The translations under genes and the position numbers were made by a program. From contig NZ_CP069370.1 of assembly GCF_019623905.1 (NCBI RefSeq), positions 3,955,001 to 4,019,000 of the forward strand: a stretch of 64,000 nucleotides of DNA, read 5' to 3'. Positions 1 through 64,000 of the stretch are shown here, piece after piece. The stretch is from Neotabrizicola shimadae (GTDB lineage Bacteria; Pseudomonadota; Alphaproteobacteria; Rhodobacterales; Rhodobacteraceae). The number at the start of each line of letters is the position of its first letter. The first letter of the stretch is position 1. The notes under the pieces are model-generated. The model searched no databases, was not told the origin of the DNA, and was given only the letters and a program-made list of their open reading frames with translations.

Positions 1-551
1 GCGGGTTCGGGATCGAGCGGGCCCGTCAGTGTCATGTGGAAGCGAAACTCGTCCATCACGTAGGGGTAGCCCCAGAGGTCGAGCAGCCGGCGCTGGTTTG
101 GTGTGAGCCGGTCCGGGCGGCGGCGCGCGATGTCTTCCGGGGTGAGCGGCGCGCGGAAGCGGTCGAGGTCGGCCACGCAGCGGGCGGCCAGGTCTTGCAG
201 CGCGTCCGATGGGTCGGCCGGGGTAAGCGCGAGGAATCTGCCGACGGGCGTGAGCGCGAGGCCGGTGAGCGTGACGGGCGCGAGCCGCGTGGCCAGGACG
301 GCAAGGGCCGCGTCCAAGGCTTCGGCGGTGGTGCCGGGGGCAAGCCGGAACGGAGCCTTGAGCGTTGCGTGAAAGCCGTAGCGCCGGGGTTCGTCCGTGA
401 TCTGCGCGCGCGGCAGCGGAAGCGGCGGAAGGTCAGGCGCGGGCGGTTCGGTTCCGGCCACGGCATCCCAGCCAAGCCAAGCTGATGAAAAGGCAAAGAA
501 ATCCGCGTCGGATGGCAGGTGATAGACGGCGAAGCGCGGGTCGATGGTCAA
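1..551 (-). CDS. DUF1045 family protein (2H phosphoesterase-like), partial
   Basis: The reading frame is open from a TTG at 551 to the window edge, so the 3' end is missing (183 full codons present). It carries the two H-x-T motifs of 2H phosphoesterase-like proteins: YGFHATLKAPF near residue 61 and FRFHMTLTGPL near residue 172. The N-terminal pattern FAVYHLP...AWLGWD and the late WGYPYV motif are typical of DUF1045, which is often annotated as a phosphonate-metabolism protein. No phosphonate genes are visible here, so that role is unsupported. No ATG gives a better start; TTG begins LTIDPRFAVY, which fits family N-termini. Family call is firm, exact function unknown. Confidence 0.85.
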   Translation of the reverse strand, partial: MTIDPRFAVYHLPSDADFFAFSSAWLGWDAVAGTEPPAPDLPPLPLPRAQITDEPRRYGFHATLKAPFRLAPGTTAEALDAALAVLATRLAPVTLTGLALTPVGRFLALTPADPSDALQDLAARCVADLDRFRAPLTPEDIARRRPDRLTPNQRRLLDLWGYPYVMDEFRFHMTLTGPLDPEP

Positions 552-727
552 GGCGGGTCTCCGAAACAGGGCGATGGTCGCCTGTCATGCGATGCACCGC
601 AAGCGTGAATGAATGCCGTGACCTTTTCGCGAAGCGTGAAGCGCATTGACGGAGGATTCACGGCGCTGTTGCGAGGAAACAGGCAGGGTAGCGGCAAGTT
701 GGACGCCGTTCATGGGATCATGCTGAA

Positions 728-1588
728 ATGTCACTGGAACCGAACATCGTCAACTCGCTCTGCCTGCGGTTCACTGCTCCCTGTTCCTTCGCAGGCGACC
801 TGGCGCCCGTCCTTGCCCGAGGGCTCGGCTTGTCCCCCGCCGATGTCCAAATGACCCAGGACGGGACGGGCGCCTTTTTTCCGGAGTCACGGGTCCGGCC
901 CGAGCGGGTCGCCGCGCTGGCCCGGGCCTTTGGCCTGGACGTGGTCATACCGGACGCGCCCTTGCGGCTTTCGCTGGCCTTCCTGCCGCGGCCCGGTGCG
1001 CGCGCCGAACGGCTGGCCGGCTGGCTGGCCGAGTTGACCGGGCAGAAGGCCGAGAGGCTGGGCCGCCGGCTGCGCCTGCCGGGTGGGGTGCTGTTCCGCG
1101 ACCTGCCGAGGGCGCAGGCGCTGGATTGGCAGGCGGCCTGCCGCGACCGGCGGGACGTGGATGTAGAGGTTTCGGACGGCAAGGCTGCTGTCTATGACCT
1201 GTTCGGGCCGGTTTCGCTTGTCCTGGCAGCCGACCTGCGCGTCCTTGGACTGGCCGGTTGTGCCGTGACCGGTGCACGAGCCGCCGCGCTGGATGCACGC
1301 ATGGCGCGGTGGCTGGAGCGGCGCCATGGTCAGGCGGCACTGGATCGCGCCTTCCAGCGGTTTGACCTGATGCTGGTGGGGTGTGGGCGGCTGAGCCCGC
1401 GGGAGGCAGCCGACTTTCTCGGCCCGCGCACCGGGTTGAGCTTGGGCGAGATCGGTCGCGCCTCGGCCCTGCGGCCCGTGCCGGTCGAGCGGGGTCTGCC
1501 GCGTGAAACGGCGCTGCGCTTCCAGTCGGACTATGCCCAGATCGGCCTTCCCGTGGCGTTGCGACTTGTGGACGGTCAGGAGGCTTGA
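728..1588 (+). CDS. Unrecognised 286-aa protein upstream of CHAT gene
   Basis: A 286-residue protein that I do not recognise. It has no signal peptide or clear membrane segment. It is rich in Arg, Ala and Leu, with a middle section around LFGPVSLVLAADLRVLGLAG that could be a buried strand-helix unit, and a hydrophilic C-terminus. It ends 31 bp before the start of the CHAT protein gene on the same strand and is probably cotranscribed with it. Codon use resembles its neighbours and there is no competing frame, so it looks like a real gene. A substrate or regulator of the downstream CHAT protein is possible but is only inferred from position. Confidence 0.6.
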   Translation: MSLEPNIVNSLCLRFTAPCSFAGDLAPVLARGLGLSPADVQMTQDGTGAFFPESRVRPERVAALARAFGLDVVIPDAPLRLSLAFLPRPGARAERLAGWLAELTGQKAERLGRRLRLPGGVLFRDLPRAQALDWQAACRDRRDVDVEVSDGKAAVYDLFGPVSLVLAADLRVLGLAGCAVTGARAAALDARMARWLERRHGQAALDRAFQRFDLMLVGCGRLSPREAADFLGPRTGLSLGEIGRASALRPVPVERGLPRETALRFQSDYAQIGLPVALRLVDGQEA

Positions 1589-1619
1589 TCGGCGCCGCGC
1601 GGTTCGGCACCATGTCGCC

Positions 1620-3239
1620 ATGCGGTTCCGGCATTTGATTCAGGTCCTTTTGTTCTGGCTGGTGCCCGCCGTTGTTGCGGCACAAGAGCCCGTGCAGGAT
1701 GATCTGATGTCAGAGGCCTTCGTGGCGGCGCAGGTGGCCAGCACCTCGCAGGCCGGGGCGGCGCTGCGGCAGATTTCGGTTCGAGAGGCGGCGGGCGATG
1801 GCGTCCTGGCAGGCCTGGTGAAAGAGCGCCAGGCGCTGCAGGACCGGTATCGGCGGGTGCAGACCAGCCTGATGGCCCCCAGTGCTGACCGGGTGGCGCT
1901 GGCTGGCGAGGGCGACGAACTGGCGGCGCAGATCGCGGCATTGGACCGGCGGATCGCCGCGGAGTATCCCGACTTCTCGGCCCTGACCAAGCCGGCGGCC
2001 TTGTCGGTTGCAGATGTGCAGGCGGTGCTGCGCCCCGACGAGGCGCTTGTGCTGACCTTCACCGGCGAGGAGACGACCTTTGTCTGGGCGATCTCGAAGC
2101 AGCGGGCGGGCTGGCTTTCGGTGGCGGCCGGGCAGCCCTTGCTGGACCAGGTGGTCAGCGAGTTGCGGCTGGGGCTTGATCCATCGGCCGTGACCCGCGG
2201 TGCGGCGGCCCTGGACGATGCCGAAGCGCCAGCTTCGGGCAGAACCGGCTTTCGACGTGATCTGGCCGAGCGGCTTTATGGCTATCTTTTGCGGCCGTTG
2301 GAGCCGGTGATCGGCCCGGCTGGTACCCTTTATGTGGTGACGGATGGGCCGCTGACGAGCCTTCCGTTTTCGGTACTCGTGACCGAGCCGCCGGTTGGCG
2401 AGGACGATGACCCGGCAGCCTTGCGGGCGACGAAATGGCTGATCCGCGATCATGCGCTGGTGACGCTGCCATCGGTGGATTCGTTGCGGCTGATCCGGTC
2501 GCTTCCGCCGCTGCCAAGCTCGCCGCGCGAGTTCCTGGGCTTCGGTGACCCGGCGCTTGAAGGTGGCACGACGCTGGCGGCCCTGTCGCGCGGGGCGGGG
2601 GTCATGCGCTCGGGCATGGCGGATGTGACGCAGCTTCGCGCGCTGCCGCCGCTGCCGCAGACGCGGACCGAGCTTCTGACGATTGCGGCAACCCTTGGCG
2701 CGCCGGAAAGCGACGTGCGGTTGGGGCCGACGGCCTCGGAGGGGGCAGTGAAGTCGATGGACCTGAAAAGCGCCCGCGTGCTGGCCTTTGCCACGCATGG
2801 GCTGCTTTCGGGCGAGCTGGAAGGGCTGACCGAACCCGCGCTGGTGATGTCGCCGCCGGACCGGCCGTCGAGGGCCGATGACGGGTTGCTGACGGCATCG
2901 GAGATCTCAAGCCTGACGCTGTCGGCCGACTGGGTGCTGCTGTCGGCCTGCAACACCGCAGGAGGCGACGGGCCGGGGGCAGAGGGGCTTTCCGGTTTGG
3001 CGCGCGCCTTCCTGTTTGCAGGGGCGCGGTCGATCCTGGTGTCGCACTGGCCCGTTCGCGATGACGCGGCGGCGCGGCTGACGACCGATACGTTCCGGGC
3101 GCTGACCGAGGGGCGTGCCGAGACCAAGGCGCAGGCCCTGCGTCTGGCCATGCTGGGGCTGATGGAGGATCCGCGCGACCCGAGCCTGGCCGCGCCTTCT
3201 GCCTGGGCGCCCTTCGTGCTGGTGGGGGACGGCGGATGA
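1620..3239 (+). CDS. Secreted CHAT domain protein (caspase-like clan)
   Basis: The chosen ATG at 1620 gives a 539-aa protein with a signal peptide (about residues 1-21, cut after VVAA/Q). Residues 65-115 are helical and coiled-coil-like. A CHAT domain fills the rest: the strand EALVLTFTGEE near 141, LYVVTDGPLTSLPF near 237, the catalytic His in FATHGL (His393), the catalytic Cys in LLSACNTAGGD (Cys444), and the closing SHWPV (476) and WAPFVLVG motifs. Both dyad residues are present, so protease activity is plausible. CHAT proteins usually carry TPRs in the same chain; here a helical-repeat protein is encoded by the next gene, which overlaps by 4 nt. The signal peptide points to action in the periplasm or outside. 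Upstream in-frame starts would bury the signal peptide. Confidence 0.88.
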   Translation: MRFRHLIQVLLFWLVPAVVAAQEPVQDDLMSEAFVAAQVASTSQAGAALRQISVREAAGDGVLAGLVKERQALQDRYRRVQTSLMAPSADRVALAGEGDELAAQIAALDRRIAAEYPDFSALTKPAALSVADVQAVLRPDEALVLTFTGEETTFVWAISKQRAGWLSVAAGQPLLDQVVSELRLGLDPSAVTRGAAALDDAEAPASGRTGFRRDLAERLYGYLLRPLEPVIGPAGTLYVVTDGPLTSLPFSVLVTEPPVGEDDDPAALRATKWLIRDHALVTLPSVDSLRLIRSLPPLPSSPREFLGFGDPALEGGTTLAALSRGAGVMRSGMADVTQLRALPPLPQTRTELLTIAATLGAPESDVRLGPTASEGAVKSMDLKSARVLAFATHGLLSGELEGLTEPALVMSPPDRPSRADDGLLTASEISSLTLSADWVLLSACNTAGGDGPGAEGLSGLARAFLFAGARSILVSHWPVRDDAAARLTTDTFRALTEGRAETKAQALRLAMLGLMEDPRDPSLAAPSAWAPFVLVGDGG

Positions 3240-4723
3240 TCCGGGGGCTTGCGCTGTGGCTGTTGCTTGCGCTGCCCGTGACGGCGACCGAGTTGCCGGA
3301 TCCGAACGACATCCTTGACAAGGCGGTGAGCCTGTCCGCCGCAGAGGATTTTGACGGCGCTTACGAGGTGTTGGCCCAGGGTTTGCAAGCTGCGCGCAAT
3401 GCGGGGGATCTGTCACCCGACTGGGGCATCGTCTTTGCGGTGATGGCAGATACGGTGCGCAACGTGCGCGAGAACCCGGCCTATGCGCTGATGCTGGCCG
3501 AGGAGGGCCTGGCGGTTGTGGCACCGAATGCCGCCGACGCGCAGGATGTGATCGCGATCCTGAACACCTCGCGCAGCTATGCGCTGGCCGATCTGGGGAG
3601 GATGGAGGAGGCGGCGGCCGTGGGGCGGATGGCCGAGCCGTTGCTGCGCGCGGGCATGGGCGATCAGGTGGCAGACGACTACCTGCGCGAAATCGCGTCC
3701 TGGGAGGCCGGGGCGACCACCAAGGAAAGCGGTGTGTCGCCCATGGCACTGGCCGAACGGTCGCGCAAGGATGCGGCCGCGGCGCTGGACGACGGAGATT
3801 ATGCGCGCGCCCTGACCCTCGCCGCACAGGCAATGCTGCCGGTCAATTCGGGCCTGCCGCAGGGGGAGGTGTTCCTCAGCAATGCCGATGCCATGCGGAT
3901 GACGGGGCGGGCGCTGTATGGCATGGGCCGCAAGGAAGAGGCGCTGGATGCGTTGTTGCAGGCGGCGAGCCTTGCCTTCGAACCAGGCTGGGACGAGCTG
4001 GAGGTGCCCGTCTTCTTCGTGAAGGTCGAGGGGGCCGAAGAACAGCTGACCGACCTGATGATCTGGCTGGCGCGCACCCTGATGGACGTGGGCGGCGACG
4101 ATCAGGACTATCTGCTGTTGGCCGGGCGCATGGCCGACATGGCCGGCCGCATGACCCCGACGGGGCCGTCATCCTTTACCACGGCCTATCTGCGCAGTTC
4201 ACTGGCGACGAGACTGGGCAAGCCCGAGCGTGCCGTCGCCGAATTGACGGCAATGGCGGCGAGGGCGCGGGTCGAGGGGATGGAGGACTATGCGCTTCTC
4301 TCCGAGTTCTATGTACAGACCCTGACGGATGCCAATGTCGGTGCGGTCGAGGAGATGGACACCGACGCGCTGATCGCGGCGGCGACAGCGGCCATCGACC
4401 ACGCAAGGGCTAACCCGGCCTCGATCATAGATCCGGGCTTCGTCGCGGCCGAGACGGCGGGGTTCCTGATCCTGACCGACCGCACCGATGCGGCGCTGGA
4501 CTTTGCGCGACAGGCGTTTCAGGCGCGGGTGGACTGGCTGGCGGCCTCGGGTTCGGCCGGGCTGGGGGAAGACGCCTACCGGCGCAACACGCGCAGCCTG
4601 GCCGAGACGCTGTTGCAGGCCGCGAGCCGCAAGGCCGGCACGGGGCCGGGGGCCTTGTGTTCCGATGTCGAAGGGGTGGGTTGTGTCATCATTGTGGAAA
4701 ATCACACAAAATCACCGGGTTAA
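3236..4723 (+). CDS. Secreted TPR-like helical repeat protein, CHAT partner
   Basis: A 495-aa protein whose ATG overlaps the CHAT stop codon (ATGA), so the two are translationally coupled. A short signal peptide (residues 1-18, LALWLLLALPVTA) precedes paired amphipathic helices of TPR type, for example FDGAYEVLAQGLQAARNAG, YALMLAEEGLAVV and DAQDVIAILNTSRSYALADLGRMEEAAAV. A second helical array follows from about residue 175 to 460. It likely supplies the scaffold or recognition part that many CHAT proteins carry in cis. Specific function is unknown; the pairing with the CHAT protein is what the sequence shows, and a physical complex is inferred. Confidence 0.7.
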   Translation: MIRGLALWLLLALPVTATELPDPNDILDKAVSLSAAEDFDGAYEVLAQGLQAARNAGDLSPDWGIVFAVMADTVRNVRENPAYALMLAEEGLAVVAPNAADAQDVIAILNTSRSYALADLGRMEEAAAVGRMAEPLLRAGMGDQVADDYLREIASWEAGATTKESGVSPMALAERSRKDAAAALDDGDYARALTLAAQAMLPVNSGLPQGEVFLSNADAMRMTGRALYGMGRKEEALDALLQAASLAFEPGWDELEVPVFFVKVEGAEEQLTDLMIWLARTLMDVGGDDQDYLLLAGRMADMAGRMTPTGPSSFTTAYLRSSLATRLGKPERAVAELTAMAARARVEGMEDYALLSEFYVQTLTDANVGAVEEMDTDALIAAATAAIDHARANPASIIDPGFVAAETAGFLILTDRTDAALDFARQAFQARVDWLAASGSAGLGEDAYRRNTRSLAETLLQAASRKAGTGPGALCSDVEGVGCVIIVENHTKSPG

Positions 4724-4734
4724 CGCGGTGTAAA
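4720..4734. promoter_or_regulatory. CtrA-like box before motB (degenerate)
   Basis: TTAA-N7-TAAA, one base off the TTAA-N7-TTAA consensus, lies across the TPR gene stop and 35 bp before the motB start. CtrA control is known for this type of alphaproteobacterial flagellar cluster; this single site is weak evidence alone. Confidence 0.35.
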
Positions 4735-4769
4735 GCCCGACCTGCTAGGCTCCTCCCCGGGTGTGAAAC

Positions 4770-5624
4770 ATGGGTGACGGGATGGCAGGGCAGGCGAATG
4801 CCGCGCCAGTCATCATCAAGCGCAAGAAGGTCATCGTCGGCGGCGGCCACCACGGGGGGGCGTGGAAGGTTGCCTATGCTGACTTCGTTACGGCGATGAT
4901 GGCCTTCTTCATGCTGATGTGGCTGCTGAACGCGACAACGGAGAAACAGCGCAAGGGGATCGCGGATTACTTCAACCCCACGGTGCCGATCAACCGCATC
5001 TCTGGCGGGGGCGACGGGGCCTTTTTCGGGGATTCGGTGCTGTCAGAGCAGACCTATGCACAGAACGGCACCGGGGCTTCGGCATCGCTGCCCACCGAGG
5101 ACAGGCAGGCCAGGGGTGACGCCGCCGGCGGACCCAGGCAAGCCAGCGCCGAGGATCTGCGTGTCATCGCCGAGGTCGAGAAGGCACTGGCCGGACGTTC
5201 CGGGGAAAGCATGACCATGCAGCGCCTGCTGCGCCATGTCGTGACCCGGGTCACAGATGAGGGACTGGTCATCGAACTGTACGATCTGCCCGGTGCGCCG
5301 CTGTTTCAGGGCGATACGGCCGATGCCACGCCCCTGACCGAGGCCCTGGCCGACGTTCTTTCGGATGTTCTGGCCAGTGCGACGAACAAGGTTGCCGTCG
5401 CAGGGCATGTGCGGGCCTATCCGGTACCCCTGGCTGAAAGCCCGGTCTGGGACCTGTCCTCGCGACGGGCGCAGGCGGTTCACAAACTGATCACCGCCGC
5501 AGGGCTTGACGATGGGCGGTTCGAAAGGGTTGTGGGCCATGCCGACCGCAAGCCCGCCACCGCTGATCCGACTGCGCTGCGAAACAACCGGATCGAGGTC
5601 ATTCTTCTGCGGAAGGACACCTGA
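4770..5624 (+). CDS. motB: Flagellar motor stator protein MotB
   Basis: A 284-aa stator subunit that anchors MotA to peptidoglycan. A basic cytoplasmic N-terminus (VIIKRKKVIV) is followed by a single membrane helix, AYADFVTAMMAFFMLMWLL, with the proton-binding Asp at residue 38. The stretch after it (EKQRKGIADYFNP) is the usual plug region. The C-terminal half is an OmpA/MotB peptidoglycan-binding domain with GHVRAYP, WDLSSRRAQAVHKLI, VVGHADRKP and ALRNNRIEVILL. Its partner motA is 10 kb away in the same cluster. An in-frame ATG at 4782 is an alternative start. The gene heads the run motB-flgE-flgK-flgL-flgI. Confidence 0.93.
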   Translation: MGDGMAGQANAAPVIIKRKKVIVGGGHHGGAWKVAYADFVTAMMAFFMLMWLLNATTEKQRKGIADYFNPTVPINRISGGGDGAFFGDSVLSEQTYAQNGTGASASLPTEDRQARGDAAGGPRQASAEDLRVIAEVEKALAGRSGESMTMQRLLRHVVTRVTDEGLVIELYDLPGAPLFQGDTADATPLTEALADVLSDVLASATNKVAVAGHVRAYPVPLAESPVWDLSSRRAQAVHKLITAAGLDDGRFERVVGHADRKPATADPTALRNNRIEVILLRKDT

Positions 5625-5629
5625 CACCG

Positions 5630-5644
5630 TTAGGAGAATCTTAG
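5630..5644. promoter_or_regulatory. CtrA-like box before flgE (degenerate)
   Basis: TTAG-N7-TTAG, matching the CtrA half-site spacing but with G for A at the end of both halves. It sits 5 bp after the motB stop and 57 bp before the flgE start, a sensible promoter position. Confidence 0.35.
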
Positions 5645-5700
5645 ATGTGAGGGCGCAGGGTCGCCGCATCGGGAATCGATGCAGCAGAAAGGCGCCCTCG

Positions 5701-7008
5701 ATGACGATTTCCTCTTCCCTCAGCGCGGGTGTGGCCGGTCTCTTTGCCAATGCCACGCGCCTTGCGACAATTTCTGACAACATCGCCAATTCGGGCACCT
5801 ACGGCTACAAACGTGCGCAGGCCGATTTTTCCAGCATGGTCATCAACGATGCACGCGGCGCCGGGGTCTATTCGGCGGGCGGCGTGCGGGCGACCACCAG
5901 CCGACTTATCGAGGAGCGGGGCTCGCTCATCGGCACGTCGAACGCGCTCGACCTCGCGATTTCCGGCCGTGGAATGCTGCCGGTGATGCGCGACACCGGG
6001 CTTGGAACGGCCGTCGGTGACCAGCCCCTGACACTGACTCGCACCGGGGCCTTCCGGACGGATGCCGACGGCGTCCTGCGTACCGAGACCGGACTGGTTC
6101 TTCTGGGGTGGCCGGCCAATGCCGACGGCACGATCCCGGTCATGCCGCGCGATTCGCAGACCGGTCTGCAGCCCGTTGTCATCAATGCGAACCAAACTTC
6201 GGGTGACCCGACCACATCCATCAAGATGGGTGTCAACCTGCCAGCAACCGAGACGGCTACTGGCGCTTCCGGCGATGCCCTGCCGCTTTCGGTCGAATAC
6301 TTTGGGAACCTCGGCACATCGGAATCGCTCGACATCACCTTCACGCCGACCGTGCCCACCTCGGGCAGTTCCAACGAATGGACCATGGTGATCCGCGATT
6401 CCGCTCAGGACGGCGCGATCATCGGAGAGTACACGCTCACCTTCGATGATAGCCGGGGCTCGGGCGGCACGCTCGCCTCGGTCACCACGGTTTCGGGCGG
6501 CGCCTATGATGCCACAACGGGCGAACTGGCACTGACCGTTGGCGGTGGCCCGCTGTCGATGATGATCGGCAAGCTGGGCGACCAGACCGGGCTGACGCAA
6601 CTGTCGGACAGCTTCGCGCCCGTCTCGATCACCAAGGACGGCTCGCCGGTAGGCAACCTTACGGCGGTCGAGGTGGACGAGTCCGGGTACATCATGGCGA
6701 CCTACGACACCGGCTTTATCAAGCGGATCTACCAGATTCCGCTGGTGGACGTGCCAAACCCGAACGGGCTCGTTTCTCTCTCGGACCAGACCTACCAGAT
6801 GTCGCAAAGCTCCGGGTCGTTCTACCTGTGGGATGCCGGTACCGGGCCGACCGGAACGGTGCAGGGCTTCGCGCGCGAGGGTTCCACGACCGATGTCGCG
6901 GCGGAGCTGACGAACCTGATCACGACGCAGCGCGCCTATTCCTCGAACGCGAAGGTCATCCAGACCGTCGACGAGATGCTGCAGGAAACCACCAACATCA
7001 AGCGATAG
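5701..7008 (+). CDS. flgE: Flagellar hook protein FlgE
   Basis: A 435-aa hook subunit. The N-terminal rod/hook motif SLSAGVAGLFANATRLATISDNIANSGTYGYKR is typical, with the ANSxTxGYK signature near residue 37. The C-terminal coil LTNLITTQRAYSSNAKVIQTVDEMLQETTNIKR is the flagellar axial-protein C-terminus. The middle is a hook-specific domain with repeated Gly/Ser/Thr strands. The ATG at 5701 starts MTISSSLSAG, the expected N-terminus; extending upstream would run into motB. It lies 76 bp after motB and 9 bp before flgK. Length is normal for an alphaproteobacterial FlgE. Confidence 0.92.
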   Translation: MTISSSLSAGVAGLFANATRLATISDNIANSGTYGYKRAQADFSSMVINDARGAGVYSAGGVRATTSRLIEERGSLIGTSNALDLAISGRGMLPVMRDTGLGTAVGDQPLTLTRTGAFRTDADGVLRTETGLVLLGWPANADGTIPVMPRDSQTGLQPVVINANQTSGDPTTSIKMGVNLPATETATGASGDALPLSVEYFGNLGTSESLDITFTPTVPTSGSSNEWTMVIRDSAQDGAIIGEYTLTFDDSRGSGGTLASVTTVSGGAYDATTGELALTVGGGPLSMMIGKLGDQTGLTQLSDSFAPVSITKDGSPVGNLTAVEVDESGYIMATYDTGFIKRIYQIPLVDVPNPNGLVSLSDQTYQMSQSSGSFYLWDAGTGPTGTVQGFAREGSTTDVAAELTNLITTQRAYSSNAKVIQTVDEMLQETTNIKR

Positions 7009-7017
7009 GGGGCATGA

Positions 7018-8481
7018 ATGAGCCTTTCGGCCAGCCTGACCAGCGCCTTTTCCGGGCTCGCGGCTCTTTCGCGCATGACAGAGGTCGTGTCGTCGAACGT
7101 GGCCAATGCCCAGACCGCAGGATATGTGCGGCGCGAGGTCGTGCTCAGCTCGCACGGCGCGGACGGGTCGGGGGCCACGGTGCGCGTGTCCGACCTGCGC
7201 CGCGATGTGGACCGGGCCCTGCTCGCAGACCGTCGCGGCGCAGAGGCCGGGGCCGGCGCATCGGGCCGCATCGCCGGTTTCAGGATTGCGATGGAAACGG
7301 GGATCGGCGATGTCACCAGCGCAGGCTCGCTGACCGACCGGATTGCACGGCTGGAGGCAGCGCTGATCACGGCGTCCGGTCAGCCCGACAGCGACAGCTT
7401 TCTCGACAACGCCGTCGCAGCCGCGCGCAAGCTGGCGTCACAGATATCTTCCTCCGCCGAGAGCGTCCAGGCTGAGCGCATATCGGCGGATGCGCGCATC
7501 GCCCAGGGCGTGGACCGTTTGAACACGGGCCTCCGGCAGGTGGCAGACCTGAACGAACGCATCCGGACATTGACGACCGCTGACCGTGACGCCACCGGGC
7601 TGATGGATGAGCGCCAGCAATTGGTGGACCGGCTGGCCGAGTTTGTGCCTCTGCGCGAGGTCGAGCGGGACGATGGGCAGATCGCGCTCTTCACGGCAGG
7701 CGGCGCGGCCCTTCTGGATGGCCGACCTGCAGAGATCGGCTTTCGGCCAACGGCACAGATCACAGCCGACATGTCGCTGGCGAGCGGCGCCTTGTCCGGG
7801 CTGGCGCTGAACGGCGTGGCGATCAACATGTCGAATGGTGCGGGGCTGATGTCCGGTGGAACCCTGGCAGCCGATTTCGCCATACGCGACACGCTTGCCC
7901 CGGAAGCGCAAGCCCGTCTGGACGGGCTGGCGCGCGACCTTGTCGAACGGTTTGCGTCTGCCACTGTCGACCCGACGCTAGGGGCGGGTGACGCAGGTCT
8001 GTTCACTGATGCCGGTGCCCGGTTCGATCCGCTGAACGAGACAGGCCTGGCGCAGCGGCTGGCGGTGAATGCGGCCGTGGATCCCGTTCAGGGAGGCGCG
8101 GTCTGGCGGCTTCGTGACGGCATCAATGCCTCGGCGCAGGGCGCCACCGGGAATGGTACCATCCTGTCTGCCATGTCTGCAGCCTTGACAGAGCCGCGCC
8201 CCACCGGCTCGACCGCCTACCTGAGTGGCCAGCGCAGTTTCGCGACCCTTGGCGCAACCCTCGCTTCGATGACGGTGAACGACCGCCTGGATGCAGAAGA
8301 AGATGCCGTCAGTTCGGCTGCACGCCTGTCGACCTTGACCGAGCTTGAGTTACAGGGGGGCATCGACACGGACCGAGAGATGCAGGATTTGTTGGCGATC
8401 GAGCAGGCCTACGGCGCCAATGCGCGGGTGGTCCAGACCGTGGACCAACTGATCCAGATGCTGCTGGAGTTGGGCGCATGA
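7018..8481 (+). CDS. flgK: Flagellar hook-associated protein FlgK (HAP1)
   Basis: A 487-aa hook-filament junction protein. The N-terminus (SLTSAFSGLAALSRMTEVVSSNVANAQTAGYVRREV) has the axial-protein signature. The region around residues 170-215 (RIAQGVDRLNTGLRQVADLNERIRTL and DERQQLVDRLAEFVPL) is characteristic of FlgK. The C-terminal coil ELELQGGIDTDREMQDLLAIEQAYGANARVVQTVDQLIQMLLELGA closes the protein. It starts 9 bp after flgE and overlaps flgL by 4 nt (ATGA), so the two junction proteins are translationally coupled. Confidence 0.93.
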   Translation: MSLSASLTSAFSGLAALSRMTEVVSSNVANAQTAGYVRREVVLSSHGADGSGATVRVSDLRRDVDRALLADRRGAEAGAGASGRIAGFRIAMETGIGDVTSAGSLTDRIARLEAALITASGQPDSDSFLDNAVAAARKLASQISSSAESVQAERISADARIAQGVDRLNTGLRQVADLNERIRTLTTADRDATGLMDERQQLVDRLAEFVPLREVERDDGQIALFTAGGAALLDGRPAEIGFRPTAQITADMSLASGALSGLALNGVAINMSNGAGLMSGGTLAADFAIRDTLAPEAQARLDGLARDLVERFASATVDPTLGAGDAGLFTDAGARFDPLNETGLAQRLAVNAAVDPVQGGAVWRLRDGINASAQGATGNGTILSAMSAALTEPRPTGSTAYLSGQRSFATLGATLASMTVNDRLDAEEDAVSSAARLSTLTELELQGGIDTDREMQDLLAIEQAYGANARVVQTVDQLIQMLLELGA

Positions 8482-9482
8482 GGTCGGTCGGCTTCGGAGA
8501 CGGCGCCATGGCGGCCGCCTTGCGGCGGCTGACGACCGACACCAAGAGCGACATCGACCGCTATATGACCGAATCGGTTACCGGCATCACCCGAGATGCA
8601 GGCGCCCATCTCGACGGGGACCTTGGTCCACTGGCCGGCCTTCAGGCCGACCTTGCACGCTTCGGGGCGTGGAAGACCAACATCGCCACCGCTGCAAGCA
8701 CCGCGCAGACCATGCAGACCGCGCTGGACAAACTGGATAGATCGGCGGCGAGCTATGGAAACCTGCTTCTGCTTGCGGCCAGCACGGCCACGCAGGCGGA
8801 ATCTGCGGCCACCATAGGGGAAGGCGAGTATCGCTTCGAAGCGGCGATATCGGCACTGAATACCCGATTGGGCGACCGGTCGATCTTTGCGGGCGTTCGT
8901 CCGCAGGGTCCGGCAACGGCCAGTGCGGCCGAAATCCTGGATCGATTGGAGCAACTCGTGTCCACAGCCACCAGCGCGGATGAGGTCCAGACGCTGGTAA
9001 ACGATTGGTTCTCCGATCCCGCCGGCTTCGAGGCCCAGGCCTATCAGGGCGGCCAGGCGCTGGCGCCGGTTCAGATCGGCACGTCCGATACCGCCCGGCT
9101 GGAGGTGACGGCTTCCGATCCGGACCTGCGGGGCACGCTGGCCGGGCTCGCCATTGCGGGCCTGCTGCAGCGCGGCATTCTCTCCGGATCAGAGGTGGCA
9201 AGGGCAGACCTGGCCAAGCGCGCGGGAGAACAGCTGATCGGCGAGCAGACCTCCCGGACTGCACTTGCCGCGCGCTTGGGTGTCGCCGAGGCGGCGATTG
9301 CCGAGGCCGGGATCGAGGTGCAAGCCGGGATCTCGGCCACCGAGATTGCCCGGGTCGAGCTGATCGGTGTCGATCCCTACGAAACGGCAACACGCCTGCA
9401 ATCGGCCCAGAGCCAGCTGGAAACGCTCTACGCCGTCACCGCGCGGCTGTCGCGCTTGAGCCTTGTGGACTACCTGCGATGA
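8478..9482 (+). CDS. flgL: Flagellar hook-associated protein FlgL (HAP3)
   Basis: A 334-aa flagellin-like junction protein. It begins MRSVGFGDGAMAAALRRLTTDTKSDIDRYMTES and has the long helical coils of FlgL/flagellin at both ends, including RLQSAQSQLETLYAVTARLSRLSLVDYL at the C-terminus. The internal RLGDRSIFAG resembles the FLFGG-type motif of FlgL. The N-terminus lacks a canonical flagellin start, which is common in this family in Rhodobacteraceae. It overlaps flgK and flgI by 4 nt each. Position after flgK strongly supports the call. Confidence 0.88.
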   Translation: MRSVGFGDGAMAAALRRLTTDTKSDIDRYMTESVTGITRDAGAHLDGDLGPLAGLQADLARFGAWKTNIATAASTAQTMQTALDKLDRSAASYGNLLLLAASTATQAESAATIGEGEYRFEAAISALNTRLGDRSIFAGVRPQGPATASAAEILDRLEQLVSTATSADEVQTLVNDWFSDPAGFEAQAYQGGQALAPVQIGTSDTARLEVTASDPDLRGTLAGLAIAGLLQRGILSGSEVARADLAKRAGEQLIGEQTSRTALAARLGVAEAAIAEAGIEVQAGISATEIARVELIGVDPYETATRLQSAQSQLETLYAVTARLSRLSLVDYLR

Positions 9483-10570
9483 TGCGGCTTGCGCTTTTCT
9501 GCCTGCTCCTTGCGGCGCCCGTGGCGGCATCGCCCGTGCGCATAAAGGATCTTGTGGAATACGACGGCGTCCGGGGCAACGACCTCGTCGGCTATGGCCT
9601 CGTCGTCGGGTTGGATGGCACCGGGGATGGATTGCGCAATTCTCCCTTCACCGAGGAGATGATGGCCAATCTGCTGGAACGGCTGGGCATCAACGTCGAG
9701 GGCGAAGAGATGCGGCCCCGCAACGTGGCCGCCGTGTTCGTGACCGCCGATCTGCCCCCCTTTGCCCGAACGGGAAGCCGGATCGACGTCACGGTCTCGG
9801 CCATTGGCGATGCGCAAAGCCTGTTGGGCGGAACACTTGTGATGACGCCTCTGAACGGCGCGGATGGCCAGATCTACGCCGTGGCGCAGGGGGCCGTGAT
9901 CGCCGGTGGCGTTTCGGCCGAGGGGGAGGCCGCCAGTGTAACCCAGGGTGTCCCGACGGCGGGGACGATCCCCTCTGGCGCGCGGGTCGAACGCGAGGTG
10001 GACTTTGATTTCTCCAAGCTGTCCGTGATGCGACTCGCGCTGCGCACACCAGATTTCACGACGGCCGCGCGCATAGAGACAGTCATCAATCGCGCCGTCG
10101 GGCGGCGGATCGCGGCCATGACGGATGCAGGCACGGTGACGCTGAACCTTGGGGATGGCCGGCTTGGATCGCCGGCGCAAATCATGGCGCGGATCGAAGG
10201 CTTGCCGGTCGAACCCCAGGCACGGGCTCGGGTCGTGGTTGACCCGAGGTCCGGAACCATCGTCATGGGGGCAGATGTCCGAATATCCGCTGTTGCCGTG
10301 GCCCAGGGCAACCTCACACTGACGGTAGAGGAGGCACCCATGGTGGTGCAGCCGAATCCTTTCGCGAATGGCCAGACCATGGTGGTCCCGCGTACTTCGG
10401 CCGGGATCGAAGAGACCGGCACGGGCCTGGCCGAGCTTCCTTCTTCCACCTCGTTGTCTGATGTGGTGGCGGGATTGAATGCCTTGGGCGTCACACCGCA
10501 TGACATGATCGACATCCTGAAGAGCATCCACGCCGCGGGTGCGCTTCACGCCGAGTTCGTGGTGAACTGA
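9479..10570 (+). CDS. flgI: Flagellar P-ring protein FlgI
   Basis: A 363-aa periplasmic P-ring subunit. A signal peptide (MMRLALFCLLLAAPVAAS) is followed by the diagnostic RIKDLVEYDGVRGNDLVGYGLVVGLDGTGD block. Further family motifs are NVAAVFVTADLPPFARTGSRIDVTVSAIGDA, GGTLVMTPLNGADGQIYAVAQG, RSGTIVMGADVRIS, and the C-terminal LSDVVAGLNALGVTPHDMIDILKSIHAAGALHAEFVV. The start overlaps flgL by 4 nt (ATG at 9479; 9482 is an alternative). It is the last gene of this run and faces fliP across a 467-bp gap. The L-ring gene flgH is not nearby. Confidence 0.95.
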   Translation: MMRLALFCLLLAAPVAASPVRIKDLVEYDGVRGNDLVGYGLVVGLDGTGDGLRNSPFTEEMMANLLERLGINVEGEEMRPRNVAAVFVTADLPPFARTGSRIDVTVSAIGDAQSLLGGTLVMTPLNGADGQIYAVAQGAVIAGGVSAEGEAASVTQGVPTAGTIPSGARVEREVDFDFSKLSVMRLALRTPDFTTAARIETVINRAVGRRIAAMTDAGTVTLNLGDGRLGSPAQIMARIEGLPVEPQARARVVVDPRSGTIVMGADVRISAVAVAQGNLTLTVEEAPMVVQPNPFANGQTMVVPRTSAGIEETGTGLAELPSSTSLSDVVAGLNALGVTPHDMIDILKSIHAAGALHAEFVVN

Positions 10571-11037
10571 CTGAGCGGGCCGCACTTGTGGAAGGCCAAC
10601 AGCAACCGAGCGGTAGCCACGCGAGGCGCGCTTCGCGCCTTGGCTTGGTCCACCGTCCCATCGACCGAGATGTTGACGTCGGAAACTCGAAAGGCCTTGG
10701 GAGCCTCGATAGATTTGGCTGACCCCTTCGTGACGGACTTCAGGGTGAACCGTCTTCCTTTGGTGCGGCCGTGTGCTGGCCGGTTTGACGTTCTGTGGCC
10801 GCTCACGCCACTTTGGTGGGTGCCTGCGCCAAGGTGATTTGGCGATAAACAGGCATCAAAATGGACGGCCACGCGGAACCCTTGTCGCGGGCGAAGCATT
10901 CTTCGCTGCCACTAGCGAGTTCTGCTGTTCCGGCCCCTGCATGCGATCTGAACCAGACGGACCAATGGAGTTGGTACGGTGTCCGGTCATCGGCCGCCAG
11001 TTGGGCCTTGTCCCTGCCACCCGCAGGCGTCGTGGGG
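10571..11037. other. 467-bp gap between convergent flgI and fliP, nothing recognised
   Basis: The gap separates convergent flgI and fliP in an otherwise tightly packed cluster. Short open frames exist on both strands (a minus frame over 10546-10899, a plus frame over 10773-11111), but none matches a family I know and they overlap flgI or fliP. A 7-bp stem with a 3-nt loop (AGGCGCG/CGCGCCT, 10624-10640) lies 54 bp after flgI and could end transcription, though it has no U-tract. The segment could be the remnant of an inserted or lost gene. Confidence 0.5.
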
Positions 11038-11766
11038 CTAGATATAACTGCGAACGAGCGCCCCCGAGATCAGGCTCCAGCCATCGGCCACGACAAAGAA
11101 GGCAAGCTTGAACGGGAGCGAAACCACGGCCGGTGGCACCATCATCATGCCCATGGACATCAGGACCGCGGAAACGACGAGATCAATGATGAGGAAGGGC
11201 AGGTAGACAAGGAAGCCGATTTCGAACGCACGCTGAATCTCGGAAAGGATAAAGGACGGAATCAGAAGTGACAGTGGCGCATCCGCCACTGCCGTCGGCG
11301 GGGCCGGCCGGAGTTCAGCGAGGGTGAAGAAGGTATCCGGGTCGATCCTGCCAGCCATGAAGCCGCGAAATGGCTGAATCGCCGCGAGGAGGGCCTCGTC
11401 CATGGCCATTTCATCCCGACTTAGCGGACCCAGGCCAACGTTCCATGCCTCGGTGAAGACGGGGTCCATGATGAACCAGGTCAGAAACAGCGCCAGGCTG
11501 ACGATCAGCATGTTCGGAGGAGCCTGTTGCAGACCGATGGCCTGTCGCAGGATCGAAAGGACGGTGACGATGAACGGAAAGCAGGTGACCATCACGATCA
11601 GGCCGGGCGCCAGACCCAGCACCGTGATGAGCAGGATGAGCTGAACCGCGCGACCGGCAAGCGAACCGCCCTGACCCATGTCGACCGTGACCTGCTGTGC
11701 CATGCCGGGCCCGGCTGCCATCACGGTCACGGCAAGAAGCGCCCAGGCAAGGCGGCGATGCATCAA
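11038..11766 (-). CDS. fliP: Flagellar type III export protein FliP
   Basis: A 242-aa export-gate subunit. A cleavable-type N-terminus (MMHRRLAWALLAVTVMAAGPGMAQ) is followed by membrane helices and the FliP signatures VMVTCFPFIVTVLSILRQAIGLQQAPPN and PSFILSEIQRAFEIGFLVYLPFLIIDLVVSAVLMSMGMMMVPP. It forms the export gate with FliQ and FliR; fliR is present in this window, fliQ is not. The start overlaps the fliN stop by 4 nt, and it is the last gene of fliF-fliH-fliN-fliP. The second Met (11763) is an alternative start. Confidence 0.95.
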   Translation of the reverse strand: MMHRRLAWALLAVTVMAAGPGMAQQVTVDMGQGGSLAGRAVQLILLITVLGLAPGLIVMVTCFPFIVTVLSILRQAIGLQQAPPNMLIVSLALFLTWFIMDPVFTEAWNVGLGPLSRDEMAMDEALLAAIQPFRGFMAGRIDPDTFFTLAELRPAPPTAVADAPLSLLIPSFILSEIQRAFEIGFLVYLPFLIIDLVVSAVLMSMGMMMVPPAVVSLPFKLAFFVVADGWSLISGALVRSYI

Positions 11767-12032
11767 AGCCCACCGCGCAAGTCGGCAACCTCTGTCAAGC
11801 GGACGGCCAGGATTCCGGCCTGGTCGCCGTCAAGCTCCTGCAGCTCCCCGCGTGCAATGAGCCTGTCGCCCACATAAAGCTCGACAGGATCGTCGACGCG
11901 ACGGTCCAGGGGCAGCACCGCGTCGCGGCCGAGCCGGAGAAGATCGCGAACCAGCGGCCGGGCCTTTCCGACCGAAATGGTGATCTCGATCGGGATCTGG
12001 GAGAACGGGTTGAACTTCGCGCTGTCATCCAT
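11763..12032 (-). CDS. fliN: Flagellar motor switch protein FliN (SpoA domain)
   Basis: An 89-aa C-ring protein consisting of little more than one SpoA (FliMN_C) domain: PIEITISVGKARPLVRDLLRLGRDAVLPLDRRVDDPVELYVGDRLIARGELQELDGDQAGILAVRLTEV. The LGRDAVLPLD and DPVELYVGDRLIARGEL motifs are the FliN hallmark. The ATG at 12032 (MDDSAKFNPFSQIP) is chosen because longer versions would run far into fliH. It overlaps fliH by 8 nt and fliP by 4 nt. FliN of this short form is normal in alphaproteobacteria; fliM and fliG are not in the window. Confidence 0.92.
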   Translation of the reverse strand: MDDSAKFNPFSQIPIEITISVGKARPLVRDLLRLGRDAVLPLDRRVDDPVELYVGDRLIARGELQELDGDQAGILAVRLTEVADLRGGL

Positions 12033-12618
12033 GCTGAATTTCCTTTTCGGCAAGATCAAAGAAACCATGCACCGCCTTGGCGATATCGGTGATCGCGCGG
12101 TCGAGATCGACCAGCGCCTCTTCCGTGCCAAGTCGGATGTACACCTGCCCTTCGCCCAGGCTGGGTTCTTCCTTCAGGTCAAGCGGCATGCCGGTCGCCT
12201 GACCAACAAGAGACTCGACCGCTGGCCGCACGGCCGGGTTCAAGACGAGGACGATCGGCTGATCGGTCATGGTTTCGGCAAGCGGCATCAATGCGTCAAG
12301 CACCAGCGGTGCGAGGGTCGCGCGCGCCGTTTCTGGCAGCAGATGCGAGACAATCTCCAGCAGGAGCGGCTTGAGCGCCGAAAGGACATGGGCGCGCGCT
12401 TCAGCATGGGTGAAGCTCAGGGATTGCAGATGACGGGCAAGGTCGGCCCGGATGCGGGCCTGATCATCCGCCTGTGAGGCGGTGGCATCGTCCCACCCTG
12501 CTGCATAGCCCTTGTCGAAGGCTTCGAGCCGCTCTTCTTCGAGAGCATCAGCTTCGACGGTCACCGTCGATGAGGACTTCCCTGCGCTGGTTTCAAACAC
12601 TTCGAGCCGAAGCGCCAT
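12025..12618 (-). CDS. fliH: FliH-like flagellar export ATPase regulator
   Basis: A 197-aa protein. The N-terminal half contains ALEEERLEAFDKGYAAGWDDA, the FliH/YscL-type acidic-Gly motif, followed by a long helix (residues 50-90). The C-terminal half has the FliH-like fold pattern, with PIVLVLNPAVRPAVESLVG and QVYIRLGTEEALVDLDRAITDIAKAVHGFF. FliH binds and restrains the export ATPase FliI, which is not in this window. The family is divergent and the call leans on position between fliF and fliN as well as on the motif. It starts at the last base of the fliF stop codon. Confidence 0.75.
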   Translation of the reverse strand: MALRLEVFETSAGKSSSTVTVEADALEEERLEAFDKGYAAGWDDATASQADDQARIRADLARHLQSLSFTHAEARAHVLSALKPLLLEIVSHLLPETARATLAPLVLDALMPLAETMTDQPIVLVLNPAVRPAVESLVGQATGMPLDLKEEPSLGEGQVYIRLGTEEALVDLDRAITDIAKAVHGFFDLAEKEIQHG

Positions 12619-14213
12619 CAGACTGTATCCTCGCCGGTTTCCATCCAGCCACGAAGGATCTCTACAGTTTCGGTCTGGCGTTGTTCGATCAGGCGGCGCA
12701 GGCGGGCCACCGGGTCAGGCTGGGTTGCCTGCCCCATCCCGTCTTGCGGCCCGATCATGTCGAGCGGCGCTTCGTCCTCCTCGATCACACCGTTGAGGAT
12801 GCGTGGTGCCTCATCGTCAAGACCCGGCAAAGCCAGGGGGGCGGAGGCCGAAGTGACTTCAGGCAGCCGCCGCCCTGAAAGCAGGACCGGCCGGAGGACG
12901 AACAGGCCAAGCCCCAGGACGACGATCGCGAGGACGCCGGCCTGAGCAAGCTGAACGAGGTCGACCGAGGAGAGCTCTGGCAAGAGCCCTGCCTCGGCCA
13001 GGGTGCCGTCTTGCGAGATGGCCGGGAAAGGCAGCGATTTCAGCGTGATGGTATCTCCCCGGGATTCGTCGAAGCCGACGGCCGAGGCGACAAGATCACG
13101 CAACGCGGCAAGTTCTTCCTCGCCGCGCGGCTGGATGGACACCGTGCCATCTTCGGCCGTGACAGGCTCTCCGTCGACCAGAACGGCAACGGACAGTCGC
13201 CGGATCGCACCTGGCAGGCGTTCGACTTCGCGCTGCGTCTCTGATACCTCATAGTTCACCCGCTCCCTGCTTTCGCTGTTCTGGGTGCGATCGGTCTGGC
13301 CCGAGGCTGCGTCGCCCTCCGGCAGGTTCGACGCCACGGTGACCCCGGACTCTCCCTGCTGACTGGTCCCGGATTTCTGCTCTGTGTCCGACGAGATCGC
13401 GACACGGCCCTGCGGATCGAAGCGGCGCTCGGACAGGCGCTCCCGCTCGGTGACAAGGTCGACCGACACTTCCACGACCGATCGCCCCGGGCCCACACGC
13501 GCCTGCAACAGACGCTCTACGTTCTGGCGCAGTTCGGCGGCCCGATCGACAGCCGCACCCGGCGCGCCTGCGCCCTCGCCCGCAGGCGGGACAAGGCCCC
13601 CGACCGAGTCGATCACCGCGACATCCTCGGGTCGCATGTCCGGCACCGCAGAGGCAATGAGATGGCGCAAAGCCTGAGCCTGCGCGGCGTCCATGCTCCC
13701 CGAGGCGCTGGTTACCGATACCGAGGCGGTCGGGTGGCCGTCACGGCGGAAGACGCTGTCGGGCAACTGGGCGATGTGAACGCGGGCCGCGCGGATCATC
13801 GGCATGGCCAGGATCGTGCGGGCCAGCTCGCCTTCTTTCGCACGCCAGTAGGCAGCGTCGAACATCTGTGATGTCGTGCCGAACCCGGACAGCCCGTCGA
13901 GCAGTTCGTAGCCCTCGCCGCTGTTGGCCGGAAGACCTTGTGCGGCGAGAGAGAGGCGCAGCGAATCACGGAGCGCGTCATCGACATAGATCGCGGTGCC
14001 GCGGATTTCATAGGCGACGCCCTGCTGGTCCAGGGCAGCCATCACGTCGCCGGCTGCCGCCTCTTCAAGCCCTGCGTAAAGCAGGGTGTAGTTGGGCTGT
14101 GACGCAATGCGCGCGATGCCGAGGATTGCGGTGAACATGGCAAGTGTTGCCGCGATCACGATCAAGCGGCGTGTCTGGCTCAGTCCTGACCACAGCGACA
14201 GGGGATAGTTCAC
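12618..14213 (-). CDS. fliF: Flagellar MS-ring protein FliF
   Basis: A 531-aa MS-ring protein with two membrane spans. A GTG start at 14213 (VNYPLSLWSGL) is chosen because a GGAGGA ribosome site lies 7 nt upstream (14221-14226) and upstream starts would cross the promoter. The first span is IVIAATLAMFTAILGIARIA. The ring-building motifs follow: YTLLYAGLEEAAAGDVMAALDQQGVAYEIRG, AAQGLPANSGEGYELLD, FDAAYWRAKEGELARTI and ARVHIAQLPDSVFRRDGHPTASVSV. A second span, LVQLAQAGVLAIVVLGLGLFVLRPVLL, precedes an acidic C-tail that would bind FliG. It heads the minus-strand operon and diverges from fliL. Confidence 0.94.
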   Translation of the reverse strand: MNYPLSLWSGLSQTRRLIVIAATLAMFTAILGIARIASQPNYTLLYAGLEEAAAGDVMAALDQQGVAYEIRGTAIYVDDALRDSLRLSLAAQGLPANSGEGYELLDGLSGFGTTSQMFDAAYWRAKEGELARTILAMPMIRAARVHIAQLPDSVFRRDGHPTASVSVTSASGSMDAAQAQALRHLIASAVPDMRPEDVAVIDSVGGLVPPAGEGAGAPGAAVDRAAELRQNVERLLQARVGPGRSVVEVSVDLVTERERLSERRFDPQGRVAISSDTEQKSGTSQQGESGVTVASNLPEGDAASGQTDRTQNSESRERVNYEVSETQREVERLPGAIRRLSVAVLVDGEPVTAEDGTVSIQPRGEEELAALRDLVASAVGFDESRGDTITLKSLPFPAISQDGTLAEAGLLPELSSVDLVQLAQAGVLAIVVLGLGLFVLRPVLLSGRRLPEVTSASAPLALPGLDDEAPRILNGVIEEDEAPLDMIGPQDGMGQATQPDPVARLRRLIEQRQTETVEILRGWMETGEDTV

Positions 14214-14266
14214 GTTCGAATCCTCCGCAGGCTTCTGCCTGCCTCCGTGACGCTCCCTTGCCAGGC

Positions 14267-14281
14267 TTAAGATTCGGTTAG
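14267..14281. promoter_or_regulatory. CtrA-like box between divergent fliF and fliL
   Basis: TTAA-GATTCGG-TTAG, a near-consensus CtrA site (TTAA-N7-TTAA). It lies 40 bp before the fliL ATG and 54 bp before the fliF GTG, in the 107-bp divergent region, so one site could control both operons. Confidence 0.55.
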
Positions 14282-14320
14282 CTCTCGCCGGTCTATCGTC
14301 GTCTTGAAACGGGGGATGAC

Positions 14321-14806
14321 ATGGCCGCAGATGTCGGGGACTCAATCAAGGGCAAGACGGGCAGGCGCCGAACGCAGCTTCTCTTGCCGGGTGCTATCTT
14401 GCTTGCAGTTCTGACGGGGGCCTTTGGATTCTACGCCGCCTATACGGGTGTTCTGCCTGTTCCCGGCCAGAACGGCAGTCATGCGAAGGGGGCAAAGACC
14501 TTGCCGGTGATTGCCTTCGTGCCGGTCGATCCGGTTGTCGTCTCGCTTGGCCATGGTGGGTCGGACAGGCATCTGCGCTTTCGGGCACAGCTGGAGGTGA
14601 ATCAGCCCTATGAGGCCGAGGTCGCGGCCCTTCTGCCGCGGATCGTCGACGTCCTGAACGGCTACCTTCGCGCGGTGGACGCGGCGTCACTCGATGAACC
14701 GACGGCTCTGATACGAACGCGCGCACAATTGCTGCGGCGGATCCAGATGGTGACGGGCGAGGGCCGGGTGCGTGATCTGTTGGTTGCCGAATTCGTCGTG
14801 AACTAG
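14321..14806 (+). CDS. fliL: Flagellar basal body-associated protein FliL
   Basis: A 161-aa single-pass inner-membrane protein. A basic N-terminus (GKTGRRRTQ) leads into the helix LLLPGAILLAVLTGAFGFYAAY. The periplasmic part has the FliL pattern VIAFVPVDPVVVSLG, HLRFRAQLEVNQPYEAEVAALLPRIVDVLNGYLR and a C-terminal RVRDLLVAEFVVN. FliL sits around the stator and supports torque or stator recruitment. It begins the plus-strand operon fliL-DUF6468-motE-motA and diverges from fliF. Confidence 0.93.
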   Translation: MAADVGDSIKGKTGRRRTQLLLPGAILLAVLTGAFGFYAAYTGVLPVPGQNGSHAKGAKTLPVIAFVPVDPVVVSLGHGGSDRHLRFRAQLEVNQPYEAEVAALLPRIVDVLNGYLRAVDAASLDEPTALIRTRAQLLRRIQMVTGEGRVRDLLVAEFVVN

Positions 14807-14815
14807 GGGAACCCG

Positions 14816-15208
14816 ATGAGCATGATTGCCGATATCCTGCTTGCGGCAGGCGCCTTCGGAGCGGCCTTCTACTGCTATGTCCTCGCGGGCCGATTGCGTC
14901 GCTTCACCACGCTGGAACATGGCATGGGCGGCGCGATCGCCGTGCTGTCAGCGCAGGTCGACGACATGACGCGCCTGCTGGACCAGGCACGCACTGCGGC
15001 CACGGGCTCAGCGTCATCTCTCGAAGATCTGACCCAACGCGCCGAAGAGGCCTCGGCCAGGCTGGAACTTCTGGTGGCTGCGTTGCACGACCTGCCAGAC
15101 GCCACCCCAGCGGACGAACCACTTGCGCCGGACGAAGACAAGAGGCTGAGGTTCGTGCGCCGCAAGTTGGCTCGCAGCAGCGAAATGCCTTCCGAGGCGG
15201 CAGAATGA
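14816..15208 (+). CDS. DUF6468-like membrane-anchored protein of flagellar cluster
   Basis: A 130-aa protein with one N-terminal membrane helix (ADILLAAGAFGAAFYCYVLAGRLRRF). A helical cytoplasmic part (EHGMGGAIAVLSAQVDDMTRLLDQA and LEDLTQRAEEASARLELLVAAL) is followed by a charged tail. Size, topology and position between fliL and a MotE-like gene fit the DUF6468 proteins found at the same place in other alphaproteobacteria. Its function is not known to me. It starts 9 bp after fliL and overlaps motE by 4 nt. Confidence 0.65.
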   Translation: MSMIADILLAAGAFGAAFYCYVLAGRLRRFTTLEHGMGGAIAVLSAQVDDMTRLLDQARTAATGSASSLEDLTQRAEEASARLELLVAALHDLPDATPADEPLAPDEDKRLRFVRRKLARSSEMPSEAAE

Positions 15209-15774
15209 GGAAGAGCACGGGAATCGGACTAGGCGCCCCCCTGCTCCTCGCGCTGACACTTGCAGTGGGTGGCGCACTGCACCTTGGCCAGGCGATTGGC
15301 GCGGCGCTCGCAATGGTTCCGGCCAGCCCGGCCGACGAAGGCGCCCCTACGGCGACAAACTGTCCACAGCCACCCGCTGCGCTTGCAAAGGCGCTACTGG
15401 CCCGAGAGGAGCAGGTCAAGTTGCAGGAAGATGCACTGCGCGACCGAGAGGCGGCGATCAGCCTCGCCAATGCGGCACTTGATGTTCGGCTGGAAGAACT
15501 GTCGCAAGCCGAAGAAAGCCTGCGGGCAACGGTCGCTCTGGTCGACAGCGCCGCCGAGGACGATCTGGCCCGACTGACTCGGGTCTACGAAGCGATGAAG
15601 CCTGCCGACGCCGCGGCTTTGTTCGGATCGATGGCCCCCGAGTTTGCAGCCGGCTTCCTGGCTCGGATGCAGCCAGATGCGGCAGCGGCCATCATGTCGG
15701 GGCTTCCGCCGCAGGCCGCCTATGCCATCAGCGTCGTCGTAGCCGGACGGAATGCACGCGCACCGACCGAGTGA
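15205..15774 (+). CDS. motE: MotE-like protein (MgtE N-terminal-like domain)
   Basis: A 189-aa protein with an N-terminal membrane helix or uncleaved signal (LGAPLLLALTLAVGGALHLGQAIGAALA). A long coiled coil covers about residues 55-110 (REEQVKLQEDALRDREAAISLANAALDVRLEELSQAEESL). The C-terminal MgtE-N-like repeat reads RLTRVYEAMKPADAAALFGSMAPEFAAGFLARMQPDAAAAIMSGL. In Sinorhizobium, MotE is a periplasmic chaperone for MotC. A large unknown periplasmic protein two genes downstream could be its client here. It overlaps the preceding gene by 4 nt and lies 59 bp before motA. Confidence 0.8.
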   Translation: MRKSTGIGLGAPLLLALTLAVGGALHLGQAIGAALAMVPASPADEGAPTATNCPQPPAALAKALLAREEQVKLQEDALRDREAAISLANAALDVRLEELSQAEESLRATVALVDSAAEDDLARLTRVYEAMKPADAAALFGSMAPEFAAGFLARMQPDAAAAIMSGLPPQAAYAISVVVAGRNARAPTE

Positions 15775-15833
15775 TGGAAGGGGTTCCTTAACTCCGGCCT
15801 GAAAGGCTGGAGAGAGGTCACCTGGGGGACGAA

Positions 15834-16703
15834 GTGTTCGGCGCAATCGGCATAGTGGTGGTTTTCGTGATGGTCTTCGGCGGCTATATTGCTGCCGGAG
15901 GAAAGATCGAGATCATCCTTCATTCGCTTCCCTTCGAAATGGTGATGATCTGCGGCGCGGCTGTCGGAGCATTCCTTCTGTCAAACGATCCCGCGGCGGT
16001 CAAGCAAACCCTGAAGGATATCGGGCGCGTGTTCCGTGGCCCTCAGTGGAAACCGGCCGACTACCGTGAGCTCCTCTGTCTTCTGTTTGAGATAATCCGC
16101 CTTGCCCGCTCGAACCCCGTGGCATTGGAAGAGCATATCGAGCGCCCAAGCGAATCGTCCCTTTTTGCGCGATATCCGCGTATCCAGGCTGATCATGATG
16201 TCGTAAACCTGATCGCAGATACCTTGCGTGCGGCTTCGATGAATTATGATGATCCGCATCAAGTCGAAGAGGTGCTGGACAAGCGCATGGAGGCCAGCCA
16301 CACCCATGCGCTCCATTCCTCGCATGCCCTGCAGACAGTGGCTGACGGCCTGCCTGCCCTCGGCATCGTCGCTGCTGTCCTGGGGGTGATCAAGACCATG
16401 GGCTCGATCGACCAACCCCCCGAGATTCTGGGCAAGATGATTGGTGGCGCCCTGGTCGGCACCTTTCTCGGTGTATTCCTTGCCTATGGGATCGTGGGGC
16501 CCTTGGCAACGCGCCTGAATGCTGTGGTCGAGGAAGACAGGCACTTCTATCAGCTTATCCGTGAGGTTCTGATTGCAAACCTGCACAGGCACCCGGCAAA
16601 CATCTGTATCGAGGTGGGCCGCCAGAATATCCCGCACGGAAAACGTCCAGAATTTGCAGAGCTTGAATCCGCCTTGAAGGTTCTGAAGCAGGAGGCAGCG
16701 TGA
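15834..16703 (+). CDS. motA: Flagellar motor stator protein MotA
   Basis: A 289-aa four-helix stator subunit starting at GTG with a GGGGGA ribosome site just upstream. N-terminal helices (IGIVVVFVMVFGGYIAAGG and EMVMICGAAVGAFLLS) precede a large cytoplasmic loop. The third and fourth helices are TVADGLPALGIVAAVLGVIKTM and LVGTFLGVFLAYGIVGPLATRL, the MotA signature. The loop has the LDKRMEASHTHALHSSHALQ region that touches the rotor. It pairs with motB at 4770 to conduct protons. It overlaps the next gene by 4 nt. Confidence 0.95.
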   Translation: MFGAIGIVVVFVMVFGGYIAAGGKIEIILHSLPFEMVMICGAAVGAFLLSNDPAAVKQTLKDIGRVFRGPQWKPADYRELLCLLFEIIRLARSNPVALEEHIERPSESSLFARYPRIQADHDVVNLIADTLRAASMNYDDPHQVEEVLDKRMEASHTHALHSSHALQTVADGLPALGIVAAVLGVIKTMGSIDQPPEILGKMIGGALVGTFLGVFLAYGIVGPLATRLNAVVEEDRHFYQLIREVLIANLHRHPANICIEVGRQNIPHGKRPEFAELESALKVLKQEAA

Positions 16704-18847
16704 GGAGGTTGCTTCTCGTTGTGGCCGTGTTGACGATGCTCGCCTCGGCCTGTCCGACTCTTGCCCAGAGCCTGCGCGTGGTTTCCGGCGATCATGACGG
16801 ATTCACAAGGCTGGTCGTGCTTGGCAAACCTGGCGAAAGCTGGCGGCTTGGGCGCACGCCGGAAGGCTATGGGCTGCAACTCGGGCGATCGGGGCGCTTT
16901 GACTTGACCGATGCCTTTCGTCTGATTGACCGATCGAGAATAGCCGCAATCTGGGTAGATCCGCAGAACGGGCTACTGCGGATGCGCGTATCTTGCGCCT
17001 GTCATGCTTTCGCCACCCAGGAAGGGGACGGGATGATCGTTATCGACGTCCGGGATGGGGCTCCACCTCCCGGATCGATTTTCGAACAGGCGATCCTTTT
17101 CGGTGAGCTTGCAATCCTGTCAGATATCGAACCTCCGCGTCCGCAGGCGCGCCCGCCAGAAGTCGTCATTCTCGGACCAGAGTGGGCAAGAGCAGTCTCA
17201 CGCGCGGTTCGCATTCCGACAGCCGATCCGTTCCACGGCCTGTCATCGTCTGACGCTGCTGCCAGTCTTGCAGAGGCTCTGACCGTCGAACTCGCCCGGG
17301 GCGCGGCCCGTGGTCTTGTCGACTTTGCGCCAGTCCGCCGCGAGAAGGCAGGGGAAGGTGGTGAGACGCCAGCGGCATTGGCAGTTTATCCTTTCGATCG
17401 CGGCATCGATATCACCCTTTCGCCCGACGAACCGAAGCGCCTTGCCGCCAAAGGAGGTGAGTGCATCGCAGATGAACTCGTCGACATTGCAAATTGGGGG
17501 GACGATCGACCTATATGGCAGCAATTGGCCGAAGCCACCGCTTCACCTGACGAGTTCGATGTGCCCAATGCAGAGCGCCGGAATCGGGCGGTCCAAAGGC
17601 TCCTTTATGCGGGGTTCGGGATCGAAGCCCGGCGACTGGTCGAAGCCATGCCGCTGCCGGATGGCGGACATGATGCGCTTTACCTTGAGCTTGCGGGAAT
17701 CATGGATGCTGATCCGGTGGGAAACGGCGTACTGGCCGGGCAGGAATCCTGCGACGGCGCCATTGCGATGTGGGCGGTCATGGCAACCGATTCAGTTAGT
17801 CTGACGCGCCCCAACATGCCTTCGATCCGGCGAGGTTTTTCGGCGCTGCCGCGCCACCTGAGGCAGCAACTGGGCCCCGATCTTGTCAGGCGACTCATTT
17901 CTGTCGGCGAAGCCGCTTCTGCTGCGGACATTCAGGCCGCAATGGAGCGTGCACCTGGACCCTTGCCGAGTGCAGTATTGACATCGGCGGCCGAGCTGGA
18001 GCTTCAGGTGGGCGATCCGGAGGCCGCACTCGACATGCTGGAACGCAGTCCCGATGGGGGGACTGGAAGCATGGAGGCGCTGATAGCGCAGGTGGAGGCC
18101 AACGCGCTCCTGAAGCGAAGCATGGATGCCCATACTGTAGAAAGGCTCGAGGCTCTGGTCACTGAATACAGCGGAACCGGATCCGAGCCGCCGCTTCGTC
18201 GTGCGCTTGTGCTCGCACAGGCCCTCACCGGCAGCTTCGGATCAGCAATCGACGGCTTGACCGCAGCGCCGTCAGCCAACGAGGCCGTCTGGGGTTTGTT
18301 GGCGACGGCGGACGACGACACGGTCCTTCTCCATGCTGTCGGCGCGCCACCCGACATGACGAAATCGCTGTCGGACGACACCCGAATTGCGCTGGCGAGC
18401 CGTCTGGTCGATCTTGGACTTGGCTCGGCCGCACTCGAATGGCTGGGAACGCCCCCAGCGGATGCACTCGTCGGGGCACGGGCCGCCCTCCTGACCGGTG
18501 ACGCGCGGGCCGCACTTCGCCTGTTGGCAGGCAGTCTGGAAGAGGGCGCGGAAGAGCTGCGCAGTCTGGCTGCGGCGCAGCTCTTCTCGGCTGGCTCGGA
18601 CCGGCTGGTTGCGCCATCCGAGCCGACGCCAAGGATGGCCGCGTGGTTGGGAGACTGGGAAGAGGTCGCGGCAGATGGCGAATCGCCATGGAAGGAACTT
18701 GCCTCTCAGGCCGTCTCTGACGAGGCCGCCGTCCAAGGCGGTTTGCTGGCCAAAGGCAAGGTCGTACTGGAATCCGCTGAAGCCACGCGCAGGGCGATCA
18801 CGGGCCTGATGACGTATACGGAACAGGCTTCAGGCGATTTTCGCTAA
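16700..18847 (+). CDS. Large secreted protein next to motA, unknown (MotC-like role possible)
   Basis: A 715-aa protein with a signal peptide (RLLLVVAVLTMLASACPTLAQ; a Cys at 18 makes a lipoprotein conceivable but there is no clear lipobox). Residues 25-115 look like a beta-rich AMIN-type domain (LRVVSGDHDGFTRLVVLGKPGESWRLGR). The remainder is alpha-helical with TPR-like hairpins, such as PSAVLTSAAELELQVGDPEAALDMLERSPDGG and ARAALLTGDARAALRLLAGSLEEGAEELRSLAAAQLF. It is translationally coupled to motA (4-nt overlap). Rhizobial clusters place the periplasmic stator protein MotC, client of MotE, in a similar setting. A MotC-like role is inferred from context only; I see no convincing MotC sequence match. 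Confidence 0.6.
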   Translation: MRRLLLVVAVLTMLASACPTLAQSLRVVSGDHDGFTRLVVLGKPGESWRLGRTPEGYGLQLGRSGRFDLTDAFRLIDRSRIAAIWVDPQNGLLRMRVSCACHAFATQEGDGMIVIDVRDGAPPPGSIFEQAILFGELAILSDIEPPRPQARPPEVVILGPEWARAVSRAVRIPTADPFHGLSSSDAAASLAEALTVELARGAARGLVDFAPVRREKAGEGGETPAALAVYPFDRGIDITLSPDEPKRLAAKGGECIADELVDIANWGDDRPIWQQLAEATASPDEFDVPNAERRNRAVQRLLYAGFGIEARRLVEAMPLPDGGHDALYLELAGIMDADPVGNGVLAGQESCDGAIAMWAVMATDSVSLTRPNMPSIRRGFSALPRHLRQQLGPDLVRRLISVGEAASAADIQAAMERAPGPLPSAVLTSAAELELQVGDPEAALDMLERSPDGGTGSMEALIAQVEANALLKRSMDAHTVERLEALVTEYSGTGSEPPLRRALVLAQALTGSFGSAIDGLTAAPSANEAVWGLLATADDDTVLLHAVGAPPDMTKSLSDDTRIALASRLVDLGLGSAALEWLGTPPADALVGARAALLTGDARAALRLLAGSLEEGAEELRSLAAAQLFSAGSDRLVAPSEPTPRMAAWLGDWEEVAADGESPWKELASQAVSDEAAVQGGLLAKGKVVLESAEATRRAITGLMTYTEQASGDFR

Positions 18848-18858
18848 CTCTTCATAAA
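18844..18858. promoter_or_regulatory. Weak CtrA-like box before transglycosylase gene
   Basis: CTAA-N7-TAAA with CtrA spacing but two mismatches, overlapping the stop of the preceding gene and 50 bp before the transglycosylase start. Weak; listed for completeness. Confidence 0.2.
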
Positions 18859-18907
18859 GCTATGCCCGCCAGTCTGGAGCAGCAGAGTATTGCCCAGAGA
18901 TGTGCCG

Positions 18908-19597
18908 ATGCTTCGACTTGGGATTGCCCTTTCCGTCTTCCCTGCGCTGACCACCTCTGTGCCGGCCAGTGCCGACACCTCTGCCCTGTGTGATCGGGCG
19001 GCAATTCAAGCATCTCAGGCAACCGGGGTTCCGGAGAGGCTCCTGCTCGCCCTGACGCGGGCCGAGACTGGGCGAAACAATGACGGAACAGTTCAGCCCT
19101 GGCCATGGGCCGTGAACCAGTCGGGTGAAGGGTATTGGTTTGAAACTGAGTCCGACGCCATCACCCATGTCCAAGTGATATTGGATGAGGGTGTGACAAA
19201 TGTCGATATCGGCTGCTTCCAACTGAATTATCGCTGGCACGGCGCATCTTTCCCGTCGTTGCAGGCGATGTTTGATCCCGCGCGAAACGCTCTTTATGCG
19301 GCGCGTTTCCTGCTGCGCCTGCATGCAGAGACAGGTGACTGGCGCCTTGCCGCCGGTGCCTTTCATTCACGCGACGCTGACCACGCGACGCCATATCTGG
19401 CCAGGCTGCAAGACGTTATTGACGGCATGACGGGACCACCGGGGCAAGAAATGGTGATCGAGGGAGTTTCGAACCCGTTTCCGCTGCTCGTATCCGGGCT
19501 TGGTGTCGGTCGGCATGGATCTTTGGTTCCCGAAACACGCGGTCTCATGGACCTTGTTCCTATGGGGCAGGTCGCCGGTCCGGTGTTGGCACCATGA
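18908..19597 (+). CDS. Lytic transglycosylase (SLT domain), flagellar
   Basis: A 229-aa periplasmic muramidase-like enzyme with a signal peptide (LRLGIALSVFPALTTSVPASA). The SLT-type active site is ALTRAETGRNNDG, with the catalytic Glu at residue 53. NVDIGCFQLNYRWH is the conserved GxxQxN-type motif, and DPARNALYAARFLLRLHAETGDWRLAAGAFHSRD closes the domain. Within a flagellar cluster it likely opens peptidoglycan for the rod, as FlgJ or a SltF-like enzyme does elsewhere. The ATG at 18908 is chosen; an in-frame TTG at 18890 would add six residues before the signal peptide. It overlaps flhA by 4 nt. Confidence 0.88.
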   Translation: MLRLGIALSVFPALTTSVPASADTSALCDRAAIQASQATGVPERLLLALTRAETGRNNDGTVQPWPWAVNQSGEGYWFETESDAITHVQVILDEGVTNVDIGCFQLNYRWHGASFPSLQAMFDPARNALYAARFLLRLHAETGDWRLAAGAFHSRDADHATPYLARLQDVIDGMTGPPGQEMVIEGVSNPFPLLVSGLGVGRHGSLVPETRGLMDLVPMGQVAGPVLAP

Positions 19598-21666
19598 GGT
19601 CGACGGTCCTCGCGGGACTGATGCAGCCAACGGTCGGGCTTGCACTCGGCCTGATGGCGGTCATCGTCATCATGGTGCTGCCGGTCCCGGCATGGGTTCT
19701 CGACATCGGGCTCGCACTGTCCTTCGCCATCGCAATCCTCATGCTGACCATAACGCTCTTCGTTGAGCGACCTCTCGATTTCTCGGCCTTCCCGACAATC
19801 CTGCTCGCTTCGCTGCTTCTGCGTCTTTCGCTGAATGTCGCGTCCACGAAACTCATCATCGGCCAGGGACACACGGGAACGGGCGCCGCCGGCCATGTGA
19901 TCGAGGGCTTTGCCGAATTCATCATGGGCGGCAATCTTGTCATCGGGCTTGTGATCTTCTGTGTCCTGCTGATTGTCAATTTTGTGGTCATCACAAAAGG
20001 TGCCGGTCGGATGGCCGAGGTTGGCGCGCGCTTTGCGCTGGATGGCATGCCCGGCAAACAGCTGGCCATTGACGCAGATATGGCCGCAGGCGCCATTACG
20101 CATGAAGAAGCGAAAGCCAGACGCGAAAGGGAACTTGCAGAGACGACCTTCTTTGGCTCTCTCGATGGCGCATCGAAGTTCGTGAAGGGTGACGCTGTCG
20201 CAGGGCTCATGATCACGGCACTGAACCTGATTGTCGGCGTGGCGCTTGGAACCGCCCTTCACGGCATGGCGTTTTCAGAGGCTTTCTCCACCTATGCCAT
20301 CCTGACTGTCGGTGATGGCTTGGTCAGCCAGATTCCCGCCGTCATCATTTCCGTCGCAGCGGCCTTGCTCTTGTCGCGCGGTGGTGCGACGGGGGCCGCG
20401 GATGCCTCGTTCTTCGGCCAACTTGGCCAATACCCCGCGGCCCTGGCGACCGTCGCAGCCGTCATGGCGCTGTTTTCCCTTGTTCCGGCCATGCCGTTCC
20501 TGCCGTTCATTTCCGGTGCCGCCTTGCTGGGCTGGATGGCCTTGCGCGGCTTCGCACGGGAGGTTCGGCAGAAGCGACCGCCCGAAACGGTCGTTGCCCC
20601 GCCACCGGCCCGTCCTGTCGGAGATCTTCTGGACTTTGACGAGATTCATATCGAGTTCGCACCCGATCTGGTCGGAATGGCGCTTGATCCGGCAACGGGC
20701 CTTGACGCGCGAATTGCCAGCATGCGCAACCACGTCGCCGCCGCGCAGGGCCTGATCTTGCCCGAAATCAGGTTGACCGATGATCATTCCCTGCCGCCGG
20801 GCACCTATCGCATTCGGATTCAAGGCGTGGAGCGTGTCCGAAACAGGCTCTATCCGGATCGCGCCCTCGCCCTGCTTTCCGAGGGCCATGAGGCGCCGGA
20901 TGGCATTGATGTGCGCGAGCCCGTTTATGGCGCGCCGGCAAGATGGATAAGGACCGATCTCCAGGAAGAGGCCGCGATATCCGGCCTGACGGTGGTCACG
21001 GCGGCCGAGGTGCTGGCGACCCATCTTCTTGAAACGGTGCGGGGTAACCTTCCTCGACTGCTGTCCCTCAGGGGCCTTCGGCGTTTGCTTGACGAATTTG
21101 TCAATGTTTCTGACAGCGGCCGGTCTGCTGCCAACAGAAAGCTCCTTGATGACATGGTCCCTGACAAGGTTCCCGTGGAACTGCTGCATGCCGTGTTGAG
21201 ACTGCTGCTGGAGGAGCGGGTCTCGATCCGAAACCTGCCCCTGATCATGGAGGCGATTGCGGAGGCAAGGGGCCTGCCTTCACCGGAACTCGTGTGCGAA
21301 CACGTACGACAAAGGCTGGGTTTCCAATTGGTTGCAGAGCTTCGGCGCGAGGACGGGACAATCCCTCTGGTCCAGCTTGCGCCGGAGTGGGAACGCCTGT
21401 TCACGACGTACCAGATCGATGGCGAGCGTGGTCACCGTGACGTGGCCCTGCCACCGGACCAGTTTTCCAGGCTGGCGACCGCAATCGCCGACCGCGTGAA
21501 CCGGGCGGCCGAGAGGAGCATTCAGCCGGCGATCGTCACCTCTTCGCTGCGGCGGCGGTTTCTTCGAACTGTGGTGGCCGCCAAGGGTTTGTCCGTTCCG
21601 GTCCTGTCCTTCGAGGAGATCGGGCTGGACGCAAGGCCCGCCATGGTTGGGGTCGTCGGGCCATGA
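19594..21666 (+). CDS. flhA: Flagellar export protein FlhA
   Basis: A 690-aa export-gate protein. The N-terminal membrane half has about eight helices and the FHIPEP-family motifs DFSAFPTILLASLLLRLSLNVASTKLI, GGNLVIGLVIFCVLLIVNFVVITKGAGRMAEVGARFALDGMPGKQLAIDADM and SKFVKGDAVAGLMITALNLIVG. From about residue 330 a soluble nonameric-ring domain follows (GDLLDFDEIHIEFAPDLVG and LIMEAIAEARGLPSPELVCEHVRQRLG). It is coupled to the transglycosylase gene upstream and to fliR downstream by 4-nt overlaps. Confidence 0.97.
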   Translation: MRSTVLAGLMQPTVGLALGLMAVIVIMVLPVPAWVLDIGLALSFAIAILMLTITLFVERPLDFSAFPTILLASLLLRLSLNVASTKLIIGQGHTGTGAAGHVIEGFAEFIMGGNLVIGLVIFCVLLIVNFVVITKGAGRMAEVGARFALDGMPGKQLAIDADMAAGAITHEEAKARRERELAETTFFGSLDGASKFVKGDAVAGLMITALNLIVGVALGTALHGMAFSEAFSTYAILTVGDGLVSQIPAVIISVAAALLLSRGGATGAADASFFGQLGQYPAALATVAAVMALFSLVPAMPFLPFISGAALLGWMALRGFAREVRQKRPPETVVAPPPARPVGDLLDFDEIHIEFAPDLVGMALDPATGLDARIASMRNHVAAAQGLILPEIRLTDDHSLPPGTYRIRIQGVERVRNRLYPDRALALLSEGHEAPDGIDVREPVYGAPARWIRTDLQEEAAISGLTVVTAAEVLATHLLETVRGNLPRLLSLRGLRRLLDEFVNVSDSGRSAANRKLLDDMVPDKVPVELLHAVLRLLLEERVSIRNLPLIMEAIAEARGLPSPELVCEHVRQRLGFQLVAELRREDGTIPLVQLAPEWERLFTTYQIDGERGHRDVALPPDQFSRLATAIADRVNRAAERSIQPAIVTSSLRRRFLRTVVAAKGLSVPVLSFEEIGLDARPAMVGVVGP

Positions 21667-22442
21667 TGGGCTGGATGGCGCTTCTGTCACAGCTTTCCGG
21701 CGCCACTCCCGACCACATCTGGAAGGTCAGCCTCGTCTTTCTTCGCGTCGGGGCTGCAATGGCACTGTTGCCGGCCTTTGGTGAGCAGACACTGTCGGCA
21801 CGGGTGCGGCTGGTTGCAGCCCTGGCCTTCACGGCAATCGTTGCCCCCGCGGTTTTCGACTCACTCCCCGGCGCGGGCTCTGGGGATCTGCGTTCCGCGG
21901 CAATCGAGGTGGTCGTGGGTCTTGCCCTTGGTCTGGGCCTGCGGCTCAGCGTGTTGGCGATGCAGATCGCCGGCATGATTGCCGCCCAGGCCATGTCACT
22001 TTCGCAATTGACGGCCGACACGGGCCCAGAGCCGATGCCGGCCGTGTCGCAGTTCCTCATCGTGGCCATACTTGCGCTTGCGGTCGGGCTTGGCCTGCAT
22101 GTCAGGCTGGCGGAGTTCCTGGTTCTTTCGTTCCAGATCGTGCCCTCTGGCAGCCCCATCGATTCGGCTGTCTTCGCGGAATGGAGCCTGCGGGAAACAG
22201 GCCGGATCTTTGCGCTGGCCTTCGTCCTGGCGGCGCCGTTCCAGGTGGCCTCGTTGCTTTACAACCTCGCGCTTGGGTTCATCAGCCGCGCGATGCCCCA
22301 GCTGATGGTGACCATGATCGGCGCGCCGGTCCTTGCAATCGGTGGCTTTGCCCTGCTGGCACTCGCATCGCCCGTGTTGCTTGCGGTCTGGCTGAAGGCG
22401 TTCGAGACCAGCCTCGCGGCTCCGTTCCAGGTCGCGCCGTGA
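21663..22442 (+). CDS. fliR: Flagellar export protein FliR
   Basis: A 259-aa multi-helix export-gate protein. Typical motifs are VFLRVGAAMALLPAFGEQTLSARVRLVAALAFT, EVVVGLALGLGLRLSVLAMQIAGMIAAQAMSLS and LAAPFQVASLLYNLALGFISRAMPQLMV. About six membrane helices are apparent. It lies between flhA and flhB with 4-nt overlaps, the normal order. Together with FliP and the missing FliQ it forms the gate. Confidence 0.95.
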   Translation: MMGWMALLSQLSGATPDHIWKVSLVFLRVGAAMALLPAFGEQTLSARVRLVAALAFTAIVAPAVFDSLPGAGSGDLRSAAIEVVVGLALGLGLRLSVLAMQIAGMIAAQAMSLSQLTADTGPEPMPAVSQFLIVAILALAVGLGLHVRLAEFLVLSFQIVPSGSPIDSAVFAEWSLRETGRIFALAFVLAAPFQVASLLYNLALGFISRAMPQLMVTMIGAPVLAIGGFALLALASPVLLAVWLKAFETSLAAPFQVAP

Positions 22443-23515
22443 GCGATGAGTCGACCGAAGATCGCGAATACGCGCCCAGTCAGAAGAAGCTGGACGAGGC
22501 GCGTCAACGCGGGGATGCGCCCCGCTCTGCGGATCTGAGTTCGGCCTTTGCCCTTCTGGGGTTCCTGGTTTCCGCAGTGATTGCCGGTCCGGCTGTCGTT
22601 GCCGGAGTGGGGGGGCTTGGCGTCGAATTTCTGGGGCGGGCGGACAGTTTGGCCTCTCAGTTTCTGACTGGCGGCTCACAAGGGCTGAAACATGTCGCTG
22701 ACGCCTGCCTTGCGGTCGGCGCGCTTCTCCTTGGCCCTCTGTTCGGGGCGCTTCTTGGTCACCTTTTGCAGCGTAACTGGGCCCTTACCCCAGCCAACAT
22801 CGCGCCGAAGCTGTCGCGGGTTTCCCTGCTTGCCAATGCCAAGCAACGGTTCGGGCCGAACGGCCTGGTGGAGTTCGTGAAATCGACTGTCAAGGCCGTG
22901 CTGATCCTGGGTGTGCTGATCCTTCCCGTAAAGCACCAGCTTCCCGAAGTGATTGCCACATCACGGCTATCGGCGGGTGAAGTCAGCCTCTATCTGGCCG
23001 AACAAGGCCGCAGGTTTACCGTCATCGTCCTTGTCATCGCCATTGCGATCGGCCTTGCCGATGCCTTCTGGCAGCATTTCCGCTTTGTCTCGCGGAACCG
23101 GATGTCGCGGAAGGAAGTCACCGACGAGCAGCGGGACGCCGAAGGGGACCCACATGCCAAGTCGCATCGCCGCCGCAAGGCGCAGGATCTGGCCCTGAAC
23201 CAGATGATCGCAGAGGTGCAGAAGGCGGACGTGGTCATCGTCAACCCGACCCACTACGCCGTTGCTCTCCGCTGGGATCGAGGACGCCGTTCCGCACCGA
23301 TCTGCGTGGCCAAGGGAGTTGACGAAATTGCCCTGCGCATTCGCGACACCGCTGCCGCTGCCGGAATTCCGGTGCGAGGGGATCCGCCAACCGCTCGGGC
23401 CATTCACGCGACAGTCGCGGTCGGAGAGGAGATTTATCCCGACCACTATCGCGCCGTTGCGGCTGCGATACGGTTTGCCGAGGCAATCCGACGTCGAGCA
23501 AGAGGCCGAAGATGA
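22439..23515 (+). CDS. flhB: Flagellar export protein FlhB
   Basis: A 358-aa specificity-switch protein. The GTG at 22439 overlaps the fliR stop and gives the canonical N-terminus DESTEDREYAPSQKKLDEARQRGDAPRS. Four membrane helices follow, with LLANAKQRFGPNGLVEFVKSTVKAVLI and a cytoplasmic RFVSRNRMSRKEVTDEQRDAEGDPHAKSHRR linker. The self-cleavage site NPTH is at residues 269-272 (VVIVNPTHYAVALRWD). FlhB switches export from hook to filament substrates. It overlaps the next small gene by 4 nt. Confidence 0.96.
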   Translation: MSDESTEDREYAPSQKKLDEARQRGDAPRSADLSSAFALLGFLVSAVIAGPAVVAGVGGLGVEFLGRADSLASQFLTGGSQGLKHVADACLAVGALLLGPLFGALLGHLLQRNWALTPANIAPKLSRVSLLANAKQRFGPNGLVEFVKSTVKAVLILGVLILPVKHQLPEVIATSRLSAGEVSLYLAEQGRRFTVIVLVIAIAIGLADAFWQHFRFVSRNRMSRKEVTDEQRDAEGDPHAKSHRRRKAQDLALNQMIAEVQKADVVIVNPTHYAVALRWDRGRRSAPICVAKGVDEIALRIRDTAAAAGIPVRGDPPTARAIHATVAVGEEIYPDHYRAVAAAIRFAEAIRRRARGRR

Positions 23516-23850
23516 CGTCTGGCCTGTCGGACCTGCGCCGGCTGCAGGTGCTTTCCGACCTGATCCGGGATTCCCGGCTGGAAGCGGTCAAGCAGGCCGC
23601 GCAGGCCGAGGTTCAGACCTGTCGGCGTCTGGAGGCGCTTTCGCAGAACGGCGCAGCCCTTGATCTGCATCCGGCGGCGGCACATGCGGCTTCGTTGGCC
23701 TATGAGTCCTGGGCCGAGCTGCGCCGGCGGGAGCTTCTTGTCACCCTCGCACGGCAGCGTGCGGAACTCGCCGAGGCGGAGGCAGCAGCGCGCGACGCGT
23801 TCGGTCGCGCAGAGGCGATCAAGTCCATTCTGGGACGGCTCGGGGATTGA
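23512..23850 (+). CDS. Small coiled-coil protein at end of flagellar operon
   Basis: A 112-aa almost entirely helical protein, for example LRRLQVLSDLIRDSRLEAVKQAAQAEVQTCRRLEAL and ELRRRELLVTLARQRAELAEAEAAARDAFGRAEAI. It is coupled to flhB by a 4-nt overlap and is the last gene of the run. Size and coiled-coil nature resemble FliJ-type export chaperones, but I see no specific FliJ signature, so the name is not assigned. Confidence 0.6.
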   Translation: MTSGLSDLRRLQVLSDLIRDSRLEAVKQAAQAEVQTCRRLEALSQNGAALDLHPAAAHAASLAYESWAELRRRELLVTLARQRAELAEAEAAARDAFGRAEAIKSILGRLGD

Positions 23851-24045
23851 GCCAATCTGTCATCAGTCACTCTTTCCGGCCCATGCGCACTCCAAGAGAC
23901 AGTTCCGGCTTGCATGATCCTTGGCAAGGGGGCTGCCGCGGATCAGTCGTCAATCGACACCGTGCGTTGCACGTCGCTTCGTTCGCCAGGACGACAGGCG
24001 CCTGCGGTGTCCGGCAGACCGATGCCTGGCCAGTGCGCGGCAGGC

Positions 24046-24069
24046 AAACCTTCCCCGCGGGGAAGGTTT
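24046..24069. repeat. Perfect 24-bp palindrome, copy 1 of GGGGAAGGT element
   Basis: Half-site AAACCTTCCCCG is followed directly by its exact reverse complement. The second copy, about 100 bp downstream, shares the core ACCTTCCCC and GGGGAAGGT arms. It could act as a bidirectional terminator between convergent genes or be a dispersed REP-like unit. Confidence 0.75.
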
Positions 24070-24169
24070 CGGCTGATCTGGCCGCGGGTGAGGACGGCTG
24101 GTTGCGGTCCGGTCCCGTTCCCCGCAGCAATGGTGTAGGGTTGGGCCGGCCAGAGGGACGCCGATGAAA

Positions 24170-24189
24170 ACCTTCCCCGTGGGGAAGGT
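24170..24189. repeat. Palindrome copy 2, ACCTTCCCC-GT-GGGGAAGGT
   Basis: Nine-bp arms around a GT centre, identical to the arms of the palindrome at 24046-24069. It ends 4 bp before the stop of the convergent TerB-like gene, which fits a terminator role for that gene. Confidence 0.75.
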
Positions 24190-24193
24190 CCGC

Positions 24194-24616
24194 TCAGGGG
24201 CGCAGGTGGCGGACCCTGGCGCCCCATTCGATGGCGGCGGCGTGCAGGCGGTCGATGGCAAGCTCCTCGCGGATCTCTTCCAGCATCCGCAGCTCGGCCT
24301 CGCTGTGGCGGCCGTCGGCGGTGATGACGTCGCAGGCCAGCGCATAGGCGGTTTCGTTCAGCCTTTCGGGCAGGGCGCTGCGGATCAGGCCGAACAGCGC
24401 GTCGAGCCCGTCTTCCTCTTCGAACAGTTCGAACACGGTCTTGGCGACGCGGGCCATGCGGTCGGCATCGTAGTCGGCGAAGACCGGCATGTGGTTCACC
24501 ATGCGCTGGATCGCCACCAGTTCGGCGGTGCGCATGTTTTCGTCCGAGGCCGAGGCGGCCACCATCACGGCGACGAGGGCGTCCTGGGGCGAAAGCGGCG
24601 GGGTGTCGTCGGGCAT
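24194..24616 (-). CDS. TerB-like tellurite resistance family protein
   Basis: A 140-aa all-helical protein: [37 protein letters not shown] and [47 protein letters not shown]. The two repeats, each with an acidic loop ([10 protein letters not shown] and ADGRHSEAE), match the TerB/DjlA-N metal-binding fold. The ATG at 24616 has an AAAGGAGA ribosome site 7 nt upstream. It diverges from the LysRS gene. TerB family proteins are not always linked to tellurite; the role here is unknown. Confidence 0.8.
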
Positions 24617-24722
24617 CGAACGGTCTCCTTTGGGGCAGTATTTATTGACGGGGGGGCGGGGCGGCAATAGAGGACCGGGGCGCGGAAGCATGGGGTTTCC
24701 GCGGGATCAAGGGATGCGAGAG

Positions 24723-26303
24723 ATGTCTGCCCTGCGCGACGCCGCGATGAAGTCGAAAGCCTGGCCCTTCGAAGAGGCGCGCCGCATCCTGAAACGCTAT
24801 GAGTCCAAGGCGCCGGAAAAGGGTTATGTGCTGTTCGAGACGGGCTATGGCCCGTCCGGCTTGCCGCATATCGGCACCTTCGGCGAGGTGGCGCGGACCA
24901 CGATGATCCGCCGCGCCTTCGAGGTGATCAGCGACATTCCGACGCGGCTGATCTGCTTTTCGGACGACATGGACGGGATGCGGAAGGTGCCGGACAACGT
25001 GCCGAACCCCGCGATGCTGAAGGAAAACCTGCAGCGCCCGCTGACTGCGGTGCCCGACCCGTTCGGGCAGTATGCGAGCTTTGGCGACCACAACAACGCC
25101 ATGCTGCGGCGGTTCCTGGACACGTTCGGCTTTGAATACGAGTTCATCTCGGCCACCGATTTCTACAAGTCGGGTCGGTTCGACGACACGCTGCGGCTGG
25201 CCTGCGAGCGGTATCAGCCGATCATGGACATCATGCTGGCGAGCCTGCGGGAGGAACGGCAGCAGACCTATTCTTGCTTCCTGCCGATCCACCCTGAGAC
25301 GGGCCGTGTTCTGTACGTGCCGATCAAGAACGTTGACGCAAAGAACGCTACGGTCACCTTCGATGACGAGGATGGGCGGGAGTGGACCCTTCCGGTCACG
25401 GGCGGGCAGGTGAAGCTGCAATGGAAGCCGGATTTCGGTGCCCGGTGGGCCGCCCTTGGCGTCGATTTCGAGATGTATGGCAAGGACCATTCCACCAACA
25501 CGCCGATCTATGATGGCATCTGCGAGGTGTTGGGTGGGCGCAAGCCCGAGCATTTCACCTATGAGCTGTTCCTGGACGAGAACGGGCAGAAGATTTCGAA
25601 GTCGAAGGGCAACGGGCTGACCATTGACGAATGGTTGACCTATGCGGCCTCGGAGAGCCTGTCGTATTTCATGTACCAAAAGCCCAAGACGGCCAAGCGG
25701 CTGTGGTGGGATGTGATCCCCAAGGCGGTGGACGAATATCACCAGCAGCTGAAGGCCTATCCGGCGCAGGACATCGAGGCGCAGGTCAATAACCCGGTCT
25801 GGCACATCCACCACGGGAAGCCGCCGGAAAGCCACATGGTGGTGAGCTTTGCCATGCTTCTGAACCTGGCGAGCGTGGCCGGGGCGAAGGATGCCAAGGG
25901 GCTGTGGGGTTTCATCAAGCGCTATGCGCCGGAGGCGACGCCCGAGGGCAACCCCGACTTGGACGCGGCGGCGGGCTATGCGGTGCGCTATTTCTCCGAC
26001 AAGATCGCGCCGACGCGGGTGTTCCGGCTGCCCTCTGACAAGGAGCGGGCGGCGATTGCCGACCTGCGGGCGCGGCTGGCGGTCTGGGAAGGCGTACAGG
26101 ACGACGAGGCGCTGCAGAACGTCTGCTATGCCGTGGGCCGCGACCACGGGTTCGACCCGCTGCGCGACTGGTTCAAGGCGCTGTACGAGGTGCTGCTCGG
26201 GGCGAGCGAAGGCCCGCGCTTTGGCGGCTTCATCGCGCTGTACGGCGTGGACGAGACCATCGCGCTGATCGACCGCGCGTTGGCCGGCGAACTGGCGGCC
26301 TGA
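24723..26303 (+). CDS. lysK: Class I lysyl-tRNA synthetase
   Basis: A 526-aa class I aminoacyl-tRNA synthetase that charges tRNA-Lys. The HIGH-type motif LPHIGTFGE is at residues 48-55 and the KMSKS-type loop KISKSKGNG at 290-298; both belong to the archaeal-type class I LysRS and not to the usual bacterial class II enzyme. The lysine-pocket region [13 protein letters not shown] and [15 protein letters not shown] are also typical. The ATG at 24723 has AAGGG 9 nt upstream; in-frame ATGs at 24714 and 24690 are alternatives. Class I LysRS is the normal LysRS of Rhodobacterales, so this is expected for the lineage. Confidence 0.95.
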
Positions 26304-26361
26304 GATGTGAACCGATCCCTGCCGGCCTGCGTAGAAGCGAAAGGTTGGCGGGGAGGGCGCG

Positions 26362-26769
26362 ATGCGGCGGATGCTGGGTGTTCTGGTGGTGCTGGCCGGT
26401 CTGGCGGGCAGCGCGGCCAAGGCGGATGATGCGGCCGACATCGCGGCGGTGATCGGCGACCAGATGCAGGCTTTCACGGCGCGGGACCTGGATCGTGCCT
26501 TCTCTCATGCCAGCCCCACCATCAAGGGCCTGTTCGGCGATCCGGCGAACTTCGGGCGGATGGTGGCGCAGGGCTATCCGACGGTCTGGGACAACAGCCG
26601 GACGCGGTTCATGGAGCTGCGCGAGGTGGGCGGCGCGCTGTGGCAGCGGGTCGAGGTCACGGGCGCGGACGGCGCGGTGCGCTATTACGATTACCAGATG
26701 ATCCAGACCGGCGAGGGCTGGCAGATCAACGCCGTGCAGCCGGTGGAATTGCCGGGCACCGGGGTCTGA
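26362..26769 (+). CDS. DUF4864 family secreted protein
   Basis: A 135-aa exported protein. The signal peptide (RRMLGVLVVLAGLAGSAAKA) is followed by the DUF4864 pattern AVIGDQMQAFTARDLDRAFSHASPTIKGLFGDPANFGRMVAQGYPTVW, and a strand-rich C-terminus YYDYQMIQTGEGWQINAVQPVE. The fold resembles NTF2-like proteins. Function is unknown. It lies 58 bp after LysRS on the same strand. Confidence 0.85.
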   Translation: MRRMLGVLVVLAGLAGSAAKADDAADIAAVIGDQMQAFTARDLDRAFSHASPTIKGLFGDPANFGRMVAQGYPTVWDNSRTRFMELREVGGALWQRVEVTGADGAVRYYDYQMIQTGEGWQINAVQPVELPGTGV

Positions 26770-26898
26770 CGACCCGGCATCGGCGGCGCGCGGTGGACTG
26801 AGCCGCGGTTAACCCTTCCTTCGTAACCCTTGCCGGCAGCGGCGGGTGCGGTCTTGCGACGGCCTGTCCGGTGGTCTGTTGGGCAAGGACGGGACGAG

Positions 26899-29187
26899 AT
26901 GAACAAGGCGATTACCGAAGGGCTGGCGCTGATGCCTCCGCCGTTTTCGGCCGGGCTGAACCTGTGGTCGCAGGAGGACGGGCTGCCGGGCCATCCGACC
27001 TGGGCGAGTTCCACCTATGCGGCCTATGTGCCGGCCGACCAGGATTTCGGCGGCTGCATGGAGGTGCAGAAGGTCAGTGCGACCACGAAGATCCGCTGCT
27101 TCCAGAACATTCCCTATCAGCCGGGCATGTACCTGCGGGTCACGGCCCGGGTGAAAGCGGTGGCGGGCAACCTGTGTTCGGTGCGCATCGCGGGCTGGGC
27201 CGGCACCGGGCCTGGCACGCCGGTGCCCGGCATCGTGACCGAGGGCCCGGCGGTGGCGTTGCAGAGCTATGGCGCCGTGGTCGAGGTGTCGGCGATCATC
27301 GGGTCGGGCAACCGCCCCGGCGTGACCCTGGTCTGGGGGCGGTCGCCGGTGTTCTGCCATCTGGGACTGGACCTGACCGGGGCGAACGGCGGGATCGTGC
27401 GGATCGACGACATCACGGTCGAGGACGTGACGGATGTGTTCCACCGCACCATGATGGACTGGGTCGATGTGCGCGACTATGGCGCCATCGGCAACGGCAT
27501 CGCCGACGATGCCGCGGCCTTTGCGGCGGCGGATGCCGCGGCGCAGGGGCGGACGCTGCTGGTATCGGGCGGGACCTACTACATCGGCAGCAACCTGACG
27601 ATCTCGAACCCCGTGCGGTTCGAGGGGCGGGTGGTCATGCCGGCCTCGGCGCGGCTGGCCTGCACGCGCAACTACGATCAGGAGACCTACGGCGCGGCCT
27701 TTGGCGACGAGGCGGAGGGGTTCCGGCGCGGGTTGCAGGCGCTGTTCTTCTTTACCGACCATGTGACCTATGACCTGCGCGGGCGGCGCATCGACCTTGC
27801 GGCACCGATCGACGTGGCGGCCCTGGCGGGGATGACCAGCTTTGCGCAGCGTCGCGTGATCCGGAACGGCCAGATCAATGCGGTGGCCGGCAGCGCCTGG
27901 GACACGGTCACGGTGACATCTGTGGGAACCTATTCCACGTCGCAGCCCGATCGGCTGACCGGGGTGGCCAATGTCGCGAGCATCCCTGTCGGCGCGCGGG
28001 TCAGCGGTACGGGCGTGGGGCGCGAGGTCTATGTGACCGCAAAGAACATAGGTTCAGGCACGGTGACGCTCAGCCAGCCCTTGTGGGCGGCGGCGGGCAC
28101 GCGGACCTTCACCTTTGAGCGCTATCGCTACATGCTGGATTTCTCGGGCTTTCAGTCGCTGGCGAAGTTCGAGATCGAGGGGATCGAGTTGCAGGGCAAC
28201 GGCGTGGCCAGCACGATCCTGTTGCCCACCGTGGGCGAGACCTTCCGGCTTTCGGGTTGCGTGCTGAACAAGCCGAAGGATCGCGGCATTACCTCGATCG
28301 GTTCGGGGTGCCAGGGAATCATGATCGACGGTTGCCAGTTCCTGTCGAACGAGCAGGCTTTGGCGGCGCAGGATCGGACGACCATCGCCATCAACGTGAA
28401 TGCGAATGACGCCAAGATCCGCGGCAACCGGATCGTGCGCTTTGCACATTTCGCCGTGATGGCCGGCAGCGGGCACATGTTCATCGGCAACCATTTCTTC
28501 CAGGGCGATGACGAGACGGCCGGGGTTCGGCGGGCCGGGGTGATCTTCACCGACACCAACATCAAGACGCTGATGACCGGGAACTACGTGGACAACTGCT
28601 TCATCGAGTTGTCGAACGAGCGCGATGCGGCGCCCGAGTTCCAGAATGAGTACTCGTTTGGCGGACTGACAATCACCGGCAACATCTTCACCGTCAACGA
28701 TGCGGCTCCCTGGTTTCGCTGGCTGGTCATCACGCCACGCGGACCGGGGCATTACATCCAGGGGCTGAGCGTTACCTCAAACGTGTTCCGAACAGTGAAT
28801 TGCACCGTGGACCGCGTGGACGTCACGGACGAAACCTGGTCGACCCTGGACCGGTCGAGGTTCCGCAACATCCTGTTCGAGGCCAATTCCTTCAACGGCG
28901 TGGCCCAGGTGACGATGAGCCCAGTGGTCCTGGAGCATGCGCAGAACACGGTGGCTGACACCTGGGTGCTGGACGGCAGCGCTTACATGCCCTTTGCCGG
29001 GCGGGCGCGCTGTGTGGCTTCGGTGATGCCGGACGGCGCGATCCGGGACGGAGCAAATGCTGTGCAGTATGCGCAGCCCTATGCCGAGACAGAAAAGGGC
29101 ACGGGCGGCCTGCAGGCCTATCTGCGCTGGCCTTCGGCGGTGAAGGGGAAGGTGCGGGCGACGATCCGCTGCGACAACCCGTCGTGA
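26899..29187 (+). CDS. Beta-helix tailspike-like protein (GH28/pectate lyase superfamily)
   Basis: A 762-aa protein without a signal peptide. Residues 1-185 form a carbohydrate-binding-like beta domain (DQDFGGCMEVQKV, YLRVTARVKAVAGNLCSVRIAGWAG and RIDDITVEDV). At 189 comes VDVRDYGAIGNGIADDAAAF, the usual opening of phage tailspike and pectate-lyase beta-helices. Residues 250-690 are parallel beta-helix repeats rich in G-N turns, such as IRGNRIVRFAHFAVMAGSGHMFIGNHFF. The ATG at 26899 is chosen as first Met of the conserved MNKAITEGL start. No phage genes are nearby. Rhodobacteraceae carry such orphan proteins, and one, the RcGTA tail fibre Rcc00171, serves the gene transfer agent; homology to it is my inference and untested. 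Confidence 0.75.
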   Translation: MNKAITEGLALMPPPFSAGLNLWSQEDGLPGHPTWASSTYAAYVPADQDFGGCMEVQKVSATTKIRCFQNIPYQPGMYLRVTARVKAVAGNLCSVRIAGWAGTGPGTPVPGIVTEGPAVALQSYGAVVEVSAIIGSGNRPGVTLVWGRSPVFCHLGLDLTGANGGIVRIDDITVEDVTDVFHRTMMDWVDVRDYGAIGNGIADDAAAFAAADAAAQGRTLLVSGGTYYIGSNLTISNPVRFEGRVVMPASARLACTRNYDQETYGAAFGDEAEGFRRGLQALFFFTDHVTYDLRGRRIDLAAPIDVAALAGMTSFAQRRVIRNGQINAVAGSAWDTVTVTSVGTYSTSQPDRLTGVANVASIPVGARVSGTGVGREVYVTAKNIGSGTVTLSQPLWAAAGTRTFTFERYRYMLDFSGFQSLAKFEIEGIELQGNGVASTILLPTVGETFRLSGCVLNKPKDRGITSIGSGCQGIMIDGCQFLSNEQALAAQDRTTIAINVNANDAKIRGNRIVRFAHFAVMAGSGHMFIGNHFFQGDDETAGVRRAGVIFTDTNIKTLMTGNYVDNCFIELSNERDAAPEFQNEYSFGGLTITGNIFTVNDAAPWFRWLVITPRGPGHYIQGLSVTSNVFRTVNCTVDRVDVTDETWSTLDRSRFRNILFEANSFNGVAQVTMSPVVLEHAQNTVADTWVLDGSAYMPFAGRARCVASVMPDGAIRDGANAVQYAQPYAETEKGTGGLQAYLRWPSAVKGKVRATIRCDNPS

Positions 29188-29191
29188 CGCT

Positions 29192-29698
29192 TCAGGGGCC
29201 GGGCCGCAGGTCCTGCGGCCCGAGCCGGAAGGCGCGGGCGAAACCGCCGTTCAGAAGGGCTGACACCGGGGTCAGCCGGACGAAGGCGAAATCCGCGAAA
29301 TCGACGTAGAGCGTGGCCTTGGTGTGGGTTTCCAGCCAGTGGGCGCGCAGTGCGGGGCGGGCCGGATCGTCGGGGGCGACGAATCCGGCCCTAGCCTTGA
29401 GCATGAGCCGCGGATGGGTGAGCGGGTCGCCCTTTGCGCCCGGCTCGCCCAGCATCACCGCGCAATCGGGCCGGTCGCGCAGCGCCGCGAAATGGGGCGC
29501 GAGGCTTGAGACCAGCGTGACCGGGGTGCCATCCGGCGCCAGACCGAAGGCAATTCGGCTGACGCCGGGGGTGCCGTCGGCATCGGCATAGGCGAGTGCC
29601 GCATGTCGGGCGCTGGTCATGAGCGACCGGGCGAGGGCCAGTGCCTCGGCATTGGCGGGCTGCACCGGATCGGGGCGGGGGGTGGGGCCTGTGCTCAT
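29192..29698 (-). CDS. HugZ-like pyridoxamine-5'-phosphate oxidase-fold protein
   Basis: A 168-aa split-barrel flavin-fold protein: LARSLMTSARHAALAYADADGTPGVSRIAFGLAPDGTPVTLVSSLAPHFAALRDRPDCAVMLGEPGAKGDPLTHPRLMLKARAGFV, then FADFAFVRLTPVSALLNGGFARAF. The SSLAPH..L..P.C....GEP..KGDPL.HPRL block is the HugZ/heme-utilisation type of PNPOx-like protein, although the C-terminal heme-binding extension of full HugZ is absent. It converges with the beta-helix gene (4-bp gap) and diverges from the SulP gene. Confidence 0.82.
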   Translation of the reverse strand: MSTGPTPRPDPVQPANAEALALARSLMTSARHAALAYADADGTPGVSRIAFGLAPDGTPVTLVSSLAPHFAALRDRPDCAVMLGEPGAKGDPLTHPRLMLKARAGFVAPDDPARPALRAHWLETHTKATLYVDFADFAFVRLTPVSALLNGGFARAFRLGPQDLRPGP

Positions 29699-29810
29699 TC
29701 GCGCATCACTCCGCGATTGACAGCGACCGGGCGGAGGAGTTGTCTGTCGGCATTTGAGACCGCTTCTCCGGGAATTTCCGGCTTTCTCCGACTTCTGCTA
29801 GCGCCGGATC

Positions 29811-31472
29811 ATGCCTGACACAACCCGCCCTGCCGTCCGCTCTGCGGAGTTCCTGCCCAAAATCCTGACCGTTTTGAAAGAGGGCTACGGCCTTTCCGAC
29901 CTGCGCGCCGATGCGATTGCCGGGCTGACCGTCGCCATCGTTGCGCTGCCCCTGTCGATGGCAATCGCCATTGCGAGCGGCGTGGGGCCGGAGCGGGGGC
30001 TGTATACCGCGATCATCGGCGGGTTCCTGGTGTCGGCACTTGGCGGGTCGCGGTTCCAGATCGGCGGGCCGGCGGGCGCCTTCATCGTGCTGGTGTCGGC
30101 CTGCGTGATGGACATCGGGGTGGAAGGGCTGATCCTGGCGACTTTCCTGTCCGGCTTCGTGCTTCTGGCGGCGGGGGCGCTGCGGTTGGGGACCTATATC
30201 AAGTTCATCCCCTTCCCGGTGACCGTGGGTTTCACCAGCGGCATCGCGGTGATCATCTTCGCCAGCCAGATCCGCGACCTTTTCGGCCTGACCCTGCCGG
30301 GGCCCGAGCCGGCGGAGATCCTGCCCAAGGTCGAGGCGCTGTGGGCGGCGCGCGACACCTTCACGCCGGCGGCGCTGGCCGTGGCCGCGCTCGCGGTTTT
30401 CACCATCGTCGGGCTGAAGCGGTGGAAGCCGCATTGGCCGGGGATGCTGATCGCGGTGGCGCTGTGTTCGGTGGCGGCTGCGGGTCTGGGCCTGCCGGTG
30501 GTGACCATCGGGTCGAAGTTCGGCGAGCTGCCGCATTTGCCGCCGGCCCCGGCGTTGCCCGTGCTTTCGGGTCCGGCGATCACGGCGGCGCTGCCCTATG
30601 CCTTCAGCTTCGCGCTGCTTGGGGCCATCGAGTCGCTGCTGTCGGCGCTTGTGGCGGATGGCATGTCGGGCGCGCGGCACCGGTCGAACGCCGAGCTGGT
30701 GGGGCAGGGGCTGGCCAATATCGGGTCGGCCCTGTTCGGCGGCTTCTGTGTGACGGGCACCATCGCGCGGACGGCGACCAACGTGCGCGCCGGGTCGCAT
30801 GGGCCCGTTTCGGGCATGCTGCATTCGCTGTTCCTGCTGACGTTCATGCTGGTGGCGGCGCCGCTAGCGGCCTTCATCCCGCTGGCGGCGTTGGCGGGCG
30901 TGCTGGCGGTGGTGTCGTGGAACATGGCCGAAAAGGTGGAATTCGCGAACCTCGTGCGGTCTTCGCGCGGGGATGCGATGGTGGTGATCGTCACCTTCCT
31001 GCTTGTGGTGTTCCGCGACCTGACCGAGGGCATTGTCGTGGGCTTTGCCCTGGGCGGGCTGGTGTTCATCCGGCGCATGTCGGACGCCGTTGCGGTGACT
31101 CCTGCCAGCGAGGAGAGCGGGCGGTATGATCCGGCCGAGGCGATGCGGTCGGACCGGGTGGTCTATCACTTGCACGGTCCCTACTTCTTTGGCGCGGCGG
31201 CGCAGGTCGGCGCGATCCTGGACCGGATCGCCGACAACCCGCGCGCCATCGTCTTCGATTTCTCGGACGTGCCGCTGATCGACAGTTCGGGCGCGCGCAG
31301 CTTCGAGCTTCTGGGGCACCGTGCGGGGCGCAAGGGTGGGCGGCTGTACATCGTGGGCGCCCGACCCGAAGTGCGCCGCGCCCTTCTTGCCCAGGGCGCG
31401 AAGGAGCCGCTGGTGCGATTCCGGCCCGATCTCGCCTCGGTCGACGAGGATCTGGCCAGGCCGACTGTCTGA
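29811..31472 (+). CDS. SulP family anion transporter with STAS domain
   Basis: A 553-aa membrane transporter of the SLC26/SulP family (sulfate, bicarbonate or other anions). Motifs include LRADAIAGLTVAIVALPLSMAIAIASGVGPERGLYTAIIGGFLVSALGGSRFQIGGPAGAFIVLV and GQGLANIGSALFGGFCVTGTIARTATNVRAGSHGPVSGMLHS. About ten to twelve helices precede a cytoplasmic STAS domain from about residue 445 (VVYHLHGPYFFGAAAQVGAILDRI and IVFDFSDVPLIDSSGARSF). The substrate cannot be read from sequence. It is 328 bp upstream of acs and separated from it by a regulated promoter. Confidence 0.93.
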   Translation: MPDTTRPAVRSAEFLPKILTVLKEGYGLSDLRADAIAGLTVAIVALPLSMAIAIASGVGPERGLYTAIIGGFLVSALGGSRFQIGGPAGAFIVLVSACVMDIGVEGLILATFLSGFVLLAAGALRLGTYIKFIPFPVTVGFTSGIAVIIFASQIRDLFGLTLPGPEPAEILPKVEALWAARDTFTPAALAVAALAVFTIVGLKRWKPHWPGMLIAVALCSVAAAGLGLPVVTIGSKFGELPHLPPAPALPVLSGPAITAALPYAFSFALLGAIESLLSALVADGMSGARHRSNAELVGQGLANIGSALFGGFCVTGTIARTATNVRAGSHGPVSGMLHSLFLLTFMLVAAPLAAFIPLAALAGVLAVVSWNMAEKVEFANLVRSSRGDAMVVIVTFLLVVFRDLTEGIVVGFALGGLVFIRRMSDAVAVTPASEESGRYDPAEAMRSDRVVYHLHGPYFFGAAAQVGAILDRIADNPRAIVFDFSDVPLIDSSGARSFELLGHRAGRKGGRLYIVGARPEVRRALLAQGAKEPLVRFRPDLASVDEDLARPTV

Positions 31473-31800
31473 TCGATTCGCACGAAAGCGGCCTGCGCGC
31501 ACTTGCCGCACCTTGCCCGCAGGGGCGGAAGCCGGCTTACTTGCGGCGTTGAACCAGGCACTGCTGCGGGGCGATGCGGCATGGGCCGCTTGTTCACGCT
31601 AACGGCGGCCCCAAACTTGCGTGTTAGCGCCCATGTCAACGGCCTTTACAGATTCCTGTGAGGGCCAGTGAATATGTTTACAGAATTATCTATACATAAA
31701 AAAGGGTTAGCCTTCCATTGACGATTGCGCTAGTGTGGCTTCACATCTGCCGGCGTGCATCTTTGCGGCGGCGTTCGAAGTCAGGCACGAGGGGGGAGTC
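31473..31800. other. 328-bp intergenic region carrying the acs promoter
   Basis: Holds the regulated acs promoter block (31635-31746). An interrupted inverted repeat, CGCTAAC (31597-31603) and GTTAGCG (31623-31629), lies just upstream and may be an operator. The DNA is locally AT-richer than its surroundings. No gene was seen. Confidence 0.6.
31635..31746 (+). promoter_or_regulatory. acs promoter block, shared with symporter operon promoter
   Basis: This 112-bp block aligns without gaps to 35063-35174 (70 of 112 identical by hand count). Conserved parts in order are GTCAA, TTTACAGA (31645), GTGAATATGTT then ACAGAA (31668-31684), AAAAA..GGTTAGC, and TTGACGATTGCG (31718-31729). TTGACG is a candidate -35 with a weak -10 (TCACAT) 17 bp on. 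TTTACAG occurs twice with 32-bp spacing, which suggests a tandem regulator site. Confidence 0.7.
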
Positions 31801-33747
<1,947 letters not shown>

Positions 33748-33752
33748 GGTCC

Positions 33753-34427
33753 GTGGCGGGCGGGCAGAGGACCATCCTGATCCTTCTCGGCCCGCCTGGG
33801 GCCGGCAAGGGGACACAGGCGCGGATGCTGGAGGAGGATTTCGGTCTGGTCCAGCTTTCGACTGGCGACCTGCTGCGCGCGGCGGTGGCCGCAGGCACCG
33901 AGGCCGGGCGCAAGGCCAAGGCGGTGATGGAGTCGGGGCAGCTTGTGTCGGACGAGATCGTGCTGGCCGTGCTGAAGGACCGCATGGCCGAGCCGGACGT
34001 GAGCAGGGGGGTGATCCTGGACGGGTTTCCCCGTACGGCGGGCCAGGCGGCGGCGCTGGATGCCCTGTTGGCCGCGGCGGGCGAGGGCGTGACCGCGGCG
34101 GTCAGCCTGGAGGTGGACGACGAGGCGATGGTGGGCCGGGTTTCGGGCCGCTACACCTGCGCCGGCTGCGGAGAAGGCTATCACGACAGCTTCAAGATGC
34201 CGGCGGTGCCGGGGACCTGCGACAAGTGCGGCGGGACCGCGTTCAAGCGGCGGGCTGACGACAATGCCGAGACAGTGCGGGAGAGGCTGCGGGCCTATCA
34301 CTCTCAGACGGCGCCGCTGATTGCCCATTACGACCGGCAGGGGGTGCTGCACCGGGTCGATGCCATGGGGGCCATCGCGGAGATCCGCGCGGCCCTGGGC
34401 GAGATTGTCGGCCGCGTCGCGGCCTGA
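33753..34427 (+). CDS. adk: Adenylate kinase, zinc-lid type
   Basis: A 224-aa enzyme interconverting AMP + ATP and 2 ADP. The P-loop GPPGAGKGT is at residues 13-21, the AMP-binding LSTGDLLRAAVA and DGFPRT follow, and the lid carries four Cys (136, 139, 156, 159; CAGC...CDKC), a zinc-binding lid. GTG at 33753 is the start, with GGTTGAGG just before it. Rhodobacteraceae normally encode another adk beside secY; this copy directly after acs probably handles AMP made during acetate activation. The copy number cannot be checked in this window. Confidence 0.93.
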   Translation: MAGGQRTILILLGPPGAGKGTQARMLEEDFGLVQLSTGDLLRAAVAAGTEAGRKAKAVMESGQLVSDEIVLAVLKDRMAEPDVSRGVILDGFPRTAGQAAALDALLAAAGEGVTAAVSLEVDDEAMVGRVSGRYTCAGCGEGYHDSFKMPAVPGTCDKCGGTAFKRRADDNAETVRERLRAYHSQTAPLIAHYDRQGVLHRVDAMGAIAEIRAALGEIVGRVAA

Positions 34428-34485
34428 GGATCTGCGGCCCCGTCAGGGGCCGGATGCGAGGCCAGCTCGGATGGAGGAGGCGCGG

Positions 34486-34731
34486 ATGTCGGTCAGGGGT
34501 TGGGAGGCAGAGGGGGCAATGGCCAGGGGCACGATCCTGGTGGCCCTGTCGGTCTGGCTGGTCTGCGCGGCCTGGATCGGGTCGCGGTGGCAGGTGGTGC
34601 CCTCCATGTCGGGCGGGGCGGGGGGCGTTCCCCTGGGGCTGGTGGCCCGGATGGCCCTGGTCTTGTTTTCGGTGGTCCTGGTATCGCTGTGCGGTTGGAG
34701 CCTGGCGGGCAGCGGTCGCGTCGAGGACTGA
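34486..34731 (+). CDS. Small two-helix membrane protein, divergent DUF4212-like
   Basis: An 81-aa protein with two membrane helices (TILVALSVWLVCAAWIGS and VARMALVLFSVVLVSLCGWSL). The layout matches the DUF4212 symporter subunit encoded at 35343: ILVALSVWLVCA against ILISLAVWFLCS, then a GG..LG hinge and a second helix ending in W. It lacks the conserved AYWAANVR start and the charged MNKVDKEFG tail of that protein. A GGAGGAGG ribosome site supports ATG 34486; ATG 34519 is an alternative. It follows adk by 58 bp and is followed by an 18-bp palindrome. Family assignment is by eye and tentative. Confidence 0.5.
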   Translation: MSVRGWEAEGAMARGTILVALSVWLVCAAWIGSRWQVVPSMSGGAGGVPLGLVARMALVLFSVVLVSLCGWSLAGSGRVED

Positions 34732-34746
34732 TGACGGGCCAGAGGG

Positions 34747-34825
34747 GCGTCCGAGCTCGGACGCTTTACGGGATTCAATAAAATCAATGCCTTGCGGGAG
34801 CGCCTTCAGGAATTCTTAACGATTC
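34747..34825. repeat. 79-bp dispersed element with 18-bp palindrome, copy 1
   Basis: The perfect palindrome GCGTCCGAGCTCGGACGC (34747-34764) starts 16 bp after a stop codon. The next 61 bp, ending TTAACGATTC, align gaplessly with copy 2 (42433-42511): 60 of 79 identical overall by hand count, including TCAAT.AAATCAAT. The palindrome followed by TTT can form a strong terminator hairpin. Confidence 0.8.
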
Positions 34826-35062
34826 CGGTCGGCCCCGCGCGAGCGTGGGATCGGTCTGGTGGCCCGGAGCATTGCGCCGGCATCCTGGGCAGGCATCCCT
34901 TGTTGGCCGGCACCTTGGGGTGTCGCTGGCGGGCGAGGCCGCGGTTCTGTCTGCCCCGCGATCATGCCATCTGCCGCGCCGGAGCGAGGTGTCCCGACCG
35001 CTGCGGCGACCCGGACGGGCGGTGAAGCCAGGGGTTTGCGGATGGGATCATTCCGTCGGGTG

Positions 35063-35174
35063 GTCAAGACAATTTACAGAAATGGCGGCTATCTTGTGAA
35101 TATGTTGACAGAAATATGCTTTAGCTAAAAATGGTTAGCAATGTTTTGACGATTGCGTTACCATGCCTGTAAAT
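35063..35174 (+). promoter_or_regulatory. Symporter operon promoter block, shared with acs
   Basis: Gapless counterpart of 31635-31746. TTTACAGA is at 35073, GTGAATATGTT then ACAGAA at 35096-35112, AAAAA.GGTTAGC follows, and TTGACGATTGCG is at 35146-35157. Candidate -35 is TTGACG and candidate -10 is GTAAAT (35169), 17 bp apart. Confidence 0.7.
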
Positions 35175-35342
35175 GGCGGTGGAGGGGCCGAAGGGGGCAA
35201 GGTCGCAGTGCCGGAGGGGTGGCGACTGGGCCGGGCAGGCAAGCCGCAGAGGTCTTCGGCCGCGATGCGGCCTGAAGGGGGAGGCCGGTGCGTCGGTTGG
35301 GGGCGCCGGAAGAGAAACGAGAAACGGAAGGGAGAAGCGCGA

Positions 35343-35597
35343 ATGTCGGACAGGTCGTCAAAGGCCTATTGGGCGGCGAATGTCAGGATCATCCTGATTT
35401 CGCTGGCCGTCTGGTTCCTGTGTTCATTCGGGATGGGCATCATCCTGCGCCCGATGCTGATGGGCATCCACATCGGCGGGGCGGATCTTGGATTCTGGAT
35501 GGCCCAGAACGGGTCGATCTACGTCTTCCTTGTACTGATCTTTGTCTATGCTTGGCGCATGAACAAGGTCGACAAGGAATTCGGCGTCGAAGAGTAA
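35343..35597 (+). CDS. Sodium:solute symporter small subunit (DUF4212)
   Basis: An 84-aa protein of the DUF4212 / Na_symport_sm family. It begins AYWAANVRIILISLAVWFLCSFGMGI (first helix), has the GIHIGGADLGFWMAQNGS linker, a second helix (IYVFLVLIFVYAWRM) and the conserved charged tail NKVDKEFGVEE. It accompanies VC_2705-type sodium:solute symporters and is encoded 15 bp upstream of one here. The ATG at 35343 has a GGAAGGGAGAAG ribosome site. First gene under the acs-like promoter. Confidence 0.93.
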   Translation: MSDRSSKAYWAANVRIILISLAVWFLCSFGMGIILRPMLMGIHIGGADLGFWMAQNGSIYVFLVLIFVYAWRMNKVDKEFGVEE

Positions 35598-35612
35598 GGG
35601 GAACAGTAGAGA

Positions 35613-37532
35613 ATGGATCAGTTTACCCTCAATCTTCTCGTCGTCGGCGCGACCTTCGCGCTGTACATCGGGATCGCGATCTGGGCCCGCGCGGGCTCGA
35701 CCGCCGAGTTCTATGCGGCGGGCCAGGGCGTCCCCCCGGTCATGAACGGCATGGCGACCGGCGCCGACTGGATGTCGGCGGCGTCGTTCATCTCTATGGC
35801 CGGCATCATCGCCTTCGGCGGCTATGAAGCCTCGGCCTATCTGATGGGCTGGACGGGCGGCTATGTGCTGCTGGCGCTTCTGCTTGCGCCCTATCTGCGC
35901 AAGTTCGGCAAGTTCACCGTGCCCGAATTCATCGGTGACCGCTTCTATTCGGGCGGAGCGCGACTGCTGGCCGTGATCTGCCTCATCGTCATCTCTGTCA
36001 CCTACGTGATCGGGCAGATGACCGGGGTGGGCGTGACCTTCGCGCGCTTCCTTGAGGTCTCGACCTCGACCGGCCTGTACATCGGCGCGGCGATCGTCTT
36101 TGCCTATGCGGTTCTGGGCGGCATGAAGGGCATCACCTATACCCAGGTGGCGCAGTATGTCGTCCTGATCGTGGCCTACACCATCCCGGCGCTGTTCATC
36201 TCGCTTCAGCTGACGGGCAACATCCTGCCGCAACTGGGCCTGATCGGCAGCTATGCGCCTTCGGGCGGCGACGTGGCCTTCCTGGCCAAGCTGGATGCGG
36301 TGGTGACGGAACTGGGCTTCAAGGCCTATACCGCCGAAAGCACCAACTACTTCAACATGTTCCTGTTCACCATGTCGCTGATGATCGGCACTGCGGGCCT
36401 GCCCCACGTGATCATCCGCTTCTTTACGGTGCCGAAGGTGTCGGACGCGCGGTCTTCCGCGGGTTGGGCGCTGGTCTTCATCGCGCTTCTGTACACCGTG
36501 GCCCCGGCCGTGGGGTCCATGGCGCGCCTGAACCTGACCACGACCATGTGGCCGAATGCGGTTGCCGGCAAGGCGCTTGAGGGCGATGCTGTCAGCCTGG
36601 CCGACATTGCCAGCAAGCCGGAACTGAGCTGGGTGCAGACTTGGGAAAAGACCGGCCTTCTGGTGATGAAGGACCTGAACGGCGACGGCAAGATCCAGTA
36701 TGTGAACGAGCCGGCACCGCTGGCGGCCAACACCAAGGCCCTTGCTGACGCGACCAAGGCGAAGGACGACGCGAAGATCGCCGAACTGACCGCCGCGCGC
36801 GATCCGATCTTGGCGGAAGCGCAGGTGGGCAATTCGGGCAAGACCTTCGCCGAGATGGGCCTGAAGGGGAACGAACTCATCACCGTGAACAACGACATCA
36901 TGGTGCTGGCGAACCCCGAGATCGCCGATCTTCCGGGCTGGGTTGTGGCCCTTGTTGCAGCCGGTGCGCTGGCCGCGGCGCTTTCGACGGCGGCGGGTCT
37001 TCTGCTGGCGATCTCGTCCGCGATCTCGCACGACCTGATCAAGAGCACGATCAACCCCAACATCTCGGAAAAGGGCGAACTTCTTGCAGCCCGCATCTCG
37101 ATGGCCTTCGCGATTGCGCTGGCGACCTATCTTGGTCTGAACCCGCCCGGATTTGCGGCTCAGACCGTGGCGCTTGCCTTCGGGCTGGCGGCGGCCACGA
37201 TCTTCCCCGCGCTGATGATGGGCATCTTCTCGCACCGGATCAGCAAGGAAGGCGCGATTGCCGGGATGCTGGTGGGCCTGGTGTTCACCGCGAGCTACAT
37301 CTTCGTGTACAAGGGCTGGTTCTTCATCCCCGGCACCAACAACCTGCCGGACACGCCGGACCAGTACTTCTTTGGCATCTCGCCGCTGTCCATCGGCACG
37401 GTTGGCGCCATCCTGAACTTCATTGTCGCCTATGTGGTGTCGATGATGACGGCGGCCCCGCCGAAGCATGTGCAGGACCTGGTGGAATCGATCCGCGTGC
37501 CGAAGGGCGCCGGCAAGGCCCAGGCGCACTGA
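35613..37532 (+). CDS. Sodium:solute symporter, VC_2705 type (acetate permease-like)
   Basis: A 639-aa SSS-family transporter with about 13 helices. Motifs include GQGVPPVMNGMATGADWMSAASFISMAGIIAFGGYEASAYLMGWTGGYVLLALLLAPYLRKFGKFTVPEFIGDRFYS and the sodium-site region AALSTAAGLLLAISSAISHDL. With its DUF4212 partner it matches the VC_2705 subfamily, related to ActP acetate permeases. A soluble insert of about 130 residues (roughly 310-440) holds an EF-hand-like loop, DLNGDGKIQYVN, starting at residue 354. Sharing the acs promoter supports acetate or a short monocarboxylate as substrate; the substrate itself is inferred. Confidence 0.9.
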   Translation: MDQFTLNLLVVGATFALYIGIAIWARAGSTAEFYAAGQGVPPVMNGMATGADWMSAASFISMAGIIAFGGYEASAYLMGWTGGYVLLALLLAPYLRKFGKFTVPEFIGDRFYSGGARLLAVICLIVISVTYVIGQMTGVGVTFARFLEVSTSTGLYIGAAIVFAYAVLGGMKGITYTQVAQYVVLIVAYTIPALFISLQLTGNILPQLGLIGSYAPSGGDVAFLAKLDAVVTELGFKAYTAESTNYFNMFLFTMSLMIGTAGLPHVIIRFFTVPKVSDARSSAGWALVFIALLYTVAPAVGSMARLNLTTTMWPNAVAGKALEGDAVSLADIASKPELSWVQTWEKTGLLVMKDLNGDGKIQYVNEPAPLAANTKALADATKAKDDAKIAELTAARDPILAEAQVGNSGKTFAEMGLKGNELITVNNDIMVLANPEIADLPGWVVALVAAGALAAALSTAAGLLLAISSAISHDLIKSTINPNISEKGELLAARISMAFAIALATYLGLNPPGFAAQTVALAFGLAAATIFPALMMGIFSHRISKEGAIAGMLVGLVFTASYIFVYKGWFFIPGTNNLPDTPDQYFFGISPLSIGTVGAILNFIVAYVVSMMTAAPPKHVQDLVESIRVPKGAGKAQAH

Positions 37533-37543
37533 GACTGACATGG

Positions 37544-37570
37544 CGCGTCCCCGGATCATCCGGGGGCGCG
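37544..37570. terminator. Hairpin between symporter and DUF294 genes
   Basis: An 11-bp stem CGCGTCCCCGG / CCGGGGGCGCG (one G-T pair) with a 5-nt loop, 11 bp after the symporter stop and 22 bp before the next start. With no U-tract it may attenuate and not fully stop transcription. Confidence 0.5.
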
Positions 37571-37592
37571 TCCCCTGTGCCCAGGAGGGACC

Positions 37593-39416
37593 ATGTCTTC
37601 CGAACTGGATACCGTGATCGGATTTCTGGAAACGGTCCATCCCTACGACAGCCTGCCGCGGGACGAACTGGCGCGGGTCGCCGGTTGCTTCAGCCGCAGG
37701 GAGTTCGAGGCCGGCGAAGACGTCTATCGCGCGGGAGAGCCGCTGAAGGGGCTGTACCTGGTCAAGCGCGGCGCGGTCGAGGTGACCGATGCCACGGGCG
37801 AGCTGATCTCGATCCTTGGGCCGCGCAACAGCTTTGGCGAGCGCGGTCTGGCGCGCGACGGGCTGGCCGTGACCAATGCACGCTGCACCGAAGCCTCGGT
37901 CCTGTTGCTGCTGCCTGTGGCCGAGTATCGGCGGCTGGTCTCTTCCGTGCCGGCCTTCGAGCGGTTCTTCAGCCGCGGTCGCGGGGGCGAGGCAAGGTCG
38001 AACGACCTGTCCACGCGCAAGGTCGGCGACCTGATGGCGGTGCCGCCCGTCACGGTGGAGCCGGGGACGAGCCTGAAGGCCGCGGCCGAGATGATGCGCG
38101 CGCGGCATGTCTCCTCGCTTGGCGTGGTGGAGGACGGGGCCTTCCTGGGCATCCTGACCGCCCGCGACCTGGTGCACCGCGTCCTGGCCGAGGGGCTGGA
38201 CCCGGCCTTGCCGGTTGCCGGAGTGTTCACCCGGAACCCGGTGACGCTGGCGCCGGGCGATCTGGGATCGGACATCCTGCATGTCATGCTGGAGCGGCGG
38301 ATCGGCCACCTGCCGGTGGTCGAGAACGGGCGGCTGGTGGGCATGGTCACGCAGACCGACCTGACGCGGTTCCAGGCGGTCAGCTCGGCGCAGCTGGTGC
38401 GCGACGCCGCGCTGGCCGGGACGGTCGAGGAACTGGCGGCCGTGACGGCGCGCATCCCGCGCCTGCTGGTGCAGCTGGTGGGTGGGCACAGCCCGCATGA
38501 GGTGGTGACGCGGTTGATCACCGACGTGGCCGACACGGTGACGCGCCGCCTGCTGGCCCTCGCCGAGGCCGAGCTGGGTCCGGCGCCGGTGCCCTTCGTC
38601 TGGGCCGCCTGCGGCAGCCAGGGCCGGCAAGAGCAGACCGGCGTGAGCGATCAGGACAATTGCCTGATCCTGGACGATACCGCGACCGAGGCCGACATGG
38701 CCTATTTCGCGGCGCTGGCCAAGTTCGTCTCGGACGGGCTGGACGCCTGCGGCTATGTCTATTGCCCCGGCGACATGATGGCGACGAACCCCCGTTGGTG
38801 CCAGCCGCTGAGGGTTTGGCGCGCATATTTCCGCGGCTGGATCGCGACGCCGGACCCCATGGCGCAGATGCTGGCCTCGGTCATGTTTGATCTGCGGGCC
38901 GTTGGCGGCGAAGCGGACCTGTTGCGCGCGTTGCAGGACGAGACGCTGGAGGCTGCGTCGCGCAATTCGATCTTTGTCGCGCATATGGTGGCGAACAGCC
39001 TGAAGCACACCCCGCCCCTGGGGCTGTTGCGCGGCTTTGCGACGATCCGGTCGGGCGAGCACAAGAACCACATCGACATGAAGCACAACGGCGTGGTGCC
39101 GGTGGTTGACCTGGGGCGGGTCTATGCGCTGATCGGGCGGTTCGCGGTGGTGAACACGCGGGCCCGGCTGGAAGCGGCAGAGGCGGCGGGGGTCATCTCG
39201 GCCTCGGGCGCGCAGGACCTGATCGACGCCTATGACCTGATCGCGGCGGCCCGGCTGGAACATCAGGCGGCCGAGGCCCGGGAGGGCCGCAAGCCGGACA
39301 ATTTCCTTGCGCCGACCGAGCTTTCCGACTTTGACCGCAGCCATCTGCGCGACGCCTTCGTTGTGGTGCGCACCATGCAATCCGCCGTGGGCCAGGCCCG
39401 CGGCGCCCGGACCTGA
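37593..39416 (+). CDS. cNMP-binding/CBS/DUF294 nucleotidyltransferase-like protein
   Basis: A 607-aa signalling protein. Residues 1-130 form a cyclic-nucleotide-binding-like domain (FEAGEDVYRAGEPLKGLYLVKRGAVEVTD and GPRNSFGERGL). Residues 145-270 are a CBS pair (VGDLMAVPPVTVEPGTSLKAAAEMMRARHVSSLGVVEDG and the VFTRNPVTLAPGD repeat). A DUF294 GlnD-like nucleotidyltransferase follows, with GSQGRQEQTGVSDQDN at 341-356 keeping the GS and the Asp353/Asp355 pair. A helical DUF294_C domain ends the protein. DUF294 genes commonly sit by acetate permease genes, also in Pseudomonas. The transferred nucleotide and target are unknown; regulation of the symporter is a reasonable guess. Confidence 0.88.
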   Translation: MSSELDTVIGFLETVHPYDSLPRDELARVAGCFSRREFEAGEDVYRAGEPLKGLYLVKRGAVEVTDATGELISILGPRNSFGERGLARDGLAVTNARCTEASVLLLLPVAEYRRLVSSVPAFERFFSRGRGGEARSNDLSTRKVGDLMAVPPVTVEPGTSLKAAAEMMRARHVSSLGVVEDGAFLGILTARDLVHRVLAEGLDPALPVAGVFTRNPVTLAPGDLGSDILHVMLERRIGHLPVVENGRLVGMVTQTDLTRFQAVSSAQLVRDAALAGTVEELAAVTARIPRLLVQLVGGHSPHEVVTRLITDVADTVTRRLLALAEAELGPAPVPFVWAACGSQGRQEQTGVSDQDNCLILDDTATEADMAYFAALAKFVSDGLDACGYVYCPGDMMATNPRWCQPLRVWRAYFRGWIATPDPMAQMLASVMFDLRAVGGEADLLRALQDETLEAASRNSIFVAHMVANSLKHTPPLGLLRGFATIRSGEHKNHIDMKHNGVVPVVDLGRVYALIGRFAVVNTRARLEAAEAAGVISASGAQDLIDAYDLIAAARLEHQAAEAREGRKPDNFLAPTELSDFDRSHLRDAFVVVRTMQSAVGQARGART

Positions 39417-39423
39417 GGCCACC

Positions 39424-39945
39424 ATGGCATATGAACTGATCGGGGCAATCGTGGCGGCCGTCGGCGCGGCCGGGGTGATCCTGCTGCTGAACAAGCTGCT
39501 GGGCGGGCGTCTGCCGCGCTGGCTTGTCCCCACGGCGGCGGGGCTGGCCCTGGTGACGGTGACCATTGTGCTGGAATACGGCTGGTATGGTCGGGTCGTG
39601 AACGGTTTGCCCGAGGGCGTGGATGTGGTTTGGGTGGACCAGACGCCACAACCGTTGCGGCCCTGGACCTTTGCGGTGCCGATGGCGACCCAGGTGATCG
39701 CCGCGGATGGCCGGCAGGTCGCGAAGCACCCGGTCAAGGCAGAGTTGCGGATGCTGCCGCTGTACCGGTTCGCGCGATGGCGTCCGACCGAGCAGGCCGT
39801 GATGGTGGTGGATTGCGCGGGCAGCCGGCACGTCCTGCTGACCGAGGGCGTCGCGATCAGCGATGCGGGTGAGCTTTCCGGCGCCGATTGGGTGCCGGCG
39901 ATGGATGAGATGGGTTACGAGCAGGCGGCCTGCCAGGAGGGTTGA
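39424..39945 (+). CDS. Membrane protein of acetate cluster, unknown
   Basis: A 173-aa protein with two N-terminal helices (LIGAIVAAVGAAGVILLLNKLLGG and LVPTAAGLALVTVTIVLEYGWYG). A soluble domain follows (VNGLPEGVDVVWVDQTPQPLRPWTFAVPMATQVIAADGRQV ... AVMVVDCAGSRHVLLTEG). I do not recognise the family. It lies 7 bp after the DUF294 gene and 1 bp before the receiver gene, so it belongs to the same transcript and may link membrane and signalling parts. Confidence 0.6.
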   Translation: MAYELIGAIVAAVGAAGVILLLNKLLGGRLPRWLVPTAAGLALVTVTIVLEYGWYGRVVNGLPEGVDVVWVDQTPQPLRPWTFAVPMATQVIAADGRQVAKHPVKAELRMLPLYRFARWRPTEQAVMVVDCAGSRHVLLTEGVAISDAGELSGADWVPAMDEMGYEQAACQEG

Positions 39946-39946
39946 G

Positions 39947-40363
39947 ATGGCCGGAGAGGGGAGGAAGCGCCGGATCCTTGTTGTCGAGGACGAGGACAAC
40001 ATCGCCATCGCGCTGGATTTTCTGATGACGCGCGAGGGTTATGAGCATGATCGCGTGGCGAATGGCAGCGAGGCGCTGGCGCGGATTCGGGCAATGCACC
40101 CGGATCTTGTGCTTCTGGACGTGATGCTGCCCGAGGTATCTGGCTACGAGATCTGCCAGGATGTGCGGCTGGACCCGACGCTGAACGACGTGAAGGTGCT
40201 GATGATGACGGCGCGCGGTTCTGCCATCGAGCGGCGCAAGGGGATGGCGCTTGGCGCGGACGGGTTCATCACCAAGCCCTTCGAGCTGAAAGAACTGCGC
40301 GACGAGGTCCGCCGGCTGCTTGGCCCCGGCGAGGCGGAGGGCCGGCCCGCCGGGGCGGGTTGA
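39947..40363 (+). CDS. Single-domain response regulator (receiver only)
   Basis: A 138-aa CheY-type receiver with complete phosphorylation machinery: acidic pair in VVEDED (14-15), phosphoacceptor Asp58 in LLDVMLPEVSG, switch Thr88 in MMTARG and Lys110 in ITKPFELKEL. There is no output domain; a short Gly/Ala tail follows. It lies 1 bp after the membrane protein and 1 bp before the PAS-exonuclease gene, so it is tightly cotranscribed. A CrbR-like acetate regulator would need a DNA-binding domain, which this lacks. Confidence 0.9.
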   Translation: MAGEGRKRRILVVEDEDNIAIALDFLMTREGYEHDRVANGSEALARIRAMHPDLVLLDVMLPEVSGYEICQDVRLDPTLNDVKVLMMTARGSAIERRKGMALGADGFITKPFELKELRDEVRRLLGPGEAEGRPAGAG

Positions 40364-40364
40364 G

Positions 40365-42431
40365 ATGATCGAGCGGCTTGGCCTGCGCCTGAGGGTGCTT
40401 CTGATCTTTGCGGGCCTTCTGGCCGGTGCCCTGGCGGCCCTGGCGGGCGGGCTGTGGCTTGGCTGGTCCAGGCAGGCCGGGGCCGGCGTGGTGCCGACGC
40501 TGGAGCTGGGGGGAATCGCCGCGGGGCTGGTCATCGCGGGGCTGGTGGTCGGGGTCTGGTATCTGTTCGACCTGAACGTGGCGCGGCCGATCGACGCCCT
40601 GGCCTCGGCCCTGCGTGCCCGCGCCCATGCCGATGTGGCCAGTGAGATGGATGGCGAGATCGCGCGCTATCTCGGCGACCTGGCCCCGGCGGCCAGTGCG
40701 GCCGCGCAGCGCCTGGCCGAGACACGCAATGCACTGGCCGAGGCGGTGGCGCGCGAGACGACGCGGCTGGCCGACGAGAAGGCGCGACTGGAGACGCTGC
40801 TTTCGGATGCGCCGGTGGGCGTGGTGCTTTGCACCGGGGCGCATCGGCTGGTGTTCTACAACAGCCAGGCGGTCGATCTGCTGGGCACCGGGGCGGCGCC
40901 GGGGCTGGAGCGCAACCTGTTCGATTACCTGCACGCCGGGCCGATCCGGCTGGCGCACCGGCGCCTGATCGAGGGGGGCGAGCCCGACGCCGCCTCGGAC
41001 CTGCTGTGCACCACGGTGGCCGGGGCGCGGGTGCTGGCGGCGCGGATGCGGCTGCTGGACGAGGGCGGGGCGGAGCCGGGCTATGTGTTGACGCTGCGCG
41101 ACGTGACCTCGGACCTGGCGGCGCTGGCCAGCCGCGAGGCGCTGCTGGCCGAGATGCTGGACCGGATGCGGCGGCCGGCTGCGAACCTCCAGACGCTGTT
41201 GCAGGTGGTGCCCGAGGGCGAGGCGCTGCCGCCCGACCTGGGGGCGGCGGTCCGGCAGGAGGTGGCCGGGCTGGCGGGGGCGGTGCGAGACCTGGGTGCG
41301 CGGCACGAGGCGGGGCGCAGCGAGGGCTGGCCGGTTGCCTTTGTGCGGGGCGCCGATCTGGTGGATGGCCTGCGCGCCCGGATCGCGGCTGCCGGCCTGC
41401 CGGTGATGGCAGAGGCGGCCGAGCTTCTGTTGCGGTGCAACGGGTTCGAGCTGATCGCGCTCATGTCGCGGCTCGCGGGGCATGTGGCGGCGGCGGGGCT
41501 GGCCACGGGCTTTGCCGTAAGCCTGGACGAGGAAGAAGGCGGCGCGATGCTGCGGCTTTCCTGGGAGGGGGCGGCGCTGCCGGTGGGGCGGCTGGACCGC
41601 TGGCTGGCCGAGCCGGTCGATCCCGGCGGGCTGGAGGTTACGGGGCTGGCGATCCTGGCAAGCCACGCGACAGAGGCCTGGCCGGAGAGCCATGGGGGAC
41701 GCGCCTGCATCTGTCTGCCGATCCGCCAGGCCCGCCGCGCGGGGCGGCGGCCGAAGCCGATTGCCCGCGCGGTGGTCTATGATTTCGACCTTCTGTCCAA
41801 GGTCCGCAACGAGAAGGTGGCGGACAGCCGGCTGGAGGACCTGACCTATGTGGTCTTCGACAGCGAGACGACCGGGCTGATGCCGCAGCAGGACGAGATG
41901 GTCCAGCTCGCGGCGGTGCGGATCGTGAACGGGCGGCGGGTCGAGGGGGAGATCTTCGACACGCTGGTGAACCCTGGCCGGCCGATCCCGCCGGCCTCGA
42001 CCGAGGTGCATGGCATCTCGGATGCCATGGTGGCGGATGCGCCGGGGGTGGCCGAGGTGGTGCGGCGGTTCCATGCCTTCGCCGAGGGAGCGGTTCTGAT
42101 TGCCCACAATGCCCCCTTCGACATGGAGTTCCTGAGGCGGGCGGAGTTTGCCATCGGCAAGCGGTTCGACAATCCGATCCTGGACACGGTGCTTCTTTCG
42201 GCGGTGGTCTATGGCCAGACCGAGGTTCATTCGCTGGACGCATTGACCCACCGGCTGGGGATCACCATCCCCGAGGAGGCGCGGCATACGGCCATCGGGG
42301 ATACGGTGGCCACGGCGGATGCCTTCCTGAAGTTGGTCCAGATCCTGAAGGCGCGGGGGATCGGAACCTTTGGCGAGGTCCTGACCGAGGTGCGCCGGCA
42401 TGGCCGGTTGATGAAGGATCTGAACGGCTGA
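40365..42431 (+). CDS. Membrane PAS/sensor-like protein fused to DEDDh 3'-5' exonuclease
   Basis: A 688-aa fusion. Two N-terminal helices (about 10-35 and 45-66) frame a very short periplasmic loop. A HAMP-like and coiled segment (NVARPIDALASALRARA) is followed by a PAS-like domain near 145-260 (LLSDAPVGVVLCTGAHRLVFYNSQAVDLLG). Residues 260-465 resemble a histidine-kinase body, but no phosphoacceptor His box or N/G boxes are evident. The C-terminal 200 residues are a DnaQ/PolC-type exonuclease with a full set: Asp499 and Glu501 (VVFDSETTGL), Asp586 (IAHNAPFDMEF), His641 and Asp646 (RHTAIGDTVAT). An exonuclease gene beside DUF294 and the permease is a recurring arrangement; its substrate is unknown. 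Confidence 0.88.
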   Translation: MIERLGLRLRVLLIFAGLLAGALAALAGGLWLGWSRQAGAGVVPTLELGGIAAGLVIAGLVVGVWYLFDLNVARPIDALASALRARAHADVASEMDGEIARYLGDLAPAASAAAQRLAETRNALAEAVARETTRLADEKARLETLLSDAPVGVVLCTGAHRLVFYNSQAVDLLGTGAAPGLERNLFDYLHAGPIRLAHRRLIEGGEPDAASDLLCTTVAGARVLAARMRLLDEGGAEPGYVLTLRDVTSDLAALASREALLAEMLDRMRRPAANLQTLLQVVPEGEALPPDLGAAVRQEVAGLAGAVRDLGARHEAGRSEGWPVAFVRGADLVDGLRARIAAAGLPVMAEAAELLLRCNGFELIALMSRLAGHVAAAGLATGFAVSLDEEEGGAMLRLSWEGAALPVGRLDRWLAEPVDPGGLEVTGLAILASHATEAWPESHGGRACICLPIRQARRAGRRPKPIARAVVYDFDLLSKVRNEKVADSRLEDLTYVVFDSETTGLMPQQDEMVQLAAVRIVNGRRVEGEIFDTLVNPGRPIPPASTEVHGISDAMVADAPGVAEVVRRFHAFAEGAVLIAHNAPFDMEFLRRAEFAIGKRFDNPILDTVLLSAVVYGQTEVHSLDALTHRLGITIPEEARHTAIGDTVATADAFLKLVQILKARGIGTFGEVLTEVRRHGRLMKDLNG

Positions 42432-42762
42432 GGCGTCCGAGCTCGGACGCTTGCGCGCTTTCAATGAAATCAATTGGTTGCCTGCGCGCATTCATGATTG
42501 GTTAAGGATTCGCGCTGCGTCTGCCGAGGGGCGGCGCGCCCTGTCTCGGACAGAGTCACCTTTTCTCTGCCACCAATCAGGCCTTGGTGAAGCGCAGCGA
42601 CACGGATGATATATGACCATTTTCTCGCAAGGGTTGCGCCAGATCATGGCGGTACACCTTTTGATATGATAATAGGTCATCACAGATCACCTTTTTCTGC
42701 CTAGGACAGAAGGCAGAGGCTTGGGAAGGCAGGATTTGCACATGTCTTGCCGGGGTAGCGCG
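42432..42762. other. 331-bp intergenic region before OmpR-type regulator
   Basis: Contains copy 2 of the palindrome element and then an AT-rich stretch (about 42595-42710) that probably holds the promoter of the OmpR-type gene. No gene was recognised. Confidence 0.55.
42433..42511. repeat. 79-bp dispersed element with 18-bp palindrome, copy 2
   Basis: The same 18-bp palindrome starts 2 bp after the exonuclease stop codon and ends at 42450. The 61 bp after it align gaplessly with copy 1 (34747-34825), ending TTAAGGATTC. It probably terminates the acetate-island transcript. Confidence 0.8.
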
Positions 42763-43485
42763 ATGGATGACTTGAAACGGCGGATTCTGGTGCTGGACGA
42801 CGATCCCGAGGTTCGGGTGACATTTTCGGATGTGCTGATCGAGGAGGGGTTCGAGGTCCAGACGGCAGGAACCATCGCAGAGTTCCAAGTGATCTCGCGG
42901 GCGCGGAAGTTCGACCTGTTCCTGCTGGATGTGGGTCTGCCGGATGGCAGCGGCCTCTCTCTCCTGAAGCCGCTGAGGGAGGAAACCGAGGCGGGTGTCA
43001 TCCTGCTTGCGCCCCGGCGTGACCGGATCGACGAGGTGGTCGGGCCGGAGCAGGGGGCGCATGACTATGTCGGCAAGTCCTGCCCCCTGCCAGAGTTGGT
43101 GGCGCGCATACATGCCGTGTTGCGGCGCATCTCGCCCAGGGGCGCGCCGGCGATGGCAGGGCCTGATGTCAGCCTGCCCGTGGACTTCCAGTTCGACGGC
43201 TATCGCGTCTGCCTTTCGGCGCGGCGGGTGCTGGCGCCGGATGGCAGCGATGTTGCGCTGACGCGGGCCGAGTTCGAGATTCTGGGCGTGTTCCTGAAGT
43301 GCCAAGGTTGCATCCTCACCCGCGACCAGTTGATGCGAACGGTCAGGGGGCGCGACCGGGAGAGCCATGACCGCGCAGTGGACACGCTGGTCAGCAAGCT
43401 GCGCCGGAAGCTGCCGCCCCAGGAAGGCCGCACGATCCCCTATATCCGCACCGTCCACGGCCTTGGCTACGAGTTCATGGGTTGA
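42763..43485 (+). CDS. OmpR-family response regulator with atypical receiver
   Basis: A 240-aa regulator. The receiver has Asp12/Asp13 (LVLDDDPEVR), phosphoacceptor Asp56 (LLDVGLPDGSG) and Lys105. The usual Thr/Ser switch position is Ala83 (VILLAPRRDR), and the Lys is followed by Ser where Pro is normal (VGKSCPLPEL). The C-terminal winged helix is standard: VALTRAEFEILGVFLKCQGCILTRDQLMRTVRGRD and RAVDTLVSKLRRKL...IRTVHGLGYEF. In-frame starts also exist at 42742 (ATG) and 42721 (TTG). No kinase is encoded beside it. It may act without phosphorylation or with altered switching. Confidence 0.88.
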   Translation: MDDLKRRILVLDDDPEVRVTFSDVLIEEGFEVQTAGTIAEFQVISRARKFDLFLLDVGLPDGSGLSLLKPLREETEAGVILLAPRRDRIDEVVGPEQGAHDYVGKSCPLPELVARIHAVLRRISPRGAPAMAGPDVSLPVDFQFDGYRVCLSARRVLAPDGSDVALTRAEFEILGVFLKCQGCILTRDQLMRTVRGRDRESHDRAVDTLVSKLRRKLPPQEGRTIPYIRTVHGLGYEFMG

Positions 43486-43491
43486 TGCGGC

Positions 43492-44493
43492 CTATCCCCG
43501 CCGGAGCGCGCCGGGCGGCTGGCCATAGGCACGGCGGAAGGCGCGGCTGAGGGCAGAGGGCGAGGAGAAGCCGGTGCGCAATGCGACCTCGGCCAGCGGG
43601 TGCCTGGTGTCGGTCAGCATCCGGCGCGCAGCTTGCAGGCGCAGGTGCAGGCCATAGGCGCCGGGGGTCATGCCGAGGCCCTGGTGGAACAGCATCTCCA
43701 GCCGGCGCGGCGACAGTCCCACGGCCGCTGCTGTGGCGGTGGCGGGTTCGGGGGCGTCGAGCCGCGCCTCGATCCGGGCAATGGCCTGTGCGACGCGCGG
43801 GTCAAGGCGGGGGTCGCGGGCGCGGGGGGGCGGTGCAGCGGTGCGCTGCGGCTCGGTGCCGGGTCGGGCGGTGGTGATGAAGCTGGCCGCCACGGCCAGC
43901 GAGAGGGCCGGACCATGGCGCCGGGCGATCAGGTGCAGCATCAGGTCGGGCGCCGGGGCGGCGCCGCCGGCGGTGAAGCGGCTGCCGGACAGCACGAAGC
44001 GGTCGGGCACGACTTCGACCTGAGGATGGGCGGTGGCGAAATCCTCCATGTCCTCCCAGTGGACGGTGGCGCGGTGCCCGTTCAGAAGGCCCGCACGGGC
44101 CAGCACCCAGGCCCCCGCGTCGATGCCGCCCACGGCGGCGAAACGGGGGGCAAGGCGCGAGAGTTCATGGATCAGCGCGGGCGTTGCGGTTTCCCACTGC
44201 CGGAAACCGGCGATCACCACCAACGCGTCCGCACCCTCGGCGGCTGCCAGCGGGCCGGTGGAGGGCAGTTCGATCCCGCAGGTCAGGGGCACGGCGCGGC
44301 CATCGGGCGAGACCACGCGCCAGCGGTACGCCTCTTGGCCCAGATGCCGATTGGCCGAGCGCATCGGGTCCAGCACAGAGGCGACTTCCAGGATCGACGC
44401 CTGCGGCAGGACCAGGGCGGCGAGAGTCAGCGGTTGCTGCGATGCAGCGAAGATCGTTGCGCTTTGTGCCATGCGCATTTCGTAAATCGTCAT
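43492..44493 (-). CDS. GlxA/CdhR-type AraC-family regulator
   Basis: A 333-aa regulator. The N-terminal DJ-1/PfpI-like sensing domain (LAALVLPQASILEVASVLDPMRSANRHLG and ALVVIAGFRQWE...AAVGGIDAGAWVLARAGLLNGHRATVHWE) is followed by two AraC helix-turn-helix units (AAAVGLSPRRLEMLFHQGLGMTPGAYGLHLRLQAARRML and LAEVALRTGFSSPSALSRAFRRAYGQPPG). It diverges from the carnitine genes with only 52 bp between starts. CdhR, the carnitine regulator of Pseudomonas, has this same architecture, so a carnitine or dehydrocarnitine sensor is likely. The start is uncertain: ATG at 44493, 44478 or 44472. Confidence 0.85.
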   Translation of the reverse strand: MTIYEMRMAQSATIFAASQQPLTLAALVLPQASILEVASVLDPMRSANRHLGQEAYRWRVVSPDGRAVPLTCGIELPSTGPLAAAEGADALVVIAGFRQWETATPALIHELSRLAPRFAAVGGIDAGAWVLARAGLLNGHRATVHWEDMEDFATAHPQVEVVPDRFVLSGSRFTAGGAAPAPDLMLHLIARRHGPALSLAVAASFITTARPGTEPQRTAAPPPRARDPRLDPRVAQAIARIEARLDAPEPATATAAAVGLSPRRLEMLFHQGLGMTPGAYGLHLRLQAARRMLTDTRHPLAEVALRTGFSSPSALSRAFRRAYGQPPGALRRG

Positions 44494-44545
44494 GCGGGGC
44501 GCGGCAAGACGGCTATGTTCGCCGCCAGCCTTCCGGAGGAACCAG

Positions 44546-45457
44546 ATGCCGCTGACGATGAATCGCGAGGTCTTCATCACCTGTGCCGTGACCGGCTCGG
44601 GCGGGACGCAGGACCGCAGCCCCCATGTGCCGCGCTCGCCCGAGCAGATTGCCAAATCGGCGATCGACGCGGCCAAGGCCGGAGCCGCCGTGGTGCACTG
44701 CCACGTGCGCGACCCCGAGACCGGCAAGCCGGCGCGCGACCCGAAGCTTTACCGCGAAGTGACCGAGCGCATCCGCGATGCCGAGGTGGATGTGGTGTTG
44801 AACCTGACCGCCGGCATGGGCGGCGACCTGATGTTCGACGGCACCGAAGCCATGAACCGGATGAGCCAGAAGTCGGACATGGCCGGGGCGACCGAGCGCG
44901 TGGCGCATGTGGTCGAGTGCCAGCCCGAGATCTGCACGCTGGACTGCGGCACGATGAACTTCAACGAAGCCGACTACGTGATGGTCAACACGCCCGGCAT
45001 GTTGCGCGACATGGCGGCGCGCATGGTCGCCTCGGGCACGCGGATCGAGATCGAGGCTTTCGATACCGGGCACCTTTGGCTGGCCAAGCAGCTTGCGAGC
45101 GAGGGAATCATCCCCGACCCGGTGCTGGTGCAACTGTGCATGGGCGTGCCATGGGGCGCGCCGGACGACCTGAACACCTTCATGGCGATGGTGAACAACG
45201 TGCCGTCGCATTGGCATTGGTCGGCGTTCAGCATCGGGCGCAACCAGATGCCTTACGTTGCGGCAGCGGTTCTGGCGGGTGGAAACGTGCGCGTCGGGCT
45301 GGAAGACAACCTCTGGCTGGACAAAGGGGTGCTTGCCACCAACGCGCAACTGGTGGAGCGTGCGGTCACCATCATCGAGAACCTGGGCGCCCGCGTCATC
45401 ACTCCTGCGGAAGTGCGCGCGCGCCTGGGTCTGACCAAACGCGGAGTGCTTGGATGA
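44546..45457 (+). CDS. cdhC: Beta-keto acid cleavage enzyme (3-dehydrocarnitine cleavage)
   Basis: A 303-aa BKACE (DUF849) enzyme. The family converts a beta-keto acid plus acetyl-CoA to acetoacetate plus a new CoA ester; with 3-dehydrocarnitine it yields betainyl-CoA. The zinc ligands HCHVRD (His51, His53) and the Glu of VGLEDN (Glu253) are present, as are FITCAVTGSGG and LNLTAGMGGD. A GGAGGA ribosome site precedes ATG 44546. Being followed by the carnitine dehydrogenase/thioesterase gene identifies the substrate class. It overlaps the lipocalin gene by 4 nt. Confidence 0.9.
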   Translation: MPLTMNREVFITCAVTGSGGTQDRSPHVPRSPEQIAKSAIDAAKAGAAVVHCHVRDPETGKPARDPKLYREVTERIRDAEVDVVLNLTAGMGGDLMFDGTEAMNRMSQKSDMAGATERVAHVVECQPEICTLDCGTMNFNEADYVMVNTPGMLRDMAARMVASGTRIEIEAFDTGHLWLAKQLASEGIIPDPVLVQLCMGVPWGAPDDLNTFMAMVNNVPSHWHWSAFSIGRNQMPYVAAAVLAGGNVRVGLEDNLWLDKGVLATNAQLVERAVTIIENLGARVITPAEVRARLGLTKRGVLG

Positions 45458-45978
45458 AGACCCCAACCCTTGTTCTGGCGGCGGCGCTTGCGCTTTCGGC
45501 CTGCTCGACCTTTGTCAATTCGCCCAACCAGGTCTTTGCCCCGCAGTTCGTAGTGGCCAATCTGGACCAGATGGCGCTGACGGGGACGTGGCACCAGATC
45601 GCAAGCTTCCCTCAGACGCTGGACAAGGGCTGTTCCTCGGTTTCCTGGGAAATCCTGCCGTGGAACGGGACGACGACGCCGGTGCGCAACCTGTGCCTTG
45701 ACCGGGCAAGCGGGGTGACGCGCCTTGTCGAGGGGCAGGCCCGACTGGAAGAGGGCGGGCGCATCCGCCTGCAGATGCCGGGCAAGGCCTTCGCCGGCGA
45801 TTTCTGGGTGCTGGACGTGGCGCCAGACGGCCGGTCGGTGACGGTGGGCAACGCGGCACGCACGGCGGGCTGGGTCATGACACGGGATGCCGGGTTCAAC
45901 CGCGTGGCCTTCGACCGCGCTGTCGCGGCCTTCCAGAAGTCGGGCTACGACGCGGCGGCGCTTCAGCGCACGCGCTGA
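45454..45978 (+). CDS. Lipocalin-family lipoprotein in carnitine operon
   Basis: A 174-aa outer-membrane-type lipocalin. The lipoprotein signal has a clear lipobox LSAC, with the lipidated Cys at residue 17. The lipocalin GxW motif is LTGTWHQIASFP, and the pattern GKAFAGDFWVLDVAPDGRSVTVGNAARTAGWVMTRD matches Blc-like proteins. It starts inside the cdhC stop (ATGA). A lipocalin coupled to carnitine genes suggests a role in binding or sensing an amphipathic substrate such as acyl-carnitine, but this is inferred. Confidence 0.88.
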   Translation: MKTPTLVLAAALALSACSTFVNSPNQVFAPQFVVANLDQMALTGTWHQIASFPQTLDKGCSSVSWEILPWNGTTTPVRNLCLDRASGVTRLVEGQARLEEGGRIRLQMPGKAFAGDFWVLDVAPDGRSVTVGNAARTAGWVMTRDAGFNRVAFDRAVAAFQKSGYDAAALQRTR

Positions 45979-46072
45979 GGCCCGCATTCAGGACAGGGTG
46001 ACCCCGGATCGCGCTGCGGTCCGGGCAGGATGACGTGCCCCCGCGCGGGGCCGAACGGGAGAGGCTTGACGA

Positions 46073-47542
46073 ATGGCTGCGACGCGCAAGGCGGCGATCA
46101 TTGGGGGCGGGGTGATTGGCGGCGGTTGGGCCGCGCGGTTCCTGCTGAACGGCTGGGACGTGGCGGTTTTCGACCCCGACCCGGAAGCCGAGCGCAAGAT
46201 CAACGCGGTCCTGTCCAACGCGCGGTTGGCGCTGCCGGCCCTGTCGGATGTGCCGATGCCGCCCGAGGGGAAGCTGTCCTTTGCCTCGACCATGGGCGAG
46301 GCGGTGGAGGGCGCGGAATACGTCCAGGAAAGCGTCTCCGAGCGCATCGAGCTGAAGAAGAAGGTCTATGCCCAGTTGCAGCAGGCCAATCCGGGCGTGC
46401 TGATCGGCTCTTCGACCTCGGGCTTCAAGGCATCGGACCTGCAGGACGGCGCGGCGAACCCGGCCAACATCATCGTGGCCCACCCGTTCAACCCGGTGTA
46501 CCTCTTGCCGCTGTCCGAAGTGTCGGGCTCGCCCCGCAACCCGCCGGAGGTGGTGGAGCGGACGGTGCAGGTGATGAAGGACATCGGCATGTTCCCCCTT
46601 GTGATCCGCGCCGAGATCGACGCCTTCATCGGCAACCGCTTTCTGGAGGCCGTGTGGCGCGAGGCGCTGTGGATGCTGAAGGACGGCATCGCCACGACGG
46701 AAGAGATCGACGAGGCGATCCGCATGGGCTTTGGCCTGCGGTGGGGCCAGATGGGCCTGTTCGAGACCTATCGGATTGCCGGCGGCGAGGCCGGGATGCG
46801 GCATTTCATGGCGCAGTTCGGCCCGGCACTGAAATGGCCCTGGACGAAGCTCATGGACGTGCCCGAGTTCAACGACGAGCTGGTGGAACTGGTGGCCAAC
46901 CAGTCCGACGCGGAATCCGGCGCCTATTCGATCCGCGAGCTGGAGCGCATTCGCGACCAGAACCTTGTGGGCTTTTTGCGCGCGCTGAAAGAGCGGAACT
47001 GGGGCGCGGGCAAGGTGCTGCGGGCCCATGACGAGGCGCGGGCGGCGGTGTTCCATGCGGCGACCGACACGGGGCCGAAGTCGGAGCCGCTGGTGATGGC
47101 GCATATGCAGGTGCTGCCCGGCTGGATCGACTACAACGGCCACATGACGGAGAGCCGCTACTACTTTGCCAACTCCGAGACGGTGGACAACTTCCTGCGC
47201 CTGATCGGCGCGGGGATGGATTATGTGGCTGCCGGCCACAGCTATTACAGCGCCGAGACGCATATCCGCCACCTGGGCGAGGCCAAGCTGGGCGACCGGC
47301 TGGTGGGCACGCTGCAGATCATCAGCGCGGATGAGAAGCGGTTCCGGTCCTTCGTGCGGATCATGAAGGGCGACGAGGTCGTGGCCACGGTGGAGCAGCT
47401 TTGCCTGCATGTGGACATGGCGGAGGGCAAGGCGGTGCCGGCGGCGCCGGAAGTCTGGGCGAAGCTGAAGGCGATTGCCGAGACCCAGGCGGGCCTGCCC
47501 CTGCCCGAAGGCGCGGGCCGCGCCGTGGGCCAGAAGAAGTGA
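46073..47542 (+). CDS. cdhA: L-carnitine 3-dehydrogenase fused to betainyl-CoA thioesterase
   Basis: A 489-aa two-domain enzyme. Residues 1-325 are a 3-hydroxyacyl-CoA dehydrogenase-like NAD enzyme with the Rossmann motif GGGVIGGGWA (11-20), VAHPFNPVYLLPLSEVS and DAFIGNRFLEAVWREALWML. Residues 340-489 are a hotdog thioesterase with LPGWIDYNGHMTESRYY, the Asp353-x-x-Gly-His pattern of the 4HBT family. In Pseudomonas these are separate proteins (CdhA and CdhB). The fusion channels carnitine to dehydrocarnitine, and betainyl-CoA (from CdhC) to betaine. A 94-bp gap from the lipocalin gene holds no clear promoter. Confidence 0.92.
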   Translation: MAATRKAAIIGGGVIGGGWAARFLLNGWDVAVFDPDPEAERKINAVLSNARLALPALSDVPMPPEGKLSFASTMGEAVEGAEYVQESVSERIELKKKVYAQLQQANPGVLIGSSTSGFKASDLQDGAANPANIIVAHPFNPVYLLPLSEVSGSPRNPPEVVERTVQVMKDIGMFPLVIRAEIDAFIGNRFLEAVWREALWMLKDGIATTEEIDEAIRMGFGLRWGQMGLFETYRIAGGEAGMRHFMAQFGPALKWPWTKLMDVPEFNDELVELVANQSDAESGAYSIRELERIRDQNLVGFLRALKERNWGAGKVLRAHDEARAAVFHAATDTGPKSEPLVMAHMQVLPGWIDYNGHMTESRYYFANSETVDNFLRLIGAGMDYVAAGHSYYSAETHIRHLGEAKLGDRLVGTLQIISADEKRFRSFVRIMKGDEVVATVEQLCLHVDMAEGKAVPAAPEVWAKLKAIAETQAGLPLPEGAGRAVGQKK

Positions 47543-48291
47543 CGCGGGTCCTCATCACCGCGGGGGCGAGCGGCATCGGGTTGGTGATGGCGGAAGCCTT
47601 CGCCGGCACCGGCGCGCGGGTCTGGGTGACGGATGTCGACGCGGCGGCGCTGGCCGCGCTGCCGCCCGGCATCCGTGGCACCCATGCCGATGCCTCCAGC
47701 GAGCCGGCGATGGAATTGCTGTTCGCCGAGATTGCCCGGGACTGGGGCGGTCTGGACGTGCTCTGCGCCAATGCCGGCATCAAGGGCCCGACCGCGGCGA
47801 TCGAGGACATGGGTCTGGAGGCCTGGCACCAGTGCCTGGCCGTCAACCTGGACGGCGCGATGCTGGCCGCCAAGCACGGCGCGCGGCTGATGAAGCCGGC
47901 AGGGCGGGGCTGCATGATCTTCACCTCGTCCACCTCGGGCCTTTACGGTACGCCCTTCCGCGCGCCCTACGTCGCGGCGAAATGGGGCGTCATCGGGTTG
48001 ATGAAGACGGTGGCGATGGAGCTTGGACCCCATGGCATCCGCGCCAATGCGATCTGCCCCGGTTCCGTCAACGGCCCGCGCATCGACCGGGTGATCGAGG
48101 CCGAGGCCGCGGCCAAGGGCATGACTCCCGATGCCGTGCGGCAGGGCTATGCGAGCGGCACGGCGCTGAAGCGGCTCACCGATCCCGAGGATGTGGCCGG
48201 CCTTGCCCTTTTCCTTGCCTCTGACGCGGCGCGCATGATCTCGGGTCAGGCGCTGGCGGTGGATGGCATGACCTACAACGTTGACCCTTGA
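47539..48291 (+). CDS. SDR-family oxidoreductase, candidate D-carnitine dehydrogenase
   Basis: A 250-aa short-chain dehydrogenase. The cofactor motif is ITAGASGIG, the structural motif is LCANAGIKGP, and the active site is PYVAAKWG with Tyr144 and Lys148 preceded by FTSSTSG. The C-terminal LASDAARMISGQALAVDGM is standard for the family. The GTG start overlaps the cdhA stop by 4 nt. As I recall, an SDR encoded next to the carnitine dehydrogenase in Sinorhizobium acts on D-carnitine. That activity is a candidate here, by analogy only. Confidence 0.85.
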   Translation: MTRVLITAGASGIGLVMAEAFAGTGARVWVTDVDAAALAALPPGIRGTHADASSEPAMELLFAEIARDWGGLDVLCANAGIKGPTAAIEDMGLEAWHQCLAVNLDGAMLAAKHGARLMKPAGRGCMIFTSSTSGLYGTPFRAPYVAAKWGVIGLMKTVAMELGPHGIRANAICPGSVNGPRIDRVIEAEAAAKGMTPDAVRQGYASGTALKRLTDPEDVAGLALFLASDAARMISGQALAVDGMTYNVDP

Positions 48292-48299
48292 GGGACATG

Positions 48300-49463
48300 A
48301 TGGAATTCGGACTGACCGAAGAACAGAAGATGATCGTCGAGACGACGCGCGCCTTCGTGGAGAACGAGCTCTTCCCGCATGAGCTGGAGGTCGAACGCAG
48401 CGGCGTGCTGCCGGTGGAGCTGATCCGCGAGATCCAGAAGAAGGCGATGGAGGCGGGTCTTTACGCCGCCAACATGCCGGCCGAGGTGGGCGGCGCGGGC
48501 CTGGATACGCTGTCCTGGCTTCTGTACGAAAAGGAGCTGGGGCGCGCCAACTATGCGCTGCACTGGACCTGCGTGGCGCGGCCGTCGAACATCCTGCTTG
48601 CCGGCAATGCCGAACAGCGCGAGCAGTACCTGATGCCCTGCATCCGGGGCGAGACCTGGGACTGCCTGGCCATGACCGAACCTGGCGCCGGCTCGGACCT
48701 GCGGGGCATGAAGGCCAGCGCCCGGCAGGACGGCGACGACTGGATTCTGAACGGGACGAAGCATTTCATCAGCCATGCCGACCTGGCGGGCTTTGCCATC
48801 GTCTTCGTGGCGACGGGCGAGGAGCAGACCCCGCGCGGACCCAAGAAGAAGATCACCGCCTTCTTCGTTGACAAGGGCACGCCCGGATTTACCGTGCGCG
48901 AGGGCTACCGCAATGTCAGCCACCGCGGCTATACCAATGCCGTGCTGGAATTCGACGACTGCCGCGTGAACAAACGCCAAATCCTGGGCGAGGTTCACAA
49001 GGGCTTCGAGGTTGCCAATTCCTGGCTGGGCGCGACGCGGCTGCAGGTCGCCTCGACCTGCCTCGGCCGCGCTGAACGCGCGCTGGACCTGTCGGTGCGC
49101 TATGCCGCCGAACGCGAGCAGTTCGGCCAGAAGATCGGCAAGTTCCAGGGCATCAGCTTCAAGCTGGCCGACATGGCGATGGAGCTGAAGGCGGCGGAAC
49201 TGCTGACGCGCGAGGCCGCCTGGAAATACGACCAGGGCACCGTGACCGAGGCCGACATGTCCATGGCCAAGCTGAAGGCAACCGAGGTGCTGGCCCATGT
49301 CGCCGACGAGGCGATCCAGATCCATGGCGGCATGGGGCTGATGGACGAGCTGCCGCTGGAGCGCATTTGGCGCGATGCGCGGGTGGAGCGGATCTGGGAG
49401 GGCACGTCCGAGATCCAGCGCCACATCATCAGCCGCGAGCTTCTGCGGGCCCACGGCGCATGA
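48300..49463 (+). CDS. Acyl-CoA dehydrogenase (gamma-butyrobetainyl-CoA type likely)
   Basis: A 387-aa FAD enzyme. LAMTEPGAGSDLRGMKASARQDGDDWILNGTKHFISHA and RWDARVERIWEGTSEIQ-type C-terminal motifs are present, with the catalytic Glu367 in WEGTSEIQ. AEREQFGQKIGKFQGISFKLADMAMEL and QIHGGMGLMDELPLERIWRD are canonical. ATG 48300 is chosen (GAGGG upstream); ATG 48297 and TTG 48288 are alternatives. With the acyl-CoA synthetase and CaiD-like hydratase downstream, the substrate is probably gamma-butyrobetainyl-CoA, oxidised to crotonobetainyl-CoA. Confidence 0.9.
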   Translation: MEFGLTEEQKMIVETTRAFVENELFPHELEVERSGVLPVELIREIQKKAMEAGLYAANMPAEVGGAGLDTLSWLLYEKELGRANYALHWTCVARPSNILLAGNAEQREQYLMPCIRGETWDCLAMTEPGAGSDLRGMKASARQDGDDWILNGTKHFISHADLAGFAIVFVATGEEQTPRGPKKKITAFFVDKGTPGFTVREGYRNVSHRGYTNAVLEFDDCRVNKRQILGEVHKGFEVANSWLGATRLQVASTCLGRAERALDLSVRYAAEREQFGQKIGKFQGISFKLADMAMELKAAELLTREAAWKYDQGTVTEADMSMAKLKATEVLAHVADEAIQIHGGMGLMDELPLERIWRDARVERIWEGTSEIQRHIISRELLRAHGA

Positions 49464-49759
49464 GCGAAGCCCGCCGCCCCGCCGTGACCATCACCTACTG
49501 CACGCGGTGCAACTGGCTGTTGCGCGCGGGCTGGATGGCGCAGGAGCTGCTGTCGAGCTTTGGCGAAGAGCTGGGGTCAGTGACGCTGGTGCCCGGAACG
49601 GGCGGCATCTTCACCGTGACGGCGGATGGCCTGGGGCTTTGGGACCGCAAGGTGGACGGCGGGTTTCCCGATGCGGCCGAACTGAAGCGGCGGCTGCGCG
49701 ATGCCGTCTGGCCCGAGCGCGGATTGGGACATGTGGACCGGGCACGCGACCCCGGCTGA
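49460..49759 (+). CDS. SelT/SelW/SelH-type (Rdx) redox protein, CxxC form
   Basis: A 99-aa thioredoxin-like protein. The motif ITYCTRCNWLLRAGWMAQELLSSF carries Cys14-x-x-Cys17 where selenoproteins of the family have CxxU. LVPGTGGIFTV, LWDRK and GFPDAAELKRRLRDAVWPERGLGH are Rdx-family hallmarks. It overlaps the acyl-CoA dehydrogenase stop by 4 nt. Its role in the operon is unclear. Confidence 0.85.
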   Translation: MSEARRPAVTITYCTRCNWLLRAGWMAQELLSSFGEELGSVTLVPGTGGIFTVTADGLGLWDRKVDGGFPDAAELKRRLRDAVWPERGLGHVDRARDPG

Positions 49760-49776
49760 GGCGCCCCGCATCGACG

Positions 49777-49799
49777 CCGGGGGGCCGTCTGCCCCCCGG
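49777..49799. terminator. GC-rich hairpin after the Rdx gene
   Basis: A 9-bp stem CCGGGGGGC / GCCCCCCGG with a 5-nt loop, 17 bp after the Rdx stop. It is followed by a second C-run and GAGGATATTT, a pattern I recognise as frequent after genes in Rhodobacteraceae. It likely splits the carnitine genes into two transcripts. Confidence 0.65.
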
Positions 49800-49964
49800 A
49801 CCCCCCGAGGATATTTGAGAACAGAAGAAGTAACAGGATGTTAACCACCGAACGGCAATCTGGTCGCACGGTACAGGCGGGGACGCCGATGACCGTAACG
49901 GGAGAAGGCGCCTCGCCCCGGACATGCGGGCGGGGCGCAACCTCGGGTCTTGTCGGGGGCGATC

Positions 49965-51968
49965 ATGTCGCGTGATCTGTCCCGCCTCTTGCGGCCCCGG
50001 TCGATTGCGGTGCTTGGCTCGGGATGGGCGAAGAATGTTGTCGAGCAGTGCCGGAAGATGGGCTTCGATGGCCCGGTCTGGCCAGTGCATCCCACGCGGG
50101 ACGAGATCGGGGGCGCGCCCTGCTTCCGATCGCTGGCCGACCTGCCGGCACCGCCGGATGCCACCTTCATCGGGGTGAACCGCCATGCCACGCTGGACGT
50201 GGTGCGCGAACTGGCGGCGATGGGGGCGGGCGGGGCGACCTGCTTTGCCAGCGGATGGGAAGAGGCGGGCGAAGCCGGTCTTCAGGCCGGACTGGTGGCC
50301 TCGGCCGGCGACATGCCGATCCTGGGGCCGAATTGCTATGGCGTCATCAACTACCTGGACGGGGCTTTGCTGTGGCCCGACCAGCATGGCGGCAGGCGGG
50401 TGGAGCGCGGGGTGGCGCTTCTGTCCCAGTCGTCGAACATCGTCATCAACCTGACCATGCAGGCCCGCGCCCTGCCGGTGGCCTATGTCGCCTGCCTGGG
50501 CAATGCTGCGCAGGTGGGGCTGGCCGAGCTGGCCGGGGCGCTTCTGTCGGACGAACGGGTGACGGCGCTTGGCATGTACGTCGAAGGCATCGACGACGCG
50601 CCGGCCTTCGCCGCGCTGGCCGAGGCGGCGCGGGCGGCTGGCAAGGGCATTGTCTGCGTGAAATCGGGCAAGACGGAACTGTCGCGCACCGCTGCGGCGT
50701 CGCACACCGCTTCGCTGGCGGGCGGGGGGGCGGCCTCCTCGGCCTTCCTGCGCGCCTGTGGCGTGGCCGAGGTGAACACGCTGACCGAACTGGTCGAGAC
50801 GCTGAAGATTTTCCACGTCCACGGCCCGCAGATTGGCACGCGGCTCTGCTCGCTCTCCTGTTCGGGCGGGGAGGCGGGGCTGGTGGCGGATCTGGCCGCG
50901 CCCTATGGCATCGACTTCCCGCCGCCGTCAGACGCGCAGCGGCATCGCCTGGGCGAGATCCTGGGGCCGATCGTGGCGATTGCCAACCCGCTGGACTACC
51001 ATACCTTCATCTGGGGCGACGGGCCGCGCACCACGGATGTCTTCGCCACCATGCTGGCGGGCTATGATGCCGGTATCTTCATCATCGACCCGCCACGGCC
51101 GGACCGCTGCGATCCGTCGAGCTTTGAACCTGCGCTGCAGGCCATCGTGGCAGCGGGGCAGGCGACGGGGAAGCCGGCCTTTCCGGTGAGCTCGCTGCCC
51201 GAGAACTTCGACGAAGCGCTTGCCGAGGGCATGATGGCGAAGGGTGTGGTGCCGCTGATGGGGCTGGAGACGGCGCTTGGCGCGATCCGGGCGGCACAGA
51301 CCCCGGCCGGGGCGCCGGGCTGGCGGCCTTGGACGGCGCGGGCCGAGGCTGGCGAGGCGCGGCTTTTGCCCGAAGGTGAGGCCAAGGCGAAGCTGGCCGC
51401 GGCCGGGGTAGCCGTTCCGAAGGGCGTGTCGGCCCTGACGCTTGCGGCTTTGGAACCGCTGGTGGGCAACATTGCCGCGCCCTTTGCGCTGAAGGGCATG
51501 GGGTTCGCGCACAAGACCGAGGCCGGGGCAGTGCGTCTTGGCTTGAGTTCGCTGACGGGGCAGGCCGAGATGCCAGGGGCAACTGGGTACCTGGCCGAGG
51601 AGATGGTGACCGGGGCGGTGGGCGAGGTCCTGCTCGGCCTGCGGCGCGACCCGGTCTATGGCATGACCCTGACGCTTGGCATGGGCGGCGTGACCGCCGA
51701 GTTGCTGGCCGATACCGTGACTCTGGTGGCGCCGGTGACGGAGGCCGAGGTGGAGGCGGCCCTGCGTCGGCTGCGGCTTTGGCCGTTGCTGGATGGCTAT
51801 CGTGGGCGGCGGAAGGCCGACGTGGGGGCCATCGTGCAGGCGGCGGTGCGGCTGCAGGGGCTGATGGCGGCGGAGCCGGCCATACGGGAAATCGAGATCA
51901 ATCCGCTGATGGTGCGCGAAGAGGGTGCCGTGGCGGTGGATGCTGTCATCTGGGAGGAGACCCCATGA
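49965..51968 (+). CDS. NDP-forming acyl-CoA synthetase (carnitine/gamma-butyrobetaine CoA ligase candidate)
   Basis: A 667-aa fusion of the alpha and beta parts of ADP-forming acyl-CoA synthetases. The N-terminal CoA-binding region (LLRPRSIAVLGSG, VHPTRDEIGG and LGPNCYGVINY) and the ligase domain with the conserved His segment SRTAAASHTASLAGG are followed by an ATP-grasp part (APFALKGMGFAHKTEAGAVRLGLSS and EIEINPLMVREEGAVAVDAV). ATG 49965 has GGGGGC upstream; an in-frame TTG at 49950 is possible. Encoded just before caiD, it likely activates crotonobetaine, gamma-butyrobetaine or carnitine to CoA esters, a job done by the unrelated CaiC/CaiB in enterics. The substrate is inferred. Confidence 0.85.
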   Translation: MSRDLSRLLRPRSIAVLGSGWAKNVVEQCRKMGFDGPVWPVHPTRDEIGGAPCFRSLADLPAPPDATFIGVNRHATLDVVRELAAMGAGGATCFASGWEEAGEAGLQAGLVASAGDMPILGPNCYGVINYLDGALLWPDQHGGRRVERGVALLSQSSNIVINLTMQARALPVAYVACLGNAAQVGLAELAGALLSDERVTALGMYVEGIDDAPAFAALAEAARAAGKGIVCVKSGKTELSRTAAASHTASLAGGGAASSAFLRACGVAEVNTLTELVETLKIFHVHGPQIGTRLCSLSCSGGEAGLVADLAAPYGIDFPPPSDAQRHRLGEILGPIVAIANPLDYHTFIWGDGPRTTDVFATMLAGYDAGIFIIDPPRPDRCDPSSFEPALQAIVAAGQATGKPAFPVSSLPENFDEALAEGMMAKGVVPLMGLETALGAIRAAQTPAGAPGWRPWTARAEAGEARLLPEGEAKAKLAAAGVAVPKGVSALTLAALEPLVGNIAAPFALKGMGFAHKTEAGAVRLGLSSLTGQAEMPGATGYLAEEMVTGAVGEVLLGLRRDPVYGMTLTLGMGGVTAELLADTVTLVAPVTEAEVEAALRRLRLWPLLDGYRGRRKADVGAIVQAAVRLQGLMAAEPAIREIEINPLMVREEGAVAVDAVIWEETP

Positions 51969-52768
51969 ACGAGCTGTTCTTTCCGGTCGACGGGCCGATC
52001 AAGACCCGGCGCGAGGGCGCCATTCTGGAGGTCACGCTGGACCGGCCCAAGGCCAATGCCATCGACCTGAAGACCAGCCGGATCATGGGGCAGGTGTTCC
52101 GGTCGTTCCGGGACGATGACTCGCTCAGGGTCTGCATCCTGCGGGCGGAGGGGGAGAAGTTCTTCTGCCCCGGCTGGGATCTGAAGGCCGCGGCCGAGGG
52201 CGATGCGGTGGACGGGGATTATGGGGTCGGCGGGTTCGGGGGGTTGCAGGAGCTGCCCAACCTGAACAAGCCGGTGATCGCGGCGGTTAACGGGATCTGT
52301 TGCGGGGGCGGGCTGGAGCTGGCCTTGTCGGCGGACCTGATCTTGTGTTCCTCGAACGCGACCTTTGCCTTGCCGGAGATCCGGTCGGGGACGGTGGCGG
52401 ATGCGGCCTCGATCAAGCTGCCCAAGCGGATCCCCTATCATGTGGCGATGGACCTGCTTCTGACCGGCCGCTGGTTCGATGCGGAGGAGGCGCTGCGGTG
52501 GGGGATCGTGAAGGAGATCACCTCGCCGGCCGACCTCTTGGCCAAGGCCTGGGACCTGGCGCGGCTGTTGGAGAGCGGGCCGCCGCTGGTCTATGCGGCC
52601 ATCAAGGAGGTGGTGCGGGAGGCTGAGGCGATGCGGTTCCAGGATGCCCTGAACCGGGTGACCAAGCGGCTCATGCCCACGGTGGACCGGCTTTATTCCA
52701 GCGAGGACCAGCTGGAAGGGGCCCGGGCCTTTGCCGAGAAGCGGGACCCGGTCTGGAAGGGGCGCTGA
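51965..52768 (+). CDS. caiD: CaiD-like carnitinyl-CoA dehydratase (enoyl-CoA hydratase family)
   Basis: A 267-aa crotonase-fold enzyme that hydrates crotonobetainyl-CoA to L-carnitinyl-CoA. The oxyanion-hole region is KPVIAAVNGICCGGGLELALSADLILCS. The C-terminal half closely follows E. coli CaiD, with LPKRIPYHVAMDLLLTGRWFDAEEALRWGIV and the ending EGARAFAEKRDPVWKGR. The start overlaps the synthetase stop by 4 nt. It is the last gene of the locus and is followed by the 18-bp palindrome (copy 3). Confidence 0.9.
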   Translation: MNELFFPVDGPIKTRREGAILEVTLDRPKANAIDLKTSRIMGQVFRSFRDDDSLRVCILRAEGEKFFCPGWDLKAAAEGDAVDGDYGVGGFGGLQELPNLNKPVIAAVNGICCGGGLELALSADLILCSSNATFALPEIRSGTVADAASIKLPKRIPYHVAMDLLLTGRWFDAEEALRWGIVKEITSPADLLAKAWDLARLLESGPPLVYAAIKEVVREAEAMRFQDALNRVTKRLMPTVDRLYSSEDQLEGARAFAEKRDPVWKGR

Positions 52769-52780
52769 GGTGAGGCCGGG

Positions 52781-52798
52781 GCGTCCGAGCTCGGACGC
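52781..52798. repeat. 18-bp palindrome, copy 3 (terminator-like)
   Basis: The same perfect palindrome as at 34747 and 42433, 13 bp after the caiD stop. The 61-bp flank shared by the other two copies is not conserved here. It sits between convergent caiD and the DDAH-like gene and may terminate both. Confidence 0.8.
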
Positions 52799-52866
52799 CC
52801 CGTCGCCCCCAGTCATTTCAAGGGGTTACGAAGTCGCGTTAACTTGGACTTCATAATTGTCCGAGG

Positions 52867-53865
52867 TCAGAGCGGATCGCGGCGCAGGGGCGTGGTGGAG
52901 CAGTGCAGCCCGCCGCCGTTCTTGTGGACGGCAGCGTAAGGCAGGGTGTCCCAGCGGACGCCTGCCGCCGCCAGCCGGTCGAGCGTGCGGTTGGTGGCGC
53001 CTTCGGGCATCAGCACATGGCCCGGCGCGATGGCGAGCGAATTGACGATCCAGGGATCGTCGGCCGGGTCGATGTCGATGTAGCGGATGCCGCGGGCGGT
53101 GAGTTCTTCAAGGAAGCTGTAGGGCAGGCGCATGGTGTTCAACAGCGCCAGGTCGCGGTCGATCATCAGGAAGCTGACATCCAGGTGGATGTCGAAGCCC
53201 AGAAGATCGACGATCAAGAGCTCGACCCCCTGGCGTTTCAGGACCTCGCCCACCTGTTCGGCGCCGTCGCGGTTGACCCGGACGCCGACGCCGATGGCGC
53301 AGGTCTTCTCGTTCAGCCAGGCGAAGGAGCCGCCCTCCATCACGCCGCGGCCCGAGATGGTGCGCAGGATCGGGATGCCGAGCCGGGCGAGGGTGCGGGT
53401 GATCGCCAGTTCCTCGCCGCGGCGGATGCGGGCGCCCATGCGGTTGATGATCGCGCCGCCCTTCACCATGATCAGCGGATCGCGGGTATAGACCTGCTTC
53501 AGCCGGATGCCGGCATCGCCATCCACGAAATGCACCTCGACCCCCGCCGCCTGAAGCGCGGCCACGAAGGCATCGTGCTGGGACTGCATCAGGGGGATGT
53601 CGGGCGGGGTGTCGGACTGGAAGTACCAGCCGGTCGCCGGATCGCCGAAGGATCCGATTTCGGACAGGCGCTTAGAGGGATCGACCACGGCCATCTCGGG
53701 GCCGGGGCGGTGCATCAGGATCGAACGGATGCGGCCCACGTCATTGTCTACGCCCCAGACCTTGCCCCAGGTGGAGACAAGTTCGCCCTCGTCCTCGAAC
53801 GGCGGCTCGGCGCCTGCGGCGAAGGTCTTGATGGTCTGGTTGTAGATCCAGTGCGCGTTGGACAT
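52867..53865 (-). CDS. Guanidino-group-modifying enzyme (DDAH/arginine deiminase family)
   Basis: A 332-aa amidinotransferase-fold protein. Key parts are RIRSILMHRPGPEM, QVYTRDPLIMVKGGAIINRMGARIRRGEELAITRTLARLGIPI, GRGVMEGGSFAWLNE, DIHLDVSFLMIDRDLALLN and the C-terminal GGGLHCSTTPLRRDPL, with the catalytic Cys at 322. Possible activities are hydrolysis of dimethylarginine, arginine or a related guanidine compound; sequence by eye does not decide. ATG 53865 has AGGAGG 8 nt upstream; the GTG three codons earlier is less likely. It converges with caiD. Confidence 0.85.
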   Translation of the reverse strand: MSNAHWIYNQTIKTFAAGAEPPFEDEGELVSTWGKVWGVDNDVGRIRSILMHRPGPEMAVVDPSKRLSEIGSFGDPATGWYFQSDTPPDIPLMQSQHDAFVAALQAAGVEVHFVDGDAGIRLKQVYTRDPLIMVKGGAIINRMGARIRRGEELAITRTLARLGIPILRTISGRGVMEGGSFAWLNEKTCAIGVGVRVNRDGAEQVGEVLKRQGVELLIVDLLGFDIHLDVSFLMIDRDLALLNTMRLPYSFLEELTARGIRYIDIDPADDPWIVNSLAIAPGHVLMPEGATNRTLDRLAAAGVRWDTLPYAAVHKNGGGLHCSTTPLRRDPL

Positions 53866-53929
53866 GGGGTGCACCTCCTGTGGCGGTGGAGGGTAGGGGG
53901 GCGGCGGGGCGGGGGCAAGGGTGGGGGAA

Positions 53930-53955
53930 TAGGATGGGCAGGATTGCCCATCCTA
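53930..53955. repeat. Hairpin TAGGATGGGCA / TGCCCATCCTA
   Basis: An 11-bp perfect stem with a 4-nt loop, about 65 bp upstream of the DDAH-like start. It is distinct in sequence from the array further upstream. It may be a terminator for dnaJ or a dispersed repeat. Confidence 0.7.
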
Positions 53956-54003
53956 CGGGGTGCAGGGCGGCTGGTCGTTCGAATGGTGGTACGCGGCCAG
54001 CCT

Positions 54004-54224
54004 TGCCCGAGGCCATCGCCTCGGGCACCGTGGGACGCTGGCGACAGGACCGCCCGTGCGCTCCAAGCGCACGGGCCGCGCCTGCCTGCCCCTTGGCAGG
54101 CGCGAAAACGCGCCAGCCCAGGCAGGCGCGCCCCGTGCAACTGGCGTGCAGGGAAAGTTGCCACCCCCCTTGGCGATTTGCTGGCAAATCGCCAACGCGC
54201 GGGGTCCGGGTCCACTGGACCCGG
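54004..54224. repeat. Array of six strong hairpins
   Basis: Perfect stems in order: TGCCCGAGGC (54004-54027, loop 4), CCCGTGCGCT (54053-54075, loop 3), GCCTGCC (54084-54101, loop 4), GGCGCG (54099-54114, loop 4, overlapping the previous), TGGCGATTTG (54171-54194, loop 4) and CCGGGTCCA (54206-54224). The arms are unrelated to each other in sequence, so this is not a simple repeat. Confidence 0.75.
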
Positions 54225-54358
54225 CCCTGATCCGCGCGAAAGAAGAAGGCCCGTCAGAGAGCGGGTCAGGTACTTGCAAAGGGAAGAGGCCGTTCGCCCG
54301 GCGGGAACCGAGGCCCCGGCTTTCGCCGGGGCGAGGGAAGGTCAGGTGGCCCGAACGG

Positions 54359-55513
54359 TCAGGACTTCATGCCGTCCCAGAAGCCCTTGACCTTCTGGAA
54401 GAAGGACGAGCCTTCCGGGTTGTTTTCCTCGGACAGCTTCTCGAACTCGCGCAGAAGTTCCTTCTGGCGCGAAGTGAGGTTGACCGGGGTTTCCACCGCC
54501 AGTTCGATCACCATGTCGCCGGTGCCGCCGCCGCGCAGGGCGGGCATCCCCTTGGCGCGGAGCCGCATCTGTTTGCCGGTCTGGCTGCCCGCCGGGACCT
54601 TCACGCGGCTTCGGCCGCCGTCGATGGTGGGCACTTCGACCTCGCCACCAAGCGCGGCGGTGCCAATGGTGATGGGCACGCGGCAGAAGAGATGCACGCC
54701 GTCGCGCTGGAAGATCGGGTGATCCTTCACCTCGATGAAGATGTAGAGATCGCCCGCCGGTCCGCCGCGCAGACCGGCCTCGCCTTCGCCCGCCAGGCGG
54801 ATGCGGGTGCCGGTTTCCACACCTGCGGGGATGTTGACCGAAAGGGCGCGTTCTTTTTCGACCCGGCCCGCGCCTCCACAGGCGCGGCAGGGGTTCTTCA
54901 CGATCTGGCCCGCGCCGTTGCAGGTGGGGCAGGTGCGTTCGACGGTGAAGAAGCCTTGTTGCGCGCGGACCTTGCCCATGCCCGAACAGGTGGGACAGGT
55001 GACGGGTTCGGCCCCGCCTTCGGCGCCGGTACCCTTGCAGGTGTCGCAGGGCACCGAGGTCGGCACGTTCACTGTCTTCTGCACGCCGGACCACGCCTCT
55101 TCGAGAGAGACGCGGAGGTTGTAGCGCAGGTCCGAGCCGCGCTGCGCGCGCGAGCGTCCGCCGCCGCCGCGCTGGCCGCCCATGAAGTCGCCGAAGAGGT
55201 CTTCGAAGACATCCGAGAAGGCCGAGGCGAAATCGCCCTGCTGGAAGCCGCCACCGGGGCCGCGCGGACCGCCGCCGCCCATGCCGCCTTCGAAGGCGGC
55301 GTGGCCGAAGCGGTCGTAGGCGGCCTTCTTGGTGTCGTCCTTCAGGACGTCATAGGCCTCGTTCACTTCCTTGAACTTGGCTTCGGCATCCGGGTTGTCG
55401 GCATTGCGGTCGGGATGAAGCTCCTTCGCCTTGGTGCGATAGGCCTTCTTGATCTCTTCCGCGCTGGCCCCCCGGGCGACGCCGAGCGTTTCGTAGTAAT
55501 CGCGTTTCGCCAT
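54359..55513 (-). CDS. dnaJ: Chaperone protein DnaJ
   Basis: A 384-aa Hsp40 co-chaperone. The J-domain has HPD at residues 33-35 ([10 protein letters not shown]). A Gly/Phe-rich linker ([17 protein letters not shown]) precedes the four CxxCxGxG zinc repeats ([24 protein letters not shown] and CRACGGAG), and the C-terminal substrate-binding domain is complete. It stimulates DnaK ATPase. It lies 78 bp downstream of dnaK with a hairpin between them. Confidence 0.97.
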
Positions 55514-55539
55514 CTGAAACCCCGAGTGCCCGGAACAGG

Positions 55540-55566
55540 GAAGGCGGCCCGTAGGGGGCCGCCTTC
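55540..55566 (-). terminator. Hairpin between dnaK and dnaJ
   Basis: An 11-bp stem GAAGGCGGCCC / GGGCCGCCTTC in the 78-bp dnaK-dnaJ gap. It probably reduces read-through so that dnaJ is made at a lower level than dnaK. Confidence 0.6.
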
Positions 55567-55591
55567 ATCGTTTACTGTTCCAGCGGCTGCA

Positions 55592-57496
<1,905 letters not shown>

Positions 57497-57606
57497 GTAT
57501 GCTACCCTTTCTTCGGCGATGTTCTGGGGCCGGACCCGTTGCGGCATCCTGCCCCGATCCCAAGTGCAACCCGGAGGGCGGCCTGCCCTTCCGGCTTCGT
57601 TGGGGT

Positions 57607-57635
57607 ATATAGGCAGGGGTCTTGGGGGCCGCAAG
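57607..57635 (-). promoter_or_regulatory. dnaK: Sigma-32 (RpoH) type heat-shock promoter for dnaK
   Basis: On the minus strand CTTG (57635-57632) is followed after 18 bp by CCTATAT (57613-57607), matching the alphaproteobacterial RpoH pattern CTTG-N17/18-CYTATNT. The dnaK start is about 110 nt downstream. It overlaps the upstream region of the divergent alkB gene. Confidence 0.7.
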
Positions 57636-57657
57636 CGGCGGAATGGCGGGAAATCCG

Positions 57658-58308
57658 ATGGAAGCGGAGAAAACCGGAAGGACTGCGGTCACTCGGCCCG
57701 AGGGCGTGGAGATCCGGGGTTTCCGGTATTTTCCGGGCTGGCTTTCGCCCGAAGAGCAGACGGCGCTGGTCGAGGCGTTGCGGGGCGTCGCGGCGGAGGC
57801 GCCCTTCGTGCAGCCCGAGACGCCGGGCGGGCGGAAGATGTCGGTGCGCATGACCTCGGCCGGGCGACTGGGCTGGGTGACGGACCGCCGGGGATACCGC
57901 TACGAGCCGTGCCATCCCGTCACGGGGCGACCCTGGCCGCCGGTGCCGGGCATGGTGCTGGACCTGTGGCGCGCGGTGACGGGGCTGGTGCGCGCGCCGG
58001 ATTGCTGCCTGGTGAACTTCTACGGCGAGGGCGCGAAGATGGGGCTGCACCAGGACCGCGACGAGGGGGATTTCGGTTTTCCGGTCGTCTCGGTTTCCCT
58101 GGGGGATGAGGCGCTGTTCCGCATGGGCGGCACGGACCGCGCAGACAGGACGGAAAGCGTCTGGCTGAAATCGGGCGACGTGGTGGTGATGGGCGGCGCG
58201 GCGCGGCTGGCCTTTCACGGCATCGACAGGGTGCGGCACGGATCGTCGCGCCTGTTGCCGCAGGGCGGGCGCATCAACCTGACCCTGCGGGTTGTGCAGG
58301 TGCCGTAG
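57658..58308 (+). CDS. alkB: AlkB-family alpha-ketoglutarate-dependent demethylase
   Basis: A 216-aa Fe(II)/2-oxoglutarate dioxygenase that repairs alkylated bases in DNA or RNA. Iron ligands are His131 and Asp133 (LHQDRDE) and His187 (AFHGIDRV); the 2-oxoglutarate contacts are Arg205 and Arg211 in [38 protein letters not shown] is the AlkB core. ATG 57658 follows GGCGGGA; ATG 57643 is an alternative. It diverges from dnaK across the heat-shock promoter and converges with the ABC permease gene. Confidence 0.93.
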
Positions 58309-58325
58309 GTCTTGAAGACACCGCC

Positions 58326-59183
58326 CTAGCGCCCGGCGTTCCAGCTGATCGAGGCGTGCCGGCGGGTGTAGAATTCGCCCATCAACCCCACGACGATGCA
58401 GGCGAGCGTGACATAGACCGGGTAGCTGATCGAGGTTACGCGCGGGCTGTAGTTCAGGAAGATGAAGCCGCGCGCCTGGTCGATGGTGTGGAACAAGGGG
58501 TTCCAGATGAAGAAGGGCAGGAGGTGCGAGGGCAGATTGTTGGCCAGGAACATCTTGCCCGAGCCGATGATGTTGGCCCGGTTGTAGACCTGGCTGACCA
58601 CGCCGAAGAGATCGGGTTGCCAGGGCATGGCGGCCTTGAACACCATGCCGATTGCCGCGCCCGACGCCCAAGCCAGCAGGAACATCGCCATCGCGCCGAC
58701 GGGTTCGTGGATCGAGATCGGCTGGAAGGCCACGTCATAGACGAAGAGGATCACCGCTGCAGACAGCACCTGAAGGTAGAGCGAGCCAAGCGCTGCGGCG
58801 CAGATGGCGACCAGCGGGTTCATGGGGCCGTGCTTCATCATGGCCGAGGTCGGACCATCGGACCGGACCACCGCCCCCATTGCCTTTGAATGGGTCATGA
58901 ACAGGAAGACGCCCGACATGATGAACAGGAGGAAGTCGCCGCGCACCTTGTTCTGCCGCATCCCGAGGAAATCGAGCATGAAGTAGAACACCGCGATCAT
59001 CAGCACCGACTGGAAGATCGCGAGGAGGAGACCGATCACCGCATTGCCATGCGATTTGCGGACATGGCGCACCGAGGCATGGAAGATCAGTTCCAGAAGC
59101 GCAAAGGCGCTGCCGATGCCGGTCTGCTTTCTTTCCACGCGAAACATGGGCGGCTCGATCCTCGGGCGGGCGGAGGGCTGCAT
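58326..59183 (-). CDS. ABC-2 type polysaccharide export permease
   Basis: A 285-aa inner-membrane permease of the KpsM/Wzm type with about six helices, for example NAVIGLLLAIFQSVLMIAVFYFML and LACIVVGLMGEFYTRR. PLVAICAAALGSLYLQVLSAAVILFVYDVAFQPI and FIWNPLFHTIDQARGFIFLNYSP are typical of polysaccharide exporters. The first about 25 residues are basic and cytoplasmic. No ATP-binding partner gene is in the window. It diverges from the cysQ-kdsB group, which suggests a shared surface-polysaccharide role. An internal Met at 59147 is an alternative start. Confidence 0.85.
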   Translation of the reverse strand: MQPSARPRIEPPMFRVERKQTGIGSAFALLELIFHASVRHVRKSHGNAVIGLLLAIFQSVLMIAVFYFMLDFLGMRQNKVRGDFLLFIMSGVFLFMTHSKAMGAVVRSDGPTSAMMKHGPMNPLVAICAAALGSLYLQVLSAAVILFVYDVAFQPISIHEPVGAMAMFLLAWASGAAIGMVFKAAMPWQPDLFGVVSQVYNRANIIGSGKMFLANNLPSHLLPFFIWNPLFHTIDQARGFIFLNYSPRVTSISYPVYVTLACIVVGLMGEFYTRRHASISWNAGR

Positions 59184-59277
59184 CCTGCAACGGGAAATCT
59201 TGTCGTTCCCTTGATGGCAATGTTAAGGCCGGGACGGCACGCAATCAACCACATGCAGTTTCCGGCCGAGGAGCCCC

Positions 59278-60072
59278 ATGGATTTTGACCGTCTGATCCC
59301 CGTCATTCGCCGCCTTGCCCTGGAAGCGGGCGACCGCATCATGGAGGTCTATGACGGCCCCGATTTCGAAGTGAAGGCGAAGGGTGATTCCAGCCCGGTC
59401 ACCGAGGCTGACGAGGCGGCGGATGCGCTGATTTCGGCCGGGCTGCGGGCGGAGTTCCCGGATCTGGTGCTGATCACCGAGGAACAGGCGGCGAGCCATG
59501 CGCTGACGGCCAAGACCTTCCTGATCGTGGACCCCCTGGACGGCACCAAGGAGTTCGTGCAGCGCCGCGGCGATTTCACGGTGAACATCGCCTATGTGCA
59601 GGACGGCGTGCCCTTGCGCGGCGTGGTCTATGCCCCGGCGCAGGGGCGGTTGTTCTATACTCAGGCCGATGGCAGCGCGGTCGAAGAGACGGGAGCCCTG
59701 GACAAGGCGGCGCCGGGGACGGTGACGCGGATCGGGGTGTCGACACCCGACAACGGCGCGTTGATGGTGGTGGCGTCGAAGTCGCACCGCGATGCGGCGA
59801 CGGACGAGTACATCGGCAAGTATGCCGTGAAGGACATGAAGAGCGCCGGGTCCAGCCTGAAGTTCTGTCTGGTCGCCACCGGCGAGGCCGATCTTTACCC
59901 GCGCCTCGGCCGCACGATGGAATGGGATACCGCCGCGGGCGATGCGGTGCTGCGCGGGGCGGGGGGCCATGTCGTGCGCTTCGACACGCATGAGGCGCTT
60001 GGCTATGGCAAGCCGGGCTGGGACAACCCGTTCTTCATCGCCTATGCGCCAGGGGTCGAGCTGAAGAAATGA
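59278..60072 (+). CDS. cysQ: 3'(2'),5'-bisphosphate nucleotidase CysQ
   Basis: A 264-aa inositol-monophosphatase-fold enzyme that hydrolyses PAP (3'-phosphoadenosine 5'-phosphate). Metal-site motifs are LITEEQ (Glu68/69), VDPLDGTKEF (Asp85 to Asp88) and MEWDTAAGDAVLRGAGG. VTEADEAAD is the usual N-terminal motif. It overlaps kdsB by 4 nt. Its presence in a polysaccharide group may relate to sulfation, where PAP is a by-product, but no sulfotransferase is seen here. Confidence 0.94.
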   Translation: MDFDRLIPVIRRLALEAGDRIMEVYDGPDFEVKAKGDSSPVTEADEAADALISAGLRAEFPDLVLITEEQAASHALTAKTFLIVDPLDGTKEFVQRRGDFTVNIAYVQDGVPLRGVVYAPAQGRLFYTQADGSAVEETGALDKAAPGTVTRIGVSTPDNGALMVVASKSHRDAATDEYIGKYAVKDMKSAGSSLKFCLVATGEADLYPRLGRTMEWDTAAGDAVLRGAGGHVVRFDTHEALGYGKPGWDNPFFIAYAPGVELKK

Positions 60073-60866
60073 GCGTTCTCATCGCCATCCCCGCGCGGTT
60101 CGCCAGCACGCGCTATCCGGGCAAGCCGCTGGTCGCCCTGAAGGGTCCGGACGGGGAAAAGACCCTGATCCGGCGCAGCTGGGAAGCGGCGATGGCGGTC
60201 AACGGCGTGGACCGCGTGGTGGTGGCGACGGATGACGCGCGCATCCGCGACCATGCCGAAGGGTTCGGGGCCGAAGTGGTGATGACCTCCTCGGCCTGCC
60301 AGAACGGCACGGAACGCTGTGCCGAGGTGGCGGCGGCCCTGCCGGGGTTCGACATCGTGGTGAACCTGCAGGGCGACGCGCCGCTGACGCCGGCCTGGTT
60401 CGTGGAGGACCTTGTCCAAGGGCTGCAGGCCGACCCCGAGGCCGATATTGCCACGCCGGTTCTGCGCTGCGACGGGCGGGCGCTGAACGGCTTTCTGGCC
60501 GACCGCCGTGCGGGGCGCGTGGGCGGTACGACGGCCGTGTTCGGGGTTGGTGGGCGAGGGCTCTATTTCTCGAAGGAAGTGATCCCCTACACGGGCCGGG
60601 TCTATGCCGACGACGAGCCGACGCCGGTGTTCCACCATGTCGGTGTCTATGCCTATCGGCCCGAGGCGCTGAAGGCCTATCCGTCCTGGCCCGTGGGTCC
60701 GCTGGAACAGCTGGAAGGGCTGGAACAGCTGCGGTTTCTGGAGAACGGGCGGCGCGTGCTGTGCGTGGAGGTGACGGCGCGGGGGCGGCAGTTCTGGGAG
60801 CTGAACAACCCCGAGGACGTGCCGCGGATCGAGGCGATGATGGCCGAGATGGCATCGCTGGGATGA
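60069..60866 (+). CDS. kdsB: 3-deoxy-manno-octulosonate cytidylyltransferase
   Basis: A 265-aa enzyme that makes CMP-Kdo from Kdo and CTP. The nucleotide-binding start is IPARFASTRYPGKPL, followed by VVVATDD, NGTERCAEVA, VNLQGDAPL and HHVGVYAYRPEAL...EQLEGLEQLRFLENG. It lies between cysQ and a glycosyltransferase, all with 4-nt overlaps. Kdo is used in lipopolysaccharide or capsule; a second kdsB elsewhere would point to capsule for this one. Confidence 0.94.
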   Translation: MSVLIAIPARFASTRYPGKPLVALKGPDGEKTLIRRSWEAAMAVNGVDRVVVATDDARIRDHAEGFGAEVVMTSSACQNGTERCAEVAAALPGFDIVVNLQGDAPLTPAWFVEDLVQGLQADPEADIATPVLRCDGRALNGFLADRRAGRVGGTTAVFGVGGRGLYFSKEVIPYTGRVYADDEPTPVFHHVGVYAYRPEALKAYPSWPVGPLEQLEGLEQLRFLENGRRVLCVEVTARGRQFWELNNPEDVPRIEAMMAEMASLG

Positions 60867-62101
60867 GCCTCGCCACGGCCAGCGTGGTCGTGGTGAGCCG
60901 GGAGCGGCCCGGCGCGTTGGTCCGCTGCCTGATGGCGCTGGCGCAACAGGACCACCCCGCCTTCGAGGTGGTGGTGGTGGCCGATCCGGCTGGGCTGGCG
61001 GCGGTGGCCGCGACCGGATTGGCGGTGAAGGCGGTGGGGTTTGACGAGGCCAACATCTCGGCCGCGCGGAACCTTGGGCTGGCGCAGGCGGCGGGCGAGG
61101 TGGTGGCCTTCATCGACGACGATGCCTGCGCGGAACCCACCTGGCTGTCGCGGCTGGTGGCCGTGTTTGCCGATGCTCGGGTGATGCAGGCCACGGGCTT
61201 CGTGCGGGGGCGCAACGGGATTTCCTTTCAGTGGCGGGCCTGCGAGGTGGACCGTTTCGGCGAGGATCATGCGCTGGACGTGCCGGAGGACCGGGTGTCG
61301 CTGCACGAAGGCTCGGGTGCGCGGGCGGTCAAGACGGTGGGGACGAACTGCGCCTTTCGCGCGGCGGCCCTGCGCGCGGCGGGCGGGTTCGACCCGGCCT
61401 TCCGCTTCTTTCTGGACGAGGCGGATGTGAACCTGCGGCTGGCGGCGCGGGGCGGGCTGACGGCGGTGGTGCCCTTGGCCCAGGTGCACCACGCCTTTGC
61501 GGCCAGTGCGCGGCGGCGGGCCGACCGGGTGCCCCTGTCGCTGGTCGAGATCGGGGCGAGCACGGCGGTATTCCTGCGCCGCCATGCGCCCGAGGCGGCG
61601 GGGGCGCTGCCCCAGGCGGTGGTACGGCGGGAACGGGCGCGGCTGTGGCGGCATCTGCTGCGCGGGCGGATCGGGCCCTTGCGGATGCGGGCGCTGATGG
61701 CGGGATTGCGGGCGGGATGGGCGGAGGGGCTGGCGCGGCGCTTGGCACTGGAACCGTTGCCCGACAGTGGCGCGCCCTTTGCGCCGCTGCCGGGGACGGG
61801 GCCACGTGGGGGTGTGGTGTTGGTGACCGACCGAGCGGGCCGGGCGGCGGCGCTGGATCAGGCGGGGCGCGCGGCAGGCGCGCGGATCGTGACGGTCCTG
61901 GTCCTGTCGCGCGGGTTCCGGCGGCACAGGCACGGGTTCACCGATGGTGGCTTCTGGTTGCAGGAGGGCGGGGCGCACGGCAAGGCCGACCGGAAGGGAC
62001 CGGTCTTCTGGCGAACAACCGCTGCGCTGCGGGGCGAAGATGAGCGTAAACGGTTGGCACCTGTCCGTCCGGTCTGGTCGGATACCCCGCTGGATAGGTG
62101 A
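60863..62101 (+). CDS. Family 2 glycosyltransferase
   Basis: A 412-aa GT-A fold enzyme. The N-terminus ATASVVVVSRERPGALVRCLMALAQQ is typical of GT2. The metal-binding acidic motif is VAFIDDDAC (Asp85-87), and FFLDEADVNLRLAARGG matches the GT2 ED motif region. The C-terminal 150 residues are a less conserved extension (GGVVLVTDRAGRAAALDQAGRAAGARIVTVLVLSRGF). The acceptor sugar is unknown. It is coupled to kdsB by a 4-nt overlap. Confidence 0.88.
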   Translation: MSLATASVVVVSRERPGALVRCLMALAQQDHPAFEVVVVADPAGLAAVAATGLAVKAVGFDEANISAARNLGLAQAAGEVVAFIDDDACAEPTWLSRLVAVFADARVMQATGFVRGRNGISFQWRACEVDRFGEDHALDVPEDRVSLHEGSGARAVKTVGTNCAFRAAALRAAGGFDPAFRFFLDEADVNLRLAARGGLTAVVPLAQVHHAFAASARRRADRVPLSLVEIGASTAVFLRRHAPEAAGALPQAVVRRERARLWRHLLRGRIGPLRMRALMAGLRAGWAEGLARRLALEPLPDSGAPFAPLPGTGPRGGVVLVTDRAGRAAALDQAGRAAGARIVTVLVLSRGFRRHRHGFTDGGFWLQEGGAHGKADRKGPVFWRTTAALRGEDERKRLAPVRPVWSDTPLDR

Positions 62102-62199
62102 CTTCCCCTCGCGTTGGTGGCATTACGATGGGACGCCGGTAAGGAAGGACGTCATGATCGTCCGGTGGGTTTGGCCGGCAGGTAGCATTGGAGCAGGAC

Positions 62200-63114
62200 G
62201 TGGCAACGGCACGTGCGAAGCGCAAGACGAAGGTAACCAAGGCGATCTTCCCGGTCGCAGGGCTGGGGACGCGGTTCCTTCCGGCGACGAAGTCCATCCC
62301 CAAGGAGATCATGACGCTGGTTGACCGGCCGCTGATCCAGTACGCCATCGACGAGGCGCGGGCCGCCGGGATCAAGGAGTTCATCTTCGTGACCTCGCGC
62401 GGGAAATCTGCGCTGGAGGATTACTTCGACCATGCGCCCGAGCTGGAAAACTCGCTGCGCCGGTCCGGAAAGGATGCGCTGCTGGAGATCCTCAAGGACA
62501 CCAACATGGATTCCGGCGCCATCGCCTATGTGCGGCAGAACCGGGCGATGGGCCTGGGCCATGCCGTCTGGTGTGCGCGGCGTCTGGTGGGCAACGAGCC
62601 TTTTGCGGTGCTGCTGCCCGACGACGTGATCGCGGCAGAGAAGCCCTGCCTGCAACAGATGATCGAAGCCTACGAACAGACCGGCGGCAACATGGTGGCC
62701 GCGATGGAAGTGCCGCCGGAAAAGGCCTCGGCCTATGGCGTGGTGGACATCGCCGAGGACATGGGGTCCATTGTGCAGGTCAAGGGCATGGTCGAGAAGC
62801 CGCCGGCGGACAAGGCGCCTTCGAACCTGGCGGTGATCGGGCGCTATATCCTGACGCCGCAGGTGATGAAGAACCTCAACAGCGGCAAGCAGGGCGCGGG
62901 CGGCGAGATCCAGCTGACGGATGCCATCGCCAGGGAAGCGAAGAAGCCGGGTCAGGTCTTCGCCTACCGCTTCCGCGGCCAGCGTTATGATTGCGGGTCG
63001 AAGGCCGGGTTCCTGCAGGCGACGGTGGCGTTCGGCCTGTCGCGCCCCGACCTGCGGGACGAGTTCGCGCAATACCTGAACGACATGGTGGCGCTGCAGA
63101 AGGCAGCCCAGTGA
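62200..63114 (+). CDS. galU: UTP-glucose-1-phosphate uridylyltransferase
   Basis: A 304-aa enzyme making UDP-glucose. The signature is VTKAIFPVAGLGTRFLPATKSIPKEIM, followed by DRPLIQYAIDEARAAGI, FIFVTSRGKSALEDYFD, LGHAVWCAR, VLLPDDVI and YDCGSKAGFLQATVAFGL. GTG 62200 with GGAG upstream is chosen; a TTG at 62188 would add four residues. UDP-glucose feeds the glycosyltransferases on either side. The 98-bp gap before it shows no clear promoter. Confidence 0.95.
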   Translation: MATARAKRKTKVTKAIFPVAGLGTRFLPATKSIPKEIMTLVDRPLIQYAIDEARAAGIKEFIFVTSRGKSALEDYFDHAPELENSLRRSGKDALLEILKDTNMDSGAIAYVRQNRAMGLGHAVWCARRLVGNEPFAVLLPDDVIAAEKPCLQQMIEAYEQTGGNMVAAMEVPPEKASAYGVVDIAEDMGSIVQVKGMVEKPPADKAPSNLAVIGRYILTPQVMKNLNSGKQGAGGEIQLTDAIAREAKKPGQVFAYRFRGQRYDCGSKAGFLQATVAFGLSRPDLRDEFAQYLNDMVALQKAAQ

Positions 63115-63115
63115 C

Positions 63116-64000
63116 GTGACGGCGAAGGGCGAGGCCTGGCTGGTCGATCTGACCCGGCTGGCCTCGCGCATCGGGCACGGACCGATGACGGGCGTGGACC
63201 GTGTGGAACACGCCTATCTGCACGAGCTGTTGCGCCGGGACGCGCCGCTCTTCGGCCTGATCCGCAGCGCCATAGGATTTCTTCTGCTGGACCGGGAGGG
63301 CGTTGCCCGCCTGGCCGCCCTGGTGGAGGGGCGCGAGACGGCACCGAAGGCCGGGCGGCTGGAACGGCTCTTGCGGCGAGGTCAGCCGGCGCGGGCCGAT
63401 GCCGAGGCCTTGTTGCGGCGGGCCGCGGTGGCCCGGGCGCCGGCGCCGTTCCTGGCGCGGATGCTGCGGCGGAACCTGCCGGCAGGCGTGCGCTATCTGA
63501 ACCTGGGTCATGCCAACCTGACGCCGCGTGTCTTCGATGCGGTCCATGCCGTGCCGGGGGCACGGGCGGGCGTGCTGGTGCATGATGTCATCCCGCTGGA
63601 CCATCCCGAACTGACCCGCCTGGGCATCCCCGAGGTCTTTGCCCGCAAGATGGCGGCAGTGGCCAGGGGGGCGGATCTGGTGATCCACACCACCCATGCC
63701 GGTCGGCAGCGTGACGAGGCGCAACTGGCGCGACTGGGGCGCGTGCCGCCGGGTCGCGTGGCGCAGCTTGGCATGGAGCCTGCCGGGCCCGCCCCAGCCG
63801 AGGTGCCGACCGATCTGGATCTGTCCTCGCCCTACTACGTCGTTCTGGGCACCATCGAGCCGCGCAAGAACCATGCGCTGCTGCTGGACCTGTGGGACCG
63901 CCTGCCGGCCGGCCCCCGGCTTGTGGTGCTGGGCGGGCGGGGCTGGCGCAACGAGGCGGTGTTTCGCCGGCTGGATGACCTTGCTGCAGGGGGGCGGGTG
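63116..64000 (+). CDS. Family 1/4-type glycosyltransferase, partial
   Basis: The reading frame is open from GTG 63116, 1 bp after the galU stop, to the window edge (295 codons, 3' end missing). The middle has LNLGHANLTPRVFDAVHAVPGARAGVLVHDVIPLDHPEL and a helical segment ARKMAAVARGADLVIHTT. Then comes YYVVLGTIEPRKNHALLLDLW, the nucleotide-sugar-binding start of GT4-type enzymes (compare G.xEPRKN). It continues the polysaccharide group. The start is not certain because the first 30 residues have no family landmark. Confidence 0.82.
   Translation, partial: MTAKGEAWLVDLTRLASRIGHGPMTGVDRVEHAYLHELLRRDAPLFGLIRSAIGFLLLDREGVARLAALVEGRETAPKAGRLERLLRRGQPARADAEALLRRAAVARAPAPFLARMLRRNLPAGVRYLNLGHANLTPRVFDAVHAVPGARAGVLVHDVIPLDHPELTRLGIPEVFARKMAAVARGADLVIHTTHAGRQRDEAQLARLGRVPPGRVAQLGMEPAGPAPAEVPTDLDLSSPYYVVLGTIEPRKNHALLLDLWDRLPAGPRLVVLGGRGWRNEAVFRRLDDLAAGGRV

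Follow-up and report, generated by a model that had tools for sequence, protein, structure and literature searches.

A predicted pseudo-histidine kinase core precedes a DEDDh exonuclease and co-occurs with an orphan receiver gene in an acetate-use gene cluster

Gene organization of the locus

The window (the whole stretch of 64,000 nucleotides that was analysed, from Neotabrizicola shimadae) contains genes in the order acetyl-CoA synthetase (acs), adenylate kinase, DUF4212 protein, symporter, DUF294 protein, small membrane-like protein, receiver and exonuclease gene (Table 1). The adenylate kinase could recycle AMP from acetyl-CoA synthetase. The exonuclease gene encodes a protein of 688 residues, and its ATG is located 1 base past the TGA of the receiver gene.

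Table 1 Features of the locus, with positions in the window and residue numbers of the 688-residue protein.
Feature	Position	Strand	Details	Evidence
Acetyl-CoA synthetase	31798..33747	+		AMP-binding 1.4e-89, ACAS_N
Adenylate kinase	33588-34427	+	Directly after acs	Pfam ADK 1.8e-38
DUF4212 symporter small subunit	35343..35597	+	Start approximate	PF13937 2.7e-33, TIGR03647
VC_2705-family sodium/solute symporter	35613..37532	+		TIGR03648, 813.9 bits
cNMP-binding, two CBS and DUF294 nucleotidyltransferase domains	37593..39416	+	GS...DQD motif present	
Small membrane-like protein	39424..39945	+	No known family	
Orphan response-regulator receiver	39947..40363	+	No output domain; phospho-acceptor Asp58, Thr88, Lys110	PF00072 1.3e-26
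Sensor-like membrane protein, predicted pseudo-histidine kinase core and DEDDh exonuclease	40365..42431	+	688 aa	
TM helix 1	40389..40466	+	Residues ~9-34	Hydropathy (9-30); model helix 7-35
TM helix 2	40500..40574	+	Residues ~46-70; then HAMP-like helices to ~120	Hydropathy, model
PAS domain	40782..41105	+	Residues 140-247	Pfam PAS_8, model
Predicted pseudo-DHp helical hairpin	41106..41318	+	Residues 248-318; Asp266 in place of His; R269/P271 kept	
Predicted pseudo-CA (HATPase fold)	41340..41738	+	Residues 326-458; Trp400 in place of G1-box Asp	
Conserved YDFDL linker motif	41778..41792	+	Residues 472-476, directly before the exonuclease	
Predicted DEDDh 3'-5' exonuclease domain	41844..42353	+	Residues 494-663; D499, E501, D586, H641, D646 intact	

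Of the 125 loci from the window's family, 122 have a DUF294 gene no more than 3 kb from the exonuclease gene, 116 the symporter at up to 7 kb and 104 acs at up to 9 kb, compared with 25, 14 and 7 of the 35 loci from other families at the same distances; all of these counts are limited by contig and stretch ends. Most of the family's loci encode the small membrane-like protein between the DUF294 gene and the receiver or exonuclease gene. Among the 20 stretches around phylum-level matches, 6 (L229–L233 and L238) carry acs, symporter, DUF294, receiver and exonuclease together. A 1437-residue antisense open frame (35424-39737, minus strand) that spans the symporter and DUF294 genes is probably a shadow ORF driven by G+C content. 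At 58435-58584 on the plus strand, Rfam matched Cis2_sRNA (RF02645) with 52.5 bits, barely over the gathering score of 50.

Domain layout and the exonuclease domain

The original prediction was of a sensor-like membrane protein, and this is borne out by two hydrophobic segments and by a PAS domain above the Pfam cut-off (PAS_8, residues 140–191, E = 1.3e-4, 22.2 bits against 21.8). While the PAS-like assignment is upheld by this match, the HAMP-like label remains weak because Pfam gave no HAMP match at E ≤ 1 in the 688-residue protein; one relative (L115) showed a weak match with an E-value of 0.13. The full-length model of the protein reached a pTM of just 0.53.

The C-terminal part was matched by Pfam RNase_T over residues 496–654 (E = 9.7e-39). 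The five DEDDh catalytic residues, at the positions predicted originally, are intact in all 161 aligned rows, drawn from the window and 160 loci. The nearest solved relatives by sequence are PolC exonucleases (2p1j, E = 9.3e-29), and structure alignment of the model also placed PolC as the nearest fold (Z = 24.8). On the basis of the D-E-D-H-D residues and the fold, the 688-residue protein is predicted to have 3'-5' exonuclease activity. It shares the fold and all five catalytic residues with DnaQ/PolC-type DEDDh exonucleases (2p1j, 9qpc) but differs from them in lacking a polymerase part and in being fused to a membrane sensor. A role as a replicative proofreading subunit was judged unlikely in view of the sensor fusion and of a second exonuclease-like ORF in the same genome (open frame 236, G000:C1:3524083; 35% identity over the exonuclease domain).

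The closest solved sequences and folds, PolC, DnaQ epsilon, ExoX, DinG and RNase T, are enzymes acting on polymers, which speaks against a small linear dinucleotide, arising as the breakdown product of a messenger, as the substrate. Such a substrate would be in keeping with the membership of oligoribonuclease in the DEDDh fold and with the cyclic-nucleotide-binding domain of the DUF294 protein of the operon, but no cyclic-dinucleotide enzyme was found among the 8 operon proteins scanned by Pfam, and we consider this reading very unlikely. The PADLOC models DEDDh and PDC-S48 also match the exonuclease domain and would suit an anti-phage nuclease. These matches, however, are confined to the exonuclease domain and leave the rest of the protein uncovered, and in the window's family the locus belongs to a conserved cluster of metabolic genes; the anti-phage reading was rejected as exceedingly improbable.

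Fold of the middle region

Pfam identified no domain at E ≤ 1 between the PAS and RNase_T matches of the 688-residue protein and no HisKA or HATPase match in that protein, and neither was among the 22 families listed in a Pfam scan of 61 kinase-body fragments (window plus 60 relatives). Weak HisKA matches were obtained in three of six full-length distant relatives scanned (E = 0.0019 to 0.022), together with a weak HATPase_c match in one full-length distant relative (E = 0.05). A profile search with the kinase body against PDB sequences placed CpxA and ZraS first, at an E-value of 0.09, with unrelated chains appearing from 0.22.

Since all of the matches listed by VIA-align for the full model sit on the exonuclease part, the middle region (residues 246–462) was folded by itself, with 60 relatives out of the 79 extracted (L033–L111) as AlphaFold2 input. 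The resulting model (pLDDT 87.4) pairs a long helical hairpin with an alpha/beta sandwich. The 50 Foldseek matches listed were all histidine kinases or proteins bearing their core, such as LvrB; the top listed match was the HK853-RR468 complex (8.2e-10), DivL (PDB 4q20) ranked ninth (3.0e-9), and the matches to HK853-RR468, LvrB, CusS and DivL had E-values of 8e-10 to 9e-9. Whole-model TM-scores against histidine kinases were just 0.37–0.47, with a large rmsd, probably because the DHp and CA parts differ in orientation. Taken by itself, the CA part aligned with PrrB (Z = 14.2, 2.7 Å, 131 residues) and with DivL (Z = 12.3, 3.1 Å, 126 residues). In addition, hhalign of the middle region against a profile of histidine kinases from the same genome, built from ~11 of 19 HisKA loci (those with the H-box motif and >200 residues), gave a probability of 97.9 over 211 columns, the E-value being that of a single template.

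These models predict that the middle region adopts a DHp-CA histidine-kinase fold that is complete in shape. The resemblance to a decayed kinase body that had been noticed from the sequence is real, as the AlphaFold2/Foldseek match, the hhalign probability of 97.9 and the lost catalytic residues described below indicate. Contrary to what had been supposed, the exonuclease does not replace the kinase core but follows a predicted DHp-CA fold with near-fixed residues of its own. Structure prediction, which had been suggested as a check on this region, returned a kinase core that is complete in shape; its catalytic residues are gone.

Loss of kinase residues

Counts of kinase-body residues cover 111 rows, from the window and 110 loci. 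The position of the phospho-acceptor His is occupied by Asp in 78 rows and Glu in 24 (D/E 102/111; Asp266 in the window) and by other residues in the rest, and no His lies within two columns of this site in any of the 111 rows. The N-box Asn is gone in 108 rows and kept in 3, with His373 at this position in the window, and an Asn anywhere in the N-box helix (residues 364–377) was found in only 10 of the 111. The G1-box Asp is replaced by Trp in 110 rows and retained in none. Near-fixed residues of the pseudokinase also include Gly402 (110/111), Glu299 (108/111) and Trp413 (106/111). The near-fixation of Trp400, Gly402 and Glu299 suggests that the body is constrained even without the normal kinase residues, and the absence of the phospho-acceptor His together with the replacement of the G1 Asp by Trp argues for a retained pseudokinase.

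A functional histidine kinase carrying an extra exonuclease domain would be consistent with the predicted retention of the DHp-CA fold. The state of all three sites contradicts it, and we rejected this reading as almost certainly wrong. Judged from its residues, the kinase core is present and predicted to be dead, not replaced.

Distribution and other layouts

Named relatives from another collection are nearly all Rhodobacteraceae, which is taken to be the window's family. At the order level (196 genomes, all of the window's family, with loci retrieved from part of the short-type genomes), we found full-length forms as well as shorter ones without the kinase body. At the class level, 25 of 289 genomes matched at E ≤ 1e-30, three of them in the window's family, including the window's own genome. 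At the phylum level (299 genomes, with the exonuclease part as query), proteins of ~700 residues were found in another class, presumably the Gammaproteobacteria, where they are ~50% identical in the exonuclease part, and six that were inspected have a similar kinase body that likewise lacks the His. The pseudokinase-exonuclease is a family that recurs across the class and another class, and not a one-off. Loci L032–L111 were sampled by peptide patterns, some taken from the kinase body, which biases this set toward full-length forms. Two loci, L032 (labelled Exiguobacterium profundum) and L106 (Caenispirillum salinarum), are Rhodobacteraceae-like and perhaps mislabelled or contaminated; in L032 the upstream DUF294 and symporter genes were not found.

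The exonuclease also occurs in other layouts. It follows the TM-PAS part in L118–L121 (the PAS domain of L118 being assigned by alignment, not by Pfam), a TM segment only in L122 and L124 (by eye), and no such N-terminal part in L127. This retention in relatives without the kinase body indicates that the kinase body is unneeded for the core job of the exonuclease. In L125 and L126, an EamA-like transporter and then an exonuclease of the same kind form one open frame (Pfam for L125 only).

Co-occurrence of the receiver gene with the DHp hairpin

A receiver in the table of 160 loci was defined as a same-strand ORF of at least 60 residues with a profile match at E ≤ 1e-4, no further than 2.5 kb ahead of where the open frame begins, so that receivers encoded elsewhere are uncounted; L186 and L189 were left out because their upstream DNA is missing. 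DHp hairpins of 60 residues or more were classed as full and those of 37–53 residues as shortened. Of the 112 loci with CA and a full DHp, 110 have a receiver ORF upstream, against none of the 39 loci without the pseudokinase and 1 of the 7 loci with CA but a shortened DHp (L174), which amounts to 110/112 with a full DHp versus 1/46 for all others. Outside the window's family, the corresponding counts are 19/21 and 0/12. The exceptions L178 and L237 keep the DHp with no adjacent receiver. The link to the receiver at 39947, raised in the original prediction, is therefore backed by gene co-occurrence over 160 loci. Loci in which the DHp is short and the receiver absent, with the CA remnant and exonuclease staying, fit docking on the DHp. 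That the dead kinase body tracks with the receiver gene points to control of a nuclease by a phosphorylation signal in an acetate-use cluster.

Receiver residues were examined for matches among the first 140 loci, with L228–L247 left out. The phospho-acceptor Asp is present in 97 of 98 rows (window plus 97 loci), as is the Lys. The L165 receiver is missing the phospho-acceptor Asp, and that of L174, which lies beside a shortened DHp hairpin, is degenerate, with the acid pocket and Thr lost. These two receivers are decaying in place.

For the exonuclease-only tree, 158 rows were reduced to 95 by an 85% identity cut-off applied within each state, and the sensor-plus-exonuclease tree comprised 80 of those 95, after 15 long-branched, divergent or PAS-poor rows including L237 were dropped; L178 was kept. 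On the 80-row tree, there were four DHp changes and four REC changes, and the joint changes on starred branches were those of the family's short clade, the DHp-short clade and L184/L185, next to which L178 is placed. Three independent pairs on starred branches were available on this tree: the receiver followed the DHp in 1.8 on average, never went in the opposite direction and showed no difference in 1.2, and with just three pairs a sign test is unable to reach 0.05. The exonuclease-only tree gave 7 and 8 changes, with just 2–3 pairs on starred branches. Joint DHp/receiver changes with tree support number just two or three, and because the root was not inferred, loss and gain of the DHp or receiver are indistinguishable on these trees.

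Covariation between REC and DHp (mutual information, 109 paired rows, Neff 67) gave scattered top pairs and was not significant at the expected interface (mean Z = 0.32, reached by 6% of 17,000 shifted controls). This result, together with the layouts in which the exonuclease is kept with a TM segment only, with TM-PAS or with neither, would be compatible with a pseudokinase and PAS domain that merely anchor or dimerise a constitutively active exonuclease beside the symporter, while the receiver acts elsewhere in the operon. However, neither the near-fixed Trp400, Gly402 and Glu299 nor the linkage to the receiver gene is expected of a mere spacer, and we judge this reading unlikely, if still worth weighing.

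Discussion

We regard it as moderately probable that a DivL-type pseudokinase reads the upstream receiver and gates the DEDDh exonuclease within an acetate/monocarboxylate uptake programme. The 688-residue protein would be a membrane-anchored PAS sensor whose kinase core has turned into a DivL-type pseudokinase, with a DEDDh 3'-5' exonuclease as the output of the sensor. The orphan receiver at 39947 would obtain its phosphate elsewhere. A candidate donor is an 897-residue histidine kinase of the same genome (G000:C1:1015539-1018232; L273 3040-5733), in which Pfam found HisKA and HATPase_c intact; its N-terminal half matches symporters weakly, below the threshold, and it is perhaps of the CrbS/RpuS kind, CrbS being a kinase that governs acetate use in other bacteria. 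The phosphorylation state of the receiver would be read through docking on the dead DHp hairpin, and docking together with PAS/TM input would shift the dimer conformation and so set exonuclease activity. The target would be DNA or RNA, serving the uptake programme represented by acs, the symporter and the DUF294 nucleotidyltransferase. Receiver docking, allosteric gating, the substrate and the kinase of the receiver are proposed steps, and direct binding of the phosphorylated receiver to the DHp is putative, by analogy with DivL.

In the available part of the report on DivL of Caulobacter (PMC4211667), this pseudo-histidine kinase binds phosphorylated DivK with the help of its PAS domains, and DivL often has no DHp-CA in lineages that lack DivK. 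The 688-residue protein resembles DivL (PDB 4q20) in its PAS input, in a predicted DHp-CA without the phospho-acceptor His and in structural match, and also in having a single-domain receiver as putative partner and in the absence of DHp-CA where the receiver is missing, as the same part of that report describes for DivL (PMC4211667). The two differ in that DivL reportedly keeps its other kinase boxes and works via the kinase CckA, whereas the 688-residue protein lacks the N-box Asn and G1 Asp and carries a DEDDh exonuclease after the CA.

An operon that may be related exists in pseudomonads. The accessible text of PMC9927547 describes pp_0353 (RNase_T exonuclease) and pp_0354 (CBS-domain protein) of P. 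putida as an operon that is a target of MxtR/ErdR; deletion of pp_0353 slowed the onset of growth on pyruvate without an effect on acetate, deletion of pp_0354 had no effect on either, and the authors speculate on mRNA degradation by pp_0353. Pflu5625 of P. fluorescens, with cAMP-binding, CBS and nucleotidyltransferase domains, reportedly gave no phenotype, according to an extract of PMC5715377. Judging by domains and neighbourhood, pp_0353, pp_0354 and Pflu5625 may be related to the window's genes. The PP_0353/PP_0354 pair shares with the window an operon of an RNase_T exonuclease and a CBS protein, which adjoins actP in other pseudomonads, but the same text mentions no TM, PAS or kinase body for PP_0353 (PMC9927547). 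The CrbS/MxtR SSS-histidine kinases are likewise part of acetate-linked two-component signalling, and such a kinase may exist here; they differ in being active kinases with a symporter-like sensor and, in that portion of the source, no described nuclease (PMC9927547). In the excerpted data of PMC9765439, which name no nuclease, PA3232-PA3235 are up with propionate as growth substrate, and PA3233-PA3235 are down upon propionate addition.

Receiver-reading pseudo-histidine kinases are already known from DivL. A full-text literature search, with most subscription journals beyond its reach, returned no description of a receiver-linked pseudokinase with a nuclease output. If the gated-exonuclease reading is right, phosphorylation signalling would be coupled directly with the trimming of nucleic acids, in a form present in two classes of one phylum, and a function would be at hand for genes known mainly by domain (DUF294, exonuclease and orphan receiver). 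The co-occurrence pattern of receiver and DHp renders the docking idea directly testable.

Natural fusions connect the exonuclease with its DUF294 neighbour: L130 and L135 are exonuclease-CBS-DUF294 fusions (CBS domains by Pfam), and L243–L246 have exonuclease and DUF294 matches within one open frame. The pairing of the two genes and these fusions suggest that their products write and erase one nucleotide tag. In this reading, the DUF294 nucleotidyltransferase would add a nucleotide tail or tag to an RNA or protein of acetate metabolism and the receiver-switched pseudokinase exonuclease would remove it, an idea that we put forward tentatively and hold to be rather improbable. If true, it would describe a two-component-like system whose output is nucleotide removal instead of transcription. 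A second DUF294 gene is present in the same genome (L274, G000:C1:855677-858237), next to a symporter-like frame that scores below the TIGR03648 cut-off.
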